45,080 nucleotides of DNA, taken from assembly GCF_000423825.1 (NCBI RefSeq), contig NZ_AUIS01000021.1, positions 1 through 45,080 on the forward strand. Reading direction: 5' to 3'. Positions within the stretch are counted from its first letter, which is position 1, and each line of letters begins with the position of its first letter. The stretch is from Thermithiobacillus tepidarius DSM 3134. GTDB taxonomy: Bacteria > Pseudomonadota > Gammaproteobacteria > Acidithiobacillales > Thermithiobacillaceae. Of the stretch, positions 1-45,080 are shown one piece after another. The notes under the pieces are model-generated. The model was not told the DNA's origin. It saw only the letters and a program-made list of their open reading frames with translations, and made no database searches. The position numbers and the translations under genes were made by a program.

Positions 1-263
1 GTCTCCAGTTGGCTGCGCAGCAGCTTCACGTAGGCGTCGTCCGGCAGCACGTGGGAGGACTTGTCGGTGGGCTTGGTGATGTCCAGGTACACCCGCCCCA
101 GGGTGAAGGCGCGGCCCTGCAGCTCGTTCTGCACCGTGGCCTGGTCGGGCAGCACGGCACCGCGCCCGCCGTCCACCAGCGCGGTGGTGGCGCAGCCGCC
201 GAGGGACAGCAGGGCGGCGAGGCTGCCGGCCAGCACGAGGGTCTTGTGGATCTGCTTCATCAT
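1..263 (-). CDS. Lipoprotein of unknown function, 5' part only (runs off the left edge)
   Basis: Reading leftward from the ATG at 263, a GGGAG ribosome-binding site precedes the start and the frame stays open to the window edge (about 87 residues). The product begins with a charged N-terminus and a hydrophobic stretch, then a lipobox ending LGGC, with the lipidated cysteine at residue 24 followed by ATTAL. It should therefore be exported and anchored in a membrane. The visible mature part is hydrophilic and I do not recognise a family. A second in-frame ATG directly follows the first. The gene diverges from the pilin-like gene at 497. The lipoprotein call is secure; the function is unknown. 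Confidence 0.75.
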   Translation of the reverse strand, partial: MMKQIHKTLVLAGSLAALLSLGGCATTALVDGGRGAVLPDQATVQNELQGRAFTLGRVYLDITKPTDKSSHVLPDDAYVKLLRSQLE

Positions 264-319
264 GGGATCTCCCTTCTTTGGACTTGGTTCTGCCCAGACC
301 GTTATCTGAGCCTGAAGCT

Positions 320-347
320 ACTGTACCGCAGAAGCTAGCTGCCGCAA
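320..347 (-). promoter_or_regulatory. Possible sigma-70 promoter of the left-edge lipoprotein gene
   Basis: On the minus strand, TTGCGG (347-342) and TACAGT (325-320) are separated by 16 bases, about 57 bases upstream of the lipoprotein ATG. CGGCAG and CTGCGG half-sites form an imperfect dyad between the two hexamers and could be an operator. Match quality is moderate. Confidence 0.35.
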
Positions 348-496
348 GAAAATTTTCAACCCCTACGAACCACCCCCAAAGAATCCGCAAAATCCGCTTC
401 AAACCCCACCCTTCTATATAGGGAGGGGCGAATACCGTCCCGCCCGCGGGCCGGAGAGCCGGCCCCTTGGACAAGCGAAACCATAAAGGAGAAACC

Positions 497-837
497 ATGG
501 ATAGCATCAAGACACTGCGTGCCCGAGCCGTGCTGCTGGCCCAGGAAGCGGCCGATCTGGCCAACTGCAAGGAGGTGGTCTGGGCGCGGATCGCCTTCAC
601 CTTCCTGTTCTCTCTCACCCTCTTGGTAGGCGCGATCGAGCCGGCCTGGGCGGCGGGCGACGCCGGCGCCACGCTGGCGCAGGGCTTTCGGAACCTGTTC
701 TACGGGGTTTGGGGGTTTGGGGTTTTGTCATCGGCATTATTTTGGTTGTCGCCGCTTGTGGCTTCATGAAAATGGCAGCCGGCATTACGCTGTTAATCCG
801 CGTGAAATGCAGAATGAAAGTAATTTTGCGGCCTTAA
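497..837 (+). pseudogene. Small pilin-like exported membrane protein, frameshifted by an 8-bp tandem duplication
   Basis: ATG at 497 follows a strong AAAGGAG site (485-491). The first about 70 residues are a 35-residue N-terminal region, a hydrophobic segment and an AWA-AG cleavage-like site near residue 54, a layout like the long-leader pilins of conjugative systems (TraA/VirB2 type). The open frame then crosses two direct copies of GGGTTTGG (705-720) and ends at 769 in a sequence rich in Ser and Leu. Removing one 8-bp copy joins the frame to a second hydrophobic helix (FVIGIILVVAACGFM) and a stop at 835-837, giving about 110 residues. The restored protein has two hydrophobic segments, as pilins of this type do. 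No other secretion genes are visible, so the pilin assignment is an inference from layout. A cytosine-free G/T tract makes replication slippage plausible. Confidence 0.55.
704..722 (+). repeat. 8-bp perfect tandem duplication (GGGTTTGG x2)
   Basis: The two copies are at 705-712 and 713-720, with a partial third start at 721-722. Eight is not a multiple of three, so the copy number decides which frame follows. The one-copy version restores a longer hydrophobic protein. Confidence 0.85.
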
Positions 838-883
838 CTGGATCTAAATGCTACAAATGGGCGAATTTTGGTGTTTGAGGTGT

Positions 884-906
884 CCGCAACCCGTGAGGGG
901 TTGCGG
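884..906. terminator. Inverted repeat between convergent genes, possible bidirectional terminator
   Basis: CCGCAACCC (884-892) pairs with GGGTTGCGG (898-906) across a 5-base loop. It lies between the rightward pilin-like gene and the leftward hepT. No T-tract follows on either strand, so termination is only suggested by position. Confidence 0.3.
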
Positions 907-957
907 TGAGAGAGTTCCGCTTTCGATCAGCCACGCCAGAGTCGATAGGTCACCCAT

Positions 958-1344
958 TCAGGAGGAAGGCAACGCATTGCCGTGGCCGAGTGCTTGCATC
1001 ACGTTGCCAACCTGAGCTCCGAGCAGCGGCAGATCACGCGCCACGGTTCGCCAGACGACGTCCAGATCCACCTTGAAGTAGCCGTGCGCCAGCGCATTGC
1101 GCGTGCCGTAAGCGGCTTTGAGCGGGAAGTCCGGATAGCGCGTAGCGAAATCCGGGAAGTGGCGCTGGATGTTGCCGGCCGCCTCGCCGATGATCTCCAG
1201 GTTGCGGATCACCGCGTCCTGCTTCTCTTCGTTGGCCAGGAATGCGGCGCGGTCGATACCGGCCAAATATCGCTGAATACGGCCGATGGCCTGCTGGATA
1301 TGCTCCAGGTAGTCTCGCAGGGCCAGTTCGTCCCGCCGGCTCAC
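958..1344 (-). CDS. hepT: HepT-like RNase toxin (DUF86/HEPN) of a MntA-HepT system
   Basis: This 128-residue all-helical HEPN protein carries the R-x4-H-x-Y motif at Arg82, His87 and Tyr89 (RNALAHGY), the active-site signature of HepT ribonucleases. In characterised pairs HepT cleaves RNA and is silenced when MntA adds AMP to the motif tyrosine. The start is a GTG at 1344 that overlaps the mntA stop by four bases (GTGA), so the two are translationally coupled, antitoxin first. Length and motif spacing are normal and nothing looks broken. The pair sits just downstream of the gyrB terminator, a typical accessory location. Confidence 0.88.
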   Translation of the reverse strand: MSRRDELALRDYLEHIQQAIGRIQRYLAGIDRAAFLANEEKQDAVIRNLEIIGEAAGNIQRHFPDFATRYPDFPLKAAYGTRNALAHGYFKVDLDVVWRTVARDLPLLGAQVGNVMQALGHGNALPSS

Positions 1345-1631
1345 ACCGCCCGCGCCTCATTCAGCACGTCCATTTTCCACCTGTCCGGCAGCGCTCCGGG
1401 TGTCAGCACGTCGACCTCCACCCCCAGGAGTTCCGTCAGTTCGACCCGGATGGCGCCAATGTCGAAAAGCGAGGTTTCCTCAGTAGTGTCGACGAGGATG
1501 TCCAGATCACTGCCATCGGTGTCCTGCCCGTGGAGCACGGAGCCGAAGACGCGAGGGTTCCTGGCGTGATGACGCTCGACGATCTGCCGAATGGCCTCGC
1601 GGTGCCGTTGAAGAGCAACAGACGGTTTCAT
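1341..1631 (-). CDS. mntA: MntA-type antitoxin, minimal nucleotidyltransferase
   Basis: This 96-residue protein has the minimal nucleotidyltransferase signature GS-x10-DxD: Gly30-Ser31, then Asp42 and Asp44 in GSDLDILVD. Family members use ATP to AMPylate the partner HepT toxin and so neutralise it. I place the start at the ATG at 1631, about 25 bases downstream of the predicted transcription start and preceded by GAGG; an upstream in-frame start at 1676 would lie within the promoter. It overlaps hepT by four bases. Both catalytic aspartates are present, so the antitoxin should be active. Confidence 0.85.
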   Translation of the reverse strand: MKPSVALQRHREAIRQIVERHHARNPRVFGSVLHGQDTDGSDLDILVDTTEETSLFDIGAIRVELTELLGVEVDVLTPGALPDRWKMDVLNEARAV

Positions 1632-1663
1632 GCGCGGAACCTCATTCTTGCTCGAATACCCCG

Positions 1664-1692
1664 ACTGTAGGCACAACGCCGGTGCCCGTCAA
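1664..1692 (-). promoter_or_regulatory. Sigma-70 promoter of mntA-hepT
   Basis: On the minus strand TTGACG (1692-1687) and TACAGT (1669-1664) are separated by exactly 17 bases. The predicted start near 1656 gives a leader of about 25 bases to the mntA ATG at 1631. The pair therefore does not depend on gyrB read-through. Confidence 0.6.
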
Positions 1693-1776
1693 TCGGGTAG
1701 CGCAGTCAGGTATTCGCCGAACATGTCGATACGCGCAACCACACAATGCGGGTGTCCGATCTTCGTTTCCGTTCAT

Positions 1777-1810
1777 GAAAAATCCCCTCATTGCAGCGCA
1801 GTGAGGGGAT
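1777..1810 (-). terminator. Intrinsic terminator downstream of gyrB
   Basis: A 13-bp stem (1782-1794 with 1798-1810, one G-T wobble, loop of three) is followed on the minus strand by a run of five T. It sits 28 bases past the gyrB stop and ends the dnaA-dnaN-recF-gyrB transcription unit. Confidence 0.85.
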
Positions 1811-1837
1811 CATCGAGTTCAAAATGAACCACCAGCC

Positions 1838-5340
<3,503 letters not shown>

Positions 5341-5349
5341 TAACGGGCT

Positions 5350-6450
5350 TTACAGCCGCATGGGCATGACGACGTACAAGGGCTGCTCTTTGTCCAGCGC
5401 CCGGACCAGCCCGCTGCTGCTCGGGTCCTTAAGCAGTATTTGGACCATAGTATCCGATAAAGAGTTCACTGCATCAATCAAATAGTGGATGTTGAAGCCG
5501 ATTTCCATCTCCGCGCCCTGATACTGGGCGGCGAGGTACTCCTCGGCTTCCTCCTGCTCCACGTTGTGGGCGCTGACGCAGAGCTGGTCCGGCAAGAGGT
5601 GCAGGCGGGCGGCGCGGAACTTCTCGCTGGACAGGATGGCCACGCGCTGCAGGGCGCCGCGCAGGGCTTCGCGCTCGACCACCAGCTGCTGGTCGTGGGT
5701 GCGCGGGATGACGCGCTCGTAGTCGGGGAAGCGGCCGTCCACCAGCTTGGAGGTGAAGACGAGATCGCTGCGGCTGACGCGCAGGAAGTTGTCGCCGATG
5801 GCGAACTGCACCTCCTCGTCGTTGTTCTCCAGCAGGCGCTGCAGTTCCAGCACGCCCTTGCGCGGCACGATGACCTGCAGGGGCTGCGCGGCGTTGCTCG
5901 CGGCGTCGGCTTCGGCCAGGGCCAGGCGGTGGCCGTCGGTGGCCACGCAGCGGATGCGTTCGGGATGGCATTCCAGCAGCAGGCCGTTCAGGTAGTAGCG
6001 CACATCCTGCTGGGCCATGGCCATGGCGGTGCGGTCCAGGGCGAATTTGAGGGCCTGCTGCTCGATGCGGCCGCTGAGTTTTTCGCCCTTGCGGTCCATG
6101 GCCGGGAAGTCGGCCGCCGGCAGGCTCTGCAGGGTGAAGCGCGAGCGGCCGGAGCGCACCACGCCCTTGTCGCCGTCGATGCTGACCTGGATCTCGGCGT
6201 CCTCGGGCAGGCTGCGGCAGATGTCGAAGAACTTGCGCGCCGGAATGGTGCTGGTGCCCGGCTTGTTGACCGTCACGGTCAGGGTGCTCTGCATTTCCAG
6301 CTCCAGGTCCGTGCCCGTGAGCTGCAGGGTGTCGCTTTGGGCGGACAGCAGGAGGTTGCCGAGAATGGGCAGGGTCTGGCGTTTCTCCACGACGCCGACC
6401 ACGGCCTGGAGGGGTTTGAGCAAGGCGCTGCGCTTGGTCTGGAACTCCAT
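5350..6450 (-). CDS. dnaN: DNA polymerase III beta subunit (sliding clamp)
   Basis: The beta clamp is a ring-shaped dimer that tethers DNA polymerase III to its template. The start is taken at 6450 (MEFQTKRSALLKPL), preceded by GAGGG; the frame continues upstream through AT-rich intergenic DNA but without family-like sequence. This gives 366 residues, the normal length, with three repeated clamp domains and the conserved C-terminal ending YVVMPMRL. Internal signatures include TLPILGNLLL near 30 and DGRFPDYERVIP near 240. It lies between the putative oriC and recF in the usual operon order. Confidence 0.97.
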   Translation of the reverse strand: MEFQTKRSALLKPLQAVVGVVEKRQTLPILGNLLLSAQSDTLQLTGTDLELEMQSTLTVTVNKPGTSTIPARKFFDICRSLPEDAEIQVSIDGDKGVVRSGRSRFTLQSLPAADFPAMDRKGEKLSGRIEQQALKFALDRTAMAMAQQDVRYYLNGLLLECHPERIRCVATDGHRLALAEADAASNAAQPLQVIVPRKGVLELQRLLENNDEEVQFAIGDNFLRVSRSDLVFTSKLVDGRFPDYERVIPRTHDQQLVVEREALRGALQRVAILSSEKFRAARLHLLPDQLCVSAHNVEQEEAEEYLAAQYQGAEMEIGFNIHYLIDAVNSLSDTMVQILLKDPSSSGLVRALDKEQPLYVVMPMRL

Positions 6451-6707
6451 GTTTGCCCTCAATAGGTTTAATGGTTTTGTTTTTTTGTTTTTCTGTGTCT
6501 TAAAGCTGTTAGTCGGCGCCCGTCCTGTGGACAAGTTGCCTTTTCATCGTTTATTCAATCCGTTGTCCATCCGTTTACTTTGTGAGCAAGTACGCCCGGC
6601 CCATCTGGAGCGATTGTGCGTGGAATGTGGATAAGTGTAGCCCGTCGGCGGGCGGCCGGCTTATCCACAATTCCTGCCCAGGGTTGCGGCGGCCTTGTCG
6701 ACAGCTT
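6451..6707. other. oriC: Putative chromosomal replication origin (oriC) in the dnaA-dnaN gap
   Basis: This 257-bp gap has two perfect DnaA boxes (TTATCCACA at 6661-6669 and its complement TGTGGATAA at 6626-6634), a one-mismatch box (TGTGGACAA, 6526-6534) and weaker matches near 6563, 6581 and 6693. An AT-rich stretch at about 6463-6512, with runs of T, could serve as the unwinding element. Gene orientation also supports an origin close by, since genes to the left run left and most genes from rpmH on run right. The dnaA-rpmH gap has only degenerate boxes, so I prefer this interval. Confidence 0.72.
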
Positions 6708-8111
<1,404 letters not shown>

Positions 8112-8200
8112 CGTTTCTCGGTCGTTCGAGCGCTGGAAGCGGATCACTAAGTCTATCCCAGGCGGGCCCCGCTCGCCAGTCTCGTCCCGGCCCGCGCGGG

Positions 8201-8229
8201 TTGACTTTATGTCGGTGGCTGCGTAACTT
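8201..8229 (+). promoter_or_regulatory. Probable sigma-70 promoter of rpmH-rnpA
   Basis: TTGACT (8201-8206) is followed after 17 bases by TAACTT (8224-8229), about 65 bases upstream of the rpmH ATG. The -35 is good and the -10 mediocre. The 183-bp dnaA-rpmH gap also has TTATCCGCC (8229-8237), a weak DnaA-box match. Confidence 0.5.
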
Positions 8230-8294
8230 ATCCGCCCTTTCGGAGCAATCGTCCGCTTTCCGAAGGCCCACTGGATCAACTAGGATAATTCGAC

Positions 8295-8429
8295 ATGAAA
8301 CGCACTTTTCAGCCCAGCGTCCTGCACCGCAAGCGTACCCACGGTTTCCGCGCCCGCATGGCGACCCGCGCCGGTCGTCTGGTGCTCAAGCGTCGCCGCG
8401 CCAAGGGCCGCGCCCGGCTGGCCGTCTAA
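8295..8429 (+). CDS. rpmH: 50S ribosomal protein L34
   Basis: This 44-codon gene encodes the small, very basic L34 protein of the large ribosomal subunit. It begins [20 protein letters not shown] and ends GRARLAV, the near-invariant family sequence at the normal length. It starts the rightward arm, divergent from dnaA, and precedes rnpA as in nearly all bacteria. Confidence 0.98.
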
Positions 8430-8525
8430 GGTTCGCGCAGTGGTGTCGCTGCCCGTGCATGCGGGTCGCAGCGCTTGACGGCCTGCACGGCGGCGCTGCG
8501 CCCGCCCGGTGCGGCAGGCGGCGAC

Positions 8526-8900
8526 ATGGCAGACGCTCCGGCCCAGGCTCGCGCGGGACAGGGATTCCCGAAATCCCGGCGCCTGCTCAAGAGCGCCGAC
8601 TTCCAGCGGGTCTTCGCCCAGGGGCGCAAAACCTACAGTCCCGAATTCGTCATCTACGTCCTGCCCAACGCCGAGGCTGGGCCGCGCCTGGGCATGGCCG
8701 TCAGCCGCAAGGTCGGCAAGGCGGTGCTGCGCGGCCGCATCAAGCGCCTGCTGCGCGAGGCCTTCCGCCTGGAGCAGGCGCGCTGGCCGGCGGTGGACGT
8801 GGTGGTGGTGGCGCGGGCCGGGGCGCGGGCGTTGACCCTCGACTTGGCCCGGCAGCGCCTGGAAGAGGCCCTGCTGCCGCAGCCCCCGAAGCCACGTTGA
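8526..8900 (+). CDS. rnpA: Ribonuclease P protein component
   Basis: RnpA is the protein subunit of RNase P, which with the M1 RNA trims the 5' ends of tRNA precursors. The 124-residue basic protein shows LLKSADFQRVFAQGRK near the N-terminus and the RNA-binding motif RGRIKRLLREAFR in the middle, here with Gly where Asn is common. I chose the ATG at 8526; a TTG at 8475 in the same frame would add 17 residues rich in Ala and Pro that are not family-like. It lies 96 bases downstream of rpmH, a wider gap than in E. coli. Confidence 0.93.
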   Translation: MADAPAQARAGQGFPKSRRLLKSADFQRVFAQGRKTYSPEFVIYVLPNAEAGPRLGMAVSRKVGKAVLRGRIKRLLREAFRLEQARWPAVDVVVVARAGARALTLDLARQRLEEALLPQPPKPR

Positions 8901-8990
8901 GCCGGCCGACCGCCACGGCCCGCGGGAAAGTTTCTAAAAAAACGCAAAGCGTGGCAGAATTCCCGCTGGTCGCTTGAGCAGGCTCCGTGT

Positions 8991-9200
8991 ATGCGGCATC
9001 TTTTGATTCTCCTGATCCGTTTTTACCAGATCGTGGTGAGCCCGTACCTGGCGCCCCGCTGCCGCTTCCATCCGACCTGTTCCCACTATGCCCTGACGGC
9101 CTTGCAGCGTCATGGCGCACTCAAGGGCGGCTGGCTGGCGCTGCGGCGCATCGGCCGTTGCCATCCCTGGCATCCGGGTGGCGTTGATCCCGTACCTTAA
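8991..9200 (+). CDS. yidD: Membrane protein insertion efficiency factor YidD
   Basis: YidD is a small amphipathic inner-membrane-associated protein that helps YidC-dependent insertion. The 69-residue product has the family marks: [11 protein letters not shown] near the N-terminus, [15 protein letters not shown] in the middle and RCHPWHPGG near the end. It sits between rnpA and yidC, 26 bases before yidC, the invariant position. The 90-base gap from rnpA contains nothing I recognise. Confidence 0.95.
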
Positions 9201-9226
9201 TTTCATGTTCGCTCGATAGGCTATCC

Positions 9227-10837
9227 ATGGATCCGCAAAAAACCCTGCTTGCCGTCGCCCTGTCCATCATCGTCCTGCTGCTGTTCCAGTCCTGGAACGC
9301 ACAGCGGCAGCCGGCACCCGTGGCGCAGACCAGCGCACCCGCCGCGAGCGCGCCGGCGAGCCCGGTGCCGGCACCGGCAGCGCCGCAGGTCGGGTTGCCG
9401 CCCGCGGGCACGGCACCGCAGCTGACGGCCTCGGGCGGCCGCATCCAGGTGGAAACGGATCTGTACCGCATCGAGATCGACAAGCTTGGCGGCGACATCC
9501 GCCGGCTGGCCCTGAAAGCCTATCCCGAGCGGGTGGGCTCCGAGCAGCCGGTGCAGCTCCTGGCGGCCAAATCCAACCGGCTGTGGCTGCAGCAAAGCGG
9601 CCTGCTGAGCCCGGGCGCCGCGGCCGCGCCGGTCATGTTCAGCAGTGACGCCGCCAGCTACCGCCTGCAGCCCGGCCAGAACGCCGTCGAAGTGCGCCTG
9701 CGCGGCCGCGCAGGCGATCTGCAGGTGGACAAGGTGCTGACCTTCCGGCGCGGCAGCTATCTCATCGATCAGCGCTACGAGCTGGTCAACCAGGGCAGCC
9801 AGCCCTGGCAGGGGCAGGTCTACAACCAGTTCATGCGCGACGGCAGCACCCAGGGTTCCATGTTCCTGCCCGTCTTCACCGGCGCCGTGCTCTACCGCGA
9901 CGGCGACTTCATCAAGGAAAAGTTCGAAGCGCTGAACGAAAAGCCCGCCCAGATGCAGATCCGCAACGGCTGGGCCGGCCTCATGGACCACTATTTCCTG
10001 TCCGCGGTGCTGCCGCCCCAGAACCAGCCGAGCCAGATCTACGCGCGCGCCACCGGCGACGGCTACTACGTCAGCGGCGCGATGCAGCCCCTGCCGCTGC
10101 TCGGCCCGGGCCAGCAGGTGAGCGTGGCCCAGCAGCTCTTCATCGGGCCCAAGGAGCAGGACGTCCTCGGCGCCCTGGATCGCGGCCTCAACCGCTCGGT
10201 GGACTACGGCTGGCTGACGGTGATCGGCCAACCCCTGTTCCAGCTGCTGTCCTGGTTCCACAAGATCTTCGGCAACTGGGGCATCGCCATCATCCTGCTG
10301 ACCGTGGTGGTCAAGCTGCTGTTCTTCCCCCTGTCCGGCGCCAGCTACAAGTCCATGGCCAACATGCGCAAGCTGCAGCCCAAGATGACCAAGCTGCGCG
10401 AGCGCTACAAGGACGACCGGCAGAAGTTGGGCGAGGCCATGATGGAGCTCTACAAGACGGAGAAGATCAACCCGCTGGCCGGCTGCCTGCCCATCGTGGT
10501 GCAGATCCCCGTTTTCATCGCCCTGTACTGGGTGCTGCTGGAGAGCGTGGAGCTGCGCCAGGCGCCCTTCATGCTGTGGATCCAGGACTTGTCGGCCAAG
10601 GACCCCTTCTTCGTGCTGCCCATTCTCATGGGCATCAGCATGATCCTGCAGCAGCGCCTCAATCCGGCGCCCATGGACCCCATCCAGCAGAAAGTCATGT
10701 ACCTGCTGCCGGTGATCTTCACCGTGTTCTTCGCCTTCTTCCCGGCTGGTCTGGTGCTGTATTGGCTGGTCAACAACCTCATCTCCATCGGCCAGCAGTG
10801 GTACATCACGCACAAGGTGGTGGAACAGGCGGCGTAG
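9227..10837 (+). CDS. yidC: Membrane protein insertase YidC
   Basis: YidC inserts and folds inner-membrane proteins, alone or with SecYEG; ATP synthase subunits a and c, encoded downstream, are known clients in E. coli. The 536-residue protein has an N-terminal membrane anchor (about 6-22), an Ala/Pro linker, a large periplasmic domain, and the conserved five-helix insertase core from about residue 340. Family motifs include GNWGIAIILLTVVVKLLFFPL and PIVVQIPVFIALYWVLLESVELR. Length and topology are typical of Gram-negative YidC. Confidence 0.97.
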   Translation: MDPQKTLLAVALSIIVLLLFQSWNAQRQPAPVAQTSAPAASAPASPVPAPAAPQVGLPPAGTAPQLTASGGRIQVETDLYRIEIDKLGGDIRRLALKAYPERVGSEQPVQLLAAKSNRLWLQQSGLLSPGAAAAPVMFSSDAASYRLQPGQNAVEVRLRGRAGDLQVDKVLTFRRGSYLIDQRYELVNQGSQPWQGQVYNQFMRDGSTQGSMFLPVFTGAVLYRDGDFIKEKFEALNEKPAQMQIRNGWAGLMDHYFLSAVLPPQNQPSQIYARATGDGYYVSGAMQPLPLLGPGQQVSVAQQLFIGPKEQDVLGALDRGLNRSVDYGWLTVIGQPLFQLLSWFHKIFGNWGIAIILLTVVVKLLFFPLSGASYKSMANMRKLQPKMTKLRERYKDDRQKLGEAMMELYKTEKINPLAGCLPIVVQIPVFIALYWVLLESVELRQAPFMLWIQDLSAKDPFFVLPILMGISMILQQRLNPAPMDPIQQKVMYLLPVIFTVFFAFFPAGLVLYWLVNNLISIGQQWYITHKVVEQAA

Positions 10838-10854
10838 TCGGCGCCGCCGACAAT

Positions 10855-10877
10855 GTAGGAGCGAGCCGGCTCTCGAT
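10855..10877 (+). repeat. REP-like palindromic unit, degenerate, after yidC
   Basis: The unit begins GTAGGAGCGAGC and ends CTCTCGAT, resembling the 23-bp units at 11029 and 29533 with a few changes in the centre. A weak complementary partner (CCGCTCCTGCG) lies at about 10912-10922. It starts 18 bases after the yidC stop. Confidence 0.55.
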
Positions 10878-11028
10878 CCGCCGGGTCGGTTAGCGAGCCA
10901 TGTGGGCCAGTCCGCTCCTGCGAGCCAAGCTGCCGGCCCGGATACCGCTCCCTTTGAGGACGTGCGGGGTGAGGGGCTAGCGTGGGCGATGCCCGTCGGT
11001 TCGCGCGGCCGTGACGCTGCCCCTGCTG

Positions 11029-11097
11029 GTAGGAGCGGGCTTGCCCGCGATCGGGTTGGTCGAGCGGCACCGTTATCGCGGGCAAGCCCGCTCCTAC
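11029..11097. repeat. REP pair (two inverted 23-bp units) between yidC and mnmE
   Basis: The 23-bp unit at 11029-11051 (starting GTAGGAGCGGGCTTGCCC) is repeated as a perfect reverse complement at 11075-11097, with 23 bases between. Each unit is itself a hairpin with a GCGGGC/GCCCGC-type stem. Such GTAGGAGC units are the hallmark of Pseudomonas-type REP elements, which are moved by REP-associated tyrosine transposases. The 520-base yidC-mnmE gap otherwise holds the hexanucleotide tract and no gene I can support. Confidence 0.85.
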
Positions 11098-11258
11098 CCT
11101 GCTGTGCACGCGCCACACACCCTTTCCCTCCGAGAGAGGGCGAGGGCCCGCCCTGCGCGATCCCGCGCTTTCCTCCTGGATCCCTTGCATGAATCAACCG
11201 TAAGCGCCGCCTGGCTGGCGGCATGCCGTCCCGCTTGTCGGGTTGCGGAGCGGCGCGT

Positions 11259-11296
11259 CCACACCCACACCCACACCCACACCCACACCCACACCC
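11259..11296 (+). repeat. Hexanucleotide tandem repeat (CCACAC)6 upstream of mnmE
   Basis: Six perfect copies of CCACAC plus CC occupy 11259-11296, ending 62 bases before the mnmE ATG. A TTGACA hexamer directly abuts the tract (11297-11302), but no convincing -10 lies 16-18 bases later. Copy-number changes would alter promoter-proximal spacing without touching the coding frame. Confidence 0.9.
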
Positions 11297-11358
11297 TTGA
11301 CACCGCCCGACACGCACCCCACCCTATGGGACCCATCACTCGTCATTCTCCACCCATC

Positions 11359-12714
11359 ATGTACCGCGCCGCCGACACCATCGCCGCCATTGCCACCCCG
11401 CCCGGTCGCGGCGGGGTGGGGGTGATCCGCGTTTCCGGGCCGGCGGCCCTGGCCATCGCCCGTGCCTTGAGCGGGCGCAAGCGCATCGAGCCGCGCCGCG
11501 CCTATTTCGCCACTTTCCGGGACGAGGCCGGCCAGATCCTCGACAGCGGCATCCTGCTCTATTTCCAGGGACCCCGGAGCTTCACCGGCGAGGATGTGAT
11601 CGAGGTGCAGGGCCACGGCGGGCCGGTGGTCATGGAGCTGCTGCTGGCCCGCATCCTGGCGCTGGGGGCGCGCGCCGCCCGCGCCGGCGAGTTCAGCGAG
11701 CGCGCCTTTTTGAACGGCAAGCTGGACCTGGCCCAGGCCGAGGCGGTGGCCGATCTCATCGATGCCCAGAGCGCGGTCCAGGCCCGCGCCGCCAGCCGCA
11801 GCCTGGAGGGGCAGTTTTCCCGGGCGGTCGAGCGTCTCCACGGCGCGCTGCTGGAACTGCGCGCCTATGTGGAGGCGGCCATCGATTTTCCCGACGAGGA
11901 ATTGGATCTGCTGGGCGCCGGGCAGGTGGCCGAACGCTTGCGGGGCCTTGCGGAGCAGATTCAGGCGCTGCAGGCGGCGGCGGGGCAGGGCGCCTTGCTG
12001 CGCGAGGGGGCGCGCGTGGTGCTGGCGGGCCGGCCCAATGCCGGCAAGTCGAGCCTGCTCAACGCCCTGGCCGGCCTGGAAGCGGCCATCGTCACCGACA
12101 TCCCCGGCACCACCCGCGACCTCTTGCGCGAGCACATCCAGATCGACGGCCTGCCGCTGCACATCATCGACACCGCCGGCATCCGCGCGGACGCCGACCG
12201 GGTGGAGCAGTTGGGCATCGAGCGCGCCTGGCGGGCGGCGCGGGAAGCGGATCTCTGCTTGCTGGTGGTCGACGCCGGCCAGGGCTTCGGCCCCGAGGAC
12301 GCCGCCATCCGCGACGCCCTGGCGCAGCCCGATGGCGCCGCGCCGCCGGTGCTGATGCTTTTCAACAAGATCGACCTGCTCGCCGCGCCGCCGGCGTTGC
12401 CGACGGATGCGCTGGCCGTCTCCGCCCGCACCGGCGCCGGCCTCGATGCGTTGCGCGCCCGCATCAAGGCGCTGCTGGGCTACGGCGGCGAAAGCGACGG
12501 CCTCTTCAGCGCCCGCGCCCGTCATCAGGACGCCCTGCGCCGCTGCCAGGCCGCCCTGCATAGCGCCACCGTCAATCTCGGTGCCCGCAGCGGCCTGGAA
12601 CTGGTGGCCGAGGATTTGCGCGAGGGCGGCGAGGCCCTGGGGGAGATCACCGGACAGGTCAGCGCCGATGAACTGCTCGGCGAGATCTTCAGCCGGTTCT
12701 GCATCGGCAAGTAA
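11359..12714 (+). CDS. mnmE: tRNA uridine-5-carboxymethylaminomethyl modification GTPase MnmE
   Basis: MnmE works with MnmG (encoded at 16081) to build the 5-carboxymethylaminomethyl group on U34 of tRNAs reading two-fold degenerate codons. The start at 11359 gives MYRAADTIAAIATPPGRGG, the family N-terminus, and a 451-residue protein of normal length. The G domain carries GRPNAGKSSLLN (P-loop), DIPGTTRD, DTAG and FNKID, and the protein ends in CIGK with the conserved C-terminal cysteine. The long frame upstream is a by-product of the hexanucleotide repeat and is not coding. It converges with the diguanylate cyclase gene with only 13 bases between stops. Confidence 0.97.
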   Translation: MYRAADTIAAIATPPGRGGVGVIRVSGPAALAIARALSGRKRIEPRRAYFATFRDEAGQILDSGILLYFQGPRSFTGEDVIEVQGHGGPVVMELLLARILALGARAARAGEFSERAFLNGKLDLAQAEAVADLIDAQSAVQARAASRSLEGQFSRAVERLHGALLELRAYVEAAIDFPDEELDLLGAGQVAERLRGLAEQIQALQAAAGQGALLREGARVVLAGRPNAGKSSLLNALAGLEAAIVTDIPGTTRDLLREHIQIDGLPLHIIDTAGIRADADRVEQLGIERAWRAAREADLCLLVVDAGQGFGPEDAAIRDALAQPDGAAPPVLMLFNKIDLLAAPPALPTDALAVSARTGAGLDALRARIKALLGYGGESDGLFSARARHQDALRRCQAALHSATVNLGARSGLELVAEDLREGGEALGEITGQVSADELLGEIFSRFCIGK

Positions 12715-12727
12715 CGGACCGGCCGCG

Positions 12728-14575
12728 CTAGACGGTTTCCGCGTAATCGCCCGGCAATGGCACCGCGGCCGTGGTGAAGAACTGGAATTTGTTGCGGCCC
12801 TGCCGCTTGGCGCGGTACATGGCGCTGTCGGCGTGCTTGAGCAGGGCCGGCGCGTTCTCGCCATCGCGCGGGTAGAGGGTGATGCCGATGCTGCTGGTGA
12901 CCTGGACCTCGCGGCCCATCAGAGTGATCGGCTCGGCCAAAGCCGCCAGCAGGCGCTGCGCGATCTCGGCGGCTTCGGCCTCGTGCATGACCTCTTCCAG
13001 GAGGATCACGAATTCATCGCCGCCCAGGCGCGCCACCGTATCGTCCTCCCGCGCCGCTTCCCGCAAGCGCTCGGCGATCTGCCTGAGCAACTCGTCGCCC
13101 GCCGCGTGGCCCAGTACATCGTTCACCTGCTTGAAACCGTCCAGGTCCAGGAAGAGCACGGCGGCTTGGCGGCCGTGGCGCTTGGCGTGGGCCAGCGCGT
13201 GCTCCAGACGGTCCTGGAGCAGGGCCCGGTTGGGCAAGCCGGTCAGGGTGTCGCAATGGGCCAGGTGGGCCAGGCGCCGCTCGGTTTCCTTGCGGTCGGT
13301 GACGTCTTCCGCCGTGCCCACGATGTGAATGACGCGCCCATCTTCGTAGAGCGGCGAGGCGCTCACGGAGATGAGCCGCTGGGTGCCGTCCTTGCGGGTG
13401 AGCATCACCTCATGATCGGTGACGGTCACGGCCTGCTGAATGATTTGCTCGAAGAGGGCGCTCAAGGGGGCTGCTGTCGCGGGCGAGAAGAGCGCGGCGA
13501 AGGGCCGGCCGAGCAGTTCCTCGACGGCGTAGCCGGCGATGGCGGCTCCGGCCCGGTTGAGCAGCACGAAGCGGCCCTCGAGATCGAGCGCGAAAATGGA
13601 GTGTCTGGCGCTTTCCATCACCTGCTCACGGAAGGCGTAGGCACGGCGCAGGGCCCGCTCGCTGTCGCGCAGGGCGTTCTCCGCCTCGCGGGCCTGGCGG
13701 TACAGGAGGGCGTTGTCGACCGCCAGCGCCGCCCGCCGGGCCAACTCCTCGGCCAGAATGACGTCGCGCTGGCCGAAGCGGCGCTGCGCCGTGGACAGGC
13801 CGAAGGCGATGGAGCCGAGGATCCGGCCGCGCGCCAGCATCGGCACGGTCAGGTAGGAGTGATTTTGCATGCGCTTGAACAGCGCGAACTGCTCGGGGTC
13901 CGGCGCCAGGATCGCCAGGTGCTCGTCGGTGAAGTGCTCGATCAGGATCGGCTTGCCCGTGGCGATGGCCTTGCCGCTGCCGTAGCGCCCTTGCGCATCG
14001 ATGCGGAAAGTCTGTTCCAGGCGCTGCGTCCAGGCTTCATGTCCGGGCTCCTTGCCGGCGATGGCCAGGACCGGCTGGCTGCGGTCCGGCTCCACCACGG
14101 TCACCAGGCACCAGTCGGAAAAGTGGGTGACTGCCAGGCGGGCGAGTTGCCGCAGGGCGGTTTCGAAGTCCAGGGAGGCCACCAGCACGGCCCCGGCCTC
14201 GGCCAGGAAGCTTTCCGCCGACCGCTGCGCCTGCTTCTCCTGGAGTGTCCAACGCAGGCGATGCATCAGGACAATGCAAAAGACGCTGAGCAGGACATAG
14301 GTACCCAGGCGCAGCAGAAGGGCGGTGTTCCAGTCCGCGGGATCCCGCGGCAGGCTGGTCTGCATCAGCAGCGGCAGGCTCAGCGCCAGCGCCAGCGCGC
14401 CGGGGCCGCGGCCGCCCAGCAAGGCGCTCAACAGGGTGCCGGACAGGAAGAGGAGGAGGGGGGCGCTGGGCAGCCAAAGCCACACAGCCAGCGCAGCCGC
14501 GGCAGTCAGGAGCACGGCGCAGGCATAAGGCCAGCCGCAGGTATGGAGCACTTGTCGGGGGAGGAATCCAAGCAT
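12728..14575 (-). CDS. Membrane-bound diguanylate cyclase with GAF, PAS and GGDEF domains
   Basis: The 615-residue protein should make the second messenger c-di-GMP from two GTP. Order: about three to four hydrophobic helices (10-100), a GAF domain (about 120-300), a PAS domain with HSIFALDLEGRFVLLNRAG (about 325-440) and a C-terminal GGDEF domain with DTLTGLPNRALLQDRL and an intact RLGGDEFVILLEE active site. No EAL domain follows, so it is a synthase rather than a phosphodiesterase. The start at 14575 has no clear ribosome-binding site; a GTG or TTG four to five codons upstream is possible. It is transcribed against the flanking mnmE and mnmG genes and follows the orphan binding-protein gene on the same strand. 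The signals sensed by GAF and PAS are unknown. Confidence 0.9.
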   Translation of the reverse strand: MLGFLPRQVLHTCGWPYACAVLLTAAAALAVWLWLPSAPLLLFLSGTLLSALLGGRGPGALALALSLPLLMQTSLPRDPADWNTALLLRLGTYVLLSVFCIVLMHRLRWTLQEKQAQRSAESFLAEAGAVLVASLDFETALRQLARLAVTHFSDWCLVTVVEPDRSQPVLAIAGKEPGHEAWTQRLEQTFRIDAQGRYGSGKAIATGKPILIEHFTDEHLAILAPDPEQFALFKRMQNHSYLTVPMLARGRILGSIAFGLSTAQRRFGQRDVILAEELARRAALAVDNALLYRQAREAENALRDSERALRRAYAFREQVMESARHSIFALDLEGRFVLLNRAGAAIAGYAVEELLGRPFAALFSPATAAPLSALFEQIIQQAVTVTDHEVMLTRKDGTQRLISVSASPLYEDGRVIHIVGTAEDVTDRKETERRLAHLAHCDTLTGLPNRALLQDRLEHALAHAKRHGRQAAVLFLDLDGFKQVNDVLGHAAGDELLRQIAERLREAAREDDTVARLGGDEFVILLEEVMHEAEAAEIAQRLLAALAEPITLMGREVQVTSSIGITLYPRDGENAPALLKHADSAMYRAKRQGRNKFQFFTTAAVPLPGDYAETV

Positions 14576-14675
14576 GTCTGTGCGCAACACGAGAGCGGCG
14601 CTTGGTCGCTCTAGGCGTGCGAGCCGCCGAATTATTATTGGGATTGAGGTGCAAAATAGATGCTGATCGGGAAAA

Positions 14676-14721
14676 AGCAAGCTGAGCAGCACCGCGCCGG
14701 GCATCAGGGCCCGGCGCGGTG
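14676..14721 (-). terminator. Strong hairpin after the binding-protein lipoprotein gene, probable terminator
   Basis: A perfect 13-bp GC stem (14690-14702 with 14709-14721, loop of six) lies 33 bases past the gene stop. On the minus strand a run of five T (14676-14672) follows only after a 13-base delay, so it is not a textbook intrinsic terminator. Confidence 0.5.
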
Positions 14722-14754
14722 GCATGGGAAAATCTCGCAGCTGGCGCGGTGCCG

Positions 14755-15792
14755 TCAGCCGGAAATCGGCTTGAGCTTCAGCTCCTCGGGTGAAGCGTTG
14801 ACGAAGCCGTACTTGGCATAGGCGGCCTGACCCGCGGGAGTGGCCAGGAAGCTCAGGTACTTCATCGCCGCATCCTGGTGCTTGCTGTTGCTCAGCATGC
14901 CGATGGCGTAGGATACCTCGTTGCGCAGGCTGTCCTCGGGCGGTAGGGTGACGCCCTCGATGGCGTGACCCTCGCGCATGGCTTCCAGCACTTCGGTCTT
15001 CCAGACGATGCCGGCGTCGGAGGTGCCAGCGCGGATGCGCTCCGGCGTCTCGCGGTGATGGACCGCGGTGAAGTAGTGGTTCGGCGTGGTCTGGCAGGCG
15101 ACGCACTCCTTGCCGGCGGCGAGCTGGTCGTAGATGCCGTGGCGCTGCAGCACCTTCTTGGCGTAGAACTGCATGATGCCTTCGTTCACCGGATTGGGAT
15201 TGGACACGCGCACGTCGGCACGGGCCAGGTCCTTGATGCTCTTGATGTTCTTCGGGTTGCCCTTGGCCGTCATGATCTGCAGCTCGTTGTGCATGTAGAT
15301 CTTGTACTGATCCATCAGGCCGGCCTGCTTGAGTGTCTTCAGATGGCCCAGGTTGACGGAGGCGTAGACGTCCGGCTGGCCGGGGTAGTCCTTGCCGCCG
15401 TAGGTCCAGCCGCCCGCTTGAATGGCCTTGAGGATCAACCCCGGTGGCAGGGTGATCACGCCCACGTCGATGCCGGGGTGCTGCTTCTGGAAGGCGCGGA
15501 CCACCTCCTCCATGGCGAAGAACTGGTTGCCCGCCAGCCACAGGACCACGTCGGCATCCGTGTTCATCCTGGCCAGGGCGTCGGCGCCCTTGACCAGCCG
15601 CCCGTCGGCATAAAACAGACGCAGATCGTTGTCCTTGTTTTTGGGAATGGCGACGTACTTGGACGCGGCGGCCTGCGCGGCCGCTGCCTGGGGATTGGAG
15701 CCCGGGTTCTTGGCGGTCTCGGTGCTGGCGCAGCCGGTCACGAGACCGCCGGCCAGTGCCAGGAAAACGACTTTCAGCAAAAGCTTGGACAT
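14755..15792 (-). CDS. Orphan substrate-binding-protein-like lipoprotein (ModA/extracellular solute-binding fold)
   Basis: The ATG at 15792 follows a strong GGGAGGAG site. A signal peptide ends in a lipobox with Cys21 (LVTGCAS), so the 345-residue product is a lipoprotein. The mature part looks like a type II periplasmic binding protein of the molybdate/solute class: DADVVLWLAGNQFFAMEEVVRAF, GIDVGVITLPPG, and the late hinge-type segments AGTSDAGIVWKTEV and KYLSFLATPAGQAAY. A Cys-x2-Cys pair (Cys230 and Cys233, ECVAC) without the His of a haem c site is unusual for this fold. No permease or ATPase gene is adjacent; its only same-strand neighbour is the diguanylate cyclase. It may be a sensor or a scavenging protein; ligand unknown. 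Confidence 0.75.
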   Translation of the reverse strand: MSKLLLKVVFLALAGGLVTGCASTETAKNPGSNPQAAAAQAAASKYVAIPKNKDNDLRLFYADGRLVKGADALARMNTDADVVLWLAGNQFFAMEEVVRAFQKQHPGIDVGVITLPPGLILKAIQAGGWTYGGKDYPGQPDVYASVNLGHLKTLKQAGLMDQYKIYMHNELQIMTAKGNPKNIKSIKDLARADVRVSNPNPVNEGIMQFYAKKVLQRHGIYDQLAAGKECVACQTTPNHYFTAVHHRETPERIRAGTSDAGIVWKTEVLEAMREGHAIEGVTLPPEDSLRNEVSYAIGMLSNSKHQDAAMKYLSFLATPAGQAAYAKYGFVNASPEELKLKPISG

Positions 15793-15917
15793 TTCTCCTC
15801 CCGCTGTTATGGATGGCGCCGAATTTCGATTCGGTTGTTGGCCCGGGATTTCAGCAATATGCATGCCATGGCCCAGCGGCTGATGGCACCTGAATGATTT
15901 GATCAATTCGGATCGCT

Positions 15918-15962
15918 GGCGGCTGCACTTTGCAATCGACTTGGTTGCAAAATGCAGTCGCC
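15918..15962. repeat. 45-bp imperfect palindrome in a divergent intergenic region
   Basis: Arms 15918-15935 and 15945-15962 (GGCGGCTGCACTTTGCAA and its near complement) match at 16 of 18 positions around a 9-base centre. It lies in the 288-bp gap between the divergent lipoprotein gene and mnmG. No T-run follows, so an operator or RNA element is more likely than a terminator. The rest of the gap holds only a possible mnmG promoter. Confidence 0.6.
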
Positions 15963-16004
15963 GGTCTGCGCGTGCGTCGCGCGCGGGCTGGCGGGCCGGG
16001 AGAC

Positions 16005-16035
16005 TTGGCTAAGTGCCCGCCACTTGAGGTAAAAT
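16005..16035 (+). promoter_or_regulatory. Possible sigma-70 promoter of mnmG
   Basis: TTGGCT (16005-16010) and TAAAAT (16030-16035) are 19 bases apart, 45 bases upstream of the mnmG start. The -10 is good; the spacing is longer than ideal. Confidence 0.35.
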
Positions 16036-16080
16036 GCGGCGATTTGGTGGTCTCCGCCCACGGGGCGGGGAGGTGAGCTT

Positions 16081-17946
16081 GTGAAGGAAAATTACGACGT
16101 CATCGTGGTCGGCGGCGGGCATGCCGGCGTGGAGGCGGCCCTGGCCGCCGCGCGTCTGGGCGTGCGCACGCTGCTTCTGACCCAGAATCTGGATACCATC
16201 GGCCAAATGTCCTGCAATCCCGCCATCGGCGGCATCGGCAAGGGGCATCTCGTCAAGGAGATCGATGCCCTGGGCGGCATCATGGGACTCGCCACCGACC
16301 GCGGCGGCATTCAGTTTCGCATCCTGAACGCCAGCAAGGGCCCGGCGGTGCGCGCCACCCGCGCTCAGGCCGACCGCGTGCTCTACAAGCGCGCAGTGCG
16401 CAGCCTGGTGGAGGCGGAGCGCCGGCTGGACCTCTTCCAGGGCAGCGTGGGCGACCTGCTGATGGATGGCGACGCGCTGGCCGGCGTGGTACTGGAGACC
16501 GGCATTCCCATCCGCGCCCGGCAGGTGGTGCTGACCACCGGCACCTTCCTCGGCGGGGTGATCCACATCGGCGACGTGCAGCATCCCGGCGGCCGCGCTG
16601 GCGACGCGCCCAGCAATGCCCTGTCCCGGCGCCTGCGCGACCTGGGCTTTCCGGTCGGCCGCCTGAAGACCGGCACGCCGCCGCGCATCGACGGCCGCAG
16701 CATCGATTACGGCCGGCTGGAGCTGCAGCCCGGCGACGCGCCGCCTCCGCCGTTCTCCTTCCTGACCGAGCGGATCGAGGTGCCGCAGGTGCCCTGCCAT
16801 ATCACCTACACCAATGCCCGCACCCATGCCATCATCCAGGACAACCTGCACCGCTCGGCCATGTACGGCGGCCACATCGAGGGCGTCGGCCCGCGCTACT
16901 GTCCGTCCATCGAGGACAAGATCGTGCGCTTTGCCGACAAGGCCGCGCACCAGATCTTCCTGGAACCCGAGGGCCTGGACACCTTCGAGGTCTACCCCAA
17001 CGGCATCTCCACCAGCCTGCCCTTCGACGTGCAGGTGGCGCTGGTGCGCTCCATCGCGGGTCTGGAAAATGCCCGGATCCTGCGCGCCGGCTATGCCATC
17101 GAGTACGACTACCTCGACCCGCGCGACCTGCACCTGACCCTGGAGAGCAAGCGCCTGCCGGGGCTCTTCTGCGCCGGACAGATCAACGGCACCACCGGCT
17201 ACGAGGAGGCCGCCGCCCAGGGGCTCCTGGCCGGCCTCAACGCCGCGCGCCGCGCCCGGGACCTGCCGGGCTGGTATCCGCGCCGGGACGAGGCCTATCT
17301 TGGCGTCCTGGTGGATGATCTGGTGAGCAAGGGCACCGACGAGCCCTACCGCATGTTCACCAGCCGCGCCGAATACCGGCTGCAGCTGCGCGAGGACAAC
17401 GCCGACCTGCGTCTGACCCCGGTCGGCCGCGAGCTGGGGCTGGTGGATGACGCCCGCTTCGCCCGCTTCGAGGCCAAGCGCAACGCCATCGCCGCCGAGC
17501 AGGCGCGGCTGGCCGCCACCCGCCTGCGCCCGGAGCAGGTGCTGGCGGCCCAGGCCGAGGCAGTGCTCGGCCAGCCGCTGAGCCGGGATTTCAGTCTGAT
17601 GGAGCTGCTGCGCCGTCCGGGGGTGAGCTACGCGGCGCTCATGAGTCTGCCCGGCGCCGGGGCGGCCGTGGCGGACGCCAAAGTGGCCGAGCAGGTGGAG
17701 ATCCAGGCCAAGTATGCCGGCTACATCGATCGCCAGCAGGAGGAGATCGCGCGCAGCCGCCGCTGGGAGGATCTGCCCCTGCCCCCGGACCTGGATTTCC
17801 GGGCGCTGTCGGGCCTGTCCACCGAGATCGTGCAGAAGCTGGAAAAGCATCGCCCCGACACCCTGGGGCAGGCCAGCCGCATCAGCGGCGTGACTCCGGC
17901 GGCAATCTCCCTGCTGCTGGTGCATCTGAAGAAACGCAGCGCCTGA
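16081..17946 (+). CDS. mnmG: tRNA uridine-5-carboxymethylaminomethyl modification enzyme MnmG (GidA)
   Basis: MnmG is the FAD-dependent partner of MnmE in wobble-uridine modification. The 621-residue protein starts with GTG at 16081 behind a strong GGGGAGGTGA site. It has the FAD Rossmann motif [18 protein letters not shown] near residue 9, the family signature [20 protein letters not shown], a second dinucleotide motif around [19 protein letters not shown] and a C-terminal helical domain for MnmE and tRNA contact. Length is normal. It is separated from mnmE by the inserted diguanylate cyclase and binding-protein genes. Confidence 0.97.
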
Positions 17947-17951
17947 GCGGC

Positions 17952-17985
17952 AAAAAAACGCCCGGCTGCGGGCGGCAGCCGGGCG
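17952..17985 (-). terminator. Intrinsic terminator of the glycine-zipper lipoprotein gene
   Basis: CGCCCGGCTGC (17959-17969) pairs perfectly with 17975-17985, and on the minus strand a run of seven T follows (17958-17952). It also lies immediately after mnmG, where the same stem may help rightward termination although no T-run follows in that direction. Confidence 0.85.
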
Positions 17986-18007
17986 CCGGGCTTCAAGCGG
18001 GAAGGGA

Positions 18008-18283
18008 CTACTTCTTCTGGTCCTTCTCGCGCCCATGGATGTAGCCGCCCGCGCCGCCGATGGCTGCGCCGGTCACGGCGCCCGTGGTGGCGTTGCCGCC
18101 CACGGCTTCGCCGATCACCGCGCCGGCCACGCCGCCGATGGCCGCGCCGGTGGCCGCCTCACCATAGGCATGGCTGCCGCTGATGGTGGGGTTGCGCCAA
18201 TCGTAGCCGTTGCTGGCGCAGCCGCCCAAAGCGGCCACGGCGACCACGGCCAGCAGGGAGTGCTTTACGTTGTTCCGGTTCAT
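18008..18283 (-). CDS. Glycine-zipper lipoprotein
   Basis: The ATG at 18283 follows an AGGAGG site. The 91-residue product has a signal peptide with lipobox ALGGC (Cys22), a short linker and two glycine-zipper membrane segments (GAAIGGVAGAVIGEAVGG and GAVTGAAIGGAGGYIHG), ending in a charged HGREKDQKK tail. Small proteins of this glycine-zipper type sit in the outer envelope and often belong to stress or biofilm regulons; the specific role is unknown. It has its own terminator and lies on the strand opposite to mnmG and rsmG. A Fur-box-like site lies in the divergent region with rsmG, suggesting iron control. Confidence 0.85.
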   Translation of the reverse strand: MNRNNVKHSLLAVVAVAALGGCASNGYDWRNPTISGSHAYGEAATGAAIGGVAGAVIGEAVGGNATTGAVTGAAIGGAGGYIHGREKDQKK

Positions 18284-18332
18284 GACGAGGTCCTCCTGGT
18301 TCCGATGCTTGGCCTGCTCTGCTCTTTTCGCC

Positions 18333-18345
18333 AATGACAATCATT
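18333..18345. promoter_or_regulatory. Fur-box-like operator
   Basis: AATGACAATCATT matches the core of the Fur consensus (AATGATAATCATT) at 12 of 13 positions and is almost palindromic. It lies 50 bases upstream of the glycine-zipper lipoprotein start and 51 bases upstream of the -10 assigned to rsmG. Confidence 0.5.
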
Positions 18346-18395
18346 CAACGAGGCGCAGCGCGGACGGTTGACGTGCCAAAGACGAGCTGCGCATC

Positions 18396-18404
18396 TGGTA
18401 TAAT
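18396..18404 (+). promoter_or_regulatory. Extended -10 promoter of rsmG-parAB
   Basis: TGGTATAAT combines a perfect TATAAT (18399-18404) with the upstream TG of an extended -10 element. There is no good -35 at 17 bases; TTGACG occurs at 18368-18373 but 25 bases away. The leader to the rsmG ATG would be about 120 bases. Confidence 0.55.
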
Positions 18405-18533
18405 TTTTGGATGTTCGCGCCGGCCGTTGGTTCCCGGCGGCCCGTCGGGCAACGCACGCGGGGCGTGCACGGACCCGTTCTTTCCCAGGAATCCGGCCGC
18501 GCCCGTCGTTTACTGTTTACAAGGATCACGCCC

Positions 18534-19184
18534 ATGTCCAGGGATCTCCTTCCCGATCTGGATGCCGGGCTGGCCGCGCTCGGCCAGGCCGATCTCACGC
18601 CGACGCAGCGACTGCAACTGCTGGATTATCTGCAACTGCTCGCCCGCTGGAACCGCGCCTACAATCTGACCGCGGTTCGCGCACCGGCGGAGATGGTCGG
18701 CCGCCATCTGCTCGACAGCCTCAGCATCCGACCCCATCTCCGCGGTGCGCGGATCCTCGACGTGGGCACCGGCGCCGGCCTGCCGGGCATTCCCTTGGCC
18801 ATCGCCGAGCCGGCGCGCCGCTTCGTCCTGCTGGACAGCCTGGGCAAGCGCATCACCTTCCTGCGCCAGGTGCTGCTGGACCTGCGGCTGGACAACGTCA
18901 CCCTGGTGCAGGCGCGGGTGGAGGACTACCGGCCGGCGGCGCCCGTCGACTGCATCGTGTCGCGCGCCTTCGCCAGCCTGGCGGATTTCGCCGCGGCCGT
19001 GGCGCATCTGCTCGGTCCGGGCACTTGCGCGCTGGCCATGAAAGGGCGGGCGGCGGAAGCGGAGCTGGCGCAATGGCGGCAAACGGCGCAGGGCCGGAGG
19101 GCGCAGGCGGAAATCGTGCCCCTGGCCGTGCCGGGCGGCGAGGAGGCCCGCTATGCGGTGCGCTGGTTCTACCCGGACCGCTGA
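18534..19184 (+). CDS. rsmG: 16S rRNA (guanine-N7) methyltransferase RsmG (GidB)
   Basis: RsmG methylates N7 of G527 (E. coli numbering) in 16S rRNA using S-adenosylmethionine. The start at 18534 (MSRDLLPDLDAGLAALG) follows AAGGA and gives 216 residues, the normal length; an ATG at 18411 in the same frame would lie nearly at the -10 element. Motifs seen are YNLTAVR, HLLDSLSI, the SAM-binding loop ILDVGTGAGLPGIPLAI and the catalytic-region SRAFASLADF. It precedes parA as in many proteobacteria. Confidence 0.95.
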   Translation: MSRDLLPDLDAGLAALGQADLTPTQRLQLLDYLQLLARWNRAYNLTAVRAPAEMVGRHLLDSLSIRPHLRGARILDVGTGAGLPGIPLAIAEPARRFVLLDSLGKRITFLRQVLLDLRLDNVTLVQARVEDYRPAAPVDCIVSRAFASLADFAAAVAHLLGPGTCALAMKGRAAEAELAQWRQTAQGRRAQAEIVPLAVPGGEEARYAVRWFYPDR

Positions 19185-19347
19185 CTTGCGCGTGCGGCTG
19201 GCCCTGCCGGCATTTATCCGCTATTTTAGAGAGCTTTAGAGACGCTCCCGGGCCAATCCCGGGCGCTTTCATCCCGTGCCTGCGGCAGCCGGCACGACTT
19301 GCCGAGCCAAGCACAGACATGACGATTCCGGAGCAGGTTTCCTCCCC

Positions 19348-20115
19348 ATGCGCATCGTAGCCATTGCCAACCAGAAGGGCGGCGTCGGCAAGACCACCAG
19401 CGCCGTCAATCTGGCCGCCGCCCTGGCCCTGGCGGGCCGGCGCGTGCTGCTCGTCGATCTCGACCCGCAGGGCAATGCCACCATGGGGCTCGGGATCAAC
19501 AAGCAGGCCCTGGCGCGCACGATCTACCATGTGCTCGTGGAGCAGGCGCCTTTGGGCGAGGTGCTGCACGACGTGTCTCCGGCCGGGCTCAGTTTGGCGC
19601 CCGCCAACGCCGACCTGTCCGGCGCCGAGGTGGAGCTGGTGGATCTGGAGGCCCGCGAGCGGCGCCTGAAAGCCGCCCTCGATGCGCTGGAGACGCCATT
19701 CGATTACGTCATCATCGACTGCCCGCCGGCGCTGAACATGCTCACCGTCAACGCCCTGGTGGCGGCTCAGTCGGTGGTGATTCCCATGCAGTGCGAATAC
19801 TATGCCCTGGAGGGCCTGACCCAGCTGCTCGCCACCATCCGGCGCGTGCGCAGCCAGGCCAATCCCGATCTGCAGGTGGACGGCCTGCTGCGCACCATGT
19901 TCGATCCCCGCAACCGCCTCGCCAACGAAGTGGCGGCGGAGCTGGAAAAGCATTTCCCCGACAAGCTCTATCGAACCGTCATCCCGCGCAACGTGCGCCT
20001 GGCCGAGGCCCCCAGCTATGGGCGCGCCATCATGGAGTACGATCGCCAGTGCAGCGGCGCCCAGGCCTACCTGGGCTTGGCGCGGGAATTCCTGCAGCGG
20101 GAGGAAAGCCGATGA
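19348..20115 (+). CDS. parA: Chromosome partitioning ATPase ParA (Soj family)
   Basis: ParA binds DNA non-specifically in its ATP form and moves ParB-parS complexes, segregating new origins. The start at 19348 (MRIVAIANQKGGVGKTT) puts the deviant Walker A motif KGGVGKTT at residues 10-17. DLDPQGNAT and DYVIIDCPPALNMLTVNAL follow as the other nucleotide-site motifs. The 255-residue length fits the short chromosomal class without an N-terminal HTH. Its stop overlaps the parB start by ATGA. A parS-like site is present in recF. Confidence 0.96.
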   Translation: MRIVAIANQKGGVGKTTSAVNLAAALALAGRRVLLVDLDPQGNATMGLGINKQALARTIYHVLVEQAPLGEVLHDVSPAGLSLAPANADLSGAEVELVDLEARERRLKAALDALETPFDYVIIDCPPALNMLTVNALVAAQSVVIPMQCEYYALEGLTQLLATIRRVRSQANPDLQVDGLLRTMFDPRNRLANEVAAELEKHFPDKLYRTVIPRNVRLAEAPSYGRAIMEYDRQCSGAQAYLGLAREFLQREESR

Positions 20116-20957
20116 AAAAGCCGGGTTTGGGGCGCGGCCTGGACGCCCTGCTGGGCGGCGGCCAAGCCGAGCACGGCCGCGAGGAGCTGCGCCAGATTCC
20201 CGTCGATCTCCTGAGCCGCGGCCGCTATCAGCCGCGCAGCCACATGGATGCGGAGGCGCTGGCCGAGCTGGCCGCCTCCATTCGCGCCCAGGGCATCATG
20301 CAGCCCATCGTGGTGCGGCCCATCGGCCAGGGCCGCTACGAGATCATCGCCGGGGAGCGGCGCTGGCGCGCGGCGCAGATGGCCGCCCTGGAGCGGGTGC
20401 CGGCCATCGTGCGCGAGGTGCCCGACGAGCAGGCTCTGGCGCTGGCCCTGATCGAGAACATCCAGCGCGAGGACCTCAACCCCATCGAGGAGGCGCAGGC
20501 CCTGCAGCGCCTGCTGGACGAGTTCGGCCTGACTCATCAGGTCCTGGCCGAGCAGGTGGGCCGCGCCCGCGCCAGCGTCACCAACCTGCTGCGCCTGCTC
20601 AAGCTGCCGGCGGCCGTGCGCGGCTGGATCGAAGAGGGCCGGCTCGGCATGGGCCACGCCCGCGCTCTTTTGAACTTGCCGGAAGCCCAGCAGCAGCAAG
20701 TGGCGCAGCAGGTCGTGGCGCGCGACCTGTCGGTGCGGGAAACGGAGCGTCTGGTGCAGCGCCTGCGGCAGGCGCAGGACCAGAAACCCGCGCCGCGCCG
20801 CGATCCCAACCTGCAGGCTTTGGAGGAGGCTTTGGCCAATCACTTCGGCGCCCGGGTGCAGATCACCCAGCGCGGCCAGAAAGGCCGGATCAGCATTGAG
20901 TACCACTCCCTCGACCAGCTCGACGGCCTGCTGGCCAAGCTGCGCTACGACGTTTGA
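20112..20957 (+). CDS. parB: Chromosome partitioning protein ParB (Spo0J family), CTP-dependent clamp
   Basis: ParB loads at parS, spreads as a CTP-gated clamp and recruits ParA and SMC. The 281-residue protein has the N-terminal ParA-contact segment (KPGLGRGLDALLG), the CTP-site box GERRWRA at 81-87, ENIQREDLNPIEEA at 115-128, a helix-turn-helix at about 139-162 and a C-terminal dimerisation domain. All core motifs are intact. The stop codon lies within the -35 element of the ATP synthase promoter, so parAB and atp transcription overlap physically. Confidence 0.96.
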   Translation: MKKPGLGRGLDALLGGGQAEHGREELRQIPVDLLSRGRYQPRSHMDAEALAELAASIRAQGIMQPIVVRPIGQGRYEIIAGERRWRAAQMAALERVPAIVREVPDEQALALALIENIQREDLNPIEEAQALQRLLDEFGLTHQVLAEQVGRARASVTNLLRLLKLPAAVRGWIEEGRLGMGHARALLNLPEAQQQQVAQQVVARDLSVRETERLVQRLRQAQDQKPAPRRDPNLQALEEALANHFGARVQITQRGQKGRISIEYHSLDQLDGLLAKLRYDV

Positions 20958-20982
20958 CTTTGCTGGTAGGCAACTTTATACT
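20954..20982 (+). promoter_or_regulatory. Sigma-70 promoter of the ATP synthase operon
   Basis: TTGACT (20954-20959), a 17-base spacer and TATACT (20977-20982) form a near-consensus promoter. The predicted start near 20989 rules out the TTG at 20991 as a usable AtpI start and favours a later one. The -35 covers the parB stop codon. Confidence 0.8.
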
Positions 20983-21044
20983 CGCCGCCGTTGCCAGCCC
21001 ATGGGGGCGCCTCCCTGCGCCCACAAGATCCGAAAACATGCGGT

Positions 21045-21437
21045 GTGGCGGAATTGGAAAGCTCGAATTTTGACGCTCGTCTGGCGCAGCTGATCGCCCA
21101 GGAAATCCTGCTGCTGGGTGTGCTGGCCGGCCTCGCCTGGTATCTCTGGACCCCCCCGCAGGCCTACGCCGTTTTGTATGGCGGTGCCGTCGTGGTCATC
21201 AATGCCTTGCTCCTGGGTGCCCGGGTCAAGGGCATCCAGGAAGATACGGCCAGGGCGCAGGCCCGATTGCTGGGCGGAGCGGTGCAACGGTTCATCTTCA
21301 CGCTGGCCAGCATGGCTGCGGCCTTCGGCTGGTTCAAGCTGCCCGTCGGCGGCGTCCTGGTGGGGCTGCTGACGGGGCACCTGGTTTTCTTGTTACACGC
21401 GGCGCAGTTCAAACGGCGCTTTGGGGAGGAAAGGTAG
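21045..21437 (+). CDS. atpI: ATP synthase subunit I
   Basis: AtpI is a small membrane protein that assists assembly of the c-ring and possibly Mg uptake. From the GTG at 21045 the product has 130 residues with four predicted helices: ILLLGVLAGLAWYLW, AVLYGGAVVVINALLLG, FIFTLASMAAAFGWF and GGVLVGLLTGHLVFLLH. The four-helix plan and the first-gene position in the atp operon fit AtpI, which is poorly conserved in sequence. The start is uncertain: no good ribosome-binding site precedes it, but earlier candidates lie at the predicted transcription start. The TAG stop shares one base with the atpB start. Confidence 0.82.
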   Translation: MAELESSNFDARLAQLIAQEILLLGVLAGLAWYLWTPPQAYAVLYGGAVVVINALLLGARVKGIQEDTARAQARLLGGAVQRFIFTLASMAAAFGWFKLPVGGVLVGLLTGHLVFLLHAAQFKRRFGEER

Positions 21438-22228
21438 TGAGTACTGAGGCCGGCGGTCTGACTTCATCGGAATACATCTCGCATCACATTACCAACTGGG
21501 CCGTCAGCCTCGATGGCAGCAAGGGCGGCTTCATGACCGTGAACGTGGACAGCATCGTCATGGGCTGGATCACGGCCGCCATCCTGGTAGTCCTTGGCAT
21601 GTGGCTGGGTCGCCGCCTTACCGCCGGTGCGCCTTCCGGCGTGCAGAACTTCATGGAATCCGTGGTCGAGTTCGTCGAGAACTCGGTCAAGGACAGCTTC
21701 CCGGGCCGCAACAGCCTGGTGGCCCCGCTGGCCCTGACGGTGTTCGCCTGGATCTTCCTGATGAACATCACCAAGCTGCTGCCCATCGACCTCATTCCCA
21801 AGATCGCGCACATGCTGGGCGCCCCGTACTGGCGCACCACCGCCACCACTGACCTGAACACCACTCTCGGCATTGCCCTGACCATCTTCATCCTGGTCAT
21901 CTACACCAACATCAAGGTCAAGGGTGTCGGCTTCTTCAAGGAATTCCTCTATCACCCGTTCGGCAAGTACCTGATGCCCTTCAACATCATCATGAAGGCC
22001 ATCGAGGAAATCGCCAAGCCCCTGAGCCTCGCCCTGCGACTTTTCGGCAACATGTTCGCCGGCGAGCTGGTCTTCCTGCTCATTGCCCTCTTCCCGTTCT
22101 ACATGCAGTTCATCCCTGGTGTGCTGTGGTCCGGTTTTGAACTCCTGGTCGTCGTGCTGCAGGCCTTCGTGTTCATGATCCTGACCATCGTATACCTGGC
22201 CATGGCCAGCACCGAGGAAGAGCACTGA
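21437..22228 (+). CDS. atpB: ATP synthase F0 subunit a
   Basis: Subunit a forms the proton half-channels against the c-ring. The 263-residue protein starts with GTG at 21437, preceded by GGGGAGGAAAGG. The essential channel arginine is seen in SLALRLFGNMFAGEL in the fourth helix region. Multiple hydrophobic helices follow the usual plan, and the C-terminus ends in a short acidic tail (STEEEH). It overlaps the atpI stop by one base. Confidence 0.97.
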   Translation: MSTEAGGLTSSEYISHHITNWAVSLDGSKGGFMTVNVDSIVMGWITAAILVVLGMWLGRRLTAGAPSGVQNFMESVVEFVENSVKDSFPGRNSLVAPLALTVFAWIFLMNITKLLPIDLIPKIAHMLGAPYWRTTATTDLNTTLGIALTIFILVIYTNIKVKGVGFFKEFLYHPFGKYLMPFNIIMKAIEEIAKPLSLALRLFGNMFAGELVFLLIALFPFYMQFIPGVLWSGFELLVVVLQAFVFMILTIVYLAMASTEEEH

Positions 22229-22273
22229 TTTTCTTTTCACCCTTGATTTGACTTAGCTACGAAGGAGACTCTC

Positions 22274-22540
22274 ATGGAAGGACAAGTCACCATTATCGCC
22301 GCCACCGCCATCGCCGTCGGCCTGATCCTGGCCGCCGCCGGTCTGGGCTCCGCCCTCGGTTGGGGTCTGATCACCTCCAAGACCATCGAAGGCATCACCC
22401 GCCAGCCCGAAATGCGCGCCCAGCTCATGACCAACACCTTCATTTTCGCCGGTCTGATGGAATCCTTCCCCTTCATCGTGCTGGCGTTGGCCATGTGGTT
22501 CGTGTTCGCCAACCCCTTCCTGGCCGGCATCACTGGCTAA
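22274..22540 (+). CDS. atpE: ATP synthase F0 subunit c
   Basis: Subunit c forms the rotating proton-carrying ring. The 88-residue hairpin has the polar loop RQPE (43-46) and the proton-binding carboxylate Glu63 (GLMESFPF) in helix 2. The glycine-rich helix 1 has Trp30 at the position aligned to the sodium-ligand Gln32 of Ilyobacter c, so the ring should be proton-type. A strong GAAGGAG site precedes the ATG, in keeping with the high c stoichiometry. A stem-loop follows the gene. Confidence 0.97.
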   Translation: MEGQVTIIAATAIAVGLILAAAGLGSALGWGLITSKTIEGITRQPEMRAQLMTNTFIFAGLMESFPFIVLALAMWFVFANPFLAGITG

Positions 22541-22566
22541 ACAGCCAAGCGTGTGACCGATGACAG

Positions 22567-22587
22567 GCCGGCGCCCGGGGCGCCGGC
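22567..22587 (+). other. Intercistronic stem-loop between atpE and atpF
   Basis: GCCGGCGCC (22567-22575) pairs with 22579-22587 across a 3-base loop, 26 bases after the atpE stop. No T-run follows, so it is unlikely to terminate. It may protect or delimit the atpE message, which must be translated most. Confidence 0.55.
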
Positions 22588-22614
22588 TTGCCGCTAAGAA
22601 ACTGGGAGCCAGGA

Positions 22615-23085
22615 ATGAACATTAATATCAGCTTGATCGGCCAGATGATCACCTTCATCCTGCTGGTCATCCTGCTGCGCAAGTACCTCTACGGACCCCT
22701 GAGCGCCGTGATGGCGGAGCGCCGCCGCAAGATTGCCGAGGGCCTGGAAGCGGCGGAGCGCGGCAAGAACGAGCAGAACCTTGCGGAGAAGCGTGCCGCG
22801 GAACTGCTGCACGATGCCAAGCAGCGTGCCGCCGAGATCGTTGCCGCCGCCGAGAAGCGCAGCAACGAGATTCGCGAGGAAGCGAAGGGCGTTGCCCGGC
22901 AGGAGGCTGAGCAGATCATTGCTGCCGCCCGCGCCGAGGTCGAGCAGGAAGTGAATCGCGCCAAGACCGAGCTGCGCGCCAAGGTGGCGCAGCTGGCCGT
23001 GGAAGGTGCGGAACGCATTCTCGCCAAGGAAATCGACGAAAAAGCCCATGCGCAGCTGCTGGAGCGCATGGTGGCGCAACTCTAA
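22615..23085 (+). CDS. atpF: ATP synthase F0 subunit b
   Basis: Subunit b is the peripheral stalk linking F0 to F1. The ATG at 22615, after GGAGCCAGGA, begins [19 protein letters not shown]; the frame upstream of it is not family-like. The 156-residue length equals that of E. coli b. One N-terminal membrane helix (about 5-24) is followed by a long charged coiled-coil (about 35-145) rich in Ala, Glu and Lys. Only one b-type gene is present, so the stalk is a homodimer. Confidence 0.96.
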
Positions 23086-23097
23086 CAGGGGGCTGTC

Positions 23098-23634
23098 ATG
23101 GCAGAATTGACCACCCTGGCGCGCCCGTACGCCGACGCGGCGTTTCAATATGCCAGCGAGGCGGGGCAGATGGAGTCTTGGGATAAAGCGCTGCGTTTTC
23201 TGGCCGCCGTGGTGCGCGACCAGGAGGCACAGGTGCTGCTGTCCAACCCGGAGATCGACAAGGGGGCCAAGCTCGGCTTCCTGCGCGATTTGGCCAAGGA
23301 CCTGCTGAATCCGCAGATGCAGAACTTCCTGGCCCTGCTCCTGGAAAACGACCGTCTGGAGCTGATGCCCGAGATCCAGGCGCTCTTCGAGGCCCGCAAG
23401 CGTGGTCTGGAAGGCCAGATCGAGGCGGTGGTGAGCAGCGCCGTAGCCCTGAACGAATCCCAGCTGGGCAATGTCAAAAGCGCACTGAAGCGCCGCTTCG
23501 GGCGTGAAGTGATTCTGGAGACGCGGGTCGAACCCGACCTGATCGGCGGCATGATCATCCGCGCCGGCGATCTGGTGATCGACGGCTCCGTCCGCGGCCA
23601 GCTCGAACAGCTGGGCAACACCTTACGCAGCTAA
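23098..23634 (+). CDS. atpH: ATP synthase F1 subunit delta
   Basis: Delta caps the alpha-beta hexamer and joins it to the b stalk. The 178-residue protein shows the family N-terminal segment [14 protein letters not shown] and the C-terminal [26 protein letters not shown]. It lies 12 bases after atpF and 14 before atpA. Length and motifs are standard. Confidence 0.96.
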
Positions 23635-23648
23635 TTGAGGGAAGCGCA

Positions 23649-25193
23649 ATGCAGCAATTGAACCCTTCGGAAATCAGTGAACTCATTCGGGCTCGCATCG
23701 CCTCCTTCGAGGCCAAGACCGAAGCCCGTACCCAGGGCACCGTCATCAGCCTGAACGACGGCATCATTCGTGTCCATGGCCTGAGCGACGTCATGCAGGG
23801 CGAAATGCTCGAGCTGCCCGGCGGCCTCTACGCCCTGGCCCTGAACCTGGAGCGCGACAACGTCGGCGCCGTGGTGCTGGGCGACTACAGCGGCGTCAAC
23901 GAGGGCGACCCGGTCAAGACCACCGGCAAGGTCATGGAAGTGCCGGTCGGCGAAGCCCTGGTCGGCCGCGTGGTCAACGCCTTGGGCCAGCCCATCGACG
24001 GCAAGGGCCCCATCAACACCCCCTACAGCTCGCCGCTGGAGAAGATCGCGCCCGGCGTGATCTCCCGCAAGAGCGTGGACCAGCCGCTGCAGACCGGCGT
24101 GAAGGCCATCGACGCCATGGTGCCGGTCGGCCGCGGCCAGCGTGAGCTGATCATCGGCGACCGCCAGACCGGCAAGACCGCGGTGGCCGTGGACGCCATC
24201 ATCAACCAGAAGGGCACGGGCGTTATCTGCGTCTATGTGGCCATCGGCCAGAAGGCCTCCTCGGTGGCCAACGTGGTGCGCAAGCTCGAGGAGCACGGCG
24301 CCATGGAGCACACCATCGTGGTGAACGCCAGCGCCTCCGAATCCGCCGCCCTGCAGTACCTGGCGGCCTACTCCGGCTGCAGCATGGGCGAGTACTTCCG
24401 CGACCGCGGCCAGGACGCCCTGATCGTCTATGACGACCTCACCAAGCAGGCCTGGGCCTACCGCCAGATCTCCCTGCTGCTGCGCCGTCCCCCGGGCCGC
24501 GAAGCGTACCCCGGCGACGTGTTCTACCTGCACTCGCGCCTGCTGGAGCGCGCCGCGCGCGTGAACGCCGAGTACGTGGAGCGCTTGACCAACGGCGAAG
24601 TGAAGGGCAAGACCGGCTCGCTGACCGCGCTGCCCATCATCGAAACCCAGGCCGGCGACGTGTCCGCCTTCGTGCCCACCAACGTGATTTCCATCACCGA
24701 CGGCCAGATCTATCTGGAAACGGACCTCTTCAACGCCGGCATCCGTCCGGCCATCAACGCCGGCCTGTCCGTGTCGCGCGTGGGTGGCGCCGCCCAGACC
24801 AAGATCATCAAGAAGCTCGGTGGCGGCATCCGTCTCGACCTGGCCCAGTACCGCGAGCTGGCTGCCTTCGCGCAGTTCGCCTCCGATCTGGACGAGGCGA
24901 CCCGCAAGCAGATCGAGCGCGGCAAGCGCGTGACCGAACTGCTGAAGCAGGACCAGTACGCGCCGATGAGCGTGGCGGAAATGGCCGTGTCGCTCTTCGC
25001 CGCCAACAGCGGCGCGCTGGATGACGTGGAAGTGAGCAAGATCCGCGATTTCGAGAAGGCCCTGCAGGGCTACATGAAGTCCAGCCAGGCGGCTCTGATG
25101 AGCGAGATCAACGAGAAGAAGGATCTCACCGACGACATCAAGAGCAAGCTGGAAGCCGCGATCAAGAACTTCAAGGCGAGCAGCGCCTACTAA
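23649..25193 (+). CDS. atpA: ATP synthase F1 subunit alpha
   Basis: Alpha forms the non-catalytic nucleotide sites of the F1 hexamer. The 514-residue protein begins [20 protein letters not shown], has the P-loop [13 protein letters not shown] near 170-182, the DELSEED-equivalent helical region, and the family signature around [17 protein letters not shown]. No gaps or odd residues were seen. Confidence 0.98.
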
Positions 25194-25204
25194 GGGGGAT
25201 TGCC

Positions 25205-26065
25205 GTGGCCGGAAGCAAGGAAATCCGCAATCAGATCCGAAGCATCAAGAATACGCAGAAGATCACGCGGGCAATGGAAATGGTGGCCGCCAGCAAGATG
25301 CGCCGCGCGCAGGAACGCATGCGCGCGGCCCGTCCCTACGCGGAGAAGATCCGCCAGGTGATCGGTCACCTGGCGGCAGCCCACCCCGAGTACCGGCATC
25401 CCTTCATGGAAGAGCGGGAAGTCAAGCGGGCCGGCTTCATCATCATCACCTCCGACAAGGGTTTGGCCGGTGCCTTGAACACCAACGTGCTGAAGGCGGC
25501 GGTGACCGAGATCCGGCAGTTGAACGACGCCGGGGTCGAGGTGGATCTGGCGGTGATCGGCAACAAGGGCCTGGGCTTCTTCCGCCGCGTCGGCGGGCGC
25601 CTGGTGGCCGAGCTGAACGGCGTGGGCGACGCCCCGCACCTGTCCCAGCTCATCGGGCCGGTCAAGGTCATGCTGGACGCCTATGCGGAAGGCCGCATCG
25701 ACCGGCTCTACCTGATCTACGCCAAGTTCATCAACACCATGAGCCAGCGCGCCACGGTGGAGCAGCTGCTGCCCATCCAGGCGGAGAGCATGCCGGAGCG
25801 CAGCGCGCCCTGGGACTACCTGTACGAGCCCGATCCGCGGCCCGTGCTGGAAACCCTGCTGACCCGCTACGTGGAGTCGGTGGTGTTCCAGGGGATGACC
25901 GAGCACGCGGCCAGCGAGCAGAGCGCCCGCATGGTGGCCATGAAGAGCGCCTCGGACAATGCCAAGAAGCTGATCGGGGAGTTGCAACTGGTCTACAACA
26001 AGGCCCGCCAGGCTGCCATTACCCAGGAAATTTCCGAGATCAGCGCCGGCGCCGCCGCCGTCTAG
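25205..26065 (+). CDS. atpG: ATP synthase F1 subunit gamma
   Basis: Gamma is the central rotating shaft. The 286-residue protein starts with GTG at 25205 ([32 protein letters not shown]), the diagnostic N-terminal helix, and ends with the pairing C-terminal helix [32 protein letters not shown] in the Rossmann-like domain is also typical. It sits between atpA and atpD as in all operons of this type. Confidence 0.97.
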
Positions 26066-26079
26066 GCCTGCCGATTTAA

Positions 26080-27513
<1,434 letters not shown>

Positions 27514-27522
27514 GGAGTAGCT

Positions 27523-27948
27523 ATGGCCATGACTATCCGGGTGGAAGTCGTCAGCGCGGAGCGGAGCATTTTCGAGGGCACGGCCGAGATGGTGGTCGTG
27601 CCGGCGGAGATGGGCGAAATCGGCGTGCTGCCCCGCCACGCGCCGCTCCTGTCCCGGCTGCGGCCGGGCGAGGTGCGGGTCAAGAACGGCGAAGACACGG
27701 AGTATCTCTTCGTCAACGGCGGCATCGTCGAGGTGCAGCCGCATCTGGTCACCATCCTGTCGGACACGGCGGAGCGGGCGACGGATCTTGACGAGGCCAA
27801 GGCGCTGGAAGCCAAGCGGCTGGCCGAGGAGCGCATGGCCGGCAACACCAGCGACATCGACTACGCCAGGGCCCAGGCCGATCTGCTCGAGCAGATCGCG
27901 CGCCTGCGCACCATCACCAAGATGCGGGAACGCGGCCTGCTGAAGTAG
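27523..27948 (+). CDS. atpC: ATP synthase F1 subunit epsilon
   Basis: Epsilon couples the rotor to the c-ring and inhibits ATP hydrolysis. The 141-residue protein has the N-terminal beta-sandwich with SAERSIFEGTAEMVVVPAEMGEIGVLPRHAPLL and the C-terminal two-helix domain that ends LRTITKMRERGLLK. An alternative ATG lies two codons in (27529); the first is taken because AGGAG sits well before it. It is the last operon gene, followed by a terminator. Confidence 0.96.
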   Translation: MAMTIRVEVVSAERSIFEGTAEMVVVPAEMGEIGVLPRHAPLLSRLRPGEVRVKNGEDTEYLFVNGGIVEVQPHLVTILSDTAERATDLDEAKALEAKRLAEERMAGNTSDIDYARAQADLLEQIARLRTITKMRERGLLK

Positions 27949-27975
27949 GCCGCCGATGCGTTGCCGATGAGATTC

Positions 27976-28002
27976 CGGGCTCCCTCACAGGAGCCCGTTT
28001 TT
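27976..28002 (+). terminator. Intrinsic terminator of the atp operon
   Basis: CGGGCTCC (27976-27983) pairs with GGAGCCCG (27990-27997) over a 6-base loop, directly followed by five T. It lies 28 bases after atpC and 17 bases before the glmU ATG, so glmU is either partly read through or has a promoter I cannot see. Confidence 0.85.
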
Positions 28003-28018
28003 GTTTCGAGGTCAGTCC

Positions 28019-29407
28019 ATGCACGAAGAATCCCCCGTCCAGATCGTCGTCCTGGCCGCCGGCCAAGGGACCCGCATGCGCTCGCAGCTGCCCAAGGTGC
28101 TGCATCGCATCGCCGGCCAGCCGCTGCTGCAGCACGTCCTGAATAGCGCCCGGGCCTTGCAGCCCAGCGCCATCCACGTGGTCTACGGCCACGGTGGCGA
28201 GCAGGTGCGCGCGGCCATCGCCGATCCCGCCATCCACTGGGTGCTGCAGGACCGCCAGCTGGGCACCGGCCATGCGGTGCAGATGGCCGCGCCACACTGC
28301 GCGCCCGACGGCCGGGTCCTGGTGCTCTACGGCGACGTGCCGCTGCTGCGTCCGGAGACCCTGCGGGCCTTTCTGGACGCGGTACCGGCGGGTTCGCTGG
28401 GGCTCATGACCGTGGTGCTGGCGGAGCCGAGCGGCTACGGCCGCATCGTGCGCGATGCCCAGGACAGCGTGGAGCGCATCGTCGAGGAAAAGGACGCCGA
28501 TGCCGAGATCCGCGCCATCCGCGAGGTGAACACGGGCATCATGGTGCTGCCGGCGGCCCGCTTGGGCGACTGGCTGGCACGGCTGGAGAACGACAATGCC
28601 CAAGGCGAGTACTATCTGACCGACGTGGTGGCGTTGGCGCGCCGGGAGGGCCTCGGCATCGCCGCCTACATGGTGGCCGATCCCCTGGAGGTGGCCGGCG
28701 TCAACAATAAGGCGCAGCTGGCGGAGCTGGAGCGCGAGTATCAGCGCCGCCGGGCCCAGGCCCTGATGCTCGACGGCGTGCTGATCGCCGATCCGGCGCG
28801 GGTGGACATCCGCGGCGAGGTGGAGATCGCCCCGGACGTGCGCCTGGAGCCCAACGTGATTCTGGAGGGCCGGGTGCGCATCGGCGCCGGCAGCGTGATC
28901 GGCATGGGCGTGCTGCTGCGCGACGTGGAGATCGGCGAGAACGTGCAGGTGCTGCCCTACTCGGTGGTCGAGGAGGCGCGGATCGGCGACGGTGCCCGCG
29001 TCGGCCCCTTCGCCCGCGTCCGCCCTGGCACCGCGCTCGATAGCGGGGTGCACGTGGGCAACTTCGTGGAGGTCAAGGCGAGCCGCATCGGCCAGGGCAG
29101 CAAGGCCAACCACCTGAGCTACATCGGCGATGCCGAGATCGGCGCCGGGGTGAACATCGGCGCCGGCACCATCACCTGCAACTACGACGGCGCCAACAAG
29201 CACAAAACCATCATCGAGGACGACGCCTTCATCGGCTCGGACACTCAATTGGTGGCGCCGGTGCGCGTCGGCCGCGGCGCCACCATCGGCGCCGGCAGCA
29301 CCATCACCCGCGAAGCCCCGGCGGGCGAGCTCACCCTGAGCCGCGTGCCGCAGCGCACGCGCACGGGATGGCAGCGCCCGAAGAAGAAAGCCCTGGGCGA
29401 CAACTGA
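28019..29407 (+). CDS. glmU: Bifunctional GlcNAc-1-P uridyltransferase / glucosamine-1-P acetyltransferase
   Basis: GlmU acetylates glucosamine-1-phosphate and then transfers UMP to make UDP-GlcNAc for peptidoglycan and LPS. The start at 28019 follows GAGGT; the upstream TTG overlaps the terminator T-run. The 462-residue protein has the N-terminal nucleotidyltransferase signature LAAGQGTRMRSQLPKVLH (residues about 12-29) and a C-terminal left-handed beta-helix of hexapeptide repeats with NHLSYIGDAEIG and GTITCNYDGANKHKT. Both domains are complete. It shares a pathway with glmS downstream. Confidence 0.97.
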   Translation: MHEESPVQIVVLAAGQGTRMRSQLPKVLHRIAGQPLLQHVLNSARALQPSAIHVVYGHGGEQVRAAIADPAIHWVLQDRQLGTGHAVQMAAPHCAPDGRVLVLYGDVPLLRPETLRAFLDAVPAGSLGLMTVVLAEPSGYGRIVRDAQDSVERIVEEKDADAEIRAIREVNTGIMVLPAARLGDWLARLENDNAQGEYYLTDVVALARREGLGIAAYMVADPLEVAGVNNKAQLAELEREYQRRRAQALMLDGVLIADPARVDIRGEVEIAPDVRLEPNVILEGRVRIGAGSVIGMGVLLRDVEIGENVQVLPYSVVEEARIGDGARVGPFARVRPGTALDSGVHVGNFVEVKASRIGQGSKANHLSYIGDAEIGAGVNIGAGTITCNYDGANKHKTIIEDDAFIGSDTQLVAPVRVGRGATIGAGSTITREAPAGELTLSRVPQRTRTGWQRPKKKALGDN

Positions 29408-29469
29408 GGCCCGCGTGGCTCAGCGAGCGGGGAAGGGGTTCCATGCTGCGCTGCGTCGGCCTTGGCGCA

Positions 29470-29555
29470 ATCGCGAGCAAGCTCGCTCCTACAACATAGC
29501 TGGATCCGCGCCGATGTCGGCCGGCACGGGGCGTAGGAGCGAGCTTGCTCGCGAT
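29470..29555. repeat. REP pair between glmU and glmS
   Basis: A 23-bp unit at 29470-29492 (starting ATCGCGAGCAAGCTCGC) and its perfect reverse complement at 29533-29555 flank 40 bases. The unit is the same family as that at 11029, with A/T at two stem positions, and the arms point the other way round. It fills much of the 265-bp glmU-glmS gap, which has no gene. Confidence 0.85.
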
Positions 29556-29672
29556 GCGCTGTTCAGGGAAGATGTGAGAGGCAGAGGCGGGATGTGGCTT
29601 TGCTGCGCGGTGGGTATTTGAAATGCCCGGCACCCATCGCAAATCGTTCGTCACCGGCATCGAGGAAAACAC

Positions 29673-31481
29673 ATGTGCGGCATCATCGGCGCGGTCGCCA
29701 AGCGTAACGTCGTTCCCATCCTGATCGAGGGCCTGCACCGGCTGGAGTACCGCGGCTATGACTCGGCCGGCCTGGCCGTGCTGGACGGGCAGGGGCTCAC
29801 GCGCCTGCGCCGCCTGGGCAAGGTGGCGGTGCTGGAGGAGGCGGTGCTGGAGGCGGACCTGGCCGGCCACACCGGCATCGCGCATACCCGCTGGGCCACC
29901 CACGGCGTGCCGAGCGAGCGCAACGCCCACCCGCACCTGGCCGCGGCGCGCATCGCCGTGGTGCACAACGGCATCATCGAAAACCACAAGCAGCTGCGCG
30001 AGATGCTGGAAGGCGAGGGGGTGGTCTTCGAGTCGCAGACCGACACCGAGGTGATCCCGCACCTGATCGAGCGCGGCTTGCGCCAGGGCCTGTCCCTGTG
30101 GGAGGCCTTCCGCACGGCGGTCAACCATCTGGAAGGGGCCTACGCCCTGGCCGTGCTGGACCGCGAGGCGCCCGGGCGCCTGCTGGCCGCCCGCCAGGGC
30201 AGCCCGCTGCTGCTCGGCGTCGGCGTCGGCGAGCGCTTCGTCGCTTCCGATCCCTCCGCCCTGATCCCGGTCACCAGCCAGTTGGTGGACCTGCACAACG
30301 GCGATCTCCTCGACATTCAGGCGGACCGGCACGAGATCTTCACCCGCGACGGCGAGCCCGTACACCGGCCCATGCGCATCAGCCAGCTGGACGCCAGCAG
30401 CGTGGACCGCGGCGAATACCGCCATTTCATGCAGAAGGAGATCTTCGAGCAGCCGGTGGCCATCAGCCGCACCCTGCACGAGCGCCTGCCGCTGGACGGC
30501 GCGCCGCTGGCGCTGGGCCGGGAGGTGCTGGATCTGCTGCAGGCGGCCCGCGCCATCCGCATTCTGGCCTGCGGCACCAGCTACCACGCCGGCCTGACCG
30601 CCGCCTACTGGTTCGAGGCCATGGCCGGCCTGCCGTGCCGGGTCGAGGTCGCGAGCGAGTTCCGCTACCGGACGACGCAGCCTCTGCCGGGAGAGCTGGT
30701 CATCGCCATCTCGCAGAGCGGCGAGACCGCCGATACCCTGGCTGCCGTCCATGATGCCCGGGAACGCGGTTTTGCCGGGATCCTGGCCATCTGCAACGTG
30801 GATGAAAGCAGCCTGGTGCGCAGCGCCGATGCCAGCCTGCTGACCCATGCCGGCCCGGAGATCGGCGTGGCCAGCACCAAGGCCTTCACCACCCAGCTGG
30901 TGGCCCTGGCCCTGCTGGTGCTGGCCCTGGCCGAGCGGCAGGGCCCGCGCCCGGAGCTGCGCCAGGCGTTGCGCAGCCTGCCGGCGCAGGTGGAGCAGAT
31001 CCTGGCCGCCGACCAGGCCATCGAGGCCCTGTCCGCCCTCTTCGCCGACAAGCAGCATGCCCTCTTCCTGGGGCGCGGCATTCATTACCCCATCGCCCTG
31101 GAAGGGGCGCTGAAGCTGAAGGAAATCAGCTACATCCACGCCGAGGGCTATCCCGCCGGCGAACTCAAGCACGGGCCCCTGGCGCTGGTGAACGAGGAGA
31201 TGCCGGTCATCGCCGTGGCCCCCAACGACGCCCTCTTGGAGAAGCTGCGCTCCAACCTGGAGGAGGTGCGCGCGCGCGGCGGCCAGCTCATCGTCTTCGG
31301 CGAGGAGGGGGCGGTGGACGGAGACGGCATCCGCGTTCACAGCATGCCGCCCTGCCATGCCTTTATCTCGCCCATGCTCTATATTGTTCCCTTGCAGCTG
31401 CTGTCCTATCACGTGGCGGTGCTGAAGGGCACCGACGTGGACCGGCCGCGCAACCTGGCCAAGAGCGTGACGGTGGAGTAG
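29673..31481 (+). CDS. glmS: Glutamine-fructose-6-phosphate aminotransferase (isomerizing)
   Basis: GlmS makes glucosamine-6-phosphate from fructose-6-phosphate and glutamine, the first step to UDP-GlcNAc. The 602-residue protein begins MCGIIGAV, with the N-terminal nucleophile Cys after Met removal. RLEYRGYDSAG and HTRWATHG mark the glutaminase domain, two SIS domains follow (ACGTSYHAG; SQSGETADT), and it ends with the conserved RNLAKSVTVE. An AGGAAAA site precedes the ATG. The 194-base gap to the convergent chelatase gene holds only weak short hairpins. Confidence 0.98.
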   Translation: MCGIIGAVAKRNVVPILIEGLHRLEYRGYDSAGLAVLDGQGLTRLRRLGKVAVLEEAVLEADLAGHTGIAHTRWATHGVPSERNAHPHLAAARIAVVHNGIIENHKQLREMLEGEGVVFESQTDTEVIPHLIERGLRQGLSLWEAFRTAVNHLEGAYALAVLDREAPGRLLAARQGSPLLLGVGVGERFVASDPSALIPVTSQLVDLHNGDLLDIQADRHEIFTRDGEPVHRPMRISQLDASSVDRGEYRHFMQKEIFEQPVAISRTLHERLPLDGAPLALGREVLDLLQAARAIRILACGTSYHAGLTAAYWFEAMAGLPCRVEVASEFRYRTTQPLPGELVIAISQSGETADTLAAVHDARERGFAGILAICNVDESSLVRSADASLLTHAGPEIGVASTKAFTTQLVALALLVLALAERQGPRPELRQALRSLPAQVEQILAADQAIEALSALFADKQHALFLGRGIHYPIALEGALKLKEISYIHAEGYPAGELKHGPLALVNEEMPVIAVAPNDALLEKLRSNLEEVRARGGQLIVFGEEGAVDGDGIRVHSMPPCHAFISPMLYIVPLQLLSYHVAVLKGTDVDRPRNLAKSVTVE

Positions 31482-31675
31482 GCCGGCCGCTGAGGCTCAA
31501 GTCTTCGAGTAACTGCTCCCCGGCTTGGGAGTCGAGCACGTTTCGAGCTTTGCGCCACATGCTTGTGGCATGCTGATGATCGTGCATCCGGTGGTTCCAC
31601 CAAGTGTGCCGCGGCGTCGAGAACGTTGCTCGCCCGGAAACCGCCGGTTGAACGGCCTGTTGAAATCTGGCGACA

Positions 31676-32038
31676 CTAATCCAGGGAAGCGAGTATCGCT
31701 GCCCGCACGGCGGCGTGTTCGCCCAAAGCTGGGTCCAGGCGGATGCGGAGATCGGGAAAGGCGCTTTCGGCCTCGGCCAAGCGCATCGGAATGTCGCGTG
31801 CCAGATGCTCGCCCACGGCCAGGAAGAGTGGCGTCACGCGGACATCGCAAAGGCCGCGGGCAGCCGCCTCGCCAAGGCAATCGAGCAGAGTCGGCGTGGC
31901 GAGTTCGAGATAGGCCAGCCAGATCCGGCGCCCCGGGCTTCGCTGGCGCAACGCCTCGGCAAGGCGTTCGAAGCTGGCGCACCAGCGCGGGTCGCGCGAG
32001 CCGTGGGCGAGCAGGATGTGGGCACGGGCGGCGGTCAT
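31676..32038 (-). CDS. cbiX: CbiX/SirB-type sirohydrochlorin chelatase, small form
   Basis: This 120-residue single-domain protein fits the short CbiX class of class II chelatases, which insert metal into sirohydrochlorin. The two metal-binding histidines are seen as His12 (LLAHGSRD) and His78 (VGEHLARDIP). In this operon ferrochelation to siroheme for NirB is the likely job; cobalt insertion is the alternative. It is the last gene of the nitrate cluster and overlaps the preceding amidotransferase stop by ATGA. Confidence 0.85.
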   Translation of the reverse strand: MTAARAHILLAHGSRDPRWCASFERLAEALRQRSPGRRIWLAYLELATPTLLDCLGEAAARGLCDVRVTPLFLAVGEHLARDIPMRLAEAESAFPDLRIRLDPALGEHAAVRAAILASLD

Positions 32039-32763
32039 GGCGCAATCCGGCCTTGCCGTGCCCGTGCCAGCCAGGGAGCATAGAGCCGGCGGGCGATCTC
32101 ATGCAGATGGCCGGCGCGGGTCTCCAGGTCCTGCTGCATGGTCGCCGGGCTCTGCACGGCGGGGTCGCGACTGGCGAGGTCCGCTGCCATTTCGCCGCAC
32201 CAGTCGCGCACCATCTCAGCCGTGATTTCGGGGTGGCATTGGAAAGCAAGCACGTGCTCGCCGATGCTGAAGGCCTGGCGTTCGCAGTTTTCGTTACGCA
32301 ACAGATGCACGGCGCCAGGGGGCAGACTGAAGGCCTCGCCATGCCAGTGAAACAGTTCGAAGCGCCGGGGCAGCTCCCGTAGAAAGGGGCTGTCGGCGCC
32401 GGCCGGGGTCCGTTCCACTGCATGCCAGCCGATTTCCTTGACCGGATTCGGACCCACCGTGCCGCCCAAGGCCTTGCTGATGAGCTGGCCGCCGAGGCAA
32501 TGGCCGAGCGTGGGCAGGCCGGCCGCCACCGCTTGGCGGATCAACGCCATTTCCGGCGCGAGCCAAGGATACGCCTGTTCATCGTTGACGCTCATCGGTC
32601 CGCCCATCATGACCAGGGCGCGGATGCCATCCAGGTCGGTCGGCAACGCTTCGCCGAGATCCAGCCGCAGAATGCGAAAGGGCAGATCGTGTTCGCGCAG
32701 CAGCTCACCGAAAAAGCCCGGACTTTCATGCTCGGCATGTTGCAGGATCAGAATTTCAGACAC
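32035..32763 (-). CDS. Class I glutamine amidotransferase (GMP-synthase-like domain, stand-alone)
   Basis: The 242-residue protein has the complete class I glutaminase triad: nucleophile Cys89 in GHCLGGQ (87-93), His177 and Glu179 in FQCHPEI, and the oxyanion segment MMGGPMSVNDEQ. It matches the stand-alone GMP-synthase-like amidotransferase family, whose acceptors are mostly unknown. The start is a GTG at 32763 overlapping the end of the phosphatase gene by 8 bases; it overlaps cbiX by 4. That tight coupling within siroheme and nitrate genes suggests amide-nitrogen handling or tetrapyrrole amidation, but no synthetase domain is present, so the role is unassigned. Confidence 0.85.
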   Translation of the reverse strand: MSEILILQHAEHESPGFFGELLREHDLPFRILRLDLGEALPTDLDGIRALVMMGGPMSVNDEQAYPWLAPEMALIRQAVAAGLPTLGHCLGGQLISKALGGTVGPNPVKEIGWHAVERTPAGADSPFLRELPRRFELFHWHGEAFSLPPGAVHLLRNENCERQAFSIGEHVLAFQCHPEITAEMVRDWCGEMAADLASRDPAVQSPATMQQDLETRAGHLHEIARRLYAPWLARARQGRIAP

Positions 32764-33534
32764 CGGTACTTTCCCTCTGAGTCAGAAGCCAGTCGACCGC
32801 CGTGGCGAAGTCGTCGGCGATTTGAGCGGGCCGGATACGCGGATCTTCGGCATCGGCCGGACGGAACTTGCCGGTGCGTACCAGGATGGCGGAAATGCCG
32901 GCCTCCTGCGCGCCTTGAATATCGGCCACGAGATCATCGCCGATCATGATGGCTTGTGTCGGCTCGGCGTGCAGCTGCCCGAGCACGCTGTCGAAAAAAG
33001 CCTTGGCGGGCTTGCCGAGCACCTCGGCCTCGACCCCGGCGGCCTCCTCCAGGGCGCGAAGGGTCCCTGGTCGAGGGAGAGGCCATCCACATCCTGAAAA
33101 TAGCGGTTGCGCCCCATGGCGAGCAGGGGTGCGCCCTGCAGCAGCAGGCGAAAGGCACTGTTCAGCCGCCCATAGCTGAAGCTGCCGCCGGCATCGCCGA
33201 CCACCACGGTATTGGGTTTTTCCTTTGGAATGCCGTCGAACTCGGGCAGGAGATGGGGATGCACCAGCAGCATGGGCCGCAGACTGCCGGCCAGCAGCCG
33301 CGCGCGCGTGGCAAGCGGGGCACTGGCAATGGTGTTCTCGGCAATCGCGAAACCCATCTGCTGTAGCTGCGCTGCGACTTGAGCGCGGGTGCTACGCGTG
33401 GTGTCGGTGAGAAAGCGGCAGGACAGGCCCGCCGCCTGGAGACGCGCCAGAGCTTCCCGCGCACCCGGGAGTGGCTGAGCGCCACTATAGAGCACGCCTG
33501 CCAGATCGATGAGCACGTGCCGTATGATCCTCAT
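32756..33534 (-). pseudogene. HAD-superfamily IIA phosphatase (LHPP-like), single-base frameshift
   Basis: From the ATG at 33534 the frame encodes VLIDLAGVLYSG (nucleophile Asp10), LTDTTRS (motif II) and VVVGDAGGSFSYGRLNSAF, in keeping with LHPP-type HAD phosphatases. At about 33055 the frame breaks: after LDQGPFA it runs into unrelated Arg/Pro-rich sequence, while the expected continuation (LEEAAGVEAEVLGKPAKAFF, then GDDLVADIQGAQEAG) lies one frame away to a stop at 32756. One missing G in a GCGCCC context explains it; 779 bases plus one gives exactly 260 codons. The position after the nucleophile Asp is Ala12, where classic HADs have Asp and LHPP has Ser. Either a sequencing error or a recent loss. 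Confidence 0.8.
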
Positions 33535-33560
33535 GACTCTCCATGGGCCGGTGCCGGGCT

Positions 33561-34337
33561 TCAGGCTTGGGCCTGCATGGCCGCCGGGATCGCGTCCGGA
33601 TCGAACCAAGCCAAGTGGTCGGCGAGCGCCGTGACCGCGCCGACCACGAGAATGGCGGGGCTGCCCAGCCCGGCGGCGCCCAGGGCCTCGGGCAGATCGG
33701 CCAGCGTGGCGCTCACCTGACGCTGGGCACGAGTGCTGCCCCACTGCACGGCCATGGCCGGAGTGTCCGGTGCACGCCCTCCCATGATGAGCCCGGCGAC
33801 GATTTCAGGCAAGTGGCTTACCCCCATGTAAATGACCAGAGTATCGGCGCCTTGGGCCATCCTGCCCCAATCGACTTTGGGCGCGTTCGGCGCCTCGTGG
33901 CCGGTGACGAAGGCCACCGATTGGCTCAGGCCGCGGTAAGTCAGCGGCACGCCGGCATAGGCGGCCGCCGCCATGCCGCTGGTGATGCCCGGCACCACCT
34001 CGAAGGTGATGCCGGCGGCGCGCAGGGCCATGCACTCCTCGCCGCCGCGCCCGAAGATGAAGGGGTCCCCGCCTTTGAGCCGCACCACCGCCAAACCCTG
34101 ACTTGCCGCGCGGACGAGTTGCGCCTGGATCGAGATCTGCGGCGTGGAAGCCTGGCCGCCGCGTTTGCCGACATCCACCAGCCGAACGCCGGGCCGCGCG
34201 TGGGCCAGAATTTCCGGGTTCACCAGGGCATCGTAAAAGATGATGTCGGCTGCCTGGATCCGGCGCAGGGCCTTCAGGGTCAGGAGTTCGGGATCGCCGG
34301 GTCCGGCACCGATGAGAGAAACCGTGCCTGCGTGCAT
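33561..34337 (-). CDS. cobA: Uroporphyrinogen-III C-methyltransferase (SUMT)
   Basis: SUMT uses two SAM to convert uroporphyrinogen III into precorrin-2, the branch point to siroheme and cobalamin. The start at 34337 follows AAGGAG and gives 258 residues, the stand-alone SUMT length without a CysG N-terminal domain. Motifs are VSLIGAGPGDPELLTLKA, VGKRGG, RLKGGDPFIFGRGGEE and GITSGMAAAAYAGVPLTYRG. The precorrin-2 dehydrogenase step is not encoded here. The start shares one base with the upstream YbiB-like stop (TGATG). With CbiX it supplies siroheme for NirB. Confidence 0.95.
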   Translation of the reverse strand: MHAGTVSLIGAGPGDPELLTLKALRRIQAADIIFYDALVNPEILAHARPGVRLVDVGKRGGQASTPQISIQAQLVRAASQGLAVVRLKGGDPFIFGRGGEECMALRAAGITFEVVPGITSGMAAAAYAGVPLTYRGLSQSVAFVTGHEAPNAPKVDWGRMAQGADTLVIYMGVSHLPEIVAGLIMGGRAPDTPAMAVQWGSTRAQRQVSATLADLPEALGAAGLGSPAILVVGAVTALADHLAWFDPDAIPAAMQAQA

Positions 34338-35365
34338 CACGAAACTCCTTGGGCGACGGGTGCCGCCGGCAACAGCGAGTAGGCGGCCTGCGGACTGGAA
34401 GCCCGACCGCTCAGACAAAGGATGGCGGCGGCCTGATCCGCCAGCGGCACGGGCAGGGGCAGGCGGCCGGCCAGTACCGCTTCGGTAAAACGGCAGGTGG
34501 CGCCGAGGCTGGCGTCGGCGGGCAGGGCGGACAGTGCTTTCAGCGGCGCGCTGTCCTTGTCGAAGAGCAGCTCGGCGCGCCCGGCGCGCACGGCGATCAG
34601 CGCCGGACGACGTTGGGGATGGGCCACCGGTTCGCCCTCCGTGCCGCGAAACAGGAGTGCGTTGCGCCTGCTGGCCTCGAATACGGCTTTCAGCCGGTTC
34701 AGATAGGGCGGATGGGTGACGGCCGCCACCTGCAAGGCCGGGCCGGCGAAAGGGTTGAAGAGCTTGGCCACGGTATGAGCGCTGGAGCGCACCCCGAGGC
34801 GCTGACGCAGGGCCAGCATGCGCGCAAGGCCGGGATACAGTGCATCGATCGGTGCATAGGCCAAGCCTCGGCTTTCGAGTTGCTCGGAAATGTCGCCGCG
34901 GCTCTCGGACGGTGCGTGGCCCAGGGCCGTCAGGATGGTGCCGGCGCTCAGGCGCCCGGCTGGGCTGTGATCGGTAAGCCGCGCGGCAGCGGGATCGCTG
35001 ATGCCGCCATAGCTGCCGTGCAGCAGCACCGGCGCGCCCGCGCGGGCCAGGACCAAGGCCAGCAGAGGCAGGAGGTTGGCAGCGCGCCGGGCGCCGTTGT
35101 AGGCGGGCAGCAGCACGGGCAGGGCAGCGCTTCCGGGCCGGGGCAGAGCGGGCGCGCTGGCCTCCAGGGCCGCGACAAAGCCCAGCAGTTCGTCCGTGCT
35201 TTCACCTTTGATGCGGTAAGCGGTCCACAGCGCGCCCTGCTCCAGTGCCGGCAGTTCGTCCGCCAGCCAGGCGGCAAAGAGGGCTTCGGCTTCTTCAAAC
35301 GGCAGGTCGCGGGCGGCATTGGCGCCACGCGCCACATCGCCAAGCATTTGCGTCCAGGTCCTCAT
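34337..35365 (-). CDS. YbiB/TrpD-like glycosyl-transferase-family protein of nitrate assimilation clusters
   Basis: The 342-residue protein has the fold of anthranilate phosphoribosyltransferase: the N-terminal segment RIKGESTDELLGFVAAL and YNGARRAANLLPLLALVLAR. The glycine loop that binds PRPP in true TrpD (GTGGD) is not present; LLHGSYGG lies in that region instead, as in YbiB proteins, which bind DNA or RNA and lack the enzyme activity. It overlaps the nasA stop by ATGA and the cobA start by one base, so it is tightly embedded in the operon. Its role in nitrate use is unknown. Confidence 0.82.
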   Translation of the reverse strand: MRTWTQMLGDVARGANAARDLPFEEAEALFAAWLADELPALEQGALWTAYRIKGESTDELLGFVAALEASAPALPRPGSAALPVLLPAYNGARRAANLLPLLALVLARAGAPVLLHGSYGGISDPAAARLTDHSPAGRLSAGTILTALGHAPSESRGDISEQLESRGLAYAPIDALYPGLARMLALRQRLGVRSSAHTVAKLFNPFAGPALQVAAVTHPPYLNRLKAVFEASRRNALLFRGTEGEPVAHPQRRPALIAVRAGRAELLFDKDSAPLKALSALPADASLGATCRFTEAVLAGRLPLPVPLADQAAAILCLSGRASSPQAAYSLLPAAPVAQGVS

Positions 35366-38157
35366 GAGGCCACCCGCATCTGCAGCAGTTGGCTGATTTC
35401 TGGCCGGCAGGAACCGCACTGGGTGCCGGCGCCGCAGGCCTTGCCCACCGCCTCGAGCGTGTTCGCGCCCGCGGCGATGGCCCGCAGGATGACGTCTTCC
35501 GAGATGCCCAGGCAGTTGCATACGGCGCGGCCCCCGGGCGCACCCCGCCAGTTTTGCGGCACCTGCGGGGCGAAAAGCAGGTGCCGGAAGCGGCGCACGT
35601 CCTCACCCGAGCGCATCAGCGATTGCAGCCAGTCGAGCGTAGCGTCCTCGCCGATCAGGCGCGCGCCTTTCAGGCGGCCCCCTTCCAGCAGCACGCGCTT
35701 GAACACCCCGCGACGCGGGTCCTGATAGTCGAGGCTTTCCGGGTGGTCGAGCCCGGCCGCGGCATCCAGGGCGGCCAGCAGGCTGCCATCGGGCAGGGCA
35801 TCGTCGGCCAGGCGCAGCAGCAGTGCCGGATCAGCCTCATCATCAGCAAGGCGGCTCAGGGTGGCGAAGGGAAGGGCCCTGGCGAGCTGCTGCAAGCGAC
35901 GCAGGCGGGCCGGTTCGTCCAGCCGGCACAGCAGCGCGCCGGTCCAGGCAAAGACCGCCGGTTCCACGCGCACCGCCGCATGCTTGAGCTCGGGCTGCTT
36001 GGATACCGGATCGAGGGCCGGCAGGGTCAGGACGTTGGCCATGCCGCTTGGGGCGAAGCGGCTGCCAAAGTGCATGGGCAGAAACACCGTGCCGGGCTGC
36101 TGAAGCGTGCTGTGCCGAATCCGGACGACCACGCTGCCGCGCCGGCTCGTTATCCGGGCGAGGCTGCCCTCGGGCAGGCGGCCGGCATCCGATGGATGGA
36201 TATCGAGCAGGGGTTCCGGGACGTGCCGGAAGAGGCTCGCTACCTGCCCCGAGCGCGACAGGGTGTGCCACTGGTCGCGCAGCCGCCCGGTCGTGAGACG
36301 CAGGGGATAGCGGGCGTCGATCTCCTCGGCTACCGGGGCATAATCCGGCGCGAGAAAGCGTGCCCGGCCCGAAGGGGTGGGAAAGATGCCGTCCGTGTAA
36401 AGGCGCGCCTGGCCGCGTGTCGCGCCCGCGGGAAAGGGCCATTGCTGCGGTCCCTCGCGATCGAGCAGCGCCAGGCTCAGGCCGCTGATGTCGAGATCGC
36501 GCCCGCGCGTGGTCTCGCGGTACTCCTGGAAGACGCTTTCGGCATCCGGAAATTCGAACAGCCGCTGAGCGAGCTCAGCGTGGGAGCGAGCTTGCTCGCG
36601 AGCTGGATCCAAGTCTTGGCCGCGCGCTTCGCGAGCAGGCTCGCCCCCGGCTGCGTCCAAGGCCTTTCCGAGCGCCAATGCAAAATCGCGGAAGATCTGC
36701 CAATCCGGCCGCGCCTGGCCGGGCGGCGGCACGGCTTGACGCAGATGGCTGATGCGCCGCTCGGAGTTGGTGACGATGGCCTCGCGCTCGCCCCAGCTCG
36801 CGGCGGGCAGGATCAGATCGGCATATTCGCCGGTCTCGGTCGGATGGTAGGCGTCCTGCACCACCACGAACTCGGCGGCCTGAAGCGCGCGGACCACCTG
36901 CTGCTGATCCGGCAGGCTCACCACCGGATTGGTGCAGGCGATCCACACCGCTTTGATCTCGCCGCGCTCGATGGCCTCGAAGAGTGGCACGGCGGTCAGG
37001 CCCGGCTCGGGATGGATGGCCTCGATGCCCCACAGGCGGGCGATCTCGGCGCGGTGCTCGGGATTGGTGATTTCGCGATGGCCCGGCAGCAGGTTCGGCA
37101 TGCCGCCGACCTCGCGCCCGCCCATGGCGTTGGGCTGGCCGGTGAGGCTGAAGGGGCCGGCGCCGGGACGGCCGATCTGGCCGGTGGCCAGATGCAGGTT
37201 GATGAGCGCGGTGTTCTTGTCCGTGCCGTGGGCAGACTGGTTGAGGCCCTGGCACCAGAGCGACAGCGCCGCGCGCGCGCGCCCAAAGCACAGGGCCGCT
37301 TCGCGGATCAGGGCCTCGGGCAGTTCGCACAGCTCCGCGACCTGCTTCGGGGTGTATTCCTGCACTCGCTGCTTGAGCGCCGCCCAGCCCTCGGTATGGG
37401 TCCGAATGAAGTCGCGGTCGATCAGATCGTCCCAGACGAGGATATGCAACAGGCCATGCAGCAGGGCGACGTCGGTGCCCGGCTTCAGGGGCAGATGGAG
37501 GTCGGCGATGCTCGTGGTGGCTGTTTTCCGCGGATCAGCGACGATGATCCTGAGATCGGGGTTTTGGACTTTGGCGTCCTCGATGCGGCGGAACATGACG
37601 GGATGGGCGTAGGCCGGGTTGGCGCCGATGATGAAAATGCAATCGGCGTGCGCGATGTCCTCGTAGCAGGCCGGCACGCTGTCCATGCCGAGGCTGGCCT
37701 TGTAGCCGGCCACCGCCGACGCCATGCACAGGCGCGAGTTGGTGTCGATGTGATTGGTGCCGATCAGGCCCTTGGCGAGCTTGTTGACCACGTAGTAGTC
37801 CTCGGTGCTGAGCTGGCCCGAGACATAGAAGGCCACGGCCCGCGGGCCATGCGCGCGCATGATCTCAGCAAAGCGCTTGGCCGCCAGCCCGAGGGCTGCG
37901 TCCCAATGCAGCGGCCGTTCCTTGCCTTGGCGGTCACGCCGCAGGGGCCGGGTCGCGCGGTCGGGCGCGTGCACGGTCTGGTGCAGGGTGCGGCCCTTGG
38001 TGCAGAGCCGGCCGAAGTTGGCCGGGTGGTCGGGATCGCCGCGCACGCCGAGGATGCGCCGGCCGTCGTGCTGGATGATCACCCCGCAGCCGGTGCCGCA
38101 GTAGGGACAGATCGATTTGGTTTCCTGCGGGATCGTGGATTGCGGCGCCGCGTTCAT
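35362..38157 (-). CDS. nasA: Assimilatory nitrate reductase catalytic subunit with C-terminal BFD [2Fe-2S] domain
   Basis: NasA reduces nitrate to nitrite in the cytoplasm at a Mo-bis-MGD centre. The start at 38157 (MNAAPQSTIPQ) follows GGAGAGG and gives 931 residues. Cys17, Cys20, Cys24 and Cys52 form the N-terminal [4Fe-4S] site. The molybdopterin domain includes DTNSRLCMASAVAGYK, with the Cys as likely Mo ligand, and GQPNAMGGREVGGMPNLLPGH. The C-terminus has a BFD-like [2Fe-2S] domain (Cys880, Cys882, Cys914, Cys917), as in Klebsiella-type NasA. About 24 residues near 515-540 (GEPAREARGQ...) are encoded by a degenerate REP pair, an in-frame insertion in a variable linker. Its stop overlaps the YbiB-like start. 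Confidence 0.95.
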   Translation of the reverse strand: MNAAPQSTIPQETKSICPYCGTGCGVIIQHDGRRILGVRGDPDHPANFGRLCTKGRTLHQTVHAPDRATRPLRRDRQGKERPLHWDAALGLAAKRFAEIMRAHGPRAVAFYVSGQLSTEDYYVVNKLAKGLIGTNHIDTNSRLCMASAVAGYKASLGMDSVPACYEDIAHADCIFIIGANPAYAHPVMFRRIEDAKVQNPDLRIIVADPRKTATTSIADLHLPLKPGTDVALLHGLLHILVWDDLIDRDFIRTHTEGWAALKQRVQEYTPKQVAELCELPEALIREAALCFGRARAALSLWCQGLNQSAHGTDKNTALINLHLATGQIGRPGAGPFSLTGQPNAMGGREVGGMPNLLPGHREITNPEHRAEIARLWGIEAIHPEPGLTAVPLFEAIERGEIKAVWIACTNPVVSLPDQQQVVRALQAAEFVVVQDAYHPTETGEYADLILPAASWGEREAIVTNSERRISHLRQAVPPPGQARPDWQIFRDFALALGKALDAAGGEPAREARGQDLDPAREQARSHAELAQRLFEFPDAESVFQEYRETTRGRDLDISGLSLALLDREGPQQWPFPAGATRGQARLYTDGIFPTPSGRARFLAPDYAPVAEEIDARYPLRLTTGRLRDQWHTLSRSGQVASLFRHVPEPLLDIHPSDAGRLPEGSLARITSRRGSVVVRIRHSTLQQPGTVFLPMHFGSRFAPSGMANVLTLPALDPVSKQPELKHAAVRVEPAVFAWTGALLCRLDEPARLRRLQQLARALPFATLSRLADDEADPALLLRLADDALPDGSLLAALDAAAGLDHPESLDYQDPRRGVFKRVLLEGGRLKGARLIGEDATLDWLQSLMRSGEDVRRFRHLLFAPQVPQNWRGAPGGRAVCNCLGISEDVILRAIAAGANTLEAVGKACGAGTQCGSCRPEISQLLQMRVAS
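36580..36650. repeat. Degenerate REP pair inside the nasA coding sequence
   Basis: The unit at 36580-36602 (GTGGGAGCGAGCTTGCTC...) differs from the 29533 unit at two of 23 positions. A more degenerate inverted partner lies at 36628-36650 (17 of 23). Total length keeps the nasA frame open and adds about 24 residues rich in Ala, Arg and Glu. The centre shares AGCTGGATCC with the 29470 pair. Confidence 0.75.
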
Positions 38158-38180
38158 CGTTTTGCCTCTCCGGAATCCGC

Positions 38181-38522
38181 TCAACTCTTGGCGTCCAGCG
38201 ACAGGAAGATCCGCCCAGCCTCCACCTTCACCGGATAGGTCTTGACGCAACCCACATCGGGCGGCAGGGCCTCGCCCTTGCTCAAATCGATCTGCCAGTT
38301 GTGCAGCGGGCAGAAGACGATCCGGCCGGATACATAGCCCTCCGACAGTGGCCCGCCGCGATGCGGGCAGCGGTTTTCCACCGCGAAGAGTTCGTCGGCC
38401 TCGTTGCGCAGCAGCGCGATCTGGCCCCGCGGGGTCTCCACGTAGCGCCCGCCCAGCGGCGGAATTTCCGCCAGGACGCCGATTTCCATCCAATTCATGC
38501 AGTCATTCGGTGTTGCCGTCAT
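38181..38522 (-). CDS. nirD: Nitrite reductase (NADH) small subunit, Rieske-type
   Basis: NirD is the small partner of NirB in assimilatory nitrite reduction to ammonium. The 113-residue protein has a Rieske [2Fe-2S] site with Cys52, His54, Cys71 and His74 (RCPHRGG and FCPLHNW), so unlike E. coli NirD it should bind a cluster. AGGAGG precedes the ATG at 38522. It lies 20 bases after nirB and 23 before nasA. Confidence 0.95.
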   Translation of the reverse strand: MTATPNDCMNWMEIGVLAEIPPLGGRYVETPRGQIALLRNEADELFAVENRCPHRGGPLSEGYVSGRIVFCPLHNWQIDLSKGEALPPDVGCVKTYPVKVEAGRIFLSLDAKS

Positions 38523-38542
38523 GGCGTGCTCCTCCTGTTCCG

Positions 38543-40975
38543 TTACGGCGCCACGCGCGCCAGCGGCTCGGCATGCACGTCCAGGTGGCCCTCGATCGCC
38601 GCGGCCCAGGGGTCCCGTTCCTGAGCCAAGGCAAAATCCAGTGCCTCGGCCAGCCGCCGACGGTTGGTGGGATCATCCACCACCCGCACCTTGATGTGCT
38701 CGAGGCCGACCCGCTCCACCCAGGGGGCGGTACGCTCCAGGTAGTGTGCCTCCTGCCGATAGAGCTGCAGAAAGGCCTTGGTGATCTCGATGGCCTCGGC
38801 GTTGGTCTTCACCTTGCACAGCAGATCCGCGGCCCGAACCTTCATGCCGCCGTTGCCGCCGATATAGATCTCCCAGCCCGAGTCCACGCCGATCACCCCG
38901 ACGTCCTTCACCGTGCTCTCGGCACAGTTGCGCGGGCAGCCCGAGGCGGCGAGCTTGACCTTGTGCGGCGCCCACATGCCCTCCAGGGCGCGTTCGAGTT
39001 CGATGCCCATGCGCGTGCTGTCCTGGGTGCCGAAGCGACAGAACTCGGTGCCGACGCAGGTCTTGACCGTACGCAGCGACTTGCCGTAGGCGTGGCCCGA
39101 GGGCATGCCGAGTGTCGCCCAGATGGCGGGCAGGTCTTCCTTTTTGACGCCCAGCAGATCCAGGCGTTGGCCGCCGGTGAATTTCACCATCGGCACCTGG
39201 AACCGTTCGGCCACCTCGGCGATGCGCCTGAGCTCGGCGGGACTGGTCACGCCGCCGTAGATGCGCGGGACCACGGAATAGGTGCCGTCCTTCTGGATGT
39301 TGGCGTGGGCGCGCTCGTTGATGAAGTGCATCTGCGGGTCGTCCAATCCCTCGGCGGGCCAGGCGGTGCGTACGTAATAGTTGACCGCCGGGCGGCAGGT
39401 GGCGCAGCCGCCGGGATGATTCCAGTTGAGATATTCGAAGACTTGGCGCGCCGACAGCAGCTTCTCCGCCACAATGGCCTCGCGCACCTCGTCGTGGGTC
39501 AAGTCGGTGCAGCCGCACAGCGGTTTTTTCTTCGGCGACTGGTCGTAGACGCCACCGAGTGTGGAGGCCAGCAGCTGCTCCACCAGTCCGGTGCAGGAAC
39601 CGCAGGAGGAGCTGGCCTTGGTCTGCTGGCGGACTTCTTCGAGGGTAAAGAGACCCTGTTCGCGGATAGCCTGCACGATCGTACCCTTGCACACCCCGTT
39701 GCAGCCGCAGATCTCGGCACTGTCGGGCAGGCTCGCCGCCTGATCGTGCCCGGCATGGCCGGCATCGCCCAGATGGGTCTCGCCGAACAACAGATGAGCA
39801 CGAATTTCACCGATATCATGATTTTCGCGCAGCAACTGAAACAGCCAGGGGCCGATGCTGGTGTCGCCATAGAGCACGCTGCCGACTACCTTGTTGTCTT
39901 TGAGGACCACCTTTTTATAGACGCCGTAGGTGCCATCGAGCAGAGTGATTTCCTCGACTTCCGGGCCGCCCGTGAAGTCGCCGGCGGAGAAGAGATCGAT
40001 GCCCGTCACCTTGAGCTTGGTGCTGGTGATCGATCCCTCGTAGCGCATGCGCCCGTATGCGGCGAGGTGATTGGCCGCCACCTTGGCCTGCTCGAAGAGC
40101 GGGGCCACCAGGCCGTAGGTTTGGCCGCGGTGCTGCACGCACTCGCCCACGGCGTAGATCCTGGGATCGTAGGTCTGCATGGTGTCGTTGACGACAATGC
40201 CGCGCTCGCAGTGGATGCCGGCGGCCTTGGCCAGCTCGATGTTGGGCCGGATGCCCACCGCCATGACCACCAGATCCGCCGGGATTTCCTCGCCATCCCG
40301 GAAACGCAGGCCGGTGACATGCGTCTCCCCCAGCACCGCCTCGGTCTGTTTGGGCAGGTAAAAGCGCATGCCGCGCTGCGCCAGGGCTTTTTGCAGCAGC
40401 GCGCCGCCGACTTGATCCAGCTGGCGCTCCATGAGCCAGGGATGCAGATGCACCACACTCACGTCCATGCCGCGACTGAGCAGGCCATTGGCCGCTTCCA
40501 GGCCCAAGAGGCCGCCGCCGATCACCACCGCGCGTCCGCCCTTCGCCGACGCCGCGAGCATCTGCTCCACATCCGAGATATCGCGGTAGGCCACCACACC
40601 CGGCAGGTCCCGACCCGGAATGGGCAGCAGGAAAGGATTGGAGCCGGTCGCGATCAGGAGACGGTCATAGGCAGCCTCGATGCCATCGGCGGCGATCACG
40701 CGGCGCCGTGCCCGGTCGATCTGTACGATTTTTCTGCCCGCCTGCAGGTTGATGCCATGGTCGTGATACCAGTCCCAGTCGTTGAGAATGGTATCCTCCA
40801 GCCGCATCTCGCCAGAGAGCACCGGCGAGAGCAGGATGCGGTTGTAGTTGGGATGGGGCTCGGCACCGAAGACGGTGATCTCGAAAGCCCCGGGCGCCAT
40901 CTTCAGCAGTTCTTCCAGGGTGCGGATGCCGGCCATGCCGTTGCCGATGAGCACCAGTTTCGCTTTGCTTGCCAT
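38543..40975 (-). CDS. nirB: Nitrite reductase (NAD(P)H) large subunit
   Basis: NirB reduces nitrite to ammonium by six electrons at a siroheme-[4Fe-4S] centre. The start at 40975 (MASKAKLVLIGNGMAG) follows GGAGAGGATC and gives 810 residues. Order: FAD domain with GNGMAG (11-16), NAD domain with VVIGGGLLGLEAANGL (about 145-160), BFD-like [2Fe-2S] segments (CGCNGVCKG ... CGSCTG; then CGCTD ... CATCRP), and the sulfite/nitrite reductase half with the siroheme-cluster cysteines in TCVGTEFCRFG (C-x5-C) and GCPRNCAE (C-x3-C). All ligands are present. Its leader holds a sigma-54 promoter and an attenuator. Confidence 0.97.
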   Translation of the reverse strand: MASKAKLVLIGNGMAGIRTLEELLKMAPGAFEITVFGAEPHPNYNRILLSPVLSGEMRLEDTILNDWDWYHDHGINLQAGRKIVQIDRARRRVIAADGIEAAYDRLLIATGSNPFLLPIPGRDLPGVVAYRDISDVEQMLAASAKGGRAVVIGGGLLGLEAANGLLSRGMDVSVVHLHPWLMERQLDQVGGALLQKALAQRGMRFYLPKQTEAVLGETHVTGLRFRDGEEIPADLVVMAVGIRPNIELAKAAGIHCERGIVVNDTMQTYDPRIYAVGECVQHRGQTYGLVAPLFEQAKVAANHLAAYGRMRYEGSITSTKLKVTGIDLFSAGDFTGGPEVEEITLLDGTYGVYKKVVLKDNKVVGSVLYGDTSIGPWLFQLLRENHDIGEIRAHLLFGETHLGDAGHAGHDQAASLPDSAEICGCNGVCKGTIVQAIREQGLFTLEEVRQQTKASSSCGSCTGLVEQLLASTLGGVYDQSPKKKPLCGCTDLTHDEVREAIVAEKLLSARQVFEYLNWNHPGGCATCRPAVNYYVRTAWPAEGLDDPQMHFINERAHANIQKDGTYSVVPRIYGGVTSPAELRRIAEVAERFQVPMVKFTGGQRLDLLGVKKEDLPAIWATLGMPSGHAYGKSLRTVKTCVGTEFCRFGTQDSTRMGIELERALEGMWAPHKVKLAASGCPRNCAESTVKDVGVIGVDSGWEIYIGGNGGMKVRAADLLCKVKTNAEAIEITKAFLQLYRQEAHYLERTAPWVERVGLEHIKVRVVDDPTNRRRLAEALDFALAQERDPWAAAIEGHLDVHAEPLARVAP

Positions 40976-40987
40976 GATCCTCTCCAG

Positions 40988-41032
40988 AATAAAAAGGCGC
41001 CGGCCGATTGGAGCAATCAGCGCGACGCCTTT
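40988..41032 (-). terminator. Attenuator-like terminator in the nirB leader
   Basis: On the minus strand AAAGGCG (41032-41026) pairs with CGCCTTT (40999-40993), with an inner 8-bp stem GCTGATTG/CAATCGGC, and TTTTTATT follows. It ends 13 bases before the nirB ATG and lies downstream of the sigma-54 promoter, so any nirB transcript must pass it. This is the arrangement expected of a NasT-type antitermination target. Confidence 0.75.
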
Positions 41033-41096
41033 GTCGAGTTCATTCGGCTTACCCGCCCGCCGTTGGGTTGGGGTATGGTCCGGTTGCCAAGGGTTT

Positions 41097-41112
41097 TGCA
41101 ATCCTCATGCCA
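41097..41112 (-). promoter_or_regulatory. Sigma-54 promoter of nirBD-nasA
   Basis: On the minus strand TGGCATGAGGATTGCA matches the sigma-54 consensus TGGCACG-N4-TTGCA at all but one conserved base, with GG and GC exactly 10 bases apart. The predicted start is near 41087, about 110 bases upstream of nirB. Confidence 0.75.
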
Positions 41113-41144
41113 AAAGAAAGGGCCGAAACAGGGAGTTCCGGCCC
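41112..41144 (-). terminator. Intrinsic terminator after the Cache-like gene
   Basis: A 10-bp stem (41120-41129 with 41135-41144, one G-T wobble, loop of five) is followed on the minus strand by TTTCTTTT. It ends the nasT-narK-Cache transcript 52 bases past the stop, and its T-run abuts the -24 element of the nirB promoter. Confidence 0.8.
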
Positions 41145-41170
41145 GCCGATTCGCCTTATTTGGGTGCAGT

Positions 41171-41187
41171 TGCGCAAACTTGGTGCA
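41171..41187. promoter_or_regulatory. NtrC-like binding site upstream of nirB
   Basis: TGCGCA-AACTT-GGTGCA has the TGCACC-N5-GGTGCA architecture with two mismatches in one half. It is centred about 92 bases upstream of the predicted sigma-54 start, the usual enhancer distance. A third GGTGCA half-site lies at 41163-41168. Confidence 0.55.
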
Positions 41188-41195
41188 GCTTTCGC

Positions 41196-42149
41196 TCAAT
41201 CCTGCCGATTCCTGCGACGCAGGGAGTCACGTTGGTGCAGCAGCATGATTTCCGCGCGCGCGCCCAGATAGACGTAGACACCCAGGCCGAGCAGCAATCC
41301 GACGACAGCGAAGATCAGCCAAGCCGCTTCGTGCAGGTGATCCGGCTTGTCGATGGCGAACTTGAAGACCAGCATCAACGCTTCGATGGAGATGGCGATC
41401 AGGATGGCGGCAATGAAGCGGGTCAAGGTGCGCCGTGTGGTGCTGTGGCGATGTACATCCTTGTGGATCAGCACCTCTTCTTCGAAGATGGTCTTGGCCA
41501 AATCGAAGATGGCCAGGGCCAAAGTCAGGAGAATCGTGGCCTGAAAAGGGGCCACGTAGCTTGTGACCATGCTGTTGTTGCTCCAGAGCAGGCCGAGCGT
41601 CATGAAACCGTGGTATCCCAGACTCAGGCTGATGATGAACAGGCCGAGAAAAATGGTAGCGTACACGGCCTTGAAGAGCGGCTCAGCCCGCCGCCGGCCT
41701 TGATCACCTTCCAACAGTGCGAGCGCCCGCTTGAAATCCACGTCCGCCACCAGGATGCCCAGGAGATGGTTGTCCCGGTCGCGTACCGGCACAGCGGCGG
41801 TAAGGCAGATTTCGCCGGTGGCCGAGGACAGGTAGGGGGCGGTCAGGGTGCCGCCATTGTCCGGCAAATGCCGGAAGTAGCCACGATAACTGCGGTCCGT
41901 ACCCTTGCCCGCGGTGTTGAGCCGCTTGCCGTGTCGGGGATTGACCACATTGTCGCAGATCTGCCGGCCCTCGCCGTCGAGGGCGTAGCACAGATCGAAG
42001 AAGGGGTACTTGTGGATCAGGCATTTCAGCGTGCGTTCAAGCACGGCGTCGTCAGCAAAAAGTTCGGGTCGCCCGACGCCTTCCAGCAGAGCCACCAGGA
42101 AGGCCGAGAGATCCGGTCGGACCTCGTAATAGCGTTCAAAGGAATTCAT
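41196..42149 (-). CDS. Cache/PDC-like sensor membrane protein in the nitrate operon, function unknown
   Basis: The start at 42149 (MNSFERYYEVRPDLSAFL) gives 317 residues. Residues 1-145 look like a PDC/Cache ligand-binding domain: RSYRGYFRHLP (87-97), YLSSATGEICLTAAVPVRD (107-125), then GILVADVDF. Four membrane helices follow at about 163-179, 203-220, 244-266 and 276-296, ending in a basic tail. No kinase, cyclase, HAMP or methyl-accepting domain is present, and no N-terminal signal precedes the Cache part, so topology is unusual. It lies between narK and nirB, followed by a terminator. A role in sensing nitrate or nitrite is inferred only from position. The 234-bp gap to narK has an unconvincing reading frame of about 31 codons at 42278-42373. 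Confidence 0.8.
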   Translation of the reverse strand: MNSFERYYEVRPDLSAFLVALLEGVGRPELFADDAVLERTLKCLIHKYPFFDLCYALDGEGRQICDNVVNPRHGKRLNTAGKGTDRSYRGYFRHLPDNGGTLTAPYLSSATGEICLTAAVPVRDRDNHLLGILVADVDFKRALALLEGDQGRRRAEPLFKAVYATIFLGLFIISLSLGYHGFMTLGLLWSNNSMVTSYVAPFQATILLTLALAIFDLAKTIFEEEVLIHKDVHRHSTTRRTLTRFIAAILIAISIEALMLVFKFAIDKPDHLHEAAWLIFAVVGLLLGLGVYVYLGARAEIMLLHQRDSLRRRNRQD

Positions 42150-42383
42150 AATGCATAGCGCCTCCGGATGAAAATGGAAAACCCCTTTCAGGGAACGCGC
42201 CCGAGGCGTTTGGTTCCGTGCCCGTCGATGTATGAAAGTGGCCCGCACATCTCCAACACGCAGGTGCCCGCCGTCGCTCAGCAGCGGATTTTCGGGTTGG
42301 AGTCCCGGCGCAGCAATTCCGGTCGATGCAGGGCGTCGACCCCGCTCAGGAGCTGCTTGGCGATGCCTGGCACCTCCAGGCTG

Positions 42384-43589
42384 TCAAACCCGGGCGACTG
42401 TCACCGCGCCCCAGGTGGTGCGCCAGCGCTGCTTGATCGCGGACAAGCCGATCAGGGCCACCGCGGCCAGGACGGCGAACACCAGAAAACCGGCCTGGTA
42501 AGTGCCGGTCCACTGTTTGGACAGGCCTAGACTGGAAGCCAAGTAAAAGCCGCCCACGCCGCCGGCCATGCCCACCAGGCCCGTCATCACGCCGATCTCG
42601 CGTTCGAAGCGCTGCGGCACCAGCTGGAATACCGAACCGTTGCCCATGCCGAGCGCCAACATGGCGACCACGAAAGCCGCCAGCGCCAGCCAGCGGCTGG
42701 GCAGGCCGATGCTGACCAGGGCCAGCATCAATCCCGCGATGATGTACACGAAGCTCAGGGTACGCACGCCGCCGATGCGATCGGCCAGCGCGCCACCCAC
42801 GGGCCGCACCAGGGAACCGGCGAAAACGCAAGCGGCGGTGAAATAGCCGGCCGTCACCGGGTCCAGCCCGTACTGGTCGTTGAAGTAGATGACCAAGCTG
42901 GATGCAAGCCCTACGAAGCCGCCGAAAGTCACGCTGTAAAAGAGCATGAACCACCAGGCGTCCGTGTCCCTGAGCACCGAGAGATACCGCCCCAGGCGTT
43001 GCGGCGCGGGCTTGTTGGGGCTGTCTTGAGCGAGGAGGCTGAACACCAGCAAGGTGATGATCAAGGGGATGGCCGCCAGCCCGAACACGGCATTCCAGCC
43101 GAAAGCTTTGGCCAAGCCCGGCGCGAACAGGCTGGCCAGCACCGTGCCCGAATTGCCCGCCCCGGCGATGCCCAGGGCCGTACCCTGGTACTGCGGCGGA
43201 TACCAGCGCGAGGCCAGGGGCAGGGCCACGGCAAAGCTCGCCCCGGCCACGCCGAGCATGACTCCCAGGGCCAGCACCTGGCTGAAGGTGTGCACGCCCA
43301 GGCCCAAGGCCGCGAGCAATGCCGCAATCACCACCAGTTGCCCGAGCTGGCCGGTACGCTTGGGGCCGATGTGGTCCACCATCAGACCCAGTACCACCCG
43401 CAGCAGTGCGCCGGCCAACACCGGCGTGGCCACCATGAAGCCCTTTTGCGCGGGGCTCAGGCCGAGGTCCCCGGCGATCTGCACCGCCAGGGGCCCGAGC
43501 AGCACCCAGACCATGAAGCTCAGGTCAAAATACAAAAAAGCGGAAAACAGCGTCGGTGCGTGTCCTGCCTTGAAAAATTCGCGGTTCAT
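42384..43589 (-). CDS. narK: Nitrate/nitrite transporter, NarK/NasA family of the MFS
   Basis: The 401-residue protein has about 12 membrane helices and brings nitrate across the inner membrane. The family's nitrate signatures are present: GIAGAGNSGTVLASLFAPG in helix 5 and LVGMAGGVGGFYLASSLG in helix 11, plus ALGMGNGSVFQLVPQRF before it. The start at 43589 (MNREFFKAGHAP) follows GGAGAAAGG; the frame upstream crosses the attenuator hairpin. It is transcribed after nasT, through the leader terminator at 43607-43641. Confidence 0.95.
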   Translation of the reverse strand: MNREFFKAGHAPTLFSAFLYFDLSFMVWVLLGPLAVQIAGDLGLSPAQKGFMVATPVLAGALLRVVLGLMVDHIGPKRTGQLGQLVVIAALLAALGLGVHTFSQVLALGVMLGVAGASFAVALPLASRWYPPQYQGTALGIAGAGNSGTVLASLFAPGLAKAFGWNAVFGLAAIPLIITLLVFSLLAQDSPNKPAPQRLGRYLSVLRDTDAWWFMLFYSVTFGGFVGLASSLVIYFNDQYGLDPVTAGYFTAACVFAGSLVRPVGGALADRIGGVRTLSFVYIIAGLMLALVSIGLPSRWLALAAFVVAMLALGMGNGSVFQLVPQRFEREIGVMTGLVGMAGGVGGFYLASSLGLSKQWTGTYQAGFLVFAVLAAVALIGLSAIKQRWRTTWGAVTVARV

Positions 43590-43606
43590 GGTCCTTTCTC
43601 CCGAAC

Positions 43607-43641
43607 AAAAAAACGCCAATCCGCGCTTGTCGGATTGGCGT
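43607..43641 (-). terminator. Attenuator-like terminator in the narK leader
   Basis: A perfect 11-bp stem (43613-43623 with 43631-43641, loop of seven) is followed on the minus strand by seven T. It stands 17 bases before the narK ATG and 72 after the nasT stop. Upstream leader hairpins lie at 43681-43705 (10-bp arms), 43669-43683 and 43650-43663; I could not confirm the two-hexaloop ANTAR motif in them. Confidence 0.8.
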
Positions 43642-43712
43642 CATTGCCTGTGTGCCCGCACACCATTGCGCAGGCCGCCTGCGGCAGGCCGTCCTGACCT
43701 GCCGCTCGAAAT

Positions 43713-44288
43713 TCAGTTTTTCAATTCCTGGGCGAGGATGACAAGCTCCGCCACCTCCACCAGTCGCTTGCCGCGATCCATGGCCATCCTGCGCATGCGC
43801 TGATAGGCCTCGGACTCGCTGAAACCGTACTCCTGCATCAGGATGCCCTTGGCGCGATCGATGGTTTTGCGTTCGGCGAGTTGATTCTTCGCTTCTTTGA
43901 GCTCGTCGCGCAGGCGCTTGTACTCGGCGAAGCGCGCCGTGGCCACGCGCAGGATCGGCGCCAGATCCTCCGCCTGGATGGCATGGCTGACATAGGCGCT
44001 CACCCCGGCGCGCATGGCCTCGCGGATGCTGTCTTGGTCATCCTGGCCGCCCAGCACCACCACCGGCAGCTCCAGCGCCGCGGACATGGCGCTGATTTGC
44101 TCCAGCATGGCGCGACCCGGGGCATTGCCATCGACGATAACGACATCCGGGTGCAGACGTTGCAGCCGCACGGCATCGATGTCCACCCAGGTGAGCACAT
44201 CCATGACCTCGTAGCCCGCCAGATCCAGACTGGCCTTGAGCCCAGCCGCTCGTTCACGCGCGTCGTCAATGATGAGAATGCGATTCAC
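43713..44288 (-). CDS. nasT: ANTAR-domain response-regulator antiterminator NasT
   Basis: NasT-type proteins bind leader RNA and prevent termination so that nitrate genes are expressed. From the GTG at 44288 (AGGGAG site 6 bases away) the protein has 191 residues: a pseudo-receiver domain (ILIIDDARERA; Asp53 in VIVDGNAPGR), a coiled linker (RLRDELKEAKNQLAERK) and a C-terminal ANTAR domain (IDRAKGILMQEYGFSESEAYQRMRRMA). Partner sensor NasS, normally adjacent, is not found in the window. It is the first gene of the cluster, behind a sigma-54 promoter and an NtrC-like site. Confidence 0.93.
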   Translation of the reverse strand: MNRILIIDDARERAAGLKASLDLAGYEVMDVLTWVDIDAVRLQRLHPDVVIVDGNAPGRAMLEQISAMSAALELPVVVLGGQDDQDSIREAMRAGVSAYVSHAIQAEDLAPILRVATARFAEYKRLRDELKEAKNQLAERKTIDRAKGILMQEYGFSESEAYQRMRRMAMDRGKRLVEVAELVILAQELKN

Positions 44289-44319
44289 CCAAGCTCCCTT
44301 ACAGTTGTCGGTCTCCTGT

Positions 44320-44335
44320 AGCAAGGAGCGGGCCA
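44320..44335 (-). promoter_or_regulatory. Sigma-54 promoter of nasT-narK
   Basis: On the minus strand TGGCCCGCTCCTTGCT matches TGGCACG-N4-TTGCW except for one base, with GG and GC 10 bases apart. The start near 44310 gives a leader of about 22 bases to the nasT GTG. Confidence 0.75.
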
Positions 44336-44365
44336 GTCTGTTTTTGCAAGCGGCTAAAGGGTGCG

Positions 44366-44382
44366 TGCACCGGCAAGGTGCG
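44366..44382. promoter_or_regulatory. NtrC-binding site upstream of nasT
   Basis: TGCACCGGCAAGGTGCG matches the NtrC consensus TGCACC-N5-GGTGCA at 11 of 12 conserved positions. It is centred about 64 bases upstream of the predicted sigma-54 start. Confidence 0.65.
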
Positions 44383-44680
44383 TAAAATGGGATGCTCAGG
44401 GCGTCGGCGGGCTGGGCGCACCAGCATGGGGCAGCGTACATGCCTCAGAGAAGTCCACATACCCCCGTGTTTTGAAGAACCTGGAGCAGCGGGTGTGGCG
44501 GAGTACATGGCTTCACGGGCTGTGCAGCCGTTCTGGCCCGGAGTTCGCCGGGCATGACGCCCGGTTCGGGAACGCTGAGGGTCCCAGATTGTCACGCGGT
44601 ACGAGCCGTGTGGCCGCTCTTGCATTGGCCTGCGCCTGTCGGGGTATCCGTGGGCGATCGACACGGAAGGGGAGAGGGTT
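44383..44680. other. About 300 bases between the nasT control region and the IS element, no gene seen
   Basis: Frames here are short and have no family-like sequence or ribosome-binding site. GC-rich inverted repeats (for example CCGGGC/GCCCGG around 44540-44570) are present. It could be the remnant of an older insertion; I cannot assign it. Confidence 0.4.
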
Positions 44681-45080
44681 GGGTGACCCGGAAAAGGGCG
44701 GCCGCTTGTGCTATATCTTTATTTAAGCCTCTTTTCAATTTCGAGTGGGTAAGCTGGACCTGAGCAGGTACGGGATCGGGTATGACTGACAAGCTGTTTG
44801 AGGCTGCCTTGGGGGTCTCTCCGCCGTGGCAGGTGACGGGCGCGGACTTCGATTTGGCGGCCAAGACGCTCACCATCCGGGTGGACTTCATCGCCGGCAG
44901 CCGCTTCGCGCTGGCTGGCGTGGAGGGCCAGCATCCGGTTCACGACACCGTCGCCAAGCGTTACCGGCACCTGAACTTCTTCCAGCACGAGTGCTTCCTG
45001 GAAGTGCGTGTCCCCCGGGTAAAGCTGCCCGATGGCAGCGTCCGCCAGGTCGATCCGCCGTGGGCCGGCAAGCTCTCGGG
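44681..45080 (+). mobile_element. Left part of an ISL3-family insertion sequence (right end outside the window)
   Basis: The ISL3-type transposase gene begins at 44782. About 100 bases of AT-richer DNA precede it, starting near GGGTGACCCGGAAAAG (44681), which may be the left terminal repeat. The boundary is tentative because the other end, needed for comparison, is not in the window. Confidence 0.55.
44782..45080 (+). CDS. ISL3-family transposase, N-terminal part, without the zinc-ribbon cysteines
   Basis: The frame is open from ATG 44782 to the window edge (99 residues). It matches the ISL3 N-terminal plan: LFEAALGVSPPWQVTGADFD, VHDTVAKRYRHLNFFQHECF, then VPRVKLPDGSVRQVDPPWA. In usual ISL3 transposases two CPxC-like pairs flank this region; here they read ALAGVEG and KLPDGS, so all four cysteines are missing. 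The catalytic DDE domain would lie beyond the window. It may be a Cys-less subgroup or a decaying copy. Confidence 0.8.
   Translation, partial: MTDKLFEAALGVSPPWQVTGADFDLAAKTLTIRVDFIAGSRFALAGVEGQHPVHDTVAKRYRHLNFFQHECFLEVRVPRVKLPDGSVRQVDPPWAGKLS

Follow-up and report, generated by a model that had tools for sequence, protein, structure and literature searches.

The window analysed here, 45,080 nt of Thermithiobacillus tepidarius DSM 3134, is one entire contig of a 2.96-Mb genome that is divided into 43 contigs and rated 100% complete. The organism's relatives are the Acidithiobacillales, among which it belongs to a family other than that of Acidithiobacillus. On the minus strand, we confirmed the open reading frames of a row of three genes that the initial annotation had placed between a sigma-54-like promoter and a terminator. 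The first, nasT (43713-44288), encodes the sole ANTAR protein of the genome, with a receiver-like domain (PF00072, 2.5e-10) followed by the ANTAR domain itself (PF03861, 3.7e-21). Next comes narK (42384-43589), encoding a nitrate/nitrite transporter of the MFS type (TIGR00886, 7.9e-93, 0.2 bits below the cut-off), and then a gene (41196-42158) for a 320-residue protein that combines a Cache (PDC) domain (dCache_1, 1.3e-9, under the Pfam gathering score) with four membrane helices, hereafter Cache-4TM. An intrinsic terminator lies 3' of the Cache gene (41112-41144, minus strand). The following gene, nirB (38543-40975, minus strand), encodes the large subunit of the assimilatory nitrite reductase and is the second putative NasT target.

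To describe how these genes may be transcribed, we use promoter and enhancer calls that are all consensus matches, with sites in related genomes counting as non-independent observations. A sigma-54 -24/-12-like site, TGGCCCGCTCCTTGCT, stands 31 nt before nasT (44320-44335, minus strand) and has the counterpart TGGCCCGATCCTTGCT in the sister genus, represented by genome G001. An NtrC-like enhancer site, CGCACC-TTGCC-GGTGCA, matches the consensus at 11 of 12 positions 77 nt before nasT (44366-44382, minus strand); in G001, the site before nasT matches at 12 of 12 and lies at 79 nt. The nirB gene is also preceded by a sigma-54-like site, TGGCATGAGGATTGCA (41097-41112, minus strand), which matches at 11 of 11 positions in G001, and upstream of this promoter there is an NtrC-like site (41171-41187) with 10/12 matches, or 11/12 in G001. 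The window contains three sigma-54-like sites with at most one mismatch (chance expectation, 2.0), and nasT and nirB each have one of these just upstream. From these matches, we infer that transcription of both genes is started by sigma-54 RNA polymerase and NtrC under nitrogen limitation; in Pseudomonas stutzeri, nasT depends on NtrC (PMC8443478).

The RNA motif targeted by ANTAR proteins consists of two hairpins with an A1/G4 hexaloop (PMC3369931). Because an Rfam scan of the window returned no known leader family at the gathering threshold, we located ANTAR leaders by a search for such hexaloops. The narK leader contains a dual hairpin (43637-43676, minus strand) made up of P1, GGCCUGCGC[AAUGGU]GUGCGGGC (43676-43654), and a small P2, GGC[AAUGAC]GCC, the latter overlapped by a strong intrinsic terminator, or attenuator, at 43607-43642 (minus strand). 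The nirB leader contains a second dual hairpin (41021-41072, minus strand), with the loop AACGGC in P1 and CUCGAC[AAAGGC]GUCGCG as P2, which is mutually exclusive with an intrinsic terminator at 40991-41032 (minus strand). Both narK and nirB thus carry the leader that characterizes targets in NasS-NasT systems, namely a pair of hairpins with A1..G4 hexaloops, overlapped by an intrinsic terminator. The stem length of the narK-leader hairpin has P = 0.0045 relative to shuffled sequences, and leader stems of such length occur in shuffles with P from 0 to 0.03. Every Acidithiobacillales locus checked has the same P2 hexaloop hairpin in its nirB leader, and the narK leaders of relatives keep hairpins with A1/G4 hexaloops, carried by stems that differ considerably in sequence. 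The three genes had been read as a single unit, but the strong second attenuator (43642-43607) between nasT and narK indicates that they are not simply one transcript.

NasT-type ANTAR proteins are normally held inactive by the nitrate-binding protein NasS. The absence of nasS beside nasT, pointed out initially together with a call for a whole-genome search, was borne out and extends to the entire genome: PF13379, the family of NasS and NrtA, has no match in any of the contigs, not even a fragment, and a query with the NasS of an Acidithiobacillales member matched nothing in the organism's genome. Queried by tblastn with 23 NasS/NrtA proteins, the sequence upstream of nasT showed no nasS remnant better than chance. 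The same PF13379 search was positive in 12 of 14 control genomes and in 24 of 40 relatives. The family is present in 67 of the 72 NasT-bearing genomes of the class, and NasT without NasS is unusual in such a genome. The loss of NasS is real as far as the assembly shows. A nasS gene could have been missed if it falls into an assembly gap, for which the simplest place is just past the contig end upstream of nasT, but this is unlikely. Repeats break contigs, and this contig stops 790 bp upstream of nasT within an ISL3-type transposase fragment; however, the completeness of 100% over 43 contigs, the lack of even a fragmentary PF13379 trace and the presence upstream of nasT of a transposase and no nas gene make this explanation highly improbable.

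To place this loss, we compared related nas clusters. In the Acidithiobacillaceae, the gene order is nasS-narK-porin-nirB-nirD-narB-cobA-nasT, with a PF13379 protein that lacks a signal peptide at the head. This head protein has been named nrtA, and its missing permease and ATPase were remarked upon as odd (PMC2607301); the lone "nrtA" of acidithiobacilli is most likely nasS. Downstream of nasT and narK, G001 encodes an intact PP2C-kinase, a GGDEF protein and a PF13379 protein with a Tat signal. We considered the two PF13379 proteins of G001 as candidates for NasS and rejected them, as both look exported; one groups with Tat-signal proteins that adjoin nasT in other genomes, and the other forms a long branch and is encoded beside ABC-transporter genes.

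The NasT protein is 86% identical to that of the sister genus, and its receiver and ANTAR halves are equally conserved (86 and 87%), so NasT is under constraint. That its receiver domain stayed constrained once NasS was gone could point to continued control of NasT by another partner. Since disruption of nasS in Paracoccus makes nitrate assimilation constitutive (PMC3795266), we consider that NasT in this genome probably acts without a nitrate gate and is constitutively active. The main rival to this reading is a different controller of NasT: nitrate or nitrogen gating would persist without NasS, either through another partner or by direct sensing; examples would be nitrogen signals relayed by PII-type proteins, or a soluble binding protein that escaped recognition. 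The equal conservation of the receiver and ANTAR halves between the sister genera favors such control. NasT-like proteins without PF13379 also directly adjoin glnK-amtB in two small genomes, which shows that ANTAR regulators lacking NasS can be linked to nitrogen status. Apart from narK, however, no candidate partner is conserved beside nasT, and we judge a regulated NasT to be unlikely overall. A search of the genome for NIT-domain sensors gave no match, with none in the control genomes either and hence no positive control.

The order of narK and the Cache gene was described correctly, but the two are separated by 225 nt that include the relict of a kinase gene, so their junction is not a tight one. 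The first part of this gap corresponds to the catalytic-loop region of the G001 PP2C-Ser/Thr kinase gene in two frames (42246-42388, minus strand, frameshifted; DNA 77% over 83 bp, E 3e-13; protein 52%, tblastn 1.8e-5). The kinase gene is intact after narK in the sister genus (L098:12476-14170; PF00069, 5e-34), and genome G032 likewise has a kinase gene downstream of narK. The order narK-kinase-nirB-nirD-nasA is also that of Pseudomonas aeruginosa. Over its final 60 nt, the gap matches DNA immediately upstream of the sister genus's Cache gene, which there follows a porin-like C terminus and precedes nirB. Together, the relict and the 60-nt match show that nasT-narK and Cache-nirB are each old pairs that were joined here by loss of the kinase gene, and the unit shared by nasT, narK and the Cache gene is a deletion scar. 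As a candidate leader, the gap was rejected, since it lacks both an A1..G4 hairpin and a T run and part of it is the relict; the hexaloop search found no ANTAR leader before the Cache gene.

We next turn to the Cache-4TM protein itself. Its mean pLDDT in the predicted model is 82, rising to about 90 over residues 11 to 70. Residues 2 to 151 have the PDC fold, with a Foldseek match to KinD at 8e-7 and further matches to CtaA, DctB and other PDC sensors; the best superposition, with KinD (4jgq), has a Z score of 15.8 and an rmsd of 3.9 over 136 residues. Four transmembrane segments follow at about residues 161-179, 207-225, 248-266 and 278-296. Both parts of the protein initially described, the Cache domain and the four helices, are therefore present, but no transmembrane segment precedes the Cache domain; hydropathy and charge place both ends of the protein on the cytoplasmic side and hence predict a cytoplasmic Cache domain. 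Domain searches detected no fused kinase, MCP, GGDEF or EAL output domain, only the four-helix membrane domain. This domain has no Pfam or NCBIfam family, and by itself it gave no Foldseek match below E 0.28, a result that does not show a new fold. It also occurs alone in proteins of about 150 to 190 residues from other Proteobacteria, at 20 to 28% identity, with EEE, E and K kept.

Among the 20 homologues alignable over their full length, the most conserved region is helix 2, helix 3 and their connecting loop, rather than the Cache part, and it follows the motif FDLAKTIFEEEV..KD..RHS..R.T.TRF.A.I..A..IE.L...FK. The Cache domain has a strictly conserved, pocket-like set of residues comprising Asp88, Arg89, Arg92, Tyr94, Thr106, Pro108, Tyr109, Ser111 and Asp139. 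The amino-acid-binding motif of PctA (dCache_1AA: Tyr121, Arg126, Trp128, Tyr129, Tyr144, Asp146 and Asp173), mapped onto the protein by eye, was considered and rejected: only equivalents of Arg126, Tyr144 and Asp173 are kept, at Arg92, Tyr109 and Asp139 in our own alignment.

The Cache-4TM family is common to the Acidithiobacillales and the Aquificota, and among 398 genomes of the phylum, a full-length member was found in only two others. Its neighbors include PrkA, DUF444/YeaH, Amt, PII, NtrB, NtrC, GlnA and DUF2126. In Acidithiobacillus, the gene lies between prkA(yeaG)-amtB-yeaH and a transglutaminase/DUF2126 cluster; in related genera, it is beside ntrB-ntrC-glnA, in some cases also with glnK-amtB; and in the Hydrogenothermaceae, it is divergent from amtB, mostly with glnK. 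A nitrogen gene within 7 kb is missing at about a third of the loci. Adjacency to nirB is confined to the two genera of the window organism's family, a lineage-specific link to nitrate that is lacking elsewhere in the Cache-4TM family. Sigma-54 sites matching at 9 of 11 positions or better lie upstream of 25 of 30 Cache-4TM copies, against 0.81 expected and usually 31 to 81 nt before the start; many of the genomes that contribute these copies are closely related, and at least five lineages are covered. NtrC-like sites with at least 10 of 12 matches occur in six of the upstream regions (0.45 expected), with most loci lacking a good match. The genome holds a second copy, 74% identical, which has its own sigma-54 site and adjoins a sigma-54 activator away from nitrate genes. 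We found no such site directly upstream of the copy in the window, and its expression would depend on read-through from nasT-narK or on an unseen promoter. In nitrogen-starved Escherichia coli, the YeaG/YeaH genes are bound and driven by NtrC (PMC4664914). Taken with the Ntr-type neighbors and the sigma-54 sites, this makes Cache-4TM look like part of the nitrogen-limitation response.

The initial annotation had proposed that the Cache protein senses nitrate or nitrite in place of NasS, a proposal that the family distribution and the history of the locus contradict. In its fullest form, the pocket would bind nitrate or nitrite, and the protein would sequester NasT at the membrane, or gate NarK, until the ligand arrives. 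The gene does follow nasT and narK in transcript order where NasS is truly absent, and in each of the family's two genera it adjoins nirB. The protein has a ligand-binding fold with its conserved pocket-like set, and a cytoplasmic Cache domain would have NasT within reach. Yet most of the Cache-4TM family has no link to nitrate genes, an outcome that the initial annotation itself had named as refuting; its companions in other lineages are amt, glnK, ntrBC and prkA. It is also present in Acidithiobacillaceae that possess a NasS, and it was not found in the other four genomes with a PF13379-less NasT-like protein. Moreover, the gene is far from nasT in the sister genus, its adjacency to narK reflects the kinase-gene deletion, and it has no ANTAR leader of its own. 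We consider this substitution very unlikely. These observations leave room for a role of Cache-4TM in nitrogen sensing in general. A tentative and rather doubtful extension is that it is a cytoplasm-facing, membrane-anchored sensor of nitrogen status that has no known output domain, uses its invariant EEEV / KDxxRHSxxRRTLTRF loop to act on AmtB, PII, NtrB or a similar partner, and was recruited here to nitrate assimilation, possibly controlling NasT or NarK.

In this genome, NasT and its RNA targets, the dual hairpins and terminators of narK and nirB, are kept, and the NasS/NrtA-type partner is gone. The reading that we prefer, with a probability of about 0.66, is a degenerate nas cluster in which NasT is ungated, control by nitrogen status through NtrC and sigma-54 remains, and Cache-4TM is a separate nitrogen-limitation protein. 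Under nitrogen limitation, NtrC and sigma-54 RNA polymerase would start nasT and nirB transcription, and unrestrained NasT would bind the hairpins so that the polymerase passes both terminators, nitrate present or not. Nitrate induction would thereby have been exchanged for nitrogen-status control alone. Cache-4TM would have joined the cluster on its nirB side before the sister genera diverged, and only in this genome would it have come to lie behind nasT-narK, upon deletion of the kinase gene. At the inner membrane face, it is probably a sensor of nitrogen status or a responder to it, without being specific to nitrate, and contact with NasT is not required.

The system resembles NasS-NasT antitermination in Paracoccus, Azotobacter, Bradyrhizobium and Pseudomonas in its NasT, its dual-hairpin/terminator leaders, its nirB-nirD-nitrate reductase-cobA targets and its NtrC/sigma-54 start, but differs in having no NasS/NrtA-type sensor, a decayed kinase gene and an unrelated Cache-4TM gene inserted before nirB. 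The Acidithiobacillaceae nas cluster has the same target genes and leader architecture, whereas its PF13379 protein is at the head, its nasT at the end and its Cache-4TM elsewhere. Cache-4TM itself shares the PDC fold with the dCache_1/PDC sensors KinD, CtaA, PctA and DctB and with the cytoplasmic YkuI_C; unlike these sensors, it has a single, predicted cytoplasmic PDC domain and no kinase, MCP, EAL or GGDEF output. Tyr121 and Asp146 of PctA are replaced, and the protein thus matches no known ligand motif.

Through these comparisons, the "nrtA" that stands alone in acidithiobacilli is reassigned as a probable nasS, and the Cache-4TM membrane proteins emerge as an unnamed, uncharacterised family that probably takes part in the nitrogen-limitation response. 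The genome itself amounts to a natural nasS deletion, in which evolution would have removed the nitrate gate and kept the antiterminator and its RNA targets, and it allows one to ask whether NasT alone is constitutive or answers to another controller.

The window's nasT (43713-44288, minus strand) lies close to the contig end, where a fragment of an ISL3-type transposase zinc ribbon is found just upstream of the gene (44782-45078, plus strand). In the sister genus, the 5′ side of nasT is occupied by genes for a Cache-MCP, an EAL protein whose C-terminal part is Cache-like, and a PilJ-PAS-GGDEF protein whose PilJ domain is similar to the NarX sensor domain (locus L098, 4473-9389). A PP2C-Ser/Thr protein kinase gene that is intact in the sister genus (L098, 12476-14170) has been reduced in the window to a frameshifted stretch lying between narK and the Cache gene (42246-42388, minus strand). 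Elsewhere in the window, Rfam AsdA, the antisense RNA of dnaA, scores just above threshold at 7521-7601 (plus strand), a match that probably reflects conservation of dnaA.

Other Proteobacteria also have the four-helix domain on its own, as proteins about 150-190 residues long (L140-L144) for which Pfam and NCBIfam offer no family; EEE, E, and K are invariant in the domain (alignment A3).

In small genomes lacking PF13379, the NasS/NrtA family, NasT-like ANTAR regulators adjoin glnK-amtB (L146, L148; G528, G733) or urease genes (L145), and no nitrate genes are found in these neighborhoods. The lone acidithiobacilli gene named nrtA (PMC2607301) encodes a PF13379 protein with neither signal peptide nor transporter partners (L118, 5366-6520; L119, L121, L123) and is most likely nasS. 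In some gammaproteobacterial genomes (L160, L161, L122; G713, G445, G001), a PF13379 protein bearing a Tat-type signal directly adjoins nasT, except in G001, the sister-genus genome, where it lies a few kb away. NasS, expected in the cytoplasm, may thus be an exported protein in G713, G445, and G001, or the signal may be reused in them.
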